Positions 1 through 64,000 of a stretch of 64,000 nt of DNA are shown here, piece after piece. This DNA is from Spiroplasma corruscae (lineage in GTDB: Bacteria; Bacillota_I; Bacilli_A; Mycoplasmatales; Mycoplasmataceae). The notes beneath the pieces are model-generated. The model was given only the letters and a program-made list of their open reading frames with translations. It ran no database searches and had not been told where the DNA came from. The first letter of the stretch is position 1; each line of letters begins with the position of its first letter. A program made the position numbers and the translations under genes. The DNA lies in the NCBI RefSeq assembly GCF_002237575.1, contig NZ_CP022535.1, positions 744,001-808,000 on the forward strand. The letters are read 5' to 3'.

Positions 1-665
1 TAACTTTCTAAATAATTTTTTATACTTTTTTTAGTTCTAAAAACCTCTTTTAAAGTAATATCATCGCACAACTTACCATCTTTTAAAACAATAATTCTGT
101 CACATAAAACTTCAATCTCATCTGGAATATGAGAAACAATTAATAATGTTTTATCAGTTTTATTTTTTATTTTTTCAAAATATTTTATTAGTTTTAGATG
201 AACTTTTAAATCCAACCCAGTTATTAATTCATCAATAACAATAAATGTTGGATTATCAATAATTGCTATAAAACAATTTAATCTCTGTCTTTGACCTAAA
301 GATAACTTATTAATATCTATCTTTAATATTTCAGATATTTCAAAGATATTAAAAATATCATTTACATATTCATCTTTCTTTCAATTTCTTCCTTTGAAAA
401 ATTTTATAAGATCAATTGCTCTAGTTTTTGGCGGTCAATTACCTTCTTGAAATTGAATTCCAACTACTTTAGATATTTCATCAGTATATTCAATACTACC
501 AGAAGATTGTTTTTGAATACCACAAATAATCTCTATTAAAGTTGACTTACCTGAACCATTTGCCCCAATTATTGCAATGTTTTCACCTTTATTAATATTA
601 AATGTAATACCATCTAAAACTGTTTTTTTACCATACTTTTTTCCAATTTCATTTAAACTAATCAT
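1..665 (-). CDS. ABC transporter ATP-binding protein (cut by window edge)
   Basis: ATPase subunit of an ABC transporter; energises a membrane partner that is not in this window. Seen: Walker A GANGSGKST (residues 34-42), signature LSLGQRQRL, Walker B FIVIDE, D-loop TGLD and switch histidine in LIVSH. One in-frame TGA is read as Trp after residue 76. The frame is open at base 1, so the C-terminus is missing. The short single-domain architecture fits ABC-2 type exporters, but the substrate cannot be told. The large permease-like gene at 14002-15882 is too far away to assign as partner. Confidence 0.9.
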
Positions 666-770
666 TTTATTCCCCTACTATAATAGACATATTTTAATTA
701 TATATGACTATCTATGACAAATAATCTAGTAATATGTTTTATAAAATATTTTATTAAATTTATAATTATT

Positions 771-1109
771 TTAAGACTTGTTATTAATTATTTTCTTATT
801 TTTTACTTTTCTTATTAATCCAAAATACATATAATAAATTAATTCATATATATAAAACATTAAAGATATTGAAGTATTAACTTTCATGTATAGAAATGAA
901 TTTAAGTAAAAAAATATAAAGAACATAAAGCATAAGAAAAAATATAGGTTAACTATCACTATAATTACATTAAACGTTAGTTGTATCTTACTTATATTTT
1001 TATCAATCTTATTAATAATTATTAACTTAGTTAATCAATAAATTGATCAAATTAAAAAAATAATTGATGTTATTAAACCTATAATTTCATATATATTAAA
1101 GTAATTCAT
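771..1109 (-). CDS. small multi-pass membrane protein, unknown function
   Basis: 112 residues with about three hydrophobic segments and a basic C-terminal tail (KVKNKKIINNK). It starts at ATG 1107-1109, inside the stop codon of the upstream polysaccharide deacetylase (TAATG, 1-base overlap), so the two are translationally coupled. Two TGA codons are read as Trp. I do not recognise the family. The coupling suggests it helps the deacetylase act at the membrane, or simply shares its expression. No clear terminator was noticed behind it. Confidence 0.6.
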
Positions 1110-1867
1110 TAGAATGCTAGATCTCCATAATTCATATAATATTTTTCACTTTTGTTATTAAATGTTGCAAAATTATAGCCTTTATCAATAAGTTTTTCAA
1201 TTAATTCAGGTAAATATTCTTTAACAAACTCATTTGAATGCATTATCAAGATATTTTTTTTCTCTACATTATTTAAATATCTTTTAATAATTTCATCTTT
1301 ACCATACTTTGTAAAATCTCAATCACCGCTTAAATAACCACCTATCAATTTATCCTGATTAAGTTTTGTTAATGCATCATCTATCCCAGAATAAAACTGT
1401 AAATATGGCATTCTAATTGGAATGGAAGCATTTATAAGTTCACTTGAAGTATTTCTTATTAATTCATTAGTTTTATTTATTTCATCAACTAATTTTTCTG
1501 ATTTCATAACATACTTACTATGAGAATATGTATGATTTCCAATATATGACCCGTTTGCTAGTATCTTATCAAACAATGGTTTTATATCACTTTTATTATT
1601 TTCTATATTACCGCCAACATAAAAAAATGTACCTACAACATTATATTGAATTAATATATTTAAAATATCTGTATCATTTTCTAATGAAGGTCCATCATCA
1701 AATGTAAGCATACAAACTTTAGATTGTGATTCCAACTTATTAACAACATATTTTTTATCACTCTTTATTTGAAATAACATAAAAGAAATAAAGAATGTTA
1801 TTAATATTAAACACATTGAAATATAAGGAATAATTTTGAATAACTTTTTTTTATAACTAAGTTTCAT
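1109..1867 (-). CDS. polysaccharide deacetylase (NodB/chitin deacetylase family), membrane-anchored
   Basis: Predicted metal-dependent carbohydrate esterase (CE4) that removes N-acetyl groups from a GlcNAc polymer. 252 residues. An N-terminal hydrophobic helix (about 10-32) anchors it with the catalytic domain outside. NodB motifs are visible: TFDDGP, the metal-binding HTYSH, RMPY, and a late LIMHS that resembles the usual L-L/M-H motif. A Trp is encoded by TGA in SGDWDF. A wall-less organism has no peptidoglycan to modify, so the substrate is presumably host chitin, host glycan or its own capsule. The stop overlaps the start of the next gene. Confidence 0.85.
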
Positions 1868-1980
1868 TTATACCTCTTATATCTAGTTTAAAATATTTTA
1901 TCATACTTTAACAGTATTCAATAAATCAATACTTTTGTTTAGTAATTACTAAAACTACTTTATCAAGAAATATTATTTAT

Positions 1981-2017
1981 AAAAATAAAAAAAGTTTTAT
2001 TTGAATAAAACTTTTTT
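1981..2017 (-). terminator. intrinsic terminator of the 2029-2913 lipoprotein gene
   Basis: A 12-bp perfect A/T-rich inverted repeat (arms about 1990-2001 and 2004-2015) followed on the minus strand by a T-rich tract, a few bases after the stop codon at 2029. Confidence 0.75.
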
Positions 2018-2028
2018 GTTTTTTTTGA

Positions 2029-2913
2029 TTATGATATTGTTATTTTTTTACTGAAAATTTTAGTACTAATACTTTTTTTAATAGTTTTATTATTTGAGGT
2101 TGTTTGACTTAGATCAAATTTATAGATAAATAAATCAAATGTATTTGCTCCTTTTGTACCTTTAATTGTCACAATATGCCCACTACCAGTAAAATCACTT
2201 TTATCATAATTAGATTTAAAATTTTCTGCATCTTTAAAAATTTCATTAAATTTAGTTGTAAATGAATTGAAAGGTTCGATTGATCTTGATTGTGGTTCTG
2301 TCATATAAATCATACTTCCCTCAAAACCATCTATTTCATATGTTACATTTTCTTCTTCTGTAGGATTTTCAGTTAGTTTAGCAGTATCTTCATAACTAAC
2401 TGATAGTTTTTTGTCACTTATTTGAAGTGCTTTTTTTTCATCACTATTATCATTTATTATATTAGTAATTTCAATTTCTTCAGCTGTTTGTAAATAACTG
2501 ATTATATCAGAATCTGTTTTACCTTCTTTATATTCTAATTGTTTAATAACTGTTATTGAAAAACTAGTATCAACATCACCATACTTTACTTTAACTTGCG
2601 TAGTTCCAGCTTCTTTTGTATTAATTGTTAAATTAAATTCCCCTTTTTTCTCAGCATCTTTATCCATACTACTTATTACTGTTGCTATTTCATCGTTTGA
2701 GTTTTCAACACTAATAACTGAGTCTACTTTTGGATTATTTACTTTAACTTGCAATATTTTTTCAATGTTTACATCTAATTCTTGATTATCTATTCCGACT
2801 ATTGTAGTCTTACTTTCTTCTTTTGAACTATTATCATTCCCACAAGAAATAACAGTTGAACTAGTAGTAACAACCATACTTATTGATGTTAAAATTCCTA
2901 ATAATTTTTTCAT
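2029..2913 (-). CDS. lipoprotein with Ig-like domain and a repeated-family domain
   Basis: Surface lipoprotein, 294 residues. Signal peptide with lipobox VISC, Cys24 acylated. The start is ATG 2911-2913 because GGAGGATT sits just upstream; an ATG eight codons earlier lacks such a site. Residues about 35-125 look like a bacterial Ig-like beta domain. Residues about 125-294 begin with EGKTDSDIISYL and resemble the lipoproteins at 3127-3705 and 12601-13173. So it is an Ig-like domain joined to a lineage-specific domain. Function unknown; surface exposure makes adhesion or antigenic roles possible. A terminator follows. Confidence 0.85.
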   Translation of the reverse strand: MKKLLGILTSISMVVTTSSTVISCGNDNSSKEESKTTIVGIDNQELDVNIEKILQVKVNNPKVDSVISVENSNDEIATVISSMDKDAEKKGEFNLTINTKEAGTTQVKVKYGDVDTSFSITVIKQLEYKEGKTDSDIISYLQTAEEIEITNIINDNSDEKKALQISDKKLSVSYEDTAKLTENPTEEENVTYEIDGFEGSMIYMTEPQSRSIEPFNSFTTKFNEIFKDAENFKSNYDKSDFTGSGHIVTIKGTKGANTFDLFIYKFDLSQTTSNNKTIKKSISTKIFSKKITIS

Positions 2914-3126
2914 ATAATCCTCCGTGCATAAATGCAATATAATTATATAATATTAAAAAGTAAATATAAACTTTCTCATATAAGTAAAAATTGAGTTATC
3001 TTATAAAAATTATTTAATAATGGGTTTTTAATAAGCTAAAAAATAAATTAATATTTCTAAATAATTTATATTTAATAATAATATTTCTATATACTTATTA
3101 ATTTTATAAACAATGTCCAATATTAA

Positions 3127-3705
3127 TTAAATATTAATTGTTTTAGAATATATTTTTGAACAATCAGATAAAACTGAACTTTTTTCATTAATTATAGTTA
3201 CTTTTGAAATAACTTTTGTTATATTAATATCAAAACTTGTATCTCCTTTATAACCAAATATTGATGTAAAATAATATGTATATACTTTTTCTTCTTCGTT
3301 CAAATCAACAATTTCTGTTCCATTTAGATCTTTTAATTCTGTAAATAAAGCCTTAAAATCATCTGAAAGATAATTTTCACCTGTATCAAAATTACTTATA
3401 AATAACACGCCTTCAATATCTAGTTTTCAAAATAGTATAAACTCATTAAAACTTTCGCTTGGAATAATATATTCTTCACCCAACTTATTATTTTTATTAA
3501 CATTTAGAGTGCCACTTTCTGAAGCTATTATTATTTTTTCACTATCCTTTAATAACGAAATCAAATCACTATCATTTTTCCCTTCAACATAATTTAATTG
3601 ATTTACGTCATTGGTTTTATCATCACAAGAAATTACACTTAAAGTTAGACCACCTGATACAGCAATTAAATTGAAACTTGTTAATATAGTTAAAATCTTT
3701 TTCAT
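3127..3705 (-). CDS. lipoprotein of the EGKxDSD family
   Basis: 192-residue lipoprotein with lipobox VISC (Cys27) after a hydrophobic signal. ATG 3703-3705 follows AAAAGGGTAATTT. An in-frame TGA (3427-3429) is read as Trp in FILFWKL. The mature part begins with EGKNDSDLISLL and ends with a GYKGDTSFDINITK stretch. Both match the lipoprotein at 12601-13173 (NGKSDRDVISIL; GNKGDSKFNINVT) and, more weakly, the C-terminal half of the one at 2029-2913. It has no Ig-like domain. Function unknown. Confidence 0.85.
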
Positions 3706-3767
3706 AAATTACCCTTTTATTCTTTCCAATTTAATTATACTAATTTATACAAAGGTTACCTATAAGT

Positions 3768-4757
3768 TTAATAACTTAAAAACTTTTTATTTTTCTTATT
3801 TAATAAATTAAGTTTCTTAGAAATAAAAATAGAGCTTTTATTTATTGGTTTAACAAGTAATAAAGCAAACAAAATTGAAAATAAAAATGTTAACATTGCT
3901 AATATAAATATTTGTAATTGAATATCTAAAAAACTAATATATTTTAATAAATATTTATCGTTAATTTCTTGAGCTAAATAATGATATAAATAAACATATA
4001 GCATTGAAGAACCTAAATAATTTAATAACTTATTATTAAACGGTTTTAATGAAACTACAATTATAAAAACTAATATTGAAAATATAGCGTTTAATATACC
4101 TATTTGTTTATATACAAAATCATAACTAGTATCTAGATTTATGAATACTATTAGTATTCATAATAAACTAACAATTAACAATATTAAAACAAATTGAAAG
4201 ATATTAGATAACTTAAAGTGCATTTTAATAATGCCGCCAACAATATATAATAAAACCATTGCAACAATATTAGTGATTCCAAAATATTGACCATAAAAAT
4301 AATTACTTGTAAATTCAAGTATCATATATAGTACCAAAACACATATTAATAAATAGTTTTTATTAAAACTATGTAATATTTTATTTAATATTGGCATTAA
4401 CAAGTGAATAACTAGTAGTGCTCAAATATACCACCAATCTCTACCACCAAGCAATAAATGAATAAATGGAATTTTATCTCTTGTAAAGGAATATATAATA
4501 CAAGCTAAAATAAAATTTATGATTCAAGATATTAAAATTGTAATTATGAAACTGCTGTTATTATATCTTTTAGTATCAACTTTTAAATAACCGGTTATTA
4601 GAATAAAAAATATTGTCGCACCAGTAACTCATGGGCAGAAATACTTAAAATATCAAACATCACTATATGACATATTATAAATAGGTCCTGCTTGGTGTAA
4701 TAGAATAACAAATAATGACATTACAATTCTAAGAATTTCAATATTACTATTTTTCAT
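3768..4757 (-). CDS. acyltransferase family 3 (OafA/YrhL-like) integral membrane protein
   Basis: Predicted membrane O-acyltransferase that transfers acyl groups, often acetyl, to a carbohydrate. 329 residues with about ten hydrophobic segments. The N-terminus NIEILRIVMSLFVILLHQAG carries the family pattern with Arg10 and active-site His21. Aromatic GGRDWWYIWALLVIHL is also typical. Several Trp are TGA. Starts at ATG 4755-4757. The gene stands alone between a lipoprotein and a divergent hydrolase. Together with the deacetylase at 1109-1867 it suggests glycan tailoring at the cell surface, but that link is inference. Confidence 0.8.
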
Positions 4758-4950
4758 AAACTTACCTTTATCTATATATAATATAATTTTTAATATTATT
4801 GATAATTATAATAAAAATTATAAATATTAGATATAAATAACTCAAATTTATTTAAGTTAATTTTGTTTATTGCTAAGTAAACTTATATAATAATTTATAA
4901 TTAATAAGATAAGAAAGAAAGAGCTTTGTTCTATAAAATGAGGGATAATT

Positions 4951-5967
4951 ATGTCTAATAATATGAAAAGGTATAAATACAACATACTAAGAGTATTACT
5001 TACAATATTGTTATTACCCTACATTTTAATAAAATCAAATAAGTATTTTAAGTCTTTTAAGGATTTTTGTTATACATACCCTAAGTTTGGAAGGTATGAA
5101 GGTAATAATGAATACTATAAACAAATTCCAACTGATACAAATACATTAGAATACCATTATTGAGATTTAAAAAAAATGAATATAAAAATTAACTCTTTTC
5201 AAAAAAATGAATTAGTTGAATTTAGTTTAGAAACAAAAAAAGGAACTATAAGTTGTTTAAAAGCACAAGTTAATAATTCAAATAAATGAGCAATTGGTTT
5301 ACATGGATGGACTGAAGATAAATATTTAGCACTTAGACTTGTGCGTCATTATTATGAAAATGGATATAATATTTTAACTTTTGATGCTTACGCGCATGGA
5401 AAAAGTTATGGTAAATTTACTGATATAGGTTACTCTTCAATCGAAATGATTGATGAGATAATAAACTTTATTTCTAAAGAAAATGAAGTTAAATCAATTG
5501 GGTTAATTGGAAATAGTATGGGTGCTTCAACATCAGTTTTTTACTCACAAACTGGTAAGTATAAAAATAAAATTAATTGAGTGATATCAGACTGTGGATT
5601 TAGTAATATTAAATTACAATATAGATACTACATACAAAATAACCTATTCAAAAAACCTTGATGATTAATTAGCCTTGGATTTATAAAAAAATTTAGTAAA
5701 ATAACAAAAACAAATCAAAATAAATATAACTTATTAAAACTTATGAAATTAAATTCTACAACACCTATTTTATTTGTTCACGGTAAAGGAGATAGTTTTA
5801 TAAGTTATGAAATGAGTTTGGATTTATATAATTATAAAATAAAAAAAGAAACATCAATACTTAGTGATTTATGAACACCAGATGGGTCTAAGCATGTTTA
5901 TTTGATAAGTGACTACCATAAAGAGTATTTAGAAAGAACTTTAGTGTTTTCTAAATCAAATAATTAA
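4951..5967 (+). CDS. alpha/beta hydrolase with N-terminal membrane anchor
   Basis: Serine hydrolase, 338 residues. A hydrophobic helix at about 12-28 anchors it. Oxyanion motif LHGW (117-120), nucleophile elbow GNSMGAS with Ser189, acid in FVHGKGDSF and His in SKHVYL give a complete triad. Similar proteins in mollicutes are annotated as esterase/lipase or peptidase-like hydrolases; the substrate is unknown. TGA Trp occurs several times. GAGGGATAATT precedes ATG 4951. It converges on the lipoprotein gene ending at 5974, leaving six bases. Confidence 0.85.
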
Positions 5968-5973
5968 AGTTAT

Positions 5974-6948
5974 TTAATAAAATTTATAATTAAAACTTCC
6001 TGTTATATATTTTGATTCTTCTTTTGCAATTAAATCAATTGATTCATAGTACGCTTTATCATTATCACCAATATTATTTTGGCTATTTTGATTATTATTA
6101 GGATCTAAATTGTATTTAATTATAAAATCAACATCATTTTTTAAGAAGTTATATTGTTTATAATTGTCAAATGCATCAATTACTCATTTATTTAAATCGT
6201 TTCTACTAAATGGGAACTGTGGTCTTTTGGTATTTTGTAATACTGATTGTGCAAACTTATTTATGTTTAAAACACTAAAATCAATATTATAAACATTGCC
6301 ATTTACTAATTGAGAAGTTGCTTTTGATTTCATATCAATTTTTGCCCCTTTTATAAAGTGACCATCAACAAGATACTTAGCATCATATTCAAAGTAAACA
6401 TCATTTTTTAGAAAACTCTTTATATCAGTATATTTAATTGGTCTATACCATAAAGCTAATAATTCTTCTGCTTCATCAACTGTTGTTCCAGTTGTTAAAT
6501 GCGTTGGTTTTCCTTTTTCATTATATAAATGTGAATAATCTGTAATAAAACTTTTTGTCTTACCTTTAACTTTCCTATTATTTTTAGTAGCTTCAAAATA
6601 AAACTGTATGTTTGAAAATAACATTTTTGAGTCAAACACATAACCTGGTGTTGTATTACTTTTTAATGTAATATCAAAAACTAAAGTTGGTAAATCGTCA
6701 ATTATTTTAAGAGTTTCAAAATATTCGACTAATCTTTCATCAAACTTCTTATATATATCATCAAGAGTGTTAACTCCACCTTGAAATTTAAAATCACTTA
6801 CATCCATATTTGCAAGATCAACTGTATCATAAAGTGGATTACTTTCTTGTGTTTCATTATCATCAATAATAAAACCGCATGATACAGTAGAAATTAAAGA
6901 TGATGATAGTGCAGGAACTAATAATAATATACTTAATAACTTTTTCAT
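5974..6948 (-). CDS. lipoprotein, unknown function
   Basis: 324-residue lipoprotein with lipobox TVSC (Cys24). One TGA (6184-6186) is read as Trp, after which the frame continues about 70 residues with an Asn-rich stretch to TAA at 5974-5976. No similarity to the other lipoproteins here is evident beyond the signal peptide, and I do not recognise a domain. The mature part is polar with mixed alpha/beta character. AGAGGTATAT precedes the ATG. Confidence 0.8.
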
Positions 6949-7027
6949 ATATACCTCTAATATTGTATTTATTATAAACTTATTTGATTATATTTATTAA
7001 TATTAGTATTAATCAATTTAAATTATA

Positions 7028-7396
7028 TTAATATTTGTATTCATCAAACTCCGTTTCATCAACTATATATTTTTTATTACTTTTTTTAATTTCTATTATT
7101 AGGTAATTCTTAGATCATAACTCTGCTAATGTTCCTTTTTTTAAAGATAATCTAATGATATCAATTATTATAACTACTATTGTTAAATATATAAATAATG
7201 ATAATATCTTAAATAAAAATAGACTAAACTGATTTTTTGATGAATAGACTATATTGAGACTTCTCATTCCTAAACTTTGTTTAGATTTAGAAAAACAATA
7301 AATTAAATATATTATATATATTCCAAAAGAGACTATAAAAAATATTATATCTATTAACTTTGACCCCAGTCTACTTCAAAAACCTGCAATTCTCAT
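7028..7396 (-). CDS. RDD-family membrane protein
   Basis: 122 residues. The N-terminus MRIAGFWSRLGSKLIDIIFF and the later SKQSLGMRSLNIVY match the RDD pattern (Arg/Asp in the first helix, then a KQSLG-M motif), followed by a second transmembrane helix and a charged tail. RDD proteins are small multipass proteins, some acting as ion antiporters; the role here is unknown. Two TGA codons encode Trp. It lies 26 bases downstream of glyA on the same strand and is probably co-transcribed. Confidence 0.75.
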
Positions 7397-7422
7397 ATAA
7401 TATTCTCTTTAAATAACATTGC

Positions 7423-8652
7423 TTAGTATCTTATATTCTCATATATTGGGAACTTTAAGCAAAGTTCATTTACTTCCTTCTTTAATATTTCGATATCCAC
7501 ACTCTTTTTTAATGCTTTTACTATTATATTTCCAACCTTTATAAATTCTTCTTCTTTAAAACCTCTTGTTGTCATTGCAGCGGTACCTACTCTTAGACCA
7601 GATGTATTAACAGATGATTCTTGATCAAATGGTAATAATTCTTTATTACAAATTATACCAATTGATTCTAGTATTGATTCAGCTTGTTTACCTGTCAAGT
7701 TAAAAGTAGATTTAACATCGAAGTTAATTAAATGATTATCAGTACCATTTGTTAGTACAAAGAAGTTATTATCTATTAATACTTTAGCAAGAGTTTTTGC
7801 GTTTTTAATTACTTGTTTAGCATATTCTTTAAAACTAATGTCTTTAGCTTCTAATAATGCTTGTGTTTTACCTGCTATTAAGTTTTCAAGTGGTCCACCT
7901 TGTATACCAGGAAAAACAGCACTATCAACTTTCTTTGCATATTCTTTTTTACAAAGAATCATCCCTCCTCTTGCTCCTCTTAAAGTTTTATGAGTTGTTG
8001 TTGTAACAACATCAGCTACAAGACAAGGGTTTTGATGTTCTTTGGCAGCAACTAATCCAGCAATATGTGCCATATCAACCATTAGATATGCACCTACTTG
8101 GTCAGCTATTTCTCTAAATTTTTTAAAATCTATTTCTCTTGAATAAGCACTAGCACCAGCTATTATCATTTTAGGCATAAAGCTTAATGCCTTTTCTTTT
8201 ATTTCATTATAATCAATATAATAATCTTTATCACTAACTCCATAGAATTCAAAATTATAAATTTCACCAGATGAGTTTAAACTAAAACCATGAGATAAAT
8301 GACCACCAGCTTTTAAACCCATTGCCAATACTTTATCACCAGGTTTTAGAAATGCTTTATATGCTGCTGCATTTGCTTGACTTCCAGAATGTGGTTGAAT
8401 ATTAACATGTTCTGCTTCAAATATCTCTTTAGCTGTTTCAATACCAAGTTGTTCGACTTCATCAATAAAGTTGCATCCTCCATAATATCTTTTGCCAGGG
8501 TAACCTTCACAATATTTATTTGTAAATATTGAACCATTTGCGATCAACACTGCTTCTGATACATAGTTTTCACTTGCTATTAATTCAATATGATTTTGTT
8601 GTCTCTTTAATTCCCCATTAAGTGAGTCAATTAGTTTTTTATCTAGATTCAT
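7423..8652 (-). CDS. glyA: serine hydroxymethyltransferase
   Basis: PLP enzyme converting serine and tetrahydrofolate to glycine and 5,10-methylene-THF, the main cytosolic one-carbon source. 409 residues, full length for the family. Conserved ELIASENYVS near the N-terminus, GYPGKRYYGG, VDMAHIAGL, and the PLP lysine in TTTTHKTLRGARGG (Lys222). TAGGAGAAAT precedes ATG 8650-8652. An RDD membrane protein follows in the same direction. Divergent from the membrane protein at 8746. Confidence 0.98.
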   Translation of the reverse strand: MNLDKKLIDSLNGELKRQQNHIELIASENYVSEAVLIANGSIFTNKYCEGYPGKRYYGGCNFIDEVEQLGIETAKEIFEAEHVNIQPHSGSQANAAAYKAFLKPGDKVLAMGLKAGGHLSHGFSLNSSGEIYNFEFYGVSDKDYYIDYNEIKEKALSFMPKMIIAGASAYSREIDFKKFREIADQVGAYLMVDMAHIAGLVAAKEHQNPCLVADVVTTTTHKTLRGARGGMILCKKEYAKKVDSAVFPGIQGGPLENLIAGKTQALLEAKDISFKEYAKQVIKNAKTLAKVLIDNNFFVLTNGTDNHLINFDVKSTFNLTGKQAESILESIGIICNKELLPFDQESSVNTSGLRVGTAAMTTRGFKEEEFIKVGNIIVKALKKSVDIEILKKEVNELCLKFPIYENIRY

Positions 8653-8718
8653 ATTTCTCCTATTTAATATTAATAATTAAATATATATTATCACTATAAA
8701 CATATACTATTTTTAAAA

Positions 8719-8730
8719 GTTTGTTATAAT
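8719..8730 (+). promoter_or_regulatory. extended -10 promoter of the 8746 gene
   Basis: TATAAT at 8725-8730 with the extended -10 TG one base upstream, ending 15 bases before the ATG. No good -35 is visible, which is usual for extended -10 promoters. The transcript leader would be very short and carries AAAAAGGTG as ribosome binding site. Confidence 0.55.
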
Positions 8731-8745
8731 ACTAAAAAGGTGACT

Positions 8746-9453
8746 ATGAATAAGTTAAAGAAAACAAAAAAAATATTCATTACTTTATTAATGTTTTTTT
8801 TCATAACATATTTTTTAAGTTGCATAACTACTAAATTAGTACTCTTTAAAGAGTTTTATAACTACATATTTAACTTTAGTTTAATATTGTTTTTCTTAAT
8901 TATTATCTCTTTCTTTGCATTCATTATTTCAGAGTTCTCAATAATTATAAAAAAAATGAATGATATGAGATTCGATATTGAATTTAAAAATATGAATAAA
9001 ATAATGTATTTTAAAAATAATTTAAGAACTTTTATGACTTTTATTAAAATAGCACTACCAATAATTATTTTAAAAATATATTTCTTTTTTAACTCTTATA
9101 ATCAAGATTATAAAGTTGAACTTTTTGCAACTATTACCTTTTTAATAGTATTGGTAGTAATATTATCTATAATTATTTTTTCATTATTAGTTAGTATGGA
9201 ATGTATGATAAGAAATTATAATGTATACAATCTTGATTGATCAATATTTAATCAAAATGATATTTTATATTTTGATAGATATATTGTTTTAATAATTGAT
9301 TATGATTTTAACTATTCAAACCAAGTTTTTACTGAGAATTTACTTATATTTATTAATAGAACTAAAAAAGAAATTGATATTATCACTAATATAAAACAGT
9401 CAATATTTCTAAATGTTGAAAAAAAGGCAACATGCCCACCTATCTCTCTTTAG
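8746..9453 (+). CDS. four-helix membrane protein, unknown function
   Basis: 235 residues. Hydrophobic segments at about 10-30, 40-65, 105-125 and 135-160, then a soluble tail of about 70 residues ending CPPISL. Start taken as ATG 8746 (a GTG six bases earlier falls inside the AAGGTG ribosome site). One TGA is read as Trp near residue 165. The family is not recognised. Followed 39 bases later by the duplicated lipoprotein pair, so it may head that transcript. Confidence 0.7.
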
Positions 9454-9492
9454 ATATTTAATTTAATAAATAATTTTAAAGGAGAAAAATAA

Positions 9493-10971
9493 ATGAAAAA
9501 ACTATTAACTTTTTTAGCATACTCAAATTTATCAATAGTTATGCTATGTCAAACAGTAGTTAGTTGTGGAACAACTACACCAAAAACAGAAGAAAACTCA
9601 AATGGAAATGAATCATCAGGGGATAAATTTGAGTTAGACAAGCAATCAATAGAAGGTAAGATTGGTGAAAAAATAAATATAAAAATAACAAATTATGATG
9701 AATTGAATAGTGATTCAATACCTTCAATATTTAAGTTTTCAGAAGAAGGTTTTGCGACAGCAGAGTTGGATTCTTCTAATAAACAAATTGTGGTAAGTTT
9801 AATTAAACAATCAACAACATTAAAGTTGAATATTTCTTCAATTAATAAAAATGAAGTAAGTATTTCAATAAAAATTAGTGCAGAAAAAATTGATTTAACA
9901 AAAGATGTCAAAGTAAGACAATTTATCGCTGGGAATAAGTTAGATGATGGTTCGATAGATACTACTCAGACAATTGGTCAAAAAGGTTATATTATAAATA
10001 ATATTTCTATAATTGATAGTTTAAATAATATAAATGGATTAGCCTTGGATATCAATCAACTTAATATTATAAATGTAAGCCCAGGTGATGATGGGGTTGG
10101 AGCTATTTACAACATATCAGCTAAGGATGATGCTCCGTATACGGGAAAAGTTACAATTACTTTAAATCAAAATGTTGATCCTTTATTGTTTTTTGCTAAT
10201 AAAGACCTTGGTAATATGTATATTTATAAAGGTGCTTTTAATAAAATAAATGATGTAATAAAAGACGAAAAAGATAAAAAAAGTATTGCATCAATCGCAT
10301 TTGAAAACTTAGGAGCAACAAATAAAGATTTAGAATATTTAAAAAATACACTACTTCAATTTAGTGAAGGTATTACAACATACGCACAAGAATTACTAAA
10401 TACCGCAGACTTAAAAGAAAGCTCGATATCTTTTAAAGTTCCTACAATGGGAAATATTTTTAAACCAAACAATACTATTAATTTAAACTTTAAATATGTA
10501 GAAGATAATAGAGCAACATTATATGACAATTTATTAAGTGAAAATAAGAAGATTAAAGTATCTAAAGATTTATTAGAAAGCAATACCACTGAAAAAGCAC
10601 TCGAATTAAAAAAATTAACATACAAAAACCTAAATGAAAGTTTTAAAAATAAAGTCAATGAAACCGAATTTATAAACTATACTAAAATTAAATATGCTTC
10701 TTTAGATAATAAAGAATCTCGTAAAAAAGTGACTAAAATCGATATTCTTCCAGGGTCAAACTTAATGTATGGTCATGATGGAGGTGCATTTAACTCATAC
10801 ATAGAATCAGATGCTATTGCTGGAAACTTTACACATTCTGGTAAGTTATCAAATTATGAAGAAAATAAAAAGTTAGATATAAAATATACTATAGGAATGG
10901 GTTGGTTTGAAATTCCTGCTGCAATGTCAGGAGAGTTTTATCAAGGCTATGATATTTATGAAGCAGAGTAA
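9493..10971 (+). CDS. lipoprotein, tandem duplicate copy 1, with extra N-terminal domain
   Basis: 492 residues; lipobox VVSC (Cys25); AAAGGAGAAAAATAA before the ATG. Residues about 34-137 form a beta-rich, Ig-like insert absent from copy 2 (11295-12497). From KDVKVRQFIAGNKLDDG to the C-terminal YQGYDIYEAE the two are co-linear and highly similar, with some identical DNA blocks of more than 60 bases. The C-terminal GMGW Trp is TGG here and TGA in copy 2. Function unknown; a duplicated surface antigen or binding protein is plausible. Confidence 0.88.
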   Translation: MKKLLTFLAYSNLSIVMLCQTVVSCGTTTPKTEENSNGNESSGDKFELDKQSIEGKIGEKINIKITNYDELNSDSIPSIFKFSEEGFATAELDSSNKQIVVSLIKQSTTLKLNISSINKNEVSISIKISAEKIDLTKDVKVRQFIAGNKLDDGSIDTTQTIGQKGYIINNISIIDSLNNINGLALDINQLNIINVSPGDDGVGAIYNISAKDDAPYTGKVTITLNQNVDPLLFFANKDLGNMYIYKGAFNKINDVIKDEKDKKSIASIAFENLGATNKDLEYLKNTLLQFSEGITTYAQELLNTADLKESSISFKVPTMGNIFKPNNTINLNFKYVEDNRATLYDNLLSENKKIKVSKDLLESNTTEKALELKKLTYKNLNESFKNKVNETEFINYTKIKYASLDNKESRKKVTKIDILPGSNLMYGHDGGAFNSYIESDAIAGNFTHSGKLSNYEENKKLDIKYTIGMGWFEIPAAMSGEFYQGYDIYEAE

Positions 10972-10983
10972 TTAAATACATAT

Positions 10984-11015
10984 AAAAACAATTATTTATA
11001 ATTGTTTTTATTTTG
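10984..11015 (+). terminator. intrinsic terminator after lipoprotein copy 1
   Basis: A 12-bp inverted repeat (arms 10984-10995 and 10998-11009) followed by a T-rich stretch, 13 bases after the stop codon. The two duplicated lipoproteins therefore probably have separate transcripts. Confidence 0.7.
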
Positions 11016-11294
11016 TTTAAAATAGTAGATAAATAATTTTATAAAAGACTTTAAACATTAATTATTTGATCAATGTTTAAACTTTATTAATAATAAGATA
11101 GTTTATATTTGATATAATAAAACAAAGGAAATTATAATAAAAATAAGTTTGTAATATCTTTGAATTATAAAACTAAGTATTTAAATTTTATAATTATAAA
11201 AGTTACATTATTACTAAATTATATTCATATATAAGTAATTACTTATATATGATACAAATGTACTTATTTTTAAAATAATTTAAAAGGAGAATAA
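11016..11294 (+). promoter_or_regulatory. leader of lipoprotein copy 2 with a candidate extended -10
   Basis: Gene-free. TGATATAAT at 11110-11118 is an extended -10 match and would leave a leader of about 170 bases. The rest is A+T-rich with no obvious structure. TAAAAGGAGAATAA just before 11295 is the ribosome binding site. Confidence 0.35.
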
Positions 11295-12497
11295 ATGAAA
11301 AAACTTTTAACTATATTAGCTTACTCAAATCTATCTATTATGATGGTGTCTCAGGCAGTGGTTAGTTGTGGAACAACTGCTAAAGAACCTGAAGAAGAGA
11401 AAAATACAAATATTGATTTATCAAAAGATGTTAAGATAAAGCAATTTATTGCAGGTAATAAGTTAGATGATGGTTCGATAGATACTACTCAGACAATTGG
11501 TCAAAAAGGTTATATTATAAATGATAAATCAATTATAGATAGTTTAAACAATATTAATGGCCTATCTCTTGATATTAATCAAGTTGATATTACTAATGCA
11601 AAACCAAGCGTTGATGACGGAGTTGGTGCCATTTATAATATAACACCAAAAGAAAATAGTTCATATACAGGGAAAGTTACTATAACTCTAAACCAAAATA
11701 TTGATCCACAATTGTTTTTTGCTAATAAAGACCTTGGAAATATTTATGTTTATAAAGGTGCTTTTAATAAAATAAATGATGTAATAAAAGACGAAAAAGA
11801 TAAAAAAAGTATTGCAGGAATTGCATTTGAAAACTTAGGTGCAGTTAATAAGGATTTAGAATATTTAAAAAATACACTACTTCAATTCAGTGAAGGTATT
11901 ACAACTTATGCGCAAGAATTATTAAATACAGCTGATTTAAAAATTGACTCAATATCTTTTAAAGTTCCCACAATGGGTAATATTTTTAAACCAAATAGTA
12001 TACTAAATTTAAAATATAATTTTACCGAAGAAAATAGAGCAACATTATATGACAATTTATTGAGTGAAAGTAAAAAAATTAAAGTTTCTAAAGGCTTATT
12101 AGAAACAAAAACAGAAGATAAGGCACTTGAATTAAAAAAAGTAACATACAATAACTTAAATGAAAGTTTTAAAAGTAGAGTAAATGAAACTGAATTCATA
12201 AACTTTACTAAAATAAAATATAATTCATTAGATAATAAAGAATCTCGTAAAAAAGTGACTAAAATTGATATTCTTCCAGGGTCAAACTTAATATATGGTC
12301 ATGATGGAGGTTCATTTAACTCATACATAGAATCAGATAGTGTTGCTGAAAAGTTTACACATTCTGGTAAGTTATCAAATTATGAAAATGACAAACAATT
12401 AGATATAAAATATACTATAGGGATGGGTTGATTTGAAATCCCAGCTTCAATGTCAGGAGAATTTTATCAAGGATATGATATTTACGAAGTAGAATAA
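11295..12497 (+). CDS. lipoprotein, tandem duplicate copy 2
   Basis: 400 residues; lipobox VVSC (Cys25). Co-linear with residues about 135-492 of copy 1, but the Ig-like insert is missing: the acidic spacer KEPEEEKNTN leads directly into IDLSKDVKIKQFIAGNK. The GMGW Trp is TGA and the frame continues to EIPASMSGEFYQGYDIYEVE and TAA. A GC-richer terminator follows. Function unknown. Confidence 0.88.
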
Positions 12498-12511
12498 AAA
12501 TTAATATAAAT

Positions 12512-12540
12512 AAAACGCAGTTAATTTTCTGCGTTTTTTA
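12512..12540 (+). terminator. intrinsic terminator after lipoprotein copy 2
   Basis: AAAACGCAG and CTGCGTTTTTT arms with a TTAATTTT loop; a strong hairpin for this genome, starting about 15 bases after the stop codon. Confidence 0.85.
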
Positions 12541-12600
12541 TATTAGAATTTATAAAATATATTCTTTTAAAAAATAACTGTTAGGTTTAAAAATAAAACT

Positions 12601-13173
12601 CTAAACAAGACTTACAGTTTTATAATATAGCTCTTTTGTAGTTCATGAAGTTTTTACTTTATTACTATCTATTGTATTTTCAATATATAAATTAGTAACA
12701 TTTATATTAAATTTAGAGTCTCCTTTATTACCCTTTATTGAAAATACATATAAATTTAAGACACTTCCTTCTTTTTCTGACTCTAAACCATTCAAATTAA
12801 TTGTTTCATCAAATATTTCTTTTAATTCTTTAACAAATGGATTTGTATTCTTTTGATAATCCTTTGGTAAAATTAATGCTCCATCAATAACTAGCCCATC
12901 AATTCCAAAAGGATTTATTCCTTGGTTTTCACTATCTTTGTAATCTTCATCTAATTTATTATCACTACTAATACTTAGTTTATTACTTTCTGAATTTATA
13001 TATAATATTTTTGCATCTGTTAGTATAGAGATTACATCCCTATCACTTTTGCCATTATTATAACTAAGTTCTTTTATAAAACTACTATCCCCACAAGAAA
13101 CAACATTACTTAATAATGAGTTAGAAGTTACAAGTAACCCAAAACTTAATAAAATACTTAATATTTTTTTCAT
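12601..13173 (-). CDS. lipoprotein of the EGKxDSD family, second member
   Basis: 190 residues; lipobox VVSC (Cys27). A TGA after KVKTS is read as Trp and the frame runs to TAG at 12601-12603. NGKSDRDVISIL, a Ser-rich SNKLSISSDNKLDEDY stretch and GNKGDSKFNINVT align with the 3127-3705 lipoprotein, so these are dispersed paralogues about 9 kb apart. GAAAGGGAAAGTTT precedes the ATG. Function unknown. Confidence 0.85.
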
Positions 13174-13960
13174 AAACTTTCCCTTTCATATAATATTGAT
13201 ACTAACTTATCATAAAATTATTTATGAAATAAGTCAACTTTACAAATATTTACTACGTTGACTAATAGTTTCTAAGTAATTTAAAATAAATTAAAAATTT
13301 TTATTTCTAAAGTAAATATTAGAACTTACGCAAATGTAACTTTATTGCCTTATTAGTTTAAAAATAATATAAAAATATTAATTTTAATAGAAAAGTTTAA
13401 TAACTTTATTTCATATATTAATTTAACATAATAAGCAAAAATTTTTCCCAATTATTTAAATCATTATTCTTTAAGTACTTTAACATAGAAAAAGTAGTTT
13501 TAATACTTTATAATAAATAAATTTTATTAATAAGTTTTAAGGCAAACATAATATCTTTGTATTAATATCTTATTTATTAGTTATAACAAATCAATTATTA
13601 AAGTACTTTTAAGATATTATTGTACATTTTTTTATTAAAAATAATAAAAGTATTAAATTTTGATTTTAAAATTATTTATCTCAACTTTGCAATGAATTAA
13701 TTATTTTAATATCTTTTTACTCTTTACGTATGGTATTTTTTTTATAATAAATATTACAAAATAAACACAGTTAAATTAATGGTCACTATTTGAAATTATT
13801 CAAAAACTTTTTAAAACACTTAATTTATTCTTAATTTTTCTATTCTACTTTACATTTATAATTATTTAATGACTAAGGTCATTCATAAAACTATATCTCT
13901 TAAAAATAATAATTTAAAAATTCTATATTTAATGTTCTACTTTTATGAATGTATTAAATA
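13174..13960. other. gene-free A+T-rich stretch
   Basis: Apart from the promoter side of the lipoprotein gene near 13180-13220, I see no open frame of useful length on either strand and no RNA gene or repeat. Stop codons are dense in all frames. It is probably decayed sequence. Confidence 0.5.
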
Positions 13961-13985
13961 AAAAGTGGTTCGAAAGTGAACCACA
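13961..13985 (-). terminator. intrinsic terminator of the 14002-15882 gene
   Basis: GTGGTTC/GAACCAC stem (13965-13971 and 13978-13984) with a six-base loop, followed on the minus strand by TTTTTATTT; 17 bases after the stop codon. Confidence 0.85.
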
Positions 13986-14001
13986 TTATTACCATAATTA
14001 A

Positions 14002-15882
14002 TTAAGATATATCTTTTTTGGTAAATACATAATAAGAATAAATCATCATTAAGAAAGAAGCAACTAATATTAATGAAACTGTATTCATAGGATTATAGTA
14101 GTTATTTGTTGAACCACTACTTATTTTGTTTTGATCTAATTTAAATGAATATGTTGTATAAGGTAAAAAAATATTTTCTTGATCCTCAAAATTAATGCTT
14201 GAAACACTTTGATTTGAGAATCATACATTATTATATGAATTACCTGAATATAGTGTATATGATGCTCAAACACCATAAAATGGATTTAAATACGAGAATA
14301 GGTCAACTTGATTTCTTAATGATTGATAATTTTTATAATTACTATCATTAACTAAGCTATAATTAGAAATATAATAAAATTTACTTGTATAATTAATAAA
14401 ATAATTTTCTAAAACACTTACAACAAATGATACAGGGAAATAAAAATCATTATAAAAAAAGTTTCTAATTGAATTATCGGTTGCAATATCTGTTAAAGTT
14501 AACTTACCATATGGTTCCAATGGATCTGGGTTTACTGCCAAATTATAAATTGAATCTAAATCTGTAGTTGTAAAATCAAGTCTACTACCTTCTTCACTAA
14601 TTACTTCACTTTTAAATTTATCATCTGATAATAAATGAATAAATGTAGAAAAATAATTAGGATAAGTGCTTTGAAGATCAATAGTTGAAGCAGTTAACTC
14701 ATTATAAAAATTAATAAAATCATTCAATAATGGTTTCTTGTAATCATCATTAGATAAATTATTATATAGTTCTGTAATTTCATTAATATTCATAAATGAA
14801 TCTTTAAGTTTAAAATTTATAGTTACATTTTTATCATTTCATAAATTGGGTGCTTTATTCATTTGCTCATTTAAAGTTAACACCTTACCTTTTAAAGTAT
14901 ACAACTTAGATTCACCACTATTTTTATTAATTATATTAAAAACACTATCTCATAAATTATAATATCTTTCGTTAATTGATTCTCCTTGTGAAAAATTATC
15001 TTTTAATAAAAGACGATCTTCAAAATTTGTGTAAAAATTATTAATTGTATTAGATAAAGTATTATATTTTGTTTTATTATTTTTAATTTTGTCTTGTAAA
15101 TTAATGGTATCATAGACATCACTAACCCGAAAAGCTAATTTAGTAAAAGTTAAATTAAGATTTTGATAATTATTTGTAATTAGTTTTAAAGGTATATTTG
15201 CAACAAATGATAACGATAATAGTACAGTAGTAGTAATAATTGTAGCTTGAGAACCTGCAACTATTACAAAGAAAACAATGAAAAATAACAGCGAAATATT
15301 TGTTAATATATTAAATACTAAAAATGTAGTTGTTTTCCTCATAACAAAACTAGATATTTCAAAACGATTAATGAATAGACACATTATATTAAAATATAAA
15401 TAAGATAAAAATATTGTAAACAATACTAGCAGGACCAATGATAATAACATTGTAAAAAAATATAAAGTTCTTGAAACAGCATTTGAAATAATGATAAAAG
15501 TTGTTTTATCTTCTTCTTTTTTTACATAGAAAAACATTACAAACCTTACTATTAACAAAAATATTAAAACAGATGAATATATTATAGCGTAAAAATCAAA
15601 TAATTGATTTTTTGTTTTTTCATTAGTTATTAAATTAAATACTAGAGAAACAATAATTGAGAAAATATTTGTAACTATAAAAAATATAGTATATGATTTT
15701 TCATTAATAAGGATTTTTAAAAAAAACTTTAACAATCCAAAACATGTTATATTAAAAGATTTATTTACATTTTTTTTCTCAACTGGGGTTTTATTATGAT
15801 TTTGTTTTTTTATTGAAGTTTTTTTATCTATTACCGCGGCATCATTATGACTTGTTTTTGTTATTGATGTATTTTTACCCAT
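14002..15882 (-). CDS. large membrane protein, ABC-2 permease-like
   Basis: 626 residues. A charged, Lys/Asn-rich cytoplasmic tail (1-45) is followed by about six hydrophobic segments (about 55-240), a long polar extracytoplasmic domain (about 250-590) and one C-terminal transmembrane helix ending TKKDIS. The domain order, helices then a big outer domain then a helix, resembles mollicute proteins annotated as ABC transporter permeases, but no diagnostic motif is visible and no ATPase lies next to it. Two or more TGA codons encode Trp. GGGAAGGTAATT precedes the ATG. Alternative: a surface protein of unknown role. Confidence 0.7.
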
Positions 15883-17533
15883 AATTACCTTCCCGATCTA
15901 TTATTAATTTAAATATATAAAAACGCTATTTATTTAATTTAACATTATAATTTATAATAATATAATACTATATAAAATTATAAAATTCTAACGAAATTAA
16001 ACTAAGAATGAAATAATCTTAGTAGTTGAATTTTTAAAAAAGTGCTTTTTTTGTCTAATAGATTAGATTTTAATATTTATAAATTATTAATAAATTAATT
16101 TAAATATTTACCGAAGGTTTTAATATTATCAAATCTTATACAATATGTTTTATAATTATTCATTTCAATCAAATACACATTCTTAATGTTGGGTCATTAT
16201 TCTTCAAACTATTTTTTGTCCTTTAATAAGTTATAATTTTAGTTTAATAACATAATTAAGATTAATTAACAAAAAATGCAAATTTGTATCTGACTGAATT
16301 ATTATATTTTTACTTGATTCTAATGAATAATTATATATATTCTTAAAGATTTTAATTACTAATAGAGTTTTCAATTTATTTAATTCTGTAACTAACAATA
16401 ATTTAAAATCTAGGTCATATAAAATTATACAACTCATTTTTGTTTTATGCTTTGAATTATGAACCCTAATTTAAAACTGATTCCATTTATTCCAACCTTG
16501 TTTAGCGTTTTAAATGATTTTAAATTTTAACTTCTCTTAAAATGAGTTGTGTTATAGTGAGTTTTTATAATATTATTAGTATATTTATAAAGGGATATTT
16601 TAATTTTATTGGGTTTTCTTTTTTTTTATAAAAAATAATAAATAATTAAAAAACTCATTATTTATGGTTTTATAAATCTAGTAATTAATTAATATTAAAT
16701 ATCTGGAAAGCTATTAGTTACATTATTATAATTAATTAATTTAATTATTTGTTTACACCTTTTATTTGAAAAATAACCAAAATGTTAGAACTTCAAATTT
16801 ACTTTTATATTATTGATAAGTTTAATAAAATTAATTTAGTTTTATAATTAGAATATTTTTTTTACATCGAAATAAATAATAGTTTTATTAGACTAATTCA
16901 ATATTTAGCTAGATAATAAGCTTGCTTCATGCATAATAATTATATAATTTTGTTGTTATTATCATTTTCTTTTACTTCTTACTCAATCTCAATATATTCA
17001 TCACTAAAGTAGTTTACAAGGAGGAATTGACCTTTCAAATAATTCTTTACTAGCTAATTTAAACTTCTTTTCTAATTATTTATATCTTAATGTATTTCTA
17101 ACTTATAATTCTTCCTTTTAATTACTATCTTTCCTTTTCTTTGCCTTTAATTCATTAGAAATACATATTCTCTTTAATATTTGACTTACTTTGATATTTA
17201 TATTTAAAATTATTAACTTACTGTTAATATCGAATTCTTTTAGAGCCTTTATTTTAAATAAGTAATAGTTATGACCCTACCTTAACCTATAAATCTTTTG
17301 TAATGTTTTCTCATTTTTCATACATAAATAAAGATTATTTTTTATTTGTTCATTATATCTTATTAAAGTATTTACTTAACAGCATGAAAATCTATGATTT
17401 TAACTTTGATCTATTAAGCTTACTTCTACCTAATTTCTATAATGATATACAAGACTAAAAATCAATAGATATAAACTAATAGGATTTAATAATCTAGAAA
17501 TAAATTCTATCAATTTAAATATAAAATGATTTA
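15883..17533. other. 1.6-kb gene-free, probably decayed region
   Basis: Very A+T-rich. A 68-codon open frame at 16231-16437 (minus) has low-complexity Leu/Lys/Asn content, no ribosome site and no recognisable family, so I do not call it a gene. Short protein-like fragments on the minus strand near 16960-17100 are broken by stops and frameshifts, as in an old pseudogene I cannot identify. Confidence 0.45.
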
Positions 17534-18298
17534 TTATAAAAAATCTTTGTTTAATATTTTATCATCTGGTCAATTAGCTAATAAATTCAAATAATTTATT
17601 AAAGCAACACATTTTTTTAGATCGTTATAACTATGATCAATAACCTTATCAAAATTCAATATATTGCTTGATTTACCGCTTGTTATTTTGTCAAAATGTT
17701 TCATTCCATCTTTACCAATTTGTTCATTACTATATTCATCACCGAACTTTTCCATAAAAGATTTTATAATATCACTAGGTTTATACTTATATGATAATAC
17801 GTTAAATGTTTTTGAATCATAAAAAAAATCATATAGATCATATGTATCAATCAGTAAATATTTATTCAACTCTTTTATACTTGTGAATTTGTCAACGAAA
17901 AAATTTAAAACACTAACCTCTAGAAACTTAGACATAAATAAAAATGTATCAATTTTATAAGACTTAATATGATTTGCAATGAAAATAGCCATTTCTTCTA
18001 GTTTAAGTAATAATTCTTTCTCATTTCTTCAATCATCTTTAAACTGATATACTACTTCATTACTACTTACAAATTCTTTAATTTGTTCATTATATTCAAT
18101 TACATTAAGACAGACAGTATACGGAATGTCATTAATATTTATATGTGAATAAAGCGCTTTTTTACTTTTATATAATTGGAATGCTTCAAAATCAATAACA
18201 CATAATTTCTTTTCTTTAAGATTATTTATTATTTTATTGGCTATTATTTTATTAAAAGCTAAATAATAATAATCATTTTTTATAATATGCATATACAA
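17534..18298 (-). CDS. hypothetical protein, possibly exonuclease-like
   Basis: 254 residues in one frame once two TGA codons are read as Trp. I do not recognise it with certainty. The segment LCVIDFEAF has the D-x-E spacing of DnaQ-type exonuclease motif I, and HSYNDLKKCVAL near the C-terminus resembles motif III loosely, but the His-Asp spacing is one short and motif II is not clear. It could equally be a lineage-specific protein. The gene stands alone between two decayed stretches. Confidence 0.6.
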
Positions 18299-19734
18299 AC
18301 TCCTTTTATAAACTATACAAGTATTTTATATTCAAAATAGTATTAAAATATTTTAAATATGAAAAAAACCTTACAAATTTTAAATAATTTCATATTAATT
18401 GTAAGATTTTTTTATATAAATTTATAAATAATTTAATTTGTTTATTATAATTTAGCAAACCCATTAATTATAGTTATACTTTGTGCTATTGTGCTAGATC
18501 TATAATAATAAATTTTACCTATGGTACAATCCCCTTTTACATCAAGGAAAGCAATAAATACATATTAACTTTCATTTTCGTAATATCTTGTATTAAATAT
18601 CTTTCATTGTAGATTAACAACTCTATATTAAAAACTAAGTTATTAAAGTAAAAATATTATAGAAGTCTGCTTCTTTAATTAATTTTCTAAACCAAATCTA
18701 ATAGTTACAGTATAATTATCAAAACACCTTTTACGTTATAATATCATTAGTATTGTTAATCCTTTTAAAGGCAACGTTTATATTTAATTAATTTTTTGGT
18801 AATTTAAACAACCTATGAATATAAAAACATATTATCTTTTAGTTTAATTCAATACCAAGTTTAGTTATTCCGTTTTAATAATTAATACTATTTATTAAAC
18901 TTAAGTCTTCACTTAAAATATAAAAAATAACTTTTAATTTTCTAAATTATGTTTTTAAAGTTACTTGTATGAATTATCTTTTGAGACAGTATATATTATT
19001 ATAATTTAATCATTTGATAACACTTTATTTATACCAATACTCCTAGAACTTTTTTAACATAATATAAAATTATATAATTATTTTAGATAAATTAGTCCAC
19101 ATCAGTTATCATTAATAAGTCTTTTTTTATTTGAACATCATAATTATCTATTTTATTAATATATTTTTGCTCTCTTAAGATAAAATTAAAAACCAAATCA
19201 ACTAAATAATTTAAGGTTTGTCATTTTTAGAATATATCCTTTATTCATCTGCTTTTAAAGATGTTTTAAAATATTTAATCTTTGTTATTTTAGTTTAATG
19301 GTTTACAAAATACTAAATTCCTATAATTAGTTGTAATACCTTTATCAATGTTTATTATATTAATTTTAAGTACTTGAATCACCATTTAAAATGTTATTCA
19401 TTACGTTATTTAAATCTACTTTTTAACCCAAATCATATATAACAGCATATTATGAAAACTATCTAATTAACTATTCAACATAGTCTAAATCTTGATCTAA
19501 CTTTAATTCACAAAATTAAATAAACTAGATAATACTACAATGTATCCATTAGAAAAAATAACTAGCGAGTAAATATAATATTCAAAGAAATAGTTATCAA
19601 AAAACTTAATACAAGTAATCAAATTATTTTCATTTTTTTCTAATACTATTCACTAAAATCCTTTAACTATACATTTTCAATATTATAGAAAAAATAGTAT
19701 AGAAATTGATCTTAAATTCATATTTTATAATGAT
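18299..19734. other. gene-free, probably decayed region
   Basis: No usable open frame on either strand. A hairpin with arms near 18368-18374 and 18400-18406 and T-rich flanks (about 18362-18413) lies upstream of the 17534-18298 gene and could end some unseen minus-strand transcript. Short peptide-like fragments on the minus strand near 19290-19350 suggest an old pseudogene without identifiable family. Confidence 0.4.
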
Positions 19735-19790
19735 AAAAAAATATCTATAACAAAGATATTTATAATTATTTCTTATAGATGTTTTTTATT
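19735..19790 (-). terminator. probable terminator of the trehalose operon
   Basis: AAATATCTATAA and TTATAGATGTTTTTT arms separated by about 22 bases, with A- and T-rich flanks on both sides, 16 or more bases after the stop codon at 19806. The loop is long and the stem all A/T apart from one or two pairs, so this is only moderate evidence. Confidence 0.45.
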
Positions 19791-19805
19791 TCTTACTAAT
19801 AATAA

Positions 19806-20165
19806 TTAAATTATTTGCTTAGTTCTATAAAATATTCTTATGTAACTATATAACCCGTAAATGAATGCAAATACATTTAAAAATAATAATTCTAAAAATA
19901 TTATAGCAAGTATTAATTTCATATTTGTTTTAGTGTTGTATTCACTACCATATATATCGATTCTACACAATATATATCAAGTATAAATGAGAGAAACTAA
20001 TAATTGACACACAACAATAGTTATATATAAATACCAATACTCAAATTTTAAATTTAAACTAATATAAATTGCACTTATTATAAACAAAAGAGTAGAAAAC
20101 AGTGTCACCGCTACACTTGAGTTAATTGTAAATTTGGTTTTATCTCTTTCGTTAGATTTTTTCAT
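19806..20165 (-). CDS. small membrane protein at the end of the trehalose operon
   Basis: 119 residues with about four hydrophobic segments (about 18-37, 43-62, 82-102 and a weaker one). Its ATG (20163-20165) directly follows the TAA of the trehalose-6-phosphate hydrolase gene, so it is co-translated. One TGA is read as Trp. The family is not recognised; a part in sugar uptake is only suggested by position. Confidence 0.65.
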
Positions 20166-21788
20166 TTAGATCCTTTCAAGAACTATTAACTGATATGGTT
20201 CAAGTACTTTATTATTAATACTTGAATAATTATTTAATACCACTTTTCATTCATTTAGTTTTAATTTTAGTTTTATATTTTCTTTACAACTAGTTCAATT
20301 TGTTAATACTAATATTTCTCTATAATCTAACATTCTTTTATAAGCGAAGTTTTGTTCTTTAAAGAATTCTATTTTACCATCGACAAATATTGGGTCCTTG
20401 GTTCTAATATCAATTAATTTCTTATAAAAATATAATACTGATTTAGTATTATTTTTTTGTTTATCAACATTAATATTTATATAGTTTTTATTAATATGAA
20501 GGTTAATATTATCAGCTTCGGTAAAACCAGCATACTTATCAGATGATCATTGCATAACACTTCTTGCATTATCTCTAGATTTTGATCTTAGAATATTTAA
20601 TAAATCATTATTATTAATTGTATTTTTAAGTTCTTCTGCATTCCCGATAGTTTCTACATCTTTAAAATCATCTAAATTATCAAAATGCATATTTGTCATA
20701 CCTATTTCTTCACCTTGATATATAAAGGGAATACCTCTCATTAATGAGATAAATCCAAAAATAGATGTTGCACTTTCATAATGATAACTTTTATCATTTC
20801 CGAACCTAGAAATAGCTCTGGGTTGATCATGATTATTCATAAATAATGCAAGGTTTGAGTCATTTTCTTGAAAATATAATTGCCATTCTTTTTGCATATT
20901 TCAAAACTGTAATAAATCAGGTTTCATATATGTTCATTTATAATTATTAAAGTAATCCACTTTTAAATGAAGAAATGTAAATATACAATCAAGCTCATTA
21001 TTATTGTTTTTAGCATAATTAAATGACTTTTCTTTGGTTGTTGATGATACTTCTCCAACAGTAAATATATTTTTATCTCTACAAAATACTTCATAATTTA
21101 AATACTTTAAATAATTTTCCAATTCTTCACCATCGGTATAAAATCGTCTACCATCTCCTATTTCATCATCTTTATAATCTTTTGGTTTGCTATATAAATT
21201 ACATACATCTAATCTAAACCCATCAACACCCTTGTCTCTTCAAAATTTTAATATATTTATAAGTTCTTTTCTTAAAACTTCATTTTTTCAATTTAAATCT
21301 GGTTGTGATTTTTCAAATAAATGTAGATAATATTTATTTAATTTAGGAACATACTCTCAAACTGACCCGCCCATTTTACTTTTTCAATTAGTTGGTTCCT
21401 TACCGTTAACTGGGTCTTTGAAAATGTAATAATTTAAATATTTCTTATCTCCTAGTAGTGCTTTTTTAAATCAATTATGTTGATTTGAAGTGTGGTTGAA
21501 TACGATGTCAATTATAATACTCAATTCTCTTTTTTTTGATTCAATAATTAGTTGTTCGAAATCATCCATATTACCAAACATATTATTTATATTATAATAA
21601 TCAGAAACATCATAACCACTATCTTTAAATGGTGATTTAGTCAATGGAGAGATTCATATTCTAGTTATACCAAGTGCCTTTAAATAATCTAATTTTGAAA
21701 TAATTCCTTTTATATTTCCAATACCTCTTTTACTACCAACTTCACAAAAGGTTTGTGGAAATATTTGGTAGATAAATTCATTCTTCAT
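20166..21788 (-). CDS. treC: trehalose-6-phosphate hydrolase
   Basis: Cytosolic GH13 enzyme that splits PTS-imported trehalose-6-phosphate into glucose and glucose-6-phosphate. 540 residues, normal length. Motifs in order: IYQIFPQTF at the N-terminus, DIVFNHTS, nucleophile region GFRLDVCNLYSKP, acid/base region TVGEVSSTT, and NHDQPRAISRFG, then RGIPFIYQGEEIGMTN. GEVSSTT and NHDQPRAISRFG favour TreC over oligo-1,6-glucosidase. Many Trp are TGA. It starts 12 bases after the PTS gene and shares its operator. Confidence 0.92.
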
Positions 21789-21800
21789 TTAATTACCTTT

Positions 21801-23363
21801 CTATTTTAATAATTCTGCTGCTTTTAGTTCAATGTTAAATTTTTTAAAGTATTTAAATTTAGAGAATAACATTGTAAGACCGAGTGAAGTACCTGCTGTT
21901 ATTAACATTGATATCATAAATCATAAATAACCAGTTCCAGGTCATGTAATTACACCATTTATTTTTGACTGAACTTGTACATTTAAGATTCCTAATCAAG
22001 CACCATTACCTGAATTAGTTGAACTAACCCCTGAAATAACAGCCATTTCTAAACCTAAACCTGTTGCTATACAAGCTGCAACAAATGGATACATGTATTT
22101 TAAATTAATTCCATACATTGCCGGCTCTGTTACACCTAAGTAAGCAGATACAATTGATGGAATACCTACATCTTTAGATCTAGGATTTTTTCTATTAATT
22201 AATACCCAACCAAGCACAGCACTACCTTGGGCAATAGCTTGCGCACAAGTTCCTATAAATAAGAAATTACCACCATTTTGAATTGTATCTTGTACAAAAA
22301 CTGCATTAAATAAGTGATGTATACCAGTTAATACAATTGGTGCATATATTAATCCAATTATAAATCCAAAAAAGTATTTTGCAATTGAATTAGTAAATGA
22401 TCAAGAGATTCCAAAACTAATAACAGAAGCAAATATGAATCCAATTGGACCAATTATAAACATTGCTAATGTGAATGTTGGAAGTATTGTTACTAGTGGG
22501 ACAAGTATTTGGCTTAATACTGCTGGTGATTTTCTTTTAATTCATTTATTAATATAAGCTCCGGTAATTCCAATAGCAAATGCTGGTATTACTTGTGCAG
22601 TATATTGAATCTTTCATGGATATTTCATAAATCCTCAATCAAAAGAACCATTCTCTAATTTACCCATTACATCTCAAATTCATTCAAATTCTTTATTATT
22701 TCCAGCCGCACTTGAAACATCATAAACATTTAATAATGGAGGGACTAATAAACATAGACCAACAACAATTCCTAAAACTTGATCTGCATCTAATTTTCTA
22801 AAGATACTTCAACATATATGCACTGGTAATCATCAAAAACACACTTGTGCTGGTATTCATAAAAAATCATCTAAACCTTGCCAAAACTTCCCTGATTTTA
22901 CAATTACAAAACCATCAAAGTCTGCTTCTAATATATTTCTAAAGCCTAAAATAATACCACCAGCAACCAATACAGGTACAATTGGTATAAAAACTTCTCC
23001 TAAAAAATTTAATGCTCTTAAAAACCAGTTTCCATGTTGTTGATTAGCTATTTTTTTATTTTCTTCCTTAGAAACTGCTTCTACACCTGATATTATTACA
23101 AATTCTTTAAAGAATTTTTCAACTTGTGTTCCTATAATAATTTGAAATTGCCCAGAGGATCTAAATAAACCCTTTACACCTTTTAAATCCTCAATTTTTT
23201 CTTTTTGAACAAATGTTTCATCCTTAAGAACTAATCTTAATCTTGTTAGACAATGTGTAACTGATAATATATTTTCTTTACCACCTAAATATTCAACTAA
23301 TTCATTAGATCAAGATTTAAAATCAATGTCAATTTTCTCGTCTTTTTTCTTTTTATTACTCAT
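21801..23363 (-). CDS. treB: PTS trehalose transporter, IIBC
   Basis: Imports and phosphorylates trehalose. 520 residues. The IIB domain (about 15-95) has its phosphocysteine in VTHCLTRLRL (Cys38). The IIC domain (about 110-510) has about ten membrane segments and the family motif GVTEPAMYGINLKY. No IIA domain is fused, so it must borrow a IIA (crr-type), which is not in the window. Specificity comes mainly from the adjoining treC. AGGATTTTCT precedes ATG 23361-23363. A 16-bp operator lies 16 bases upstream. Confidence 0.92.
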
Positions 23364-23378
23364 AGAAAATCCTTTCTA

Positions 23379-23394
23379 TTGGAAACGTTTCCAA
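23379..23394. promoter_or_regulatory. LacI-family operator (perfect 16-bp palindrome)
   Basis: TTGGAAACGTTTCCAA between the regulator gene and treB, with the central CG typical of LacI-family operators. Its position in the treB leader suggests repression by the regulator encoded next to it. It is also a catabolite-response-element look-alike. Confidence 0.85.
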
Positions 23395-23425
23395 CAATTC
23401 AATTATATACTATAAAACAAAAAAA

Positions 23426-24373
23426 TTATACTATTTTGTATAATTTTTCCAAATTACTATCTTTTCCTAATAATTTATTTCCAATTCTATAACCGAGAGA
23501 GGCATAATCAATAATTATTGAAATGTCAAAGTTTTTAATATTCTGAGTTTTACCTAATCTAGTTATATCTGTTACTATATATTTATTTCTTATATTATTT
23601 TCTAATAAATAATTATGTACCGATAATGCAATAGTATGTGTTGCACAAACAAATATATCAGGTTTATCTTTGTTAATAATATCTTCTATTATTTCATAAA
23701 CACTTTCATGATTGTTGGCTTTTAACTGATGTTTAAAAACATTATTATTATATACATTATTTATAAATGACTTTGTTCTAATTAAACCACTTGTTAAATC
23801 CTCGTCATCCAATCCAATAAAAGCAATATTTTTATTATTATATTTATTATCAATTAATGTAGCTAACTCTTTAAACATTTCTTCGTCATTAATACCTTCA
23901 AAATCAACATTATTTAATTTTCTATTATAAACAATTACTTTAGTTGTTTTAATTTTTTCAATTTGTTCATATAATTCTTTAGTAGTAAATTTAGGCAATA
24001 AAAGTATTAAACCAAAAGAGTTTCTAAATTGTAAGATTTTTAAATCTTCCTTGTAAATTTCACTAAATTCAGATGAGATAAAGACAAAAAAATTTATTTT
24101 TTCTCTTACTAAAGCGTTCTTTACTCCATTAACAATTTCCATATTAGCTTTTTCTTCACTATTAAATGGCACAATTAAATATACGTCCTTGATCGGTTTT
24201 TTCAACGTTGAAGCAGCATAATTTGGTACATATTCAACTTCATCAAGAACTTGTTTAATTTTTTGTTTTGCTTCATTAGAAATATTGTAGTTATTAAAGT
24301 ATCTTGAAACTGTTCCAACACCAACACCAGCTTTTTTTGCAATACTATGATATGTAATTTTTTCTTTGCTCAT
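23426..24373 (-). CDS. treR: LacI-family transcriptional regulator, probably trehalose repressor
   Basis: 315 residues. An N-terminal LacI helix-turn-helix (TYHSIAKKAGVGVGTVSRYF, residues 7-26) with hinge region ending YVPNYAASTLKK, then a periplasmic-binding-like effector domain. It lies just upstream of treB on the same strand with a perfect palindrome between them. The effector is inferred to be trehalose-6-phosphate or trehalose from the neighbours. An intrinsic terminator separates it from the PTS IIA gene upstream. Confidence 0.88.
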   Translation of the reverse strand: MSKEKITYHSIAKKAGVGVGTVSRYFNNYNISNEAKQKIKQVLDEVEYVPNYAASTLKKPIKDVYLIVPFNSEEKANMEIVNGVKNALVREKINFFVFISSEFSEIYKEDLKILQFRNSFGLILLLPKFTTKELYEQIEKIKTTKVIVYNRKLNNVDFEGINDEEMFKELATLIDNKYNNKNIAFIGLDDEDLTSGLIRTKSFINNVYNNNVFKHQLKANNHESVYEIIEDIINKDKPDIFVCATHTIALSVHNYLLENNIRNKYIVTDITRLGKTQNIKNFDISIIIDYASLGYRIGNKLLGKDSNLEKLYKIV

Positions 24374-24426
24374 ATAATAATATTACTATTAGAAATAATA
24401 AAAAATTTTTTTTATTATTTTTTAAT

Positions 24427-24458
24427 AAAATAAACTTGATTTTATCCAAGTTTATTTT
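24427..24458 (-). terminator. intrinsic terminator of the glycosylasparaginase/PTS operon
   Basis: 12-bp perfect stem (24427-24438 and 24447-24458) with an eight-base loop, followed on the minus strand by long T runs. The stop codon of the IIA gene (24452-24454) lies inside the stem. Confidence 0.85.
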
Positions 24459-24769
24459 GATATTTTTTTGTATATATTAATTAATTTCTTTGCCATTATA
24501 ATTATTGTTTGAGTATTAAGCATTTGATCCTCTGCATGTACGAACAACAATTTAAAAGGGTGTTTAATTCCTTGTGCTTCTTGAACAATAACTTCCATAT
24601 GTTCTTGTTCTGCTAATATCATTAACTCTTCAGATTTTTTAAGTAAAATTTCAGCATCTTTAAAGTTATCATTTTCAGCTTCATCAATAGCAAGAATAGC
24701 ATTTGATTTGGCCTCTCCAACATTAGATATAATAGTCATACTAATCTTTTCTCAATCAATTTTATTCAT
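24452..24769 (-). CDS. PTS lactose/cellobiose-family IIA component
   Basis: 105 residues, all-helical IIA of the lactose/cellobiose/chitobiose PTS class. The phosphorylated histidine is in FVHAEDQML (His78). The first ten residues include Trp6 encoded by TGA; starting at the next Met would lose the conserved N-terminal helix. ATG 24767-24769 overlaps the stop of the asparaginase gene (TAATG). It works with the IIB at 29521-29823 and the IIC at 25730-27673 of the same operon. Confidence 0.92.
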
Positions 24770-25728
24770 TATTCAATTTTTTCCCTTCTTTTTTTATCAT
24801 AATTTTCTAACCATTCCTTAGAAGGGATGGTAATATCTATTTTACTTAAGTCATCTGAAGGGTTAGCTAAATAAATTTTTACTTCTTGACTATGATTACC
24901 AACAGCAAAAGAAAATTCACAATTAGTTCCTACACCTCAATTACCATCTTTATCAAGTGCAACTATTGATATTGCACCACAACTTCCATTATATTTATTT
25001 AATGTATCATTAAACTCCTTGATAACTAATTGCGGAGCATCTTTAACACTAACACCACTTCTCATTTTTTCAACTACTTGAAATGATAAACAACCTTTAA
25101 ATATGTCTTCACCAAGACCAGTAGCAGTTGCTCCACCAATATTTGAAACGCAATAAAATCCACTTCCAGCTATTGGCGAGTCTCCAACCCTACCTCTTTT
25201 CTTCATAAATAATCCACTAGTTGAAGTTCCTACAAACATATTATTATCAACATCTAGTGAAACCATTCCAACAGTATCATGACCATCATACGGAGAAAGA
25301 TTTGGATTTTCCTTCATTTTTTTCAGTTTTAAATCATAATGCTGAATTGCTCTACCACTTAACATATCTTTCATTTCAAAACCGTTATCTCTTGCATATT
25401 CTTCTGCACCATTTCCGACTAGAAATGAATTAAATTTTGAGTAAGACAATTCTCTAGCTAATTTAATTGGGTTTTTAACGTTTTTTACACCAGCAATTGC
25501 CCCAACTTGATAAGTATTTCCATTCATAAAACCAGCGTCTAGTTCAACTTCACAATTTTCATTCGGAAGTCCACCATATCCCACAGATTTAAAATATGGA
25601 AAATCTTCAATATAAGAAATTGCTCTAACAAGAGCATCACCTTTTGGATCACCTTTTTTTAATAAACTAATATTATCTCTAATGGATTCATATGCCATTC
25701 TTCAAGTTCCTATAAATGCATATTTCAT
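24769..25728 (-). CDS. N4-(beta-N-acetylglucosaminyl)-L-asparaginase (glycosylasparaginase)
   Basis: Ntn-hydrolase that cleaves the GlcNAc-Asn bond of degraded N-glycoproteins. 319 residues, normal length. The autocleavage/catalytic site is DGHDTVGMVSLD, Thr152 becoming the N-terminal nucleophile. Other family signatures are GRVGDSPIAGSGFY and a GATATGLGEDI segment. MKYAFIGTW precedes the more obvious Met; the ATG at 25726-25728 lies 1 base after the IIC stop, with GAGGATTAAA as ribosome site. No signal peptide, so the substrate must enter the cell, presumably through the PTS made by the flanking genes. Confidence 0.93.
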
Positions 25729-25729
25729 T

Positions 25730-27673
25730 TTAATCCTCAACTTTTACTACTTTCAATATCTCACCTTTATTAATTACTTTATATTCATTTATATTATTCG
25801 CTTTTGCAATTCTAGTTGTCATATCATCCATTTTTTCTTCATTTAGAGCAGTTGCAACAGTTTTACCATTAATTCTAATTTTATAACCACCATATTCAAC
25901 TAAATCAACAGTTAAAACTTTATCTGCCTTTGTAATAACTTTAATATTTTCATCTAGTTTTCTTAATGATTTTTCTTGTTTTTTAACCATTTTTAATTCA
26001 TGTAATATTAATACCTTTTCTTCTGTTGGTAACTTACTAATTCTTTTTCTTTCTGCTATATTAGCTTTTCGTAGTTCTTTTTTAGCAACTTTTCTTGCTA
26101 AACTCTCTTCTCTTGCGACTTTATCGTCATTTAATACTGCTTGAATAGCATCTTTTTTAACCATTCCTTGATCAATATATGATTTAACATTTAAGTTAAA
26201 ATGATATTTATTTGCAATTATTACGAATGGAATATATCAAACAAAGGCTATGACCAGGCAAAACCAAGATAACACCATTGCTCGCCAATCAAGACCAGTT
26301 GACAATAAAGCACCAACTCCTGGAGGCAGTGTTCAAGGAACCATTATATATGATTTATTCACTCAACCCAATGGACCTACAAATAACCAAGCAACAAATG
26401 TTGTTAACGGCATTGCAAACATTGCTGCAACTCCATAAATAGGGTGTAGCATAATTGGTATACCAAAAGTTACAGGTTCGTTTATTGAGAATATTGCTGG
26501 CACTCCCGCCAATTTTGCAACATCCTTTTGTTCACGCACTCTACCAAATATAGCAATAGCAATTAATAAGGCACCAGTGTGTCCTCAACCTGTTGTTTGA
26601 GAATAACTTTCTAAAAATTGAATATTTACAACCCCTAATTCTCCTGCTGCATCAGCTGCATCATATCCCATACTTGCAAATGCTTGTGCGTTTTGTACAA
26701 ACATTTGTAATAAGAATGGTAAGAATGCACCATTCACAACTGAAGATCCATTTAATCCAAAAAATCAAAAGAATCCTACTAAAAATTGATAAAGCATTCC
26801 AAAACCAAGTCCTACATTATTTCCAGAAATAATTGCTGTTATTGGTGCAGAAACAGCTTTATAGAATAAACCTACTAAACCATATTCTCCACCAGCTAAT
26901 ATTACACTTCCAGAACTGCTAGTAATATCTCAATTAGTATACTTACCAATTGATCAGGCCGCAGTATTAATCCCTGATACAATTATTAATACCATTGCAA
27001 CTGGAACTAATAATGAAAAACCTGTCGCAACCATTGGTGGTACTGATTTTGGCATTCTTATTAATAACTTCTTATTGTTTGCAAAGAATTTATACAATTC
27101 AATGACCAAGAATGTTTGTATTATTGCTGCAAGCATTCCTTTTGAATCGAAGAAATAGTTAAAATATTTACCAGAACTTGTAAAAGTAGCCGCAGTTATT
27201 AAGAATAACACTAAGTTAAAGATAGCAACAAACATTGGGTCTTTTAAACCTCTTTTTTCTGCATATATATAACCTAACATCGAAGCAATCATAATTGAGA
27301 AAGTCCCCATACTATAATCGAATATAGTTTGAAAAATCTTTTCACCAATTTCACTTACTACATTTCAAGAACCATTTAATACTCAAGATTCAGCATTAGT
27401 ACCTGAAGCATATTCGATTGTTACATTACCAGTCGCTTTTGCAAGTAATCCTAGTAGAGAGGTTTGTGTATTACCTCCAGCCCCAAATATAAGTATTCCT
27501 AAAAGAAAAGCTATGGACCCACCAATAATTATTGGTGTTAAGATTCCAAATGCATCACGAATGGCTGTTAAATGTTTTTGACTTGCAAACTTTGTCATTG
27601 CTGGCATTAGTTTTTCATCAAATCAATATTTGGCACCTTTCCCTTCCGGTTTAATTTTACGATTCTTACCCAT
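25730..27673 (-). CDS. PTS IIC component (cellobiose/chitobiose class) with C-terminal extension
   Basis: Sugar-transporting membrane subunit. 647 residues against about 420-450 for the family. Residues 1-500 are the usual IIC with about ten membrane segments and FSINEPVTFGIPIMLHPI as the sugar-binding motif. Residues about 504-647 are an added cytoplasmic tail: a Lys/Glu/Arg-rich, coiled-coil-like helix (about 510-590), then a small compact segment with LVEYGGYKIRINGK. AAAGGGGGGATT precedes the ATG. Substrate class is read from the lactose/cellobiose-type IIA and IIB and the glycosylasparaginase between them. Confidence 0.9.
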
Positions 27674-27687
27674 TAAAAATCCCCCCT

Positions 27688-29022
27688 TTATTTTTTTAAT
27701 AAATAACTAATCAAGCCTCTTACCATTACCCCACTAGATCTATTATCAATAACAGCTGTTCCAGCAATGTCTAAGTGAATAAAATCAGTATTAGGTAATA
27801 CAAACTCTTGCAAGAACGCTGCTGCTTGTGAAGAACTACCATGTCTTGATTTTATTGGACTATTAGTAATATCTCCTAATTCAGCACCCTGAACTAACTT
27901 TCTATTTTCTCGATGAATTGGTAATAACCAAACCTCATCGCCAGTCTTATCAACAATCTCTTTAAAATTATTTGCTAGTTTATAATTATTAGTAAATAAA
28001 CCGGTCATATATTTTCCTAATGTTATTGTGATTGAACCAGTTAAAGTAGCGATTGTTATTATTTCTTTACATTTATATTTATCTTGTGCATAGCTCATTG
28101 AATCAGCCAACACTAATCTTCCCTCAGCATCAGGATTATCTATTTGAACAGTTTTTCCTGAATATGATTTTATAACTTGGCTTGGTAGTATTGAATTTTT
28201 ACCGAGTATGTTCTCACTTAATGGTATTACACAAACTAAATTAATTTTTGCTTTTGTATAAACTAAGTATTTAAATACCCCAACAACAATAGCTGCTCCA
28301 CATTTGTCTAATCGCATCGTTCTAATTGACTCACTAGACTTTAATGCGTATCCTCCTGCATCAAAAGTTATTCCTTTTCCAATTAATGAAATATAATCAT
28401 TATTTGAGTCATTATTATACTTTAGTTCTAATAGGTGAGATTCATTTTTTGAATTTGCACCTACAGCTGCAATTAAATTTAAATTATTTTTAACTATATC
28501 ATCATTGTTAAGTATGCTAACAGTTACATTTTTATCTTTTAAATCTAATAAGTTTTTTGTTTTATTTATGAATCCAATTGGAGTACCATCATCATATGAA
28601 TCCGTATCAGCTAAATTTTTAGATTCATAAACAACTTTTACTAAATTATTTATTTGAATAATAGTATCAATGTAATTATCAATGTCATCTGATACAAATA
28701 TGATATTAATATCTGAATTTTTTTGATTTGTTTTTTTTGTATATAAGTTCCAATAATTTTTATAAATCGTTTCAATTATAAAAATTAGGGAGTCATTGTT
28801 TTTATTTCTAACATAATTGAGATCAAATTGTACTACATCTTTTTTATTTAATTTTATTGAACCGATTCTTTCATAAACTTCTGAAATATTTTCTGTGTAA
28901 TTTAAAGATAGTTCATACATATTTAAATTATCAAAAAATTGTAAGGAATTCGACTCAGTTTGTTTTATTGTTATTAAATTTATATTTTTTTTATTTTGCT
29001 TATTAAACTGAATTGATATCAA
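27688..29022 (-). CDS. pepA: M17 leucyl aminopeptidase
   Basis: Cytosolic dinuclear-metal aminopeptidase removing N-terminal residues from peptides. 444 residues. Metal and catalytic residues are visible: Lys216 and Asp221 in GKGITFDAGG, Asp239 in MRLDKCGAA, and Asp298, Glu300, Arg302 in NPDAEGRLVLAD. The N-terminal domain (1-150) is divergent. No TGA Trp is needed. It sits inside a PTS operon, overlapping the preceding gene by 20 bases. Together with the glycosylasparaginase this suggests breakdown of glycopeptide fragments. Confidence 0.93.
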   Translation of the reverse strand: MISIQFNKQNKKNINLITIKQTESNSLQFFDNLNMYELSLNYTENISEVYERIGSIKLNKKDVVQFDLNYVRNKNNDSLIFIIETIYKNYWNLYTKKTNQKNSDINIIFVSDDIDNYIDTIIQINNLVKVVYESKNLADTDSYDDGTPIGFINKTKNLLDLKDKNVTVSILNNDDIVKNNLNLIAAVGANSKNESHLLELKYNNDSNNDYISLIGKGITFDAGGYALKSSESIRTMRLDKCGAAIVVGVFKYLVYTKAKINLVCVIPLSENILGKNSILPSQVIKSYSGKTVQIDNPDAEGRLVLADSMSYAQDKYKCKEIITIATLTGSITITLGKYMTGLFTNNYKLANNFKEIVDKTGDEVWLLPIHRENRKLVQGAELGDITNSPIKSRHGSSSQAAAFLQEFVLPNTDFIHLDIAGTAVIDNRSSGVMVRGLISYLLKK

Positions 29023-29521
29023 TGTTCTTCACTTCCTCATGTATTCTTAAAACAATTTCTTTAGCTTTCTTATCAAAATTTTTATTAAAGTTCATTTTTG
29101 CAATAGTGCCTTTAAAACCATAAATTGCTCTTGGAAACTTTAATGATTCAGAAAAGTTAACTTGTGTTTTATTATTTTTAATTTTTTTAACTTCAAACCT
29201 TGTTCAATACTCAATATCATCAATTATTGTTTTTATTTCATATACTTCAAACATTTTCAGTTCAGTAATTGTAAACTTATTTCGGCTAACTTTTGACTTA
29301 AATATATCTCCTACATTAATATCCTTTATATTTCTTCAATTACCACTTTTAAAAGTACTAAATGATAATTTAATGATTCCATAAAAGCACCTATCAAATG
29401 GATATGATATGTTAAATATGTTTTTTTTAGTGTAATAACTTTTAATATTATCTATTACACCTAAATTTGAATTACCTTTAATAAAAGTATCTTTATCTTT
29501 CTTTTTAAATATTGAAAACAT
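29003..29521 (-). CDS. small START-like protein, possibly DUF3284
   Basis: 172 residues in one frame with two TGA Trp. The pattern of an N-terminal basic stretch, then beta strands (INVGDIFKSKV, KFTITELKMFEVYEI, YWTRFEVKKI, KTQVNFSES) and a long C-terminal helix resembles the DUF3284/START-like proteins that often accompany cellobiose-type PTS genes in Firmicutes and mollicutes. The assignment rests on fold pattern and context only. Its start overlaps the IIB stop (TAATG) and its end overlaps the aminopeptidase start by 20 bases. Confidence 0.65.
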
Positions 29522-29823
29522 TACTTAATTTTATCCTTAATGGCGTTAATAACTGCTTCACCATTCATTGTTCCATATGCTTTCATATCTATTACTTCAA
29601 CCGGAGTTTCTTTTGATTCTTTTAAAAATCTATTTAGTTCATAGCGAACTTGTGGACCTAAAAGAACATAGTCAACTTCATTAACTTTAGATATAGCAGT
29701 AGAAACAGGTTGTGCCCAGATTTCATAATCTAATCCTTGTTTTTTTGCAGCTTCTTTCATTTTTTGCACCATCATTGAAGTACTCAGTCCTGCGGCACAT
29801 GCTAATAAAACTTTTTTACTCAT
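29521..29823 (-). CDS. PTS lactose/cellobiose-family IIB component
   Basis: 100 residues, full length. Phosphocysteine Cys9 in LLACAAGLSTS, followed by the phosphatase-like fold ending in VINAIKDKIK. It passes phosphate from the IIA at 24452 to the sugar bound by the IIC at 25730. First gene of a six-gene operon; TAGGAGAAAAATAAAGT precedes the ATG. Confidence 0.95.
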   Translation of the reverse strand: MSKKVLLACAAGLSTSMMVQKMKEAAKKQGLDYEIWAQPVSTAISKVNEVDYVLLGPQVRYELNRFLKESKETPVEVIDMKAYGTMNGEAVINAIKDKIK

Positions 29824-29884
29824 ACTTTATTTTTCTCCTATTTTAATTATTATTTGATGTATTATCTTCTTGTGAGGTAAATAT

Positions 29885-30076
29885 ATGACTATAAAATTAT
29901 TAATTATTTTTATATGTATTTTATTAATATTACCTTTTTTTATTTGAACCTTAGTAAAATTTATTAAATACATTAAAGGTTATCAAATTTGATTTAAAAA
30001 TTTAATAAAATATAGCTTTATAACATCTTACTTATTTGCGATAATTTTGCTAATAATATTAGTATGCATAACTTAA
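29885..30076 (+). CDS. possible small two-helix membrane protein
   Basis: 63 residues with two TGA Trp: hydrophobic segment about 4-24, a basic loop with KFIKYIKGYQ, hydrophobic segment about 42-61. GAGGTAAATAT precedes the ATG. It is divergent from the PTS IIB gene with only about 60 bases between starts. No family recognised; the composition could also arise by chance in A+T-rich DNA. Confidence 0.45.
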
Positions 30077-32236
30077 CAAAAATAATACACACTAATATTT
30101 TCTAATACTATTAACTGAATTATTTTTCATAATTAGGTTTTTTTTTCATTTTTTGAAATAAATTTAATTTAAAATATATAATTTTAATATTGATAAACTT
30201 TCATTTTAATTCTATTGTTACATAAATTAATTTAGTACAGTTTAATTTAAAATTTTATATAAATTAGAGCCAATATAACCATATATAATTTATTAACTTA
30301 GAGAATTAACTTATCAACAACTTATAATTAAGTTATTAATTAATAACAATTATTTTTTTGAATGTAATAGTATTTTTTAAAATCCATATTATCAAATAAA
30401 TCATTATGTTAATAATTATGCATTGTTATTAACAATAGGACTTAAATTAATTATTGAAATGTCTTGCATGTGTTTATAAAAACCTTTATAGTCAGATACC
30501 CTACATAACCTTATTAAAGTTGATTGCGGCAACCTTGTTGTTGTAATTTTTTTTATACTTATATTATTATTACTTTATAAACAACTAATAATATAAGTGT
30601 CAATTTTTATTATTAACATTTAGTACATTATTCTTTGATTTAATTTTTAAAAGATTTTTTTGGTAATTAATAATACATCCGTTTGGTTAAACTAAACTAA
30701 TAATTTAACTCTATAATTTATTATACATTTAAATAATAATTAATTTAAGCTGAAAAAAGTTAAAGTTAAATAATTATCACAATTTCTAACTATAGTTAGT
30801 TTGTTATATTTGTATAAATAACAAGCTACTATAACACAAGTATAATTTAATGAGTTGTGGTCTTATAAAAAAAACTAATTTATGCATAACTAAACAGACA
30901 GAATGAAAGTGGTTAGATAACTATTAAATAAATTAAATAATATTAAAACTTTTGAAAGCTATTTGTATGATTTTTAGGATATACCTATATAAAACTTGAT
31001 TATATAGAAATTTTTCTCCTAGTGCTTTTATTCATAAAAACAATTGTACAACAAAAAGTAAAAAATAATAATGTACTTATTAATAATTTGTTAACTTTAT
31101 AGGGATAATTATTTTAACTACAGAATGTTTTTAAAAAGGTATTGTATTAGGAAAATAAAAACTAAAATTTAGTTAATTAAATTTAAAATAAAAGTTTTGC
31201 CTATGCACCATTTTACACACATATTTATATTAAGGAATGTGGTAAAACTTTGGTGTTATTTTAGAGTCCTGAGCATAAAATAATTAATTAATAAAATATT
31301 TTAAAATGCATATAACAATTTCGTAGGCAAATATGCTAATAATTTTAATCTCTGGTATATGTATAACAAAAGTTTATCAAATATATTAAAAATTTTTATT
31401 AAATTCAAGATTAAATGAAATGAAAAAAAGTATAATGTATTTAGAACTAAAATAAATAGAGATTTCAAAGGAAAATAATAGATTTTAATTCATTGTAATT
31501 TATTTTTTATTCTTTAAATTTTAAACTATAACAACTTCATTAATAAAAGAAAAAAATTCAATGCGTGTACTTTTTGCACACTACAAAAATATGACCATAT
31601 ATAATTAAAAGAAAAACATTGAAAGAATCAAAGAACACAGTAATATTTTCCAATACTAATTAAATAATATAATGTACTGTTTTCAATCATATCAATTCCG
31701 ATTAATTATCTGTTAAAAAAATTGCAGAAATGATAATTTTTTTAATATAGATGAATAAAAATTGTTAGTTATGGTTATACATGAGTATTGAAAAGAAATT
31801 CATACTTTTTAGATATGAATATTATTTTTAAAACCTAAAACAAAGCATGTATTATAAAAAAATATGATAACAAATATATTATTTGATGTTAATGATATTT
31901 TTAACATTATTGAAATTGAGGGTAGTAGTATTTATGAAATAATTTACTATTAAAAGAGAAAACATATTAATTCGCATCCTACAAAAATATATTAAGCACA
32001 AAAATATATTAATTAATATTTATTGAAATATAAAAGAAAAATATAATAAGTTGATATTGAATTCTTGTATTTAGTTATATATTATTTACAATTTACAAAC
32101 ATATTTTTATTATATAAGTAACAGAATATTAATAAATATTTATACAATTTTTTATTAATAATCTATTTTAGATTAATAATTATTAAAATGAAAGAAGTAT
32201 TAAATATTTATATTCCTTAGTTTAATAAGTATCTAT
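30077..32236. other. 2.2-kb gene-free, probably decayed region
   Basis: The longest empty stretch of the window. No open frame of useful length with either meaning of TGA, no tRNA-like or rRNA-like sequence, no clear repeat. One DnaA-box-like TTATCAACA occurs near 30311, alone. It separates two divergently organised sugar-uptake regions and may be the remains of lost genes. Confidence 0.5.
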
Positions 32237-32271
32237 AAAAAAATAAAAATAGAAAGACATAATCTTTCTAT
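32237..32271 (-). terminator. intrinsic terminator of the ribose-type ABC operon
   Basis: TAGAAAGA/TCTTTCTA stem (about 32250-32257 and 32263-32270) with a five-base loop and a T-rich tract on the minus strand, 18 bases after the stop codon at 32289. Confidence 0.85.
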
Positions 32272-32288
32272 TAAAAATATATATTAAA

Positions 32289-33362
32289 TTATTTTTCTTC
32301 ACCTGGTGCAAATATTAAACTTGCATCAACTTCTGTTGCATTTGTGAACTGTTTAGCAGGATTTGTAGCATCCTTTTCTTTTGCATCAATTAATTCAATC
32401 GCTTTATCAATGGCTGCTTCAACAATTTTTTTGTATTCTTGTTTTACAGTTATGTATATATGATTTCTTGAAGTGCTTGATCAAGCAGCGACATCTTTTG
32501 CAACATCGTTTGAACCATCAAAACCAGCAATAAATCCAGCATCCTTTTCATCTACTTTACTAGTGAATCAAGATTTATATGATTCTGATAAGTCAATTGC
32601 TTTTTTCATCCCTAATGCCATTGGATCGTTTCCTGCCCAAATCACATGCGCTTTTGAAGCTGAGTATTCGCCAGCTCATTCATTTGTTAGGACGTCACCA
32701 GCAGCATCTCCTGTATTTTCATTACCCTTCGCAATACTTCCTTGATTATATGAACCAGTATTTTTTCTATTTACGATTTCAATTCAATCTTCATTGTTTA
32801 AAACAAATCCTTTAAATCTTTTACGTTCAGCATCATTATCTTGATTAGATCACATCGCATAGACTTTAACTTTATTTTTTTTATTAGATTCACTTGGTAA
32901 TTCACCATATATTTTTTTATAAATTGCTTGAAACATTTTTTGACTTGCTTTTTCTTGCTCTGACACAAATGCAGCAGCACCCCTATCTGATATAGTACTT
33001 TCATATTCTGTATCTATATTTATTACAGGTATATCTTCATCTAAAGCAGGTTTAATTGCCTTGTTATTTTTTACATTTGCTGGATTTATTATTATTGCTT
33101 TATCACCTTTTGTCATAGATGACTGAACATTTGTTTGGTCTGTAGCACCACTAACATCAGCTTTAGAATCGTATGTATTTAATTGATATCCTTTTTCATT
33201 GGCATAACTTTTCCCTGCGTTCATCATATTTTGAAAATAATCATTATTGAAATTTGATATTAATAGTCCTATTGAGTTCTTATTGTCACCACAAGAAACT
33301 ACTGATGAAGCAGATGTTGCAAATAAACTTACACCTGCTAATACTGCTAATAATTTTTTCAT
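32289..33362 (-). CDS. sugar ABC transporter substrate-binding lipoprotein (RbsB-like)
   Basis: 357-residue lipoprotein; lipobox VVSC (Cys24) replaces the free periplasmic form of Gram-negatives. The mature part is a type I sugar-binding fold: IGLLISNFNNDYFQNMM, KGDKAIIINPANV, IPVINIDTEYES, VIWAGNDPMALGM, AGFDGS. These match ribose/galactose-class binding proteins. Trp are mostly TGA. TGGAGGAAAAAAT overlaps the permease stop and serves as ribosome site. It delivers sugar to the permease and ATPase encoded upstream. Confidence 0.92.
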
Positions 33363-33375
33363 ATTTTTTCCTCCA

Positions 33376-35133
33376 TTAAATTGTTTTAAGCAAAGTATAT
33401 TGCTTAATTATTCAAGTTTTTATTTTATTTGTAATTTTATATTCTGTATTTGATAAAACTGCGACCATTATTATCAATCCTTTTAAAATTGATTGAATAT
33501 CACTAGATAACCCAATTAAGTTCAAAGCATTTTTTAGTACACTTAATGTAAATCAACCTAATACTGTTAAGAATATTCCTCCTTTACCACCTGTTAATAA
33601 TGTACCTCCCAAAACTACACAAGCAATAGCATCTAGTTCTCATGCATTACCAGCAGACGGACTAGCTGTTTGTATCCTTGAAGCATAAATTACAGATCCA
33701 ATACCTATACATAGACCTCCAAAAACATAAACAGATGTTAGTATGGTTTTAGATTTTATTCCTGAAAGTTGAGCACTTCTATAATTTCCACCAATTGCAT
33801 AAACATGTCTTCCATAAACAGTTAATCTTAAAATTACAAATGAAAGTGCTGCTAGTAAAAACATTATTCAAACTACTGCACTTAAACCTAGAAACTTTGT
33901 TTGAATTATACTGGTTAATGTTGAATTATCAAATGATTGAGATGTATTTTCAAGTAAAAATTGCGTTGCACCACGTCATACCATCATTAATATAAGTGTT
34001 ATTATAAATGATGGAAATTTAAGTACACTTACAAACAAACCTGAAATTAAACCTGAAAATCCACAAAACATTATCACCGCTAATAAAGAAATTCAGATAT
34101 TAGTCCCACCTAAAATAAGCTTTGCGGCTAATGCTGTTGCAAAAGCCATTGTAGAACCAATGGACAAATCAATACCACCAGTAAGAATTATTACAGTTAC
34201 TCCTAATGCCATACAACCAATATCAGCATTTAAATAAAGTATATTTTTTCAGTTATTAGGGGTAAAAAATCCGGGTTCAATAATACCTACAACAACTGCA
34301 AACGCCATTATTATAAATACCAATTTAATGGCATTTAAACCACCAAGAGTTTTATTAATAGCTTTTTTCTTATTTATAAAGCTAAATGCAAATTTAGTAT
34401 TTATTTTTCATGAGAATCTTTTTGAAAACTTCGTTTCTACAATTGCATTTGTTTTATCAATAACTAAATCTCTTTTTTCGATACATATATTTTTTTTATC
34501 TTGATATTCTAATGGTCCTACTGTTTTATTCTCTAAATCAATCTCAAGTTTTTTTAATTTTGTAGAATATTTATCATTTTCAAATTTATTTACCTTATCT
34601 TGATAATATTTTTTATCTAACTCCTGTATTTTTATTTTGTTTTTATCAATATCATCAAGCAAAGACTTAGTCTTTTTATATATTAAATCTAACTGTTTTT
34701 GTTTTTTCTCATTATAAATAGTTATTGATTTCTTGTTACTTATAGATCTTTTAGAGATTAACTTATCCCACTTATTTTTTTTCCTATTAATTTTATTATT
34801 AAGAGAGTTTATTTTCAAGCTCGTAGATTTAAACTTACCACTCTCTATTTCTTTTATATTTTTTTCATACTCAGTTTTTGTGATATCCAAATTCTTGAAT
34901 TTATATTCATTTAAATTTAGATAATCTTGTTTCTTATTATTAATACTTGATATTTTATTTTGTAATTTACTAATTACACTATCTCTATAAGAAGATATCA
35001 AATATACATAATCAAGTTTTTTTTCACATTTTTTTTGGAAATGTTTTTCAATAGCAATCTCTTCTGAAACTTTTTTTATATCAACATGATTTAAAACTAT
35101 TTCTTGGCTATCTTTGAATATTATTTTTTTCAT
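33376..35133 (-). CDS. RbsC-type sugar ABC permease with a large N-terminal coiled-coil extension
   Basis: 585 residues against about 320 for the family. Residues about 260-585 are a normal permease with about eight membrane segments and MALGVTVIILTGGIDLSIGS plus GRHVYAIGGN. Residues 1-255 are hydrophilic, rich in Lys, Glu, Asn and Ile, and read as long amphipathic helices with no cysteine-rich or catalytic motif. Both parts are in one frame joined through a TGA Trp (FSKRFSWKINTKF), so the fusion is real in code 4. The extension starts with its own ATG 12 bases after the ATPase stop and has no start-like break before the permease. Its role is unknown. Confidence 0.88.
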
Positions 35134-35145
35134 ACTATCAACTTT

Positions 35146-36654
35146 CTATATTGAATACTTCATTATTTCATCAGGACTTAAACTATCACCATTAATAATA
35201 TTTGTGATTTTTCCACTTTTCATTACCATTACCCTGTTACATAAACCTATAACTTCAGGTAAATCACTCGAAATTACTATTACACCTATTCCATTTCTTT
35301 TAGCTTCATATATCAAATCATATATCTCTCTTCTACTACCAACATCTACACCTCTTGTAGGCTCATCAAAAATCATTATTTTTGGTTCGGCTGCAAATGC
35401 TTTTGCTAATAGTACTTTTTGTTGATTACCTCCACTCATTGTTCCTACGAATGTTTCTGGACTTAATGTTTTAATTGACATTTTTTTTATATAGTTTCTT
35501 GCTAACTTTTTTTCTTTACTAAAATCAATAAATCCAAACCTTGATATTTTATCAAGTGAAGATAATGAAATATTTTTTCTTATTGACTCATTTAATAATA
35601 AACCATCATTTTTCCTATCTTCAGTTACATAATAAATGCCTTTTTTTATTGAACTACCGACACTTTTTAAATAAACTTGTTTATTATTTAATAAAACTTT
35701 GCCTGTTGTTATTGGATAAAATCCTATTAGTGATTTAAATAATTCTGTTCTTTGAGCACCCACTAAACCTGAGAAACCTAAAATCTCATTTTTATATAAT
35801 TTAAAATTTATATTTTTAACAAAAGAGTTTGATAATTCCTCGACTTCTAAAATAATTTCTTTGTTATCTATATGATCTTTTAGAGGATATTTTTCATTAA
35901 TTTCTCTTCCTACCATCTTACTAATTATTTCATCTTCATTTAGTTCATTTACTGTATACTCTCCAATAAAATTTCCATCTCTTATAATTGTTATAAAATC
36001 GCAGATAATAGGAATTTCCTCTAACTTATGAGAAATATAGCAAATTGCAATATCTTCTTTTTTAAGTTTTTGAATTACTTCAAACAGTACTTCAGCTTCT
36101 GACTTACTCAATGATGAAGTAGGTTCATCAAAGATAATCAACTTACTTTTTCTTAAAATAGCTTTGGCAATTTCAACCATCTGTTGTTCTGCAATAGTTA
36201 AACTGTTCATCATACTACCTAAATCTATTTCTAATCTTAGTAATTTAAATATCTCTTTAACTTTTTTTCTCTGTTTAGAGTAATTTATAAAACCTAAACA
36301 ACTAATCTCATGACCAGCGTATATATTATCTAAAACATTCATATCATTAAAACAAGCAATCTCTTGATGTATTATTGATATACCAATACGTTCAGCTTCT
36401 TTAACATTCTTAAAGTTATTTAGTGTCTTATTATTTCAAATCAACTCACCTGAACTTTTTTGTATTACACCACTTAATACGTTCATTAAGGTAGATTTTC
36501 CAGCACCATTTTCTCCAAGTATTCCCATTACTTTTCCATTAAAAGCTCTTAAATAAACACCCTTTAATGCATTAACATTACCAAAGTTTTTTTTGATATT
36601 TTTTAGTATCAACAATGGCTGATTTTTAATTTGATTATTAAATATATTTTCCAT
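35146..36654 (-). CDS. sugar ABC transporter ATP-binding protein (RbsA-like, two ATPase domains)
   Basis: 502 residues, normal for RbsA/MglA. First domain: GENGAGKST Walker A, SLTIAEQQMVEIAKA signature, LIIFDEPTSSL Walker B. Second domain: degenerate P-loop GLVGAQRTE as usual for this family, then VGTMSGGNQQKVLLAKAF and IMIFDEPTRGVD. Two TGA Trp. First gene of the ABC operon; the leader contains an inverted repeat. Sugar identity (ribose, galactose or a nucleoside) cannot be settled from the ATPase. Confidence 0.94.
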
Positions 36655-36669
36655 ATTACATTTATAACT

Positions 36670-36697
36670 ACTATTAAAATATAGTTATATTAATAGT
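36670..36697. promoter_or_regulatory. inverted repeat in the rbsA leader, candidate operator
   Basis: ACTATTAA and TTAATAGT arms separated by 12 bases, 16-43 bases upstream of the rbsA-like start and facing the divergent DeoR-type regulator gene. It could be the regulator's operator or an RNA hairpin. A strong GGAGGAT lies just upstream without a start codon in phase. Confidence 0.4.
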
Positions 36698-36871
36698 ATC
36701 CTCCTCTCACCTTAATATTGCCTTTTTTATTTATTTAAGTAAAATAACAATATAACAGTTTTTAATTAATTTTTTAACAATAAACTGTTGTATTAAAAGA
36801 TTCGAAAGGAAAAATAACATTTTTTTGAAAAAGTATTATTAAATTAATGTTATATTATGGTATTTTATTAA

Positions 36872-37579
36872 ATGAATAAAGAAAGATTAAATATAATATG
36901 AAATTTTTTATTAACCAAAAATACTCACACATCAAGATCTATACTAAAGTTTGCAAAAATCAACAATATAAATGAAATGACATTTAGAAGAGATTTACAT
37001 TTACTTGAAAAAAATAATTTAATAAAATTAAGTTATGGATACCTAGAGGTTATATCAACTTCGAAAAATCCAATAGAAAGTATAAAAAAAATCGATATTA
37101 AAAATATAGATTTAAAGGAAAAAGTAGCATTAGATGCTATCAACTATATTGATATTGATGATTGTATTTTTGTTGGGGCAGGTAGTACGTGCGAAATATT
37201 TACAACTAAAATTAATAAAAGCATAAATACTTTTGTCACAAACGGAATTAATATACTATGTAAGGCTTCGAAAAATAGTTTCATAAAAAACTCTGTTATG
37301 GTCGGTGGTAAGTTACTAGAATCATCAGATATAATATGCGGATCTACATCAATAAAACAAATAGAAAATTTTAGATTCGACAAAACATTTATAACAGCAC
37401 AAAGTATTGATGATAAAGGAAACGTTTATATAAATAATTATCATGAGTATGAATTTATAATTATGTTAATAAAAAACTCAAAAAAGTGTTTTTTGCTAGT
37501 AGATTCAAGTAAACTAAATCATAGCGGATTAATAAAAGTTGGTCAATTAGATTCATTTGAGAAAGTTATTGTTTATTAA
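36872..37579 (+). CDS. DeoR-family transcriptional regulator
   Basis: 235 residues. N-terminal winged helix (about 15-60, EMTFRRDLHLLEKNNLIKL), then the DeoR sugar-phosphate sensing domain: IFVGAGSTCEIF, TFVTNGINIL, VMVGGKLLESSD, FDKTFITAQSID and LLVDSSKLNHSG. Trp10 is encoded by TGA, so the true start is ATG 36872. Divergent from the ABC operon, which it probably regulates in response to a phosphorylated sugar. Confidence 0.88.
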
Positions 37580-38794
37580 AATAATTTTGAATTATACATA
37601 TTATCTTAAGATTGATTTAATTAATTAATAAAATAATTAAAAATATTTAAATTAGAACTATATTATAACGAAAGAAACTAATAACTCATATTTTAAAAAG
37701 ATTTTTCTGTTTGTCAAAATTATATTTAAAATTTGTAAATTATTAATAGTTAATTATAATAGCTTATAAGTTTTAATATTGTAAATAAAATACCATAAGT
37801 TTTAAAGAACTTTTTCTTAATTAAACAATTTAAGCTTTTGTATGATCAAAAAAATTATAGAAGTTTGCTAGTTTGTCTCTCGTTTCACAACTGTTATATC
37901 TAAATTATAATTATTAAACTCTTTTAAAAGAATACTCATTAATAATATTGTAAGTATTTATGAAAGAATTGTTTATATTAGATTTATTATTTTCTAATTT
38001 AAAACAACCCACAGGTAATAAAACTAATTATACTTTGACTGAATTTTAGACTAAGTATAGTTATTTTGTTTTTATAATTAATATTATTATTTACGGAACT
38101 TAAGTTAGAACTGAATTTATAACAAAGATTAACAATTCTTTAAAGTCTTTTTAAATTTATTTGTTCTGTATAACCATTTAAAGCAGTGTATGTTATTTTA
38201 ATTTCATCTCTCAGTAGCACTTTATTTAGATCGATACTGATCTAATTTTTTTAAACATAATATAATCACTATTTAGATAATAAAAATAAAACAAGAAATA
38301 AAAAGCGTAAAATGAAGAAAAAATTGAATATGATCATTTGAAAAATTAGTATATATTAAAGTTAATTCCAAAAAAAAATAAATCTTAGTAATATGCTAAA
38401 AAAAACTTGTCACCCCAAAATATTAATATACTTTATTAATTTATATAATTACCATTCTATTAGCTACTATAATATTTTAAATAATTAATTATAGTCAAAA
38501 ATAATATACTTTTTTTATATGCAAAAGATAGTTTTTTATATAATAAAAAATTTATACACAATTGGAGATCTAAAATTTATTAGAGATTTTGAACCAACAA
38601 CTGTATATAGAACATATTCTTTAATGTAAGACTTTAGAATTAATACGGTTCTTTTATTATCTAATAATATAATTGGTGATAAATACAAATTTCATAAAAA
38701 GATTATATATAAAACTAATTTTATTAATAAAATTAGTTTTAATAAAGATAAATAAATAATACTTAACTTTTTATTAAATAAGTGTATTAAAGAT
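37580..38794. other. 1.2-kb gene-free, probably decayed region
   Basis: No usable open frame. A protein-like stretch on the minus strand near 37990-38210 (frame fragments separated by single stops, for example ITYTALNGYTEQINLKRL) and a 36-codon plus-strand frame at 38519 look like remains of genes, but the families cannot be named. Confidence 0.4.
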
Positions 38795-38832
38795 AAAAAA
38801 ACTTTATGTCTCTATAAGCATAAAGTTTTTTA
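38795..38832 (-). terminator. intrinsic terminator of the giant lipoprotein gene
   Basis: 12-bp stem AAAAACTTTATG/CATAAAGTTTTT (38797-38808, 38819-38830) with a ten-base loop, three bases beyond the stop codon at 38835, with A/T tracts on both sides. Confidence 0.8.
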
Positions 38833-38834
38833 AT

Positions 38835-41426
38835 TTAATTTAATTCATACTTAGTAATTGCTTGACAAATATCAAAACTATTACCACTAACTCGATAATA
38901 ATACCCTTTAAAATTTTTGATATTACCACTAATAGTTACATTGGTATCTAAGTAGATTGTTTTTGTACTAATTGAACTAGTAACCATGTAATTACTTGAT
39001 ACTTTATTATATGTAAAGTATAAAATATTAGAATCTCTATTATATTTAGAGAAGTTTATTTGATAATTAGTTTGTAAACAATAATATTTACTTGAACTAT
39101 TTTTTATAGCATCTTCTTTAGTAGAAAGAATTAGATTTTCATGTTCATCAATATCAATATAATTTATATCAATACTATATTTAAGATCTAATTGACTACC
39201 ACTTTTAATTAATACATCTTTATCTAAATCATATTTAAAGATTGTTCACTCTTGTTCTTTAGCGCTATTAACTGTTAATATATATACTTGTCTATTTTTA
39301 ATTACATATTTTATTTTTTTATCACCCACTGGATAGTTAATATTATTAATGATAGTTTTACTATTATTTGTATCATTTAAATCTTGATATACTAAATCTG
39401 AACTTGATGTTGTATATACTAAATCATTATTAACAATATTAAAATCTACGATATATGATTTAAGACTTATTGTTGATAACTTTCCATTAGCAATCTTAAA
39501 TAATTTTTTATCAATTTTAGAAAAATAATATATTTTATTGTCAAAGCATTTTACATTTACTATATCTAAAGGTTCTTGAGGTAAATCATATGATTTTAAG
39601 CTTATTAAACCACTTTCATAACTTATATTTGCTACATGTACTTTTCAATCATTTGTAGTTATTAAGATATTATTATCATTTATTCTGAATACATCTTTAA
39701 TTGTGCGAACCTGTAAATTATTACTAAAGTCAATTACTTTTGCTGGTTGTACTGTATTTATATAAATTTCTAATGATGAGAATTGATTATTACTATTTTT
39801 AAATATTGTTAAATACTCTAATTTATTTGCTGATAATTGTAGTAATTTATAAAGATTTTTGCTTTTATCAAAGTTATAAGTATCATAGTTTTTACTTGAT
39901 TGAATATTATCTTTAGCTAGTGAAAACTTAAATAGTTTAGTTCCAACAAAATAATCCATATTACGATAAGTATGTTGACCATAAATATAATTAAGAGTAA
40001 CTGTCATTTGTTTATTATTTATAATATCCGAGTAACTTTCTTTATAATCAACTTCATCTTCTTTAATTTCAGTATTTAAATAAAATGATAATGTATCAGC
40101 AATAAATTCATTATCTATTTGACTATTCACAATTAATTTATTATTAGCTAGTACTCCTAAATAATTATCAATATTTAAATCATCAATCTTGATTGCTCCA
40201 TATACTTTACCTGTATAGCTGTTATAAAATGGATTGAATATTGGGTTTGATGTTTGACTTGATGAAATTAAAAATGTTCTATTACTATCATCAAATGAAA
40301 TGTCAATATTAGATTCAATAACATCCTTACTTACTTTAGTTTTATTATTTATTTCATTAATTAGTTTTTTTCTTCATTGTTCTTTGTTATCATTTGGGTT
40401 TCCATTTGTATTAGTTACAAACTTAATATCAATTGTTGAAAGATTAAATTTATCTTTATCTTTATTATTAAGAGTGAAAGTTCCTTCAAACCCATCACCA
40501 TATTTAATTGATCTACTATTATTATCAACTAAAAATCCATCTCTTTTAATATCATATTTTTTATAGACATCTTTAAAACTATCTTTGTTAGAATAATAAT
40601 CATATACTTCAGAACTTGTTAATTCTCCATATGTATTATTAATTTCATCATCTAATAAAATATCAATTCTTTTTTCTAAGTCAAAGCTCAGTTGTATGAC
40701 ACCTTTTACATCAAGAAGATAATAATTAAATCAATTAGTATCGTTATCTTTAAATGATTTATCAAAATTTAATGTTACTTTATCTCTATATTTATATTCT
40801 TGATTATTAGAGAACTGAATATTAAACCCATCTTCTTTAATTAAATTTGATATTCCAATATCGTCGATTAATTTATTATACAAAGGTGCATCATTTTGAC
40901 TTAAGTCTAATTTTCCTAAATTTTTATTTGCTTCTTGATATTTAATATTTGATTCAATTTTAGTATCACAATTAAATGTTAAATCTAAATCACTATCACC
41001 GAACTTTAGAACGAATGAATCATTATCATTAGAAATACTCAAAATACTTACTGAATATGATGTTATTTGATTATGACTGGCAATATGATTTATAAAATGA
41101 TTAATATAACCACGACTTACATTATATAAATAGATTTTTTTATCTACATAATTTTTAAATATATCATATAATTTTAAATCTTCAGGTTTAATTACTTTAT
41201 CATCACCATTTGGTTCAGTTGGAGTTTCTGGTTCAATTGGAGTTTCTGGTTCAATTGGAGTTTCTGGGTCTGTTGGAGTTTCTGGGTCTGTTGGAGTTTC
41301 TGGGTCTGTTGGTTTGGTTGGTTCATTTGTAGACACACTTTGGCCATTGTTTGTACAAGATATAACCATAATCACTGGTGTAATTAACATTATAAACATA
41401 ATAAAATAACTATAAAATTTTTTCAT
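38835..41426 (-). CDS. giant lipoprotein with Pro-Glu-Thr repeat stalk
   Basis: 863-residue surface lipoprotein; lipobox VISC (Cys24). A stalk of hexapeptide repeats (TDPETP three times, then IEPETP twice, then TEP) occupies about residues 37-72. The rest is polar. The C-terminal 300 residues show short repeating beta-strand units such as KLFKIANGKLSTISLKS and NDLVYTTSSSDLVYQD, as in propeller-like proteins. Four or more Trp are TGA. No adhesin family is recognised; a long stalked surface protein suggests attachment or host contact. A membrane protein precedes it on the same strand, separated by a terminator. Confidence 0.85.
41219..41329 (-). repeat. 18-bp tandem repeat encoding the hexapeptide stalk
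   Basis: About five to six imperfect copies of an 18-base unit encoding (T/I)(D/E)PETP. Length changes by whole units would keep the frame and change stalk length, as in other surface proteins with repeat linkers. Confidence 0.85.
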
Positions 41427-41539
41427 AATCTTTTTCCCCTACATATAAATAATTATTTTCAACAAATTACTAATATTATAAAGTAATAGTAATATAAAAA
41501 TAGATTTAATTAGAAAGTTAAAATATTTTTAAAATTATA

Positions 41540-41567
41540 AAAAAAATCTACTAATAATTAGTAGATA
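41540..41567 (-). terminator. intrinsic terminator of the 41572-42162 gene
   Basis: ATCTACTA/TAGTAGAT stem with a five-base loop (41546-41566), followed on the minus strand by an eight-base T run, a few bases after the stop codon. Confidence 0.85.
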
Positions 41568-41571
41568 ATTT

Positions 41572-42162
41572 TTACTTATATTTTGTGTTAAGTAATGATA
41601 CTCCAACGACATGTCCAATCAATCCAATTAATATTAGTGCTGCTGAAGCAATAAAGTTAGTACCTAGTTTTCATTTTTCTGTTGAGTTTGTTGGTAAAGT
41701 TTTATTTAAATCATTATTTATCATACCCATACCTGATAGAAAAATAACTGCCATTAAAGCAATCAGTACTGTAAATGCCAAATCTAATATTAATTGAATT
41801 TTATTACTTAATAAGTCATCTTTTTTAAAACTTAATGAATACAATACAATATTGTATAAAAAGTATGCTAAAGCAAAGATGAATGCAATAACTGATATTA
41901 TCACTAAATTCTTTGATAACCCATTAATTGAATTATTAGATTTGTCAAATAAATCACTAATTCCTCCAAATCCAGTAGTAACTGAATTGTTATCTAAGTT
42001 ACTAGCATCATCTTTCCCTCAACCTTTAAAAACTCGAGTAATAGTTTCTTTACCATCAGTTATAACACTACTTGTACCAATAGCTAATGCTGAAACTATA
42101 ATAAATATTAAAACAACTGCTGAATAAACTGTTCTAATTAAATATTTCTTATTTAAACTCAT
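41572..42162 (-). CDS. four-helix membrane protein, unknown function
   Basis: 196 residues: hydrophobic segments at about 8-28, 85-110, 125-147 and 168-190, with a polar loop of about 50 residues after the first (GWGKDDASNLDNNSVTTGFG). AAGGAATGGAAATT precedes the ATG. Two TGA Trp. No recognised family. The loop is outside if the N-terminus is in. It lies upstream of the giant lipoprotein but has its own terminator. Confidence 0.75.
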
Positions 42163-42454
42163 AATTTCCATTCCTTCTAGTAAAGCTAAACTTTACGTAT
42201 AGAAATTATACACATATAAATTTTTATATTATAAATACTAAAATGGTTTTTAATATTAAAAATATTTTACTCTTATAAGTTATTATTAGTTTATTAAATC
42301 ACCACAATAATATAACTAAGTTGTTAAATTAGATACTTTAATTGCACTATTTAAATACAAAAAATTCTTTTTATATTAAAATATTACCTTAGTTATTAAA
42401 TTTATAGTTGATTTTTCAAATTATTATTAATGAATTTAGTTGTTGACCCAAGAA
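42163..42454. other. intergenic stretch
   Basis: A+T-rich, no open frame; it contains the promoter side of the membrane protein gene and the tail of the fructose PTS transcript. Nothing else seen. Confidence 0.5.
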
Positions 42455-42482
42455 TTAAAAAACCTAATAATAATATTAGGTT
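42455..42482 (-). terminator. intrinsic terminator of the fructose-type PTS gene
   Basis: AACCTAATA/TATTAGGTT inverted repeat with a very short loop (42461-42482), followed on the minus strand by a T run; seven bases after the stop codon at 42490. Confidence 0.8.
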
Positions 42483-42489
42483 AATGATA

Positions 42490-44910
42490 TTAATTTACTC
42501 TATTGCTAAACTCTTTAACATATTTAATGTGCAAATCTATTTTTTTATTTAGGTATTGGTCTTTATAATTTTTTATAATATCATTTTTTTGTTTTTTGAA
42601 TAACTTATTGATTTCTTTTTTATCTGAACTATTGTAAACAGTAATTTGTGTTAACTCTTTTAATTTATTAGCTTTATTTGTTTTTATATCTAAAAAATAT
42701 TTTTTTGTATTTGGTTTTTCACTTACTGTATGATTTTTATCATTAACTTTTATTTCATTAAACGCTGTTTTAGCAACTAATAATTTGTTTTTTAATTCAA
42801 GTTCTTTGTCAGCAAGTTTTTTATATAATTTATCTCTATTTTTAGCATCATTATTTTTTTTGTCAATCTTGATTTCATTTTTTATTTCTAAGAATAATTC
42901 ATTATAATCACTTTTTGTTTTTTCAGTATACATTACATATGCTTCTTTTAAAGAACCGATTGTACCTTTTTCAGATAATAATCAGAACCCATATAAGAAA
43001 CCGGTTAATAAAGTACCACAAGCAATTGCTATTAGGAATATTACTGTTTGTTGTCCGTAAGGAACTGCACCAAGTATTGCTACAATTGGTCCACCATGAC
43101 CTGCGTTATCTTGGATTCTAAATGAACCAGCTATTCCACCAGCTAATGCTCCACCAAGTACATTACAAGTAATAGCTCTCTTTGGGTCTCTTATTGCAAA
43201 TGGAATTGCACCTTCTGATATACCAATCATACCCATTATGAAGGCACTTGCTCCCATTGATCTTTCTTGCTCATCAAAGAATCTTCTAAATAATAATGAT
43301 GTTAATCCCATTCCAAGTGGTGCTACAGGTATTCCTGCTGCTAATGCTCCCATTGGTTCTGCAATAGGATGCTCAGAGTTTGATAGTAAAGCAACGCAAG
43401 TAACAAAGGCAATTTTATTAATTGGTCCTCCCATATCAAATGCTGCCATTGTTCCAAGTATAACACCAAGCCCTAAACCAAGCCCTAAACCTATTGTTTC
43501 AGAACTATATGCTTTTGAAATAGCGTTTGAGAATTGTTCCATTACTCATCCAATTGGTCCACCAATTACATAAATGAATAATACAGATATTCCAACACCT
43601 CCGACAATTGGTATGAAGAATATTGGCATAGCCGCTTTTAATGATTTAGGTACTTTTCAAGTATTTACTCATCTTGTGAAGTAACCTATTAAAAGTCCAG
43701 CAACAATTGCTCCAATAAATCCCATTGGAGTTCTAACATCAGGCATACCAGGTAATGGCATAAAGAATGATGAATTATTTCCAATATACCCACCTACTAA
43801 TGCAGGTGCTATTGCAGCTCTACCACCAATTGAGTTTGCTATAAAAGCTGCTAATATTGGTATCATTAATGCAAATGCTGCTGATCCAATTTTATCCATT
43901 ACTGCTAATGGGTTTCATGGATATGCATCATTTGGTCCTGATGTTCCAGCCGATGGACCTCATATTGCTTTTGCAATACCTAATGAAGCTGCTAAACATA
44001 TACCACCCAAAATAATTATTGGAATCATATAACTTATACCTGCTAGGATATGTTTAATTACTCCTTGATTTTGTTTATAAACACCATTTTTATTACTAAA
44101 TTCTCCACTTGCTTCATTATAGATTTTCGCATTTGCTAATGCTTCATCTAAAAGTTTTAACGGATCTTTAACTGCTTTTGCTATTTTTGATTCAAATAGT
44201 TTTTTACCAGCAAATCTTGATTTATCAACGTTTGTATCTGTAGCAATAATTACTAAATCAGCTTCTTCAATTTCTTTTGGGGTAAGTTTTGTACCAATAC
44301 CTTTAGAACCTTGAGTTTCAACTCTAATTTTGTGTCCTTCATTTGTATATTTTTCTAATAATCTTTCTTCTGCAATATATGTATGGGCTACACCTACAAC
44401 ACAGGCTGTTACTGCTACAATATTTAATTTATGTTTATTTTTTTTAATTACTTTTTTAGCACCCAATCCTTCATAACCTTTAACTAGAACTTTTTTTAAT
44501 TCATTCGGATCTTTTGCAATAATAAAATCCTTTTTAAAGTCTTCTTTTGTTAGTTTAGTTGCAATTGAACTTAATAAATTTAAATGCTCTTCATTTGCGT
44601 TATCTGGAATAATTAATGAAATTATATAACTAGTTGGTTTACCATCTAATGAATCTCATTCAATACCTATTTTGTTTTTTACAATTATAACAGAAGGTTC
44701 CTTAATATTTTTAATTTTTGCATGTGGAATTGCAAATCCATCTTCAAAACCAGTTGAAGCCTCTTTTTCTCTACTCAAGAAAGACTCGAATAAAATTTTA
44801 GAATCATCAGTTATTTTGTTCTCGAGTGCTTTTTTTGAAATAAAATTTAATAAATCAACTTTATTAATAAATTCAGTTTCAAGAAAAACATATGTATTTT
44901 TTATGTTCAT
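42490..44910 (-). CDS. fruA: PTS fructose-type transporter IIABC with C-terminal extension
   Basis: Imports and phosphorylates fructose or a related hexose. 806 residues. IIA (1-145) has its histidine in FAIPHAK (His63). IIB (about 162-265) has its cysteine in VTACVVGVAHT (Cys170). IIC (about 285-645) has GGPINKIAF and EHPIAEPMGALAAGIP. Residues about 660-806 are an added Lys/Glu/Asn-rich, coiled-coil-like tail that family members normally lack. All parts are in one frame through several TGA Trp. No fructose-1-phosphate kinase lies beside it, so the exact sugar is not fixed. Confidence 0.92.
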
Positions 44911-45011
44911 ATTTTATACCTCCCATTTAGAATATTAACACTTTTTCTAAATAATGAAATAAATATGGAAATATTTTTAAAAATAGTTTTTTCAATAAAA
45001 TGAAATAAAAA

Positions 45012-45062
45012 TACTAGAGTAAAAAAAAGCAGACCACATTTAAATGTAATCCGCAACTCTAG
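45012..45062 (-). terminator. nested hairpin terminator upstream of the fructose-type PTS gene
   Basis: On the minus strand, GCGGATTACATTT pairs with AAATGTGGTCTGC through G-U pairs that work only in that orientation, followed by eight T. An outer perfect 8-bp arm pair (ACTAGAGT at 45055-45062 and 45012-45019, read as complements) encloses the T run. It lies 100 bases upstream of the PTS start, so it either ends transcription from the decayed ATPase gene or controls the PTS leader. Confidence 0.65.
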
Positions 45063-45076
45063 TTTTTCAACTAATT

Positions 45077-47109
45077 TTATTTTTGTGTTATACGTAAGTA
45101 TAACAATTTAATCATACATAACTTACTTTTGATTTTCAATAAGTTTAGCACTTCTTTAAGTTTTATCTTGTTAAAATATTTTATTAGTTTTTCAAAGTTT
45201 TCAACAAAAAAATTCGCTAAATCCATGTGATCCTTTATTTTATTATTTATATCTAGTGTAATGTTATAAAGACTATTTAACACATCGCTATTACTTGGGA
45301 TATTTTTATTCTTATTTTCATCAAATAAATTTGGTAAAAAGCTTTTTAGACATAAATATTTTGATGATTGAACTATTTTTATTTTTGGACCGAAAAAACC
45401 TTCATATTTCTTAATATACTTTTACTTTCTTCATCCATTTCAATTAAAAAATTCATTGGTAGATGTTGCTTTATTAATTATGGAACGCAACTAAATAAAT
45501 CATACCTTCCATTTAAACTAACTAAATAATAATCATTTAGAATCAATGGTTTAAAGATGTTGTATGTACTTTGTCCTTCAACACAAATTATCTTTTTATA
45601 TTGTTTATATAACTTGTGAAGCTTAATATTATATACCTTCTTCATTATAATTTCATTCATGCTATATTTTTAATTCATAACCTTCTATTCCTTAATAAAA
45701 AACACATTTGTTATTTTTATTTTTCTTAATAAAGAAATAATTTTCAGCATTTGACAGTACAAGGTTTTGTGTTTTAAAATAATTTTACAGTTTATCATTA
45801 ACTAATGATTTAAAAAATTCTACTAATTGGTATCTTAACATTGGGTATAAATAATTACCAGGTTCATCTAATAATATTACTTAATTATAATTATTTGTTT
45901 TTATTATCTTCTAAAAACAAAAACAACTTAAGAAACACAATAAAACCAGCAGATTTATATTCATCAACATTGATACCAATTGAATTTTTCACACTTCTAT
46001 CTCTTAAGTTAATAATAATTCGACTTTTCTCTTTTGATATGTCTAATTCCGTGTTATCAATATTATTATTAAAAATTTTATTGACACTAGAATAAAATTG
46101 CTTAAACTTCTTATGTATAAAATCAAGTTTCGTGTTTAGTAAGTTTCTTGCAAGTTCTTTATCGTACCAATCCATTTTCTCAAAGTCTAATATTTAAATT
46201 TCTAAAATATTAGTAATTTTAAGGAACATTTTTTGATAGAACTAAGTTTATTGTTTTAATATCATCATATTTTATTTCAGCTAATTTACAATTTTTATAA
46301 TCAGACATTATATGCAAGTTAATATAATCATTTTCAATTCCAACAAAACTATTTAGAACTTCATAATCACTACAGTATATGAACTTTCTTAAATTAAAAC
46401 TAATAACTTTTTAATAAATAATCTTTTTGAATATTAGACTTAATTGAATTAAATAACCTTAATATTTCAGGTGATAATAAGAAATCTATAAAGTTCTTTT
46501 AAATATACTTTTTTCAACTTTATCTGATTTATAACTCAATAAATTATTAGTTATTGTTTCATAGCGATTAAATATATCATAATTATTCAAAAATTAATTT
46601 TATTATTAACATCCCTCTAATATAATTTTTATGATCTATTTCACCATCATAAAAATAAGGTACTATAATCTATTGATTATCCTTATCTTTAAAATTAATA
46701 ATATCTTTTTTCTAAAAAAACTCTTTTAAACCAGTTATTAATCTATTTATATAGTTAATTTTCTAATAAAATCTTCTCATCAGAATTTTTATTATTATTT
46801 AATAAATTAAAATATAATTCATACAATATAATTGCAATGTATTTTATATAAAAATTTGTTACCCTAATCTCACAATCAATAAGTAACAATGATTTATAAT
46901 TATATAAATCTACGATACAATCAAATTTGTTAGAAAAATTTATTTCTAATTTTTCATAATTTTTATAATTAAATTATCATATATGGCATTTAAAAATGTT
47001 GATTTACCATTTCATTTGGCCCCATTATAACAATTAAGTTACTTGAAAAATCAATTATCTAATCTTTTTCAAAGTTTGCTAATTCTTTTATTTTTATAAC
47101 AAAATTCAT
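45077..47109 (-). pseudogene. decayed OLD-like AAA ATPase, paralogue of the 47200-49251 gene
   Basis: Fragments in order match the intact neighbour: a start MNFVIKIKELANFEKD followed by TAG; a P-loop split by a frameshift (GPN in one frame, GKSTFLNAIYDNL in another); a middle segment at 45891-46175; Walker B ILLDEPGNYLYP; IKKNK; the segment KKIICVEGQSTYNIF...LNGRYDL (45478-45660); and the C-terminal tail (45077-45283). Several stops and shifts make it non-functional. Its remnant keeps the canonical Walker B Asp-Glu that the intact copy has lost. Confidence 0.85.
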
Positions 47110-47199
47110 TATCTTTTTATTAATATAAACATTAATTATTACTTAATTATCTATATTATATACTTTAATAATTAATTAAAGTTCATTCAAATTAGTATT

Positions 47200-49251
47200 T
47201 TATTCAAAAAGATTAATAATTTCAATAATATAACTCTTATTAATGATATTTTTTAAATTTTCATAATTATTACAAAAATAATCGGTTATTGATTTTCTAC
47301 AATTTTTATCTACCTGACATGAGTTATATAAATTTGAAATATTAATAATAATTTGTTCTTCTTCATCATTAATATTATTAATGTTAAATCCATTTAATAA
47401 ATATTTAATTAACTCCTCTACTTTATTTAAGTATTTAAACTTACATAACTTAACATAACTTAATTTATTTACATATTTATCAAAATAAAATTTGTCTTCT
47501 TGATTTTCTTTATACAAATAATAAATATCTAAGTTAAATTTTTTTAGCTCCAACGATGTATTGATCAAATCATATCTGCCATTTAAAAAAGTTACGTAAT
47601 AATGATTAGGTAGTAACTTTTGTAATATTTTGCAATAATTTACACCTTCTAATAAAATGATTTTTTTATATTTTGAATCCAACTTATCTTTATTCAATTT
47701 ATAGAAATTATTCAATTTATAGTCATAAGAATAATTAAGATTATTTAAATATTTTCTATCTTTATGTATTACATTCTTTCCAAACTTGTTTTTTTTAATA
47801 TAATAATAATTATTTGTAATTATAAAATTCGTACTAGACGTAGCAAATAATATTTTTAAATTATTGTTCGCAACACTATTGATATACTTAATTAAATTAA
47901 TTTGTAAGTTTTTGTCTAGCGATGAGCATATATTATCAATTAATATTATTGGTTTTAGATTTTCTTTTTTTATAAATTCTAAAATAATATATACATTAAA
48001 AAACTCTAATATTGAAGAAGATAAAATAAAATTTCTTTCTTTATATTCATCATTAAAGTATTTAAAACCAATACTAAGAATCCCATCAAAATCATCAAAT
48101 ACCAATCTTACATTTTTTAAATACTCGTATTCATTATCATTATTAAATCCATCTAATAATATGTTTATGAAACTATCAAAAAACAGTCTTAATTTATTTA
48201 TTACTTTGTTTTTAGATTCATTATTATCATTATTAAAATTTAGGGACTCATAAAAAAGTTTCTCATTAATATCTATGGCTCTTAAGAACATAAACTCAAA
48301 ATTATCTTTGCTTCCTTCTGATATTGATTTATGACTAATAAGGCTTCATTCTCTAACAATAAATCTGTTTAAATTTAATATAACTTTGTTATTTATTGTA
48401 GATGTAATTAACTTTTCTTGTGTAGTTGAAAATGTATCTATATTTAATTTTTCAACTTTGTTATCTATAAACTTGATTAATTCTTTAGGTGAAATATTTT
48501 TCCTTAATGTTCTAAATAATTCTAATACTTCCGTCCTTTGTATAAATTCATTAAAAGACTTTCCATAATATTTAATAAAAACTGAGCTATCTATACTAAT
48601 ATTTTTTTTATTATTATATTTACTAATTAAATAGTCATTAATTCATATGCTATTATTTAAGTAATCTAAATAGTTTAAATAATTATTTTGATACATTCTC
48701 TCAATATCTAAATGAAAATTATTATCTATATCATTAGTTATAACTTTATTAATTAAAATATAAAATAAATTATGAAAACCTTTAATCTTTATTAAATAAA
48801 ATCTATTGTTTAAACTATCCATATACAAAAAACCTTCCTTGTATAAAGATTTAAAGTAATTAATAAATAATAAAAACTGATCATTAACTAGTTTTATTAA
48901 ATCAATATTTGATACCCTACTTTTCTTAAATGCATTTAAGTATTCGTTTTCACTAGTAACTATGTAATAAAACTCTAATAAATATCTTAATGTTAATTTA
49001 ATGTAAAAGTCAGATAACTTTTTAGCATCTTTTTCATCTTCGATTTGAAATTTATAAACTTCATTATTTTTAATACTACCTTCAATTTCAATTTCTTTGT
49101 TACTAATTTGATTTATATAACAAAACTCAATTTTATTTAATAGCGTTGTCTTTCCTGATCCACTTGGTCCTAATATAATATTAAGATTATCCTTAAAATT
49201 TATTATTTGGTTTTTTTTAAATCCTTCTACACTATTTATTTTTATTTTCAT
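47200..49251 (-). CDS. OLD-like AAA ATPase with TOPRIM-like C-terminal region, atypical active site
   Basis: 683 residues. Walker A GPSGSGKTT (28-36) near the N-terminus. The Walker B region PIILIDNICSSLDKN has Asn440 in place of the catalytic Glu, and the switch region ILFATSSTNFI has Ser where OLD-type proteins have His. After about residue 530, KKIILLEGVNYCKIL resembles TOPRIM motif I (Glu535-Gly536), with FLNGRYDL further on. OLD-family ATPase-nucleases act in phage defence or DNA repair. This copy may be an ATP-binding but poorly hydrolysing variant. It follows a decayed paralogue and faces the arc operon divergently. Confidence 0.78.
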
Positions 49252-49423
49252 AACTACTCCTTCTAGTGTTTTCTTAATATTATATTAAATATCATTTATT
49301 TGAAATTAACTTTATTAAGTTTAAAAAAAATTTTTTTGAACTAATATTAGTAAACAAAGTATACTTTAAAACTCAATTCATAATGTAAAATTTTTTTCAT
49401 AATTAATTTAGAAACGGAAAATT

Positions 49424-49517
49424 TACTAATTTAGTTTAACAAGGTTTATAATTTTTCTTGGAGTTGACATATATAAATTTGGTTAATTGTTAACCCAATT
49501 AAAGTAGGAGGTACTTT
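49424..49517 (+). promoter_or_regulatory. arc operon promoter region
   Basis: TATAAT at 49447-49452 is the best -10; its -35 is weak. A TTGACA at 49464-49469 has only TTGTTA at the right distance. AGTAGGAGGT (49505-49514) is a strong ribosome site for arcA. Confidence 0.4.
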
Positions 49518-50717
49518 ATGGCAAAAGAATATTCAATTAATGTCTATTCTGAAATAGGAAATCTTAGAACTGTCTTGTTACATAGACCGGGAAATGAGTT
49601 AGAAAACTTATCACCTGATTTATTAGAAAGATTATTATTTGATGACACACCTGACTTAATCGTCGCACAACAAGAACACGATGTATTTGCGGAGGAGTTA
49701 ACTAAAAACGGAGTTGAAGTTTTATATATTGAGAAACTAGTAGAAGAAGTTATTACTGGGTCTCCAAAACTGAGAACTTCTTTGATTAATACATTTTTAT
49801 TAGAATCAGATTGTAAAACTGAGTATTTAGAAATAATAAGAAAGTACTTTGAGAAAATGAATAATAAAGAACTGGTAGATAAAATGATTGCTGGTATCAC
49901 AAAACATGAAGTTGATATTAACGATGATGATAATTACCCATTAGTAATTGATCCCTTACCAAATATTTTATTTCAAAGAGACCCGTTTGCATCAATAGGA
50001 AATGGAGCAACAATAAATCACATGTTTACTACTACAAGAAGAAGAGAAACTTTATTTATTGATATGGTTTTAAAAAATCATCCAAGATTTGTTAACAAGG
50101 TAAATTTTTGATATGAAAGAAATGAAAATAATAATATTGAGGGCGGAGATATTCTTGTATTAAATAAAAATACTTTAATAATTGGTGCATCACAAAGAAC
50201 TAACATGGAAGCCATAAAAAGTATTGCAGAAAGAATTATAAAAGATGATTCAATATCATATAAAAAAGTTATAGCATTGGAACTAAAAACAAAAAACAGA
50301 GCATTTATGCATTTGGATACAGTCTTTACAAATGTTGATTATGATAAATTTATTGCTCACCCACTTATATTTGAAAATATGGATGAATTCAAAATATTTG
50401 AGTTTAGCGATGAAGGTATGAAAAAAATTGAAAAAAGACTTGAAGAATATCTAAGTGAGCAAGTAGGTAAAAAAGTACAATTTATAAAATGTGGTGGTGA
50501 TGACCCAATTGCTCAAGCAAGAGAACAATGGAATGACGGAACTAATGTTTTAACAATTAAACCAGGTGAAGTTATCGCTTATTCAAGAAATCATATCACT
50601 GTTAATAAATTAAAAGAAGCAGGAGTAAAAGTTCATGAAATTGCTTCATCTGAATTATCAAGAGGACGTGGTGGACCAAGATGTATGTCAATGCCAATAT
50701 GAAGAGAAGATATTTAG
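49518..50717 (+). CDS. arcA: arginine deiminase
   Basis: Hydrolyses arginine to citrulline and ammonia, first step of the ATP-yielding arginine pathway. 399 residues. Conserved [31 protein letters not shown], and the catalytic Cys389 in [10 protein letters not shown]. Trp occurs as TGA twice, once two residues after the catalytic motif, so the standard code would cut off the end. First gene of arcA-argF-yfcC-arcC. Confidence 0.97.
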
Positions 50718-50739
50718 AAAAAATGTTAGGAGAAAAATA

Positions 50740-51744
50740 ATGGCAATTAATTTAAAAGGACGTAATTTTTTAAAACTCTTAGATTTTTCACAAAGAGAAA
50801 TATATTATTTATTAGATCTTTCAAAACAATTAAAAGAAGCGAAATATACAGGAACAGAAAGAAAACAACTTGAGGGTAAAACAGTTGCCCTAATATTTCA
50901 AAAAGACTCAACTAGAACAAGATGTGCTTTTGAAGTAGGAGCTGCCGATTTAGGTATGAACTCAGTTTATCTTGGTCCAAGTGGAAGTCAATTTGGTAAA
51001 AAAGAATCAGTTGAAGATAGCGCTAAAGTTTTAGGAAGAATGTTTGATGGAATACAATTTCGTGGTTTTAAACAATCAGATGTAGAAAATTTAGCCAAAT
51101 ACTCTGGAGTTCCTGTGTGAAATGGTTTAACAGATGAATGACACCCTACTCAAATGTTAGCAGATATAATGACAATACAAGAGGCAAAAGGTATTAAAAA
51201 AGTTCAAGGAATAAAACTTGTTTACTTTGGAGATTGTAGATTTAATATGGCAAACAGTTATATGGTTGTTTGCGCAAAATTAGGTATGAATTTTATAGGA
51301 TGTGCCCCTAAAAACTTATGACCAAATGATGATTTATTAAAACAATGTAAAGAAATTGCTAAATTAAATGGTGGATCAATTGAAATGACAATCGATCATA
51401 CTTTAGCTGCTTATGATGCGGATGTAATTGCAACAGACGTGTGGGTATCAATGGGTGAAGATTCAAAAATGTGAGGGTCTAGAATTAAAGAATTAAAGAA
51501 CTATCAAGTAAATATGGAGAAAATTAAGCAAGCTAAAGATGATGTTATTTTCTTGCATTGTTTACCAAGTTTTCATGATGATAAAACTGAAGTAGCACAA
51601 GAAGTTATAAAAAATTTTGGTGGTAATGGTGAATTAGAAGTAACCGATGAAGTATTCAACTCAAAATACTCATATGTTTTTGAAGAAGCGGAAAATCGTC
51701 TCCATACTATTAAAGCGGTAATGTTAGCAACAATCCGAGGATAA
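50740..51744 (+). CDS. argF: ornithine carbamoyltransferase (catabolic)
   Basis: Converts citrulline and phosphate to ornithine and carbamoyl phosphate in the arginine deiminase pathway. 334 residues. Carbamoyl-phosphate site STRTR (57-61), HPTQMLAD, and ornithine-site HCLP near residue 260. TTAGGAGAAAAATA precedes ATG 50740. Several TGA Trp. Called arcB in many genomes; the context makes the catabolic role clear. Confidence 0.97.
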
Positions 51745-51769
51745 TACTAATTAGATAAAGGAGAAAATA

Positions 51770-53263
51770 ATGGATGATAAAAAAATAAAAAAAAAGTTTA
51801 AGTTTAGATTACCAACTGCTTTTACAATCCTATTAATTATTACATTATTAGTTATAATAATTTCTTGAATACCTGGCACTACAAGTGATTGAATTGATGA
51901 TGACGGAACCCTACACAAGGGAGGTCCCGCTGGAATATTTGACCTTTTTATTGCTCCGATGCACGGTTTTAGTAATAAAGTAGATGTAATTATATTTATA
52001 TTAGTACTAGGAGGATTTCTAGGAATAATAATCGAATCAAAAGCTTTAGATGCAGGAATTGGTAGGTTAGTAAAAAAAATGAAGGGTCATGAAATATGAA
52101 TAATACCAATAATAATGATATTGTTTTCAATTGGTGGAACAGTATATGGTATGGGAGAAGAGACAATTGCCTTATATCCAGTAATAATACCTGTATTATT
52201 AGCAGCGGGTTTTGATACAATAACCGCTATTTTAACTATATTATTTGGAGCTGGTATTGGAGTTGTAGGTTCAACTTTAAACCCATTTGTTATACAAATT
52301 GCAGTTGATAATGCACACATTGATGGATTAGGATCTTCAACAGGAATCATTTGAAGATTTATTTCTTGATTTCTTTTAACTAGTGGAGGAGTTGCGTTTG
52401 TAATTTGATATGCAACTAGAGTAAGAAAAGACCCATCTAAATCTCCTATTTTTAGTAATAAGAATATACTTGAAAAAATGTTCTCTATATCGCAAGACCT
52501 ACCTGCTTATACTAAAAAAAGAAAAGTTATTATTACAATATTCTCATTAACTTTCATTATTATGATATTTTCTTTAATTGCGTGAAGCCAATTTGGGGTA
52601 TCAATATTCGAAAAAATGACCAAATCAGTAAGTGAGAATGCGCCATATATTGCAAGATTTTATGAATCAATTGGTAATTGATATTTCTTAGAAATATCAG
52701 CATTATTTTTTATAGCATCGATTATTATAGGCTTTATTGATTGAAAAGGAGAAGAAAATCTTGTTAATAGCTTTATCAGAGGTTCTGCAGATATACTTTC
52801 TGTTTGTATTGTAATTGCCTTTGCTGCTGGTATTGGATTTATAATGAGTGAAACAGGAATGCAACATTCTCTGGTAAATGGTTTATCAAAACCTTTATCA
52901 GGATTAGGTAAAACAGGATTTATTATATTAGTATTTATATTCTTCCTGTTAATTTCCATAGTTTTACCATCAACTTCTGGATTTGCAACAGCTGTTTTTC
53001 CTATCTTAGGTCCGGTTGCTAATGGTGTAACAATTGGATTAACATCAGGGACTATTACAGCATTCTCATTTGCAAATGGAATTATAAACCTAATTTCTCC
53101 AACTAGTGCTATATTAATGGCGGCTTTATCAATATCTAAAGTATCTTATGATAAATTTATAAAAGCAAGTTGACCATTGATAACAGGACTATTATTTACA
53201 TCTGTATTATTACTTGCTATTGGGACATTATTACCAATCGCTAATAATAGCCCATGATTTTAA
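51770..53263 (+). CDS. YfcC-family membrane transporter, likely arginine/ornithine exchanger
   Basis: 497 residues, about 12 membrane segments. The repeated GGTVYGMGEETIALYPVIIP and STLNPFVIQIAVDNA regions and VLPSTSGFATAVFPILGPVA are characteristic of the YfcC/C4-dicarboxylate carrier family. Members inside arc operons probably swap arginine for ornithine, taking the place of ArcD; that role is inferred from position. Eight or so TGA Trp. AAAGGAGAAAATA precedes the ATG. Confidence 0.88.
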
Positions 53264-53276
53264 AAGAGGTAAAGGT

Positions 53277-54200
53277 ATGAAAAGAATTGTAGTAGCTCTT
53301 GGGGGTAATGCACTTGGAAATACTCCTGAAGAACAAGAAGAGATTGTCAAAAAAACTGCTATATCAATGGTTGATATAATTGAACAAGGTTATGAACTTG
53401 TTATTGCACATGGTAATGGACCGCAAGTTGGAATGATAAATAATGCATTTGAAGAGGCACATAAAATTAATAATAACATTCCAATCATGCCTTTTCCTGA
53501 ATGTGGTGCGATGTCACAGTCATATATTGGTTTTCATTTACAAAATGCAATAAAAAATGAGCTTAATAAGAGAAACATAAATAAAAACATTGTTACAATT
53601 GTAACTCAAGTAGAAGTAGACAAAAATGATAATGCATTTCTAAATCCAACTAAACCAATTGGACCATTTTATACTGAATTAGAAGCAACAAAATTATCAA
53701 AAGAAAATGGTTTTATTATAAAAGAGGATTCAGGAAGAGGATGAAGAAGAGTTATCGCTTCTCCAACACCAATTAACATTATTGAAAAAGATGTTGTAAA
53801 AGAACTTATTGAGCTAAATAATATTATAATCACAGTTGGTGGTGGTGGAATTCCAGTAATTAATTTTGAAAATAAGTTAAAAAAAGTATCAGCAGTCATT
53901 GATAAAGATTTTGCTAGTGCTAAATTAGCTTTAGATATAGACGCTGATTGTTTACTGATATTAACAGCAGTACCACAAGTTGCAATTAACTTTGGTAAAA
54001 GTAATCAAAAAAACTTATCAAGTATGATGATAAGTCAAGCTGAAAAATATATTGAAGAAGGCCAATTTGCACCTGGTAGCATGTTGCCAAAAGTAAAGGC
54101 GGCTATAAATTTTGCAAAAAATAATAAGATTTCTATAATAGCAGATCTTAATAATGTATTAGGAGCGTTAAATGGCGACTCAGGCACAAAAATTTATTAA
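53277..54200 (+). CDS. arcC: carbamate kinase
   Basis: Transfers phosphate from carbamoyl phosphate to ADP, the ATP-yielding last step of arginine breakdown. 307 residues. ALGGNALG, AHGNGPQVG, VTQVEVD, ITVGGGGIPV and DKDFASAKLA are family motifs. One TGA Trp (SGRGWRRV). AGAGGTAAAGGT precedes the ATG; it follows the transporter by 13 bases and ends the operon. Confidence 0.97.
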
Positions 54201-54212
54201 ATGTCTTATTCA

Positions 54213-54247
54213 AAAAAATTCCTAAATCGTTAGGAATTTTTATTTTT
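54213..54247 (+). terminator. intrinsic terminator of the arc operon
   Basis: AAAAATTCCTAA/TTAGGAATTTTT stem with a four-base loop and T tract, 15 bases after arcC. The A-rich 5' flank may also serve the convergent gene ending at 54255. Confidence 0.88.
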
Positions 54248-54254
54248 AAAATCT

Positions 54255-54926
54255 TTATAATATCTTTTGCAAACTTTTATAAATTGTATAAAAGTCATTT
54301 CCCAGAATTACTATATAATCTTTAAATCTTATATAACCACAGCTTTTAGAGTATTTACTAATTTCATTCTTATTAGGATATCAAAAGTTATTTTTTTTGA
54401 TTTTAATTTTAAATTGGTTATCATCGTCATTAGATAAATAAATTATATTTGATAATAAAATGGAGTAAAATAATTTCTTAGCTTGTGTATTTAGAATGTT
54501 CAATTTAGTAATTAAATTTTTAAATAAGCTATCAATTATATTATTATAATCGAAATTATTATCAAGTAACTCTGAGTACTTAATTTCATAAACTTCTTTT
54601 ATATCTTTTACTTTTGTTATAATGTCAAATGATAAAAGTACATCTATATATTGTCTAATAGCCGATTTTGAATAACCACTAGTTTGTAATTTTTTTGTCG
54701 GTGTAACATCAAAACTTCCATTTCTTAAATAAAATTTATTCTGATTAAATATTTTATTTACTTGTATATATTTTTCCCTTTTATCTTTTGAGATTAATTG
54801 TAATTTAAAACAAAAATTTTCAACAATGCCAACAACATCAGTTTTAATCTTTCAGTAACTAAATCCTTCAAGGTTTTCAAATAAATCAATTATTTCTTGA
54901 ATTGTATTAGATGTTATAGATTTCAT
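54255..54926 (-). CDS. winged-helix-like hypothetical protein, last gene of the HEPN-DUF262 unit
   Basis: 223 residues. About residues 75-115 (KKLQTSGYSKSAIRQYIDVL...ITKVKDIKEVYEI) look like a winged helix-turn-helix; the remainder is helical and unassigned. Its start lies 20 bases inside the end of the HEPN-DUF262-DUF1524 gene, so it is translationally coupled to it. Two TGA Trp. A role as regulator or subunit of that nuclease is inferred from coupling only. Confidence 0.7.
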
Positions 54927-57387
54927 TTACTATTATTGAAGCTATTTTAGAACTTCTTTCATCTATGTCATCAAATGTAAATTGATCTATTGTTAATAAG
55001 TTAGCATTATTATATCCATATGGAACCTTTGCAAGTCTTGAATCAGTATCTTTATAACTTTTTTGTTTTACTTGGAAAGAGCTGTTTTTAATTTCTGAGT
55101 TATTTGGTAAGTCCAATAGGAGTAAATTACCAATTTTATCTAATCTTTCTTTGTATTTATCCTCTAAAACTTTATTTCAAGGTTTACCACCAGATAACAT
55201 ATTTTTTCAATCGCTTGATAAAGTTTGAGGGACAATATGTTCTAAAGAAGTCTTCCCGAAGGAAATATTTTGATTAGCCTTTGTCCTTGAATTCATTCAG
55301 AACTGTTCTAATCTAGACAAAAATACATTAGCAAGTGGTACATTTTGTACTTTTTGGTTTTTAAATGAATTTATAATTTCTTCTTTTGTTGGTAAAGTTA
55401 GTTCCTGTGATAATGAATAATCTTCATTTAACTTATCGAACTTAGCATCTCCTGAGAATCAATTCTTTATTAAAAGTGGTAAGTTTTTTTTAAATTCATT
55501 TGAATGTTCAAATGTTTTTAAGTATTTAATAAGTTTGATGAATGTAGATTCTTTGAAAGATTGCCCTGTACCTCTAGTTTGAACTAATAAAGAAGATCAT
55601 TTTTCAATTTCAAATAAACAATCTCTTAAGAACTCCTTATTATATAAAGAAATTCTTCTATCGTCTGGATTTCAGGTTTTATCAGAATAAATATCTACTA
55701 AATAAAATATTAATAGTGAAAAATCTTTATGAGATAAGTTCTTTAATATATCACCAAATTCATAAAACTCATTTGATGAAGATTCATAAAGATTACCAAT
55801 CCTTACTACTTTAAATACATGAAAATATCTACCTAAATCAGAACAAAGAGCTAAATATCCCTTTTCACTTAGGTTACTATCTTTATAAAATCTTTTAAAA
55901 TTCTTTAATAAGCTTTTTTTATTTTTTTGTATTTTAAATTTAATTAAATCTTTATTATCGTTTATTGCATCAAGATAAGTTATTAAGTTAAATAAAAATT
56001 CTTCATATTTTTTATTATCTTCATCTAGTGATTTTTTTACTCCGTTTTTTAATATAGGCATTTTAAAATACTTAGTTAATTCTGGAACCAACTCATTAGA
56101 TTTAATTTTAAACACTTTCTCATCAATACTATTAAATATATAATTTTTTATCATATCAAAAGTATCTAAGTCTTTACCTTTGGAGTTTAAGTTTTCAAAA
56201 ATTTCCATCTCATTATTATTTTCATTATTGTCAAAAACAATAAAAGATATAATAAATTTATTATAATAATACTCATAAATCTTTTCGAGATTTTCAATGC
56301 TTAAGTTTTTTAAACTATTATAAAAATAATAATAATTATCTAATATTTGATTCTTACTTAATTTATGTCTTAACTCTTCTTCAAATTCATTTCTATTACT
56401 ATAGCCTCTAAGAATTAAATTTATGCTATCTGTTGCATTTCTTTTATCTGAAGCAAAGTTTCTGTACTTTTCGTTAATTCTTTTGGGTGAATAAATTCCA
56501 TTTTCTTTATAGTTAAATAAATATTCAAGTTCATCCGGAATGCTAAACATATAATCATAATCTTCAGGATCTGCACTTTTCATAATATCATAAATAGCTT
56601 TAAATAAAATTAGTGAAGTAGTTACTCTTTGTTGACCATCAATAAGTTTTATATCTAGTTTACTATTATCAATTAACGAAACTTCATATTTACAAGCTAT
56701 TGTACCAAAATAAATTAGTTCATTAGATTCTGATTTATCAATTACTTGATCTAAAAGTTCTGAACATTCTTCAGGTGTTCATCTATAATCTCTTTGGTAT
56801 GGTGGTATTGTAAATAACTTATTTTTATCCAATACTAATTTGCCAATTGGAGTTTTGTAAATGTTTATTTGTGGGTCATCAAAAAACTTTTCTTCTTCAT
56901 CTCTTATATTTTTATGACTTGATTTTACAAAATAAATATTTTCATCAAATGTTTTAACTTCAATATCTTTTCCATCTATTTCTATTACAAAGTAATTAAT
57001 AATAGATTTAAGATTTTTCAAAATTGTTACACATTGTAAAAATGACGGTTTACTTTGTTCAACATTTATATCATCTTTTGGGGCATGGAACCTTGAGTTT
57101 CTTTCAAACATTATATAATCTAAGAAATTTAGTATTCTACCTTCAATTTTTTTTTGTTTTCGATCCATAAACATTGACCTTAGCATATTCTTCATTTCAC
57201 CAAGTTTTCTTAACTCTTTTAAACTTAACAACTCTTTTAGATACTCTTCTAAAAATGTATATGACTCAATTAATACACCATTATAGTCTTCATCAACAAT
57301 CAATAGGTCTTCAAGAGTACTCATTCTTTCTATAATTCACTTGTATTCATAATAGTCTTCTAAAAATTTAAAATTATTACTTATCAT
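54907..57387 (-). CDS. HEPN-like + DUF262 + DUF1524 nuclease (GmrSD-like)
   Basis: 826 residues. Domains in order: an N-terminal helical domain (about 25-135) with ERNSRFH at 94-100, i.e. the R-x4-H motif of HEPN ribonucleases; a DUF262/GmrS domain with IPPYQRDYRW (193-202) and LIDGQQRVTT (DGQQR 249-253, nucleotide-dependent); and a C-terminal DUF1524/GmrD HNH-type nuclease with LEHIVPQ (His717) and IGNLLLLDLPNNSEI. GmrSD-type proteins are modification-dependent restriction systems. The start is ATG 57385-57387 (GGAGAAAATA before it), overlapping the methyltransferase gene by 11 bases. Several TGA Trp join the parts into one frame. Confidence 0.87.
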
Positions 57388-58702
57388 TATTTTCTCCTTC
57401 ATTATTTATTTCTAAATCATATATTTTTTTAAAAATTGATATCAATACATTAACTGTTATTGAATTACCAGATTGCCTATATAAAACTGCCTGTTTAATA
57501 TTATTGGCTTGTGCCTTCTCAAAATCACTTTCATCAAACCCCATTAATAGATAAGTTTCTCTTGGGGTAAGAAAACGGTACTTAGATTTTTTGTTAATAT
57601 TTGATAAGGAAGACCCTCTTAAATCTATTATTCCAGCATTAGGATGTCTATCCTGTTTTGTTGTGATTGTGCGACAACTCTTCAAATATAGACCTTCACT
57701 TGTACTATTATAAAATCCTATATTATTTTTTATAAATATTGGATAGTTTCATATTTCTTGAGTATACAAAACAGGGTTTTCTTCAAACATTTTTACACGA
57801 CTAGGAGTGTTATTTGGTGTCGCGAATATTGCTTCGTTCTCATACTTCTTTTTTGAATAATCAACTTTCAATACTTCTTCTAAGGTATGTATATTTTTTA
57901 TAATGTCATTAAAATTATCAATTTTGTTAGATTCTATGATTCTTTTTTTTTCTGTTCAAGTATCACTAAAATTATTAATGCTTTTTAGACAACTAATAGC
58001 ATAAACTCTTTCTCTTTTTTGTGGAATTCCATGATCATAAGAATTTAATAAATAAGTTTGAGTATTGTAACCTATAGATTTTAAAAAATTTATTCATTCA
58101 ATATAGTCTGTTTTGTGTTTGCTTGAAATCATATTTTTAACATTTTCTAAAAGTAGGTACTTAGGTAGTTTATTTATAATTTTAAGTTCTTTAAGAATTC
58201 TTTCAATCTCCCATAAAAGTCCACTTCTTGTTCCGCTTCCTTTTTTCATTCCATTACAAGAACCATGAAAGCTTCCCGCAACAGATAAATCTTGGCATGG
58301 AAAGGAATAAGTTAATATATCGATGTCACCAACATTTTTTACTAACTCTTCTCCTTTTAGTTCCAAAATACTACCTTGATTGTTAGAATTTCTATAAGAT
58401 GTGTACAATAGTTGTTTAATTTCTAATGGCAAGTTAAGTATAAAGGAACTTTTAACAGGTGTTTTACCATCATTTGAATGAGTAAAATTTAATAAGTATT
58501 CATCTAAATCTGATTCATTTATATCCTTTGCACCATTATTGTTATTGTTATGAATAGCATTGTAGCTAATATTTGACCATATATCTCATTCGCTTGTTCC
58601 TACAACTTTAAAAAAATTATTAAACTTCTTATTAAGTATTGACAGTGCCTTATTTTGAGCACCAATTCCTGCAAATGCTTCAAATACCTTTAATTTTTTC
58701 AT
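57377..58702 (-). CDS. DNA (cytosine-5)-methyltransferase, coupled to the HEPN-DUF262 nuclease
   Basis: 441 residues. Motif I FEAFAGIGAQNKAL, catalytic PCQ (Cys136), ENV (186-188), QKRERVY and GNSITVNV in the usual order, with a target-recognition region between about 235 and 370. Target sequence unknown. It overlaps the HEPN-DUF262-DUF1524 gene by 11 bases, an arrangement expected if methylation marks self DNA for that nuclease. The leader holds a 16-A tract between promoter-like elements. Confidence 0.92.
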
Positions 58703-58703
58703 A

Positions 58704-58752
58704 AAAAAAATTACCTCTTAAAGTAATTTTAGTTTTTTTTTTTTTTTTGCAA
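58704..58752 (-). promoter_or_regulatory. candidate phase-variable promoter with 16-A spacer
   Basis: On the minus strand: TTGCAA (-35-like, 58752-58747), then 14 more A and a C as a 15-base spacer, then TAAAAT (-10-like, 58731-58726). Total A run is 16 (58733-58748). AAAATTAC/GTAATTTT (arms about 58730-58723 and 58714-58707) can form a hairpin with AAGAGG, the only ribosome site, in its loop. Slippage in the A run would change promoter spacing, as described for vlp promoters of Mycoplasma hyorhinis. Confidence 0.5.
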
Positions 58753-58779
58753 GAGCTCTAGTACATATTGTTTAAATAA

Positions 58780-60843
58780 TTAATTATAATCATTGTTTTT
58801 AATTATTTTATTTACGAACTTAAAATTATTATTATCAATACCATATAAATCAAATAAATTTCGAATTAATATAAGCATTTCATTAGGAGTGTAATTTCTA
58901 TTATAATAAACTTTAGTATCGTGAATTTCATTAAATCTTTTTATTTTACTCTTGTCAAACGATATATCAACCGTTCCATTATTTTTGAATGAATAATTTT
59001 GTAAAGCAAGTGAAATCATTTTTTCAGAATTTTCCTTAAATAATTCTTCTAATGTAAGTTTTAACATTTCTGACCAGTTTTTAGTATAAAATCTATTACC
59101 ATTTAATTCAAAATAAGAGATATTTGTTCCATTTACATCCTCAAAGTCTTCTAATGTTTGCTCTGGTTGATTAAGCGAATCGTAAATGATTTTAATTCTT
59201 GGTTCTTTGTTACAAAAGATATTAATAAAATTTTCTCATAAAAAATTACTTCTATTAATTATTGCATCTTCATTTCAGCATTCGCTTTCGAAAATAAGCT
59301 TATTAATATGATTAAACCTACTAGACTTTTCTATAAGTATTGATTTTTTTCTTTTAAAACTATAGTCTTTCAAATTAGAGTTATAACCAGTTAATGATAA
59401 ATTACCTATAGTATGTAAGAACTGACTGTGTATTAATGAATAATCAGGTCCTAAATATTGTTTTCACTCAGATGAAAGATTTTGTGGCATAATGTGCTCA
59501 ATAGTAATATTTTCATCATATATAATTTTTTCCTTAGAATTAAAGTGTTCAATTTCATATAAAATATACTTGCATAATTGTCTATTTGAGTACATATTAC
59601 TAATTTGAAAAGATTTCTTTACATCGATATCACCTGGATATCTATCTGTTGATTTAATTTGAATAAAATAAGATCATATCGCATCATAATAATTTTTTTT
59701 GTTTTCAATTTTATCAAATATTTTTACATATAAATCTACAAACAATTTATTTAGATTCTTAGCAACTTTATCAACGATTAATCTTCTAAGTATGTAGTTT
59801 CTAATCAATAACAAACAATCATACAAAGTGTCTTGGTCTATTAAATCAATATAGTAGTCATTTAATATATTAATTATAAATGGAAAGCAAGTTCTTTGTT
59901 TAAAAACTAGTAAATCCCTTATAACTTTATTAATTTTAGAATTAGGGAATGGCACAACTTGCAATAAAATTGCATATAACTTTGATACTTTCTTAAGGTC
60001 TTTGAGCACCTCCTCGTTTGGTATATCATTTACTGTTAAAAACTTTTTAAATTCGCTATAAACTTTTGAATCAGGTATTGATTTATTAGTCTTATACATA
60101 ATATAATGATGAATGAAGCTATTTAAGTTTTTATTATCAAATAATTTTTCCAATTCATATCAATAATTTTCATATAATTCTTCACTATAATTTGTCATAA
60201 GTAGATAGTTTCTAATCAAATCAGATGTTGAAAGCTCAACCCCTGTTGAGTTAATTCTTTCAAAAATTAATTGAGGATTATCGTCTATATTAATTTGAAC
60301 TCTAACAAATATTAGTTTGGAAATAAGTTTTGAAAATTCATCTATCTTAAATTTTTCTTCTTCGATTAGCTTACTAAATTTATTTTTAAAAAATATATAA
60401 TTTGAAAAAATTCTTGAGCCAATTTTTATTTTATCAAAGTCATCATTCAATAAATATTTAAAAGTTATATCGTCCTCTTTATTCAATTTTATTTTTTTTG
60501 TCTTCTTGTCTTCCATATATAAATATGAACGCAAAGACTCTGAATCATTATGATTAGTGCATAAATCATGTAATGCTTTAATTAAAATGAATATAGTTGT
60601 AATTCTCTGTTGACCATCAATGATTATATTTTGACTACTTCTGGTTAAATCATTATTAATTCTTTGTAATATAATAATACCTATAAAGTGTTTATATTCA
60701 TTATTTGTTAATAACAAATCGCTAAATAATTGTTCACATTCCTTTGTAGTTCATGAGTAATTTCTTTGAAAAACAGGAATAATGTATAATTCATTTAACT
60801 CTTTTAACTCTTTTTCTATAAATGTATTTGTTGCTTCTATCAT
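58780..60843 (-). CDS. DUF262 + DUF1524 nuclease (GmrSD-like), second copy
   Basis: 687 residues. DUF262 starts near the N-terminus with IPVFQRNYSW (22-31), IIDGQQRITT (DGQQR 76-80) and FERINSTGVELSTSDLIRNY. DUF1524 has ITIEHIMPQNLS (His450) and IGNLSLTGYNSNL. A C-terminal region of about 150 residues is unassigned. Unlike the copy at 54907 it lacks the HEPN-like N-terminus. Start ATG 60841-60843. It lies between two C5 methyltransferase genes, 77 bases before one and 160 after the other. Confidence 0.9.
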
Positions 60844-61003
60844 TTTAATTTTATCCTTACATACATTATACAGATAAATAAATTCTAATGCTATAAACTC
60901 ATAAAAGTTGTCTTAATAAAAGTTATTTAAATTTATAAAGTAAAGTATAATAATCATTAGATAATTAATAATAAGACCAATATAAAAAGAATTTTAATAA
61001 GTA

Positions 61004-62248
61004 TTAAACTATTTTATTTTTAATTTTAATTTGACACAATTTTGTTTTGTTAATGATATTAAAAGAATCCTCAATTGATTTAGATAACTTTTCAATGATC
61101 GAAACTACAAGTGCATTACCCATACAAAAATATCTCATTCTTTCTGTTTTTATACATTCAGTTCAATTATCATCAAATCCATTTATTCTTTCAGCTTCCA
61201 AAGGTGTTATAAATCGGTAAAATTCTCCTTTTTTAATGATATGTGTTGATCTATTTAATGTGCCCTCACTAGTTATTAAAGTTCTAGCTGGTTTTTCAAC
61301 GCTATCAAACAATGACATACTTCCCTCGGTGTAGTTATATACCTCACCATTTGGTTTATATCTTAAAATTTTTTTACCTGATTTTAAATACTTCATCTTA
61401 CCTAATTGGTATTCATTAAGATAATATTTTAAATCTACTTTATTTTCTAATATTGTCTTTAAAATACCAAGTTTATTATTACATATTGGCTTAAAATCGT
61501 AGCAAAATACTCTACCATTATAGCAAAAACCTTTATTTAAAAATTTTTTAATTTGATAATTATGTGTTATGTCAACCTCATTTGTAAATGAGTTCAAATC
61601 AATAAATAGATTAGTTTTTTCATCTTGTAAAGATGGAAACTCTTTATCAAAAAACCCGTTATTAATTCTACTTGTATCTTCATTTATTTTTATATTGTTA
61701 TCAAAAAATAATCTATTCTTCGCAAATATAAAGACCCTTTTACGTCTTTGAACCATTCCATAATCAGCCGCATTAATTACTTGTCACTCAACATCATATC
61801 CTAACTTATCAAAGTTTTTCAACATAATAGCAAAATCTCTACCTCTTTGTTTTGAAGGGGATTTTAATAATCTGTCTACATTTTCTAATAAAACCATTTT
61901 TGGTTGTTTATTTTCAAGTATTCAACTTATTTCTCACCAAAGCACACCTTTTTTGCCCTCTATTCCTTTAGCATTAGTTGAAGCTACGGAATAATCTTGA
62001 CACGGAAATCCACCAACTAATAAATCATGGTTAAATGGTATATCGTATTTACAATCTTTTATATCTAAGTTAACTGCATTTTCTGAACCAAAATTATGAA
62101 CATAACAATCAAAAGCGTGCTGAACCTTTTTATTAGGTTCTCATTGGTTTGCAAAAACAAAATCAAATAGTTTATCATTATATCTAGTCATTCCAAGCCT
62201 AAAACCACCAACACCAGCAAATAATTCTACTACACTAATTTTGTTCAT
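61004..62248 (-). CDS. DNA (cytosine-5)-methyltransferase, partner of the Sau3AI-like enzyme
   Basis: 414 residues. Motif I VVELFAGVGGFRLGM, catalytic PCQ (Cys83), ENV (122-124), QRRKRVF and a C-terminal GNALVVSII. Divergent from the GATC-type endonuclease with 53 bases between starts. Sau3AI-type enzymes are paired with a methylase that makes m5C in GATC, so this is the likely protecting enzyme; the specificity is inferred from the partner. Several TGA Trp. Confidence 0.93.
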
Positions 62249-62301
62249 ATGCAACCTCTTCTTAAAATACTTTATAATAATATCATATAGGAGTATTTAG
62301 A

Positions 62302-63636
62302 TTGAGTAATTATATAAAAAAGGATCTTGAATATATATATAAAATAGGACAAGAAGTTATAGGTAAAACATTCTATGAAATTTTTGGTGACCAATGCTTT
62401 AAATTCAACAATAAAGGTGGTATCGGTAACATAGTACAATCATTACTTTATAATGTGCCTATAAACTCAAGAAGTGAATCTGATTTTATCGAAGAAGGTG
62501 TAGAACTTAAAGTTATTCCATTTAAAGAGATAAAATCAAATATTTTAGTACCTAAAGAAAGAATGGTTTTAAATCTTATTAATTATGAGAAAGTGGTTAA
62601 AGAAAGTAGTTTTGAAACAAGTAGTTTTTTAAATAAAAATAAGGTAATCCAAGTAATAATATATTTACATGAGTATGAAAAAAAATGATATGACTTTAAA
62701 ATTATTAACTCTTTCATGATTGATATAACAAAGCAAAAAGAAATTGAAACAATAAAAAAAGATTGATTAACAATCATAAATTATATAAAAGACGGGAAAG
62801 CCGATCAACTAAGTGAAAGGTTGACACAAATATTAGGTGCTTGTACAAAGGGAAAAAATAAAGAGTCAAAAGTAAAACAACCATTCTCTAATATTAAAGC
62901 TATGAGTAGAGCATTCTCATTTAAATCTTCTTTTATAAAATATAAAGTAAATGAAATAAAGAAAAATAGTATTAAGTACTTTAATGAAATTTTTATAGAT
63001 AATTTAAGAGAAAAAAATTATACTATTAATTACGAGTCAATCATAGGAAATATTAAAAAGCTAATTGGAGTAGATTTAATTAAATTTACACAGGATTCCA
63101 AAATAAAAAATTGGAGAAATTTAGCCATTAAAAAATACATAAGCTTTACATATCCAAATTTATTAAAAGATTGTGAAACTTGTAATATCAAAATAATTGT
63201 GAAAAAACTAAAATACAACGGTACAATTCAAGAAGAAATTGGCACAAACTATATGCTAGATATAAACGAAATGGTTGAAGAAAAATTTATAGATAGTACA
63301 TTTTACCAGGAAGTAGTCTTAAAAAAATTTATTATAATTGGCATTGATTGCAATAATATTGTATCAAAAGTTTTTTCTTTTAAGTTTGATGAAAGTAATA
63401 TTAAAAATGCATTAAAAGTCTATAACGACACTAAGAATAAAATTATAGTTGCATTAAATAAAGAAAATAAAGAAATGCTAAGAATTAATTTTGTAAAAAA
63501 AAGCGATAACTTAACATTGCATATTAGACCAAAGGCTATTAATGCAAAAGATACTTATAAAAATGGTAAATATAAATTAGAAAACCAACCCAAGCAATGT
63601 TTTTGAATTAACAAGGAAGAGTTGATAGAAGTTTAA
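62302..63636 (+). CDS. Sau3AI/MutH-family type II restriction endonuclease (GATC)
   Basis: 444 residues. Catalytic D-x6-E-x-K in SDFIEEGVELKV (Asp61, Glu68, Lys70). RAFSFKSSFI and HIRPKAINAKDTY...KQCFW near the C-terminus are typical of Sau3AI-like enzymes, which have a second, non-catalytic MutH-like half. Start is TTG at 62302: TAGGAG lies eight bases upstream and no ATG is near. The first Trp of several is TGA. Predicted to cut GATC when unmethylated. Confidence 0.93.
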
Positions 63637-64000
63637 GCTTGACTAATTAAATAAATATACTATTATTACTTTCATTATCTTGGTAATCTTAATTAAGGTC
63701 AAGGAAAATTTATTTATCTAATGCAGAAATGCAGTTTATTAAATTAATTAAAATGAATAACAATTTTATAATCCTAAATACGTATTAACCTAGCGGTAAC
63801 TATATTTGCTACTTTATATACTAATGTTTCAATTTCTATTGTTTAGTAATATTAATAATTAACAAAACTATAAATCTTAAATATTACATTAACAATTTCC
63901 TATACATAAATATTTATGATTAATAAAATTAAAGTTTCGACAAGTCTTTTTTTTTCTTTTTATATGACAAAACAATGATCAAAACATGAAAAAATTAACA
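63637..64000. other. gene-free end of the window
   Basis: A+T-rich, no open frame. No convincing terminator for the endonuclease gene could be picked out. Confidence 0.5.

Follow-up and report, generated by a model that had tools for sequence, protein, structure and literature searches.

The type of pathway considered here is already published for the ega locus of E. faecalis (Combret et al., PMID 37977353), in the part of its description available to us, and for the alf-2 pathway of L. casei BL23. According to that part, the ega locus combines EgaG with Lac/cellobiose-family IIB and IIC components of a phosphotransferase system (PTS), a dipeptidase, and a GntR regulator (PMC11160706), and the ega enzymes and transporter allow E. 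faecalis to use GlcNAc-asparagine (GlcNAc-Asn) (PMC11160706, PMC12502629). The alf-2 pathway catabolizes an N-glycan glycoamino acid and resembles the operon described below in its cytoplasmic glycosylasparaginase (AsnA2), which is required for growth on 6'FN-Asn, and in its peptidase gene; however, uptake runs through an MFS permease instead of a PTS, the fucosidase AlfC acts first, and the kinase SugK is needed (PMC6960285). The chb system of Lacticaseibacillus paracasei likewise pairs a Lac/cellobiose-type PTS with the DUF3284 protein ChbD and feeds NagA and NagB, but it acts on diacetylchitobiose, which a GH170 phospho-hydrolase cleaves, and it has neither a glycosylasparaginase nor a peptidase (PMC12791066).

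The operon described here lies in the window, by which we mean the whole 64,000-nucleotide stretch of DNA that was analyzed. Six minus-strand genes run from 29823 to 24452 in the order IIB, DUF3284-like, M17 peptidase, IIC, glycosylasparaginase (AGA), and IIA (Table 1), with junctions, in gene order, of a 1-base overlap, an overlap, 14 bases, 1 base, and a 1-base overlap. Reading frames were translated with code 4, in which TGA encodes tryptophan; table 11 breaks several of the operon ORFs. The six-gene layout of the initial annotation was recovered at the same coordinates, with Pfam support for every gene and no gap above 14 bases; its grouping of the organism with the Firmicutes needs correcting, since this is a mollicute (TGA as Trp; Spiroplasma-like) and not a walled Firmicute. 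The phosphorylation site Cys9 is present in IIB, His78 of IIA lies within an HAED motif, and IIC carries a C-terminal extension of about 150 aa. The M17 protein retains its metal ligands and catalytic Lys/Arg (KGxxFDxGG, NxDAEGR), and start codons at 29022 (TTG) and 29040 (ATG) are both compatible with it. Downstream of the operon is a separate trehalose-type set comprising a LacI-type regulator, a PTS IIBC, and a phosphotrehalase; together with the Spiroplasma-like identity, deduced from code 4, genome size, and lipoprotein style, this set suggests that the bacterium is insect-associated. A promoter scan returned matches no better than those in shuffled sequences.

Table 1. Features of the operon and of the region preceding it (coordinates in the window).
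Feature	Coordinates	Strand	Evidence
PTS Lac/cellobiose-family IIB	29521..29823	-	phospho-site Cys9; Pfam PTS_IIB 4e-24
DUF3284-like protein, 172 aa	29003..29521	-	Pfam DUF3284 2e-5; conserved in three orthologous operons
M17 leucyl-aminopeptidase-type peptidase	27688..29022	-	Pfam Peptidase_M17 4e-87; active-site residues intact
PTS Lac/cellobiose-family IIC	25730..27673	-	Pfam PTS_EIIC 1e-23
Predicted N4-(beta-N-acetylglucosaminyl)-L-asparaginase (AGA, Ntn hydrolase)	24769..25728	-	Pfam Asparaginase_2 2e-60; Thr152 nucleophile
PTS Lac/cellobiose-family IIA	24452..24769	-	Pfam PTS_IIA 3e-26; His78
RpiR-family regulator remnant, internal stop	30419..30607	-	tblastn E 4e-6

Set beside ega, as far as the available description of that locus extends, the window operon is alike in joining a glycosylasparaginase gene to Lac/cellobiose-class IIB and IIC genes with a peptidase gene alongside. 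It differs in containing IIA and DUF3284 genes, in lacking a GRDB-like (EgaD) gene, in carrying M17 where ega has a PepV/M20-type dipeptidase, in the regulator of its relatives (RpiR instead of GntR), and in its IIC, which belongs to another branch than the ega clade of AGA-linked Firmicute IICs. The separately assembled PTS, with an IIC outside the ega-type clade, and the M17 peptidase where PepV is usual are what is new here. Despite the differences in IIC clade and peptidase type, the operon most likely works like ega, and we hold with good confidence that it is catabolic for GlcNAc-Asn or for a very short peptide carrying GlcNAc-Asn.

The operon enzyme is most likely a glycosylasparaginase, with predicted activity on GlcNAc-Asn. 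It aligns to the Flavobacterium glycosylasparaginase (E 5e-44) with W9, T152, R180, D183, T203, and G204 all in place, Arg180 and Asp183 forming the aspartate clamp. The autoprocessing site with its nucleophile is HDT at 150-152, T152 is invariant among 85 AGAs, and the N-terminus MKYAFIGTW aligns with the mature enzyme without a leader or signal peptide, so both the intact Thr152 and the absent signal peptide noted at first stand. An L-asparaginase or isoaspartyl peptidase belongs to the same Pfam family (PF01112), the sole NCBIfam match is to beta-aspartyl-peptidase, although far below its cut-off, and the nearest IIC from a genome without AGA (G162, 42% identity) has PLP aminotransferase-fold and RidA genes as neighbours, a hint that other amino-acid conjugates may be the cargo of this IIC branch. 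However, the closest solved structures are glycosylasparaginases (E 5e-44 vs 2e-30 for the next class), the best fold matches are too, and W9, the Trp11 equivalent encoded by TGA, is kept in 85/85 AGAs; it is thus improbable that the enzyme is of the asparaginase or isoaspartyl peptidase type and the operon handles another sugar-amino-acid conjugate.

The gene order is conserved. In a survey of 298 genomes of the order, nine had an AGA match, the window's own (G000) included, and the full order IIB-DUF3284-M17-IIC-AGA-IIA was recovered in three relatives (G100, G135, and G168), whose AGAs are 82, 67, and 66% identical to that of the window, respectively. Operon proteins share 38-84% identity across these three, with DUF3284 and M17 as low as 38-44%, so the retained order is not chance. 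At 66% identity or more, IIC orthologues are confined to these four of the 298 genomes, all with AGA; the next best is the 42% IIC of G162. An intact rpiR precedes the operon in the three relatives (L015, L016, L017), at the place of the remnant in the window, and expression of the window operon is uncertain because its regulator has decayed. About 2.2 kb upstream of the operon (30076-32289), including this remnant, contains no ORF of at least 60 aa. No AGA relative was found on viral contigs, plasmid records yielded only distant IICs (all <60% identity), and no paper in the literature collection searched joins Spiroplasma with glycosylasparaginase.

Beyond the order, we compared 84 neighbourhoods selected by AGA sequence alone, four from mollicutes and 80 from named genomes in an AGA alignment scan, the latter being those most like the mollicute AGAs rather than a random sample. 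A Lac-type IIC was near AGA in 57 of the 84 loci, and a peptidase (PepV, PepD, or M17) in 69. A ROK kinase was near AGA in none of the 57 loci with a Lac-type PTS vs 9 of the 27 without (Fisher p 1.3e-5, shared ancestry ignored), as would follow if phosphorylation of the sugar falls either to the PTS during import or to a kinase acting later. Residues that split PTS-linked from ROK-linked AGAs (R92/E92, 178, and T170/S170) were considered as phosphate-recognition residues and rejected; two ROK-linked AGAs from elsewhere in the tree (L093 and L101) retain R92, so the R92/E92 signal reflects ancestry and not function. The loci of Enterococcus dispar, durans, and villorum contain GntR, PepV, AGA, a Lac-type PTS, and a GRDB-like gene, in agreement with the ega locus in the available part of its description (PMC11160706). 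Providencia sp. UBA10704 has an IIC-AGA-M17-IIB-IIA operon, its M17 being 33% identical to that of the window; M17 is thus tied to AGA and PTS beyond mollicutes too.

From gene content, intact active sites, conserved order, and the NagA and NagB genes, all read directly from the DNA, we infer the substrate and its phosphorylation, and likewise the roles of M17 and DUF3284. GlcNAc-Asn, or a short peptide bearing it, would be released by digestion of host N-glycoproteins, and IIA, IIB, and IIC would import the glycoamino acid while phosphorylating GlcNAc, presumably at O6. AGA would then cut the amide to give aspartate and 6-phospho-GlcNAc-amine, which would lose ammonia to yield GlcNAc-6-phosphate, and NagA and NagB would convert this to fructose-6-phosphate. 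In the work of Combret et al. (Res Microbiol) on E. faecalis ega, the substrate hydrolysed is reportedly the 6-phosphate. NagA (281 bits) and NagB (272 bits, intact) are encoded elsewhere in the genome. The operon's six genes include no glycosidase among their ORFs and Pfam matches, and this, together with the AGA-PTS-peptidase linkage and the PTS/ROK exclusion, makes it most likely that the PTS supplies phosphorylated GlcNAc-Asn to AGA. The initial annotation had proposed that the PTS brings in GlcNAc-Asn as a phosphorylated compound and that AGA then cleaves it, an idea that the conserved order also supports and that NagA, NagB, and the ega locus, in its available description, further back. 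Its alternative substrate, chitobiose-Asn, is disfavoured, as the operon lacks a glycosidase and no GH20 was found in the genome. If this pathway operates, what is left of glycoproteins after digestion serves as food for wall-less bacteria with reduced genomes in the Spiroplasma group, which would obtain sugar, aspartate, and nitrogen from it in a single step.

The transporter itself has a separate history. The IIC tree places the window's group with the mollicute GH1-linked IICs and the G162 IIC, and 22 AGA-linked IICs, from Firmicutes and others, fall elsewhere; grouping all AGA-linked IICs in one clade is rejected (p-AU 0.0007), although long branches call for caution. Since the window IIC falls outside the ega clade, its PTS was assembled separately from the ega type and the ega substrate is not transferable by transporter orthology. 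This branching, the cellobiose-type IIC that is its only solved-structure match (3qnq, E 1e-25), and the DUF3284 protein accompanying the L. paracasei chitobiose PTS (PMC12791066) would fit a plain cellobiose, chitobiose, or beta-glucoside PTS with the AGA and M17 genes as unrelated passengers. We think this very unlikely, because the operon is without a glycosidase, AGA stays between IIC and IIA in 4/4 orthologous operons, and the PTSs to which AGA is linked come from separate lineages. The other Lac-type PTS of the genome carries a GH1 glycosidase.

The operon M17 is a third, dedicated copy, with two further M17 genes in the genome, and probably trims residues ahead of the glycosylated Asn, freeing the amino group for AGA. 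The PTS might accordingly import short glycopeptides, Xaa-Asn(GlcNAc), and not free GlcNAc-Asn, with M17 trimming and AGA cleaving, a form of the same pathway that the dedicated copy, the frequency of peptidases in the compared loci, and the M17 of the Providencia operon favour. The known substrates of Lac-family PTSs, however, are small glycosides, and the peptidase could instead act on peptides entering by another route. Additionally, growth on 6'FN-Asn persisted in an L. casei pepV mutant (PMC6960285), and the peptidase linked to AGA may therefore not be essential. On balance we regard glycopeptide import as rather unlikely, and free GlcNAc-Asn remains our preferred substrate.

The DUF3284 protein scores 24.9 bits against PF11687, a narrow margin over the curated cut-off of 23.7. 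AlphaFold modelling from four sequences (mean pLDDT 82) gives it a helix-grip fold of the Bet v 1/SRPBCC type, matching many members of that group with Z of about 12 over 125-139 residues. Such folds often bind small ligands, although a common fold alone shows no function. ChbD affects growth of L. paracasei on the PTS substrate, chbD deletion giving a longer lag on chitobiose (PMC12791066), and the window protein is probably likewise an accessory of PTS use.

Mollicutes hold three makes of the PTS-AGA-peptidase module: Lac-type with M17, ega-type with PepV, and glucose-type IIBC with PepD. In the AGA tree, the window's group joins Mycoplasmataceae MAGs, whose AGA genes are divergent from a glucose-type PTS IIBC and a PepD-like peptidase; the remaining form, in G112, is RpiR-AGA-IIA-IIC-IIB-PepV with an ega-type IIC. 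That mollicutes built such modules separately up to three times, and that peptides bearing GlcNAc are taken up and phosphorylated by the M17 version, is a combined reading we consider unlikely; if true, such peptides would add a new class to the known PTS substrates. AGA has been paired with a PTS and a peptidase repeatedly and separately, and this turns the roles of the peptidase and of the DUF3284 proteins into a question open to testing. In G198, a relative of G112, the ega-type module is decaying, with the AGA gene broken by stops and short PepV-like pieces behind it (L022, 6755-7592).

Other genes recur beside AGA. GRDB-like (glycine/sarcosine/betaine reductase B) proteins are encoded there in 35 of the 84 loci (e.g., L091, 825-1349), as in the ega locus. 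Of the 84 loci, 28, many of them from Firmicutes (e.g., L032, 12343-13020), have a gene for CutC near AGA; the protein is usually labelled as acting in copper homeostasis, and its position here hints that it takes part in the use of glycoamino acids. Its candidacy as a missing pathway step was rejected in mollicutes, where 20/20 genomes listed for the window's genus have it whether or not AGA is present, and no CutC-AGA link can be drawn there. In G162, the closest IIC without AGA lies beside two PLP aminotransferase-fold genes, two RidA-like genes, and RpiR regulators (L147, G162:C3:28000-43000, 2359-9368); this PTS perhaps serves another sugar-amino acid conjugate.

Follow-up and report, generated by a model that had tools for sequence, protein, structure and literature searches.

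Three overlapping genes on the minus strand of a 64,000-nucleotide stretch of Spiroplasma corruscae DNA (NZ_CP022535.1:744001-808000; 'the window' hereafter means the whole of this stretch) probably form a restriction-modification-type system, in which 5-methylcytosine would mark self and unmethylated DNA would be attacked, as opposed to a type IV system. The genes encode a C5-cytosine DNA methyltransferase (M2), a nuclease that combines DUF262 and DUF1524 domains with a putative HEPN domain, and a 223-aa protein. Annotation routinely files DUF262-DUF1524 genes under type IV, the enzymes that attack modified DNA. The Mollicute clade tied to a C5-methyltransferase is better read as the restriction half of a restriction-modification system with 5-methylcytosine protecting, and this reading is relevant to how readily mycoplasmas and spiroplasmas can be transformed. 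The apparent novelty lies in the swapping of modules and in the dedicated base-methyltransferase partner, whereas the self-sensing logic and HEPN-DUF262-HNH fusions (2013) are known.

TGA encodes tryptophan in the 1.2-Mb host genome, and the three genes are open under translation table 4 only. Standard-code reading frames, which fragment the genes, were rejected, and table 4 gives the following exact coordinates.

57377-58702, minus strand: C5-cytosine DNA methyltransferase M2 (441 aa; PF00145, E=1.2e-54)
54907-57402, minus strand: nuclease with putative HEPN, DUF262 and DUF1524 domains (831 aa; Pfam GmrSD_N and GmrSD_C)
56854-57387, minus strand: putative N-terminal HEPN domain, DUF4145 type (residues about 6-183; from conserved residues and profile matches)
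57085-57102, minus strand: HEPN motif R101-N-S-R-F-H106 (residues 101-106 of the 831-aa frame)
56134-56832, minus strand: DUF262 (GmrSD_N) domain (residues 191-423, E=6.3e-29; DGQQR at 255-259)
54940-55380, minus strand: DUF1524 (GmrSD_C) HNH nuclease domain (residues 675-821, E=4.5e-18; EHIVP at 721-725)
54255-54926, minus strand: 223-aa protein with 'WKIGT' domain (FSYWKIKT...YSKSAIRQYIDVLLSFDII; homologous to a domain of other nucleases)

Transcription runs from M2 through the 831-aa nuclease to the gene of the 223-aa protein. The nuclease and 223-aa genes overlap by 20 bases, and M2 overlaps the nuclease by 26 bases counted from the first ATG of the latter or by 11 bases counted from its likely start, an ATG at 57387 that follows AAGGAG. 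With this second start and table 4, the overlaps of 11 and 20 bases given in the original prediction are exact, and the DGQQR and HIVP motifs that it named are located at residues 255-259 and within EHIVP at 721-725 of the 831-aa frame. Its residue numbers need partial correction: H717 corresponds to H722 of the 831-aa frame, whereas R95 and H100 were one off, being R96 and H101 when counted from the second start.

The nuclease belongs to the GmrSD family, with scores above the curated cut-offs for both GmrSD_N (102 bits) and GmrSD_C (65.9 bits) and with the DGQQR and HNH motifs in place. E721, H722, I723, P725, N759 and N768 are invariant among 13 relatives, and the DUF1524 HNH and DUF262 motifs are intact. 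The union of DUF262 (DGQQR) and DUF1524 (HNH) in a single chain is shared with GmrSD and BrxU; however, these enzymes act against modified cytosine and lack a methyltransferase partner of their own, whereas a dedicated C5-methyltransferase is nearly always adjacent here. The closest solved structures are DndI (phmmer 1.8e-11, Foldseek 3.8e-10) and SspE (Foldseek 4e-10), and the type IV enzyme BrxU ranks behind both (2.5e-3). The best sequence and fold matches thus lie with IscS-DndBCDE-DndI and SspABCD-SspE, in which a DUF262-DUF1524 nuclease is likewise co-encoded with a DNA-modifying system that spares self; the ATPase of DndI is stimulated by the host phosphorothioate mark, and self DNA is left while unmarked phage DNA is restricted (PMC11662687). 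The DndI and SspE systems differ in their mark, which is DNA phosphorothioate as against presumably 5-methylcytosine here, and neither HEPN nor a standalone WKIGT protein has been described for them. Of the phosphorothioation functions, PAPS_reduct was searched for and had one match in the genome, to a frame of 223 aa that is shorter than DndC and lies away from the operon. No close relatives were found in the plasmids and phages searched at the limits used, and the DUF262 proteins of viral contigs were all distant and lacked the N-terminal domain.

The conservation of the gene pairing was assessed in 395 genomes of the class and 320 of the order, together with the DNA around 53 methyltransferase matches. 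By a strict rule, a methyltransferase with the motif T-x-TT(K/R)QDR has a DUF262 gene directly downstream in 37 of 49 Mollicute loci (12 of the HEPN type, 17 with a fused WKIGT domain and 8 other), and a few of the remaining 12 loci have a DUF262 gene nearby that is upstream, broken or starts inside the methyltransferase gene. In the reverse direction, a relative of the nuclease (E<=1e-15) occurs in 32 of the 320 genomes of the order, and in 29 of these 32 the dedicated C5-methyltransferase that a type IV enzyme would lack is its neighbour or lies no more than a few genes away; of the three exceptions, two carry the nuclease gene close to or at the end of a contig, and the third lacks the HEPN domain. 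The exact order of methyltransferase, HEPN-DUF262-DUF1524 nuclease and 223-aa-type protein is not unique to this genome, as it recurs in at least six other Mollicute genomes (loci L031, L032, L036, L074, L077 and L078), and the two-way pairing bears out the operon as a real conserved unit. In one genome (G141), the methyltransferase and the nuclease have decayed together.

M2 is a sister of the CpG methyltransferases M.SssI and M.MpeI, which are its nearest characterised relatives (nearest solved structure M.MpeI 4dkj, E=5.8e-47), and its PCQ, ENV and QxRxR motifs are intact. It differs from them in the target-recognition segment, which is TITTKQDRHPNAG in M2 and TLTASGANSRIKI in M.SssI/M.MpeI, and the motif T-x-TT(K/R)QDR is near-invariant in the M2 subfamily and missing from M.SssI-type enzymes. 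A 99.7% match in locus L112 confirmed the M.SssI sequence used in this comparison. M2 was considered as a CpG methylase and rejected as such, since its start resembles M.SssI but an SssI-like target-recognition segment is missing; CpG specificity is therefore not to be assumed. Pooled k-mer depletion, which compared methyltransferase-positive with methyltransferase-negative genomes of the genus, yielded no motif that stood out as the target site, and the largest single contrast, CG, ran in the wrong direction. Phase-variable AG or G tracts occur in the methyltransferase of several relatives. Such tracts would put the cell at risk if synthesis of the nuclease were not coupled to that of the methyltransferase, and the gene overlaps may supply this coupling.

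The same methyltransferase subfamily also occurs in other company. Outside Mollicutes, enzymes with the same motif sit with a MORC/Z1/DUF4420/AIPR restriction system, and the MORC/Z1/DUF4420/AIPR/Dcm system of Iyer et al. (2008, PMC2292703) accordingly shares the subfamily and the TTKQDR motif with the present operon, but its effector genes are entirely different. In many Mollicutes, a fused PLD-helicase of CglI/NgoAVII character is encoded just upstream of the homologous methyltransferase, reminiscent of the combination of a C5-methyltransferase with a PLD nuclease and an SF2 helicase in CglI/NgoAVII (PMC4267653). The present system differs in its additional DUF262 nuclease and WKIGT protein, and the relatives' PLD-helicase had no match in the host genome in a search run without a positive control.

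The 223-aa protein has no match in Pfam, PADLOC or NCBIfam. It carries the motif FWKIxT...SKSxxRQYLDVLxSFxII and is homologous to the N-terminal domain of HEPN-less DUF262 nucleases (profile E=5.5e-6, hhalign 96.6%), which often carry WKIGT as a fused domain. Ureaplasma-like genomes encode this domain, directly after the same kind of methyltransferase, as part of a fusion with an HNH_2 nuclease (E=1.7e-15; HNH_2 1e-8), and in two further loci (L075 and L076) a protein that resembles it by motif bears a NOV_C (PD-(D/E)XK-like) domain. Pairs of a methyltransferase and a recognition-nuclease protein, as with the HNH_2 partners, have the layout of type II restriction-modification; the present methyltransferase and nuclease are co-encoded and would form a type II system if they act at the same recognition site. 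By reading of the loci, a standalone WKIGT gene accompanies the HEPN-type nucleases in about 19 of 20 cases (exception L034). The methyltransferase tree mixes HEPN and fused types within one clade with 100/100 support (L032 versus L041 and L043). Nuclease modules are therefore interchanged around a constant methyltransferase and a recognition-like WKIGT domain, and the family is modular: its nucleases are of at least three types that can replace one another, and HEPN is optional. Judging from these sequence relationships, the 223-aa WKIGT protein is probably a target-recognition module or subunit. It had originally been called a winged-helix protein. Foldseek with its HNH_2 relative was confident for the HNH part only (VcaM4I, Z 7.9), and for the WKIGT part a scatter of weak matches to winged-helix proteins emerged at Z 2-3.3 (eS10, CRP family, PadR, ArsR and HSF1), which fit that description but do not prove it.

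In the working that we propose, M2 would methylate cytosine at C5 in one fixed sequence of the host chromosome, and the 223-aa WKIGT protein would read that site and cooperate with the DUF262-DUF1524 protein, whose DUF262 domain would hydrolyse NTP and whose HNH domain would nick or cut DNA. Methylation of the site would hold the complex back from self DNA, as phosphorothioate does for DndI and SspE, and invading unmethylated DNA would be attacked. The HEPN domain would be an additional module and probably an RNase that is set free once restriction is triggered or DNA cutting fails. The direction of the methylation effect is argued from context: a type IV nuclease that attacks 5-methylcytosine would be lethal in a stable pairing with this methyltransferase, and the stability of the pairing, the occurrence of plain HNH partners at the same position and the closeness to DndI and SspE together suggest that methylation marks self. 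The genomic context thus favours the original view that methylation more likely protects than attracts the nuclease, although the DUF262-DUF1524 relative BrxU does attack 5-methylcytosine DNA (PMC10952713).

The assignment of the nuclease N-terminus, first proposed as HEPN from an R-x4-H motif, draws on its conserved residues and on profile comparisons. E31, E52 and H106 are invariant among the 13 relatives and R101-N102 nearly so; since the region has only about 20-30% identity, retention of the RN...H motif is not a matter of chance. DUF4145 is a HEPN family according to Anantharaman et al. (2013, PMC3710099). The window protein alone has no direct DUF4145 match, and among the relatives scanned singly, 3 of 13 match DUF4145 (best 0.0014) and one of 13 matches HEPN_Apea (0.0024). 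Another set of DUF262-DUF1524 proteins, mostly encoded next to the same methyltransferase, has N-termini with (I/L)(R/K)xx(G/A/S)(N/D)xxxH; one member (L255) passes the DUF4145 cut-off (4.5e-5), another comes near it (1.1e-4), and the profile of these N-termini finds the window protein over residues 6-183 (E=2.6e-8, hhalign 98.9%). The AlphaFold model of the full nuclease, built with seven sequences, has a helical N-terminus with pLDDT of about 25-47 over residues 1-177. As this is below useful confidence, no HEPN fold is claimed from the model, and the R-N-x3-H motif kept in the relatives lies in a domain that is helical in a low-confidence model. Searching PDB sequences with the N-terminal profile gave chance matches only. 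On the profile evidence and the conserved motif, identification of the domain as a candidate DUF4145-type HEPN is well supported.

Two roles may be considered for the HEPN domain. In a two-stage refinement, which is compatible with the proposed restriction-modification system, the DUF1524 domain would cut non-self DNA and the HEPN RNase would then cut host RNA, abortively, if the DNase were inhibited, like PrrC with EcoprrI. We consider this course possible but on balance doubtful: the conserved HEPN motif speaks for it, as does the report that HEPN occurs in fusions with restriction nucleases and helicases but never with methylases, together with the proposal of PrrC-like action made there (PMC3710099), but HEPN is missing from many otherwise equivalent systems, with WKIGT in its place, and is hence dispensable. 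Moreover, one subgroup has G, A or S in place of the arginine that immediately precedes N, and its HEPN domain may be inactive. Alternatively, the domain could be a scaffold for dimerisation or for binding of the standalone 223-aa protein and no RNase, a role that we rate as conceivable though short of probable; the near-regular association of HEPN nucleases with standalone WKIGT and of HEPN-less nucleases with fused WKIGT looks as if HEPN were a docking site, whereas no residues of the domain are better conserved in the clade of the window protein than the R, N and H of its catalytic motif. With this operon, the way in which a DUF262 nuclease senses a base mark becomes directly testable, and so does the suggestion made in 2013 that DNA restriction has HEPN RNases as a backup.

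The fullest version of the proposed restriction-modification system is a base-methylation counterpart of SspE/DndI, in which one chain would unite a methylation-gated DNA nuclease with a HEPN RNase, a separate protein would provide recognition, and missing 5-methylcytosine at a fixed site would trigger DNA cutting, followed by RNA cutting and cell shutdown if that fails; taken whole, we think this rather unlikely. That the nuclease is instead a true type IV enzyme against other cytosine modifications of phage DNA (5hmC, its glucosylated form, or 5mC in other contexts), with an independent methyltransferase merely sharing its operon in a defence island, in the way that BrxU accompanies BREX, is improbable, because the GmrSD/BrxU domain architecture, the frequent proximity of DUF262 genes to restriction-modification genes (PMC4619093) and the presence of a second DUF262-DUF1524 gene and a Sau3AI system next door are countered by a pairing that is immediate, overlapping, reciprocal and with one methyltransferase subfamily in many genera, unlike a loose island association, and by a WKIGT module common to the HNH_2 and NOV_C partners of the same methyltransferase.

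The 'new logic' initially suggested for the operon is unsupported or overstated, as host-modification-gated DUF262-DUF1524 proteins (SspE and DndI; PMC11662687) are already known and a two-stage role has been proposed for fusions of HEPN with restriction nucleases, DUF262+HNH among them (PMC3710099). The VNG7073-type HEPN-ParB(DUF262)-HNH fusions of Anantharaman et al. (2013) share the combination of HEPN, DUF262 and an HNH nuclease with the present protein; they differ in that a dedicated C5-methyltransferase and a WKIGT gene are not described for them in the accessible part of that paper (PMC3710099). Dnd systems in which cytosine methylases replace the phosphorothioation genes are on record (PMC12839542). 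In a literature search of incomplete coverage, we found no description of a C5-methyltransferase whose restriction partner is a DUF262-DUF1524 protein accompanied by a separate WKIGT module.

Upstream of the operon, the window contains further genes of related kinds, which the original prediction had missed.

58780-60843, minus strand: second DUF262-DUF1524 protein, without HEPN (687 aa; GmrSD_N 1.5e-32, GmrSD_C 4.2e-20, PADLOC Orf5 3.6e-117)
61004-62254, minus strand, and 62302-63636, plus strand: complete Sau3AI-type restriction-modification pair

The second DUF262-DUF1524 gene is the upstream neighbour of the operon, and its role in the three-gene system is uncertain. Two C5-methyltransferases were found in the host genome, namely M2 and the Sau3AI-type enzyme.

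A candidate restriction partner of the CpG methyltransferase M.SssI starts a few bases past the M.SssI gene at L112 (L-numbers denote loci around methyltransferase matches in other genomes), and its homologue neighbours another SssI-type methyltransferase:

L112:7841-8971, minus strand, 376-aa gene
L112:8975-10135, minus strand, methyltransferase gene, M.SssI itself (99.7% match to the M.SssI sequence)
L075:10671-11795, homologue of the 376-aa gene

A CHI...H..FD pattern is common to both proteins, and their matches to the nuclease domain HNH_2 are weak and below the cut-off (E 0.005 and 0.002).

Long AG (11–25 units) or G (9–10) tracts lie within or shortly before the frames of several M2-type methyltransferase genes (L084, L087, L089, L037, L091, L176, L177 and L253), which are often split by them, and these tracts likely confer phase variation on the methyltransferase; the overlap of the methyltransferase and nuclease genes may couple both.

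Two more conserved gene sets accompany the same methyltransferase subfamily in Clostridia and Bacilli, and the tested members (653 and 309 aa at L187; 628 and 289 aa at L122) had no Pfam match:

Downstream, proteins of 628-289-251 aa (L122, L125, L126, L132, L133)
Upstream, proteins of about 660-315-230-330 aa (L146, L158, L159, L162, L164, L187)

Sau3AI-type nuclease genes also occur near this subfamily in several relatives (L034, L074, L077), and a complete system adjoins the M2 operon in the window:

61004-63636, Sau3AI-type restriction-modification system, methyltransferase (minus strand) and MutH-fold nuclease (plus strand)

Elsewhere in the window, an ATPase weakly resembles the defence ATPases mad3, AriA and PtuA:

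47200-49251, minus strand, SMC/RecF-like ATPase (683 aa), upstream of arginine deiminase genes
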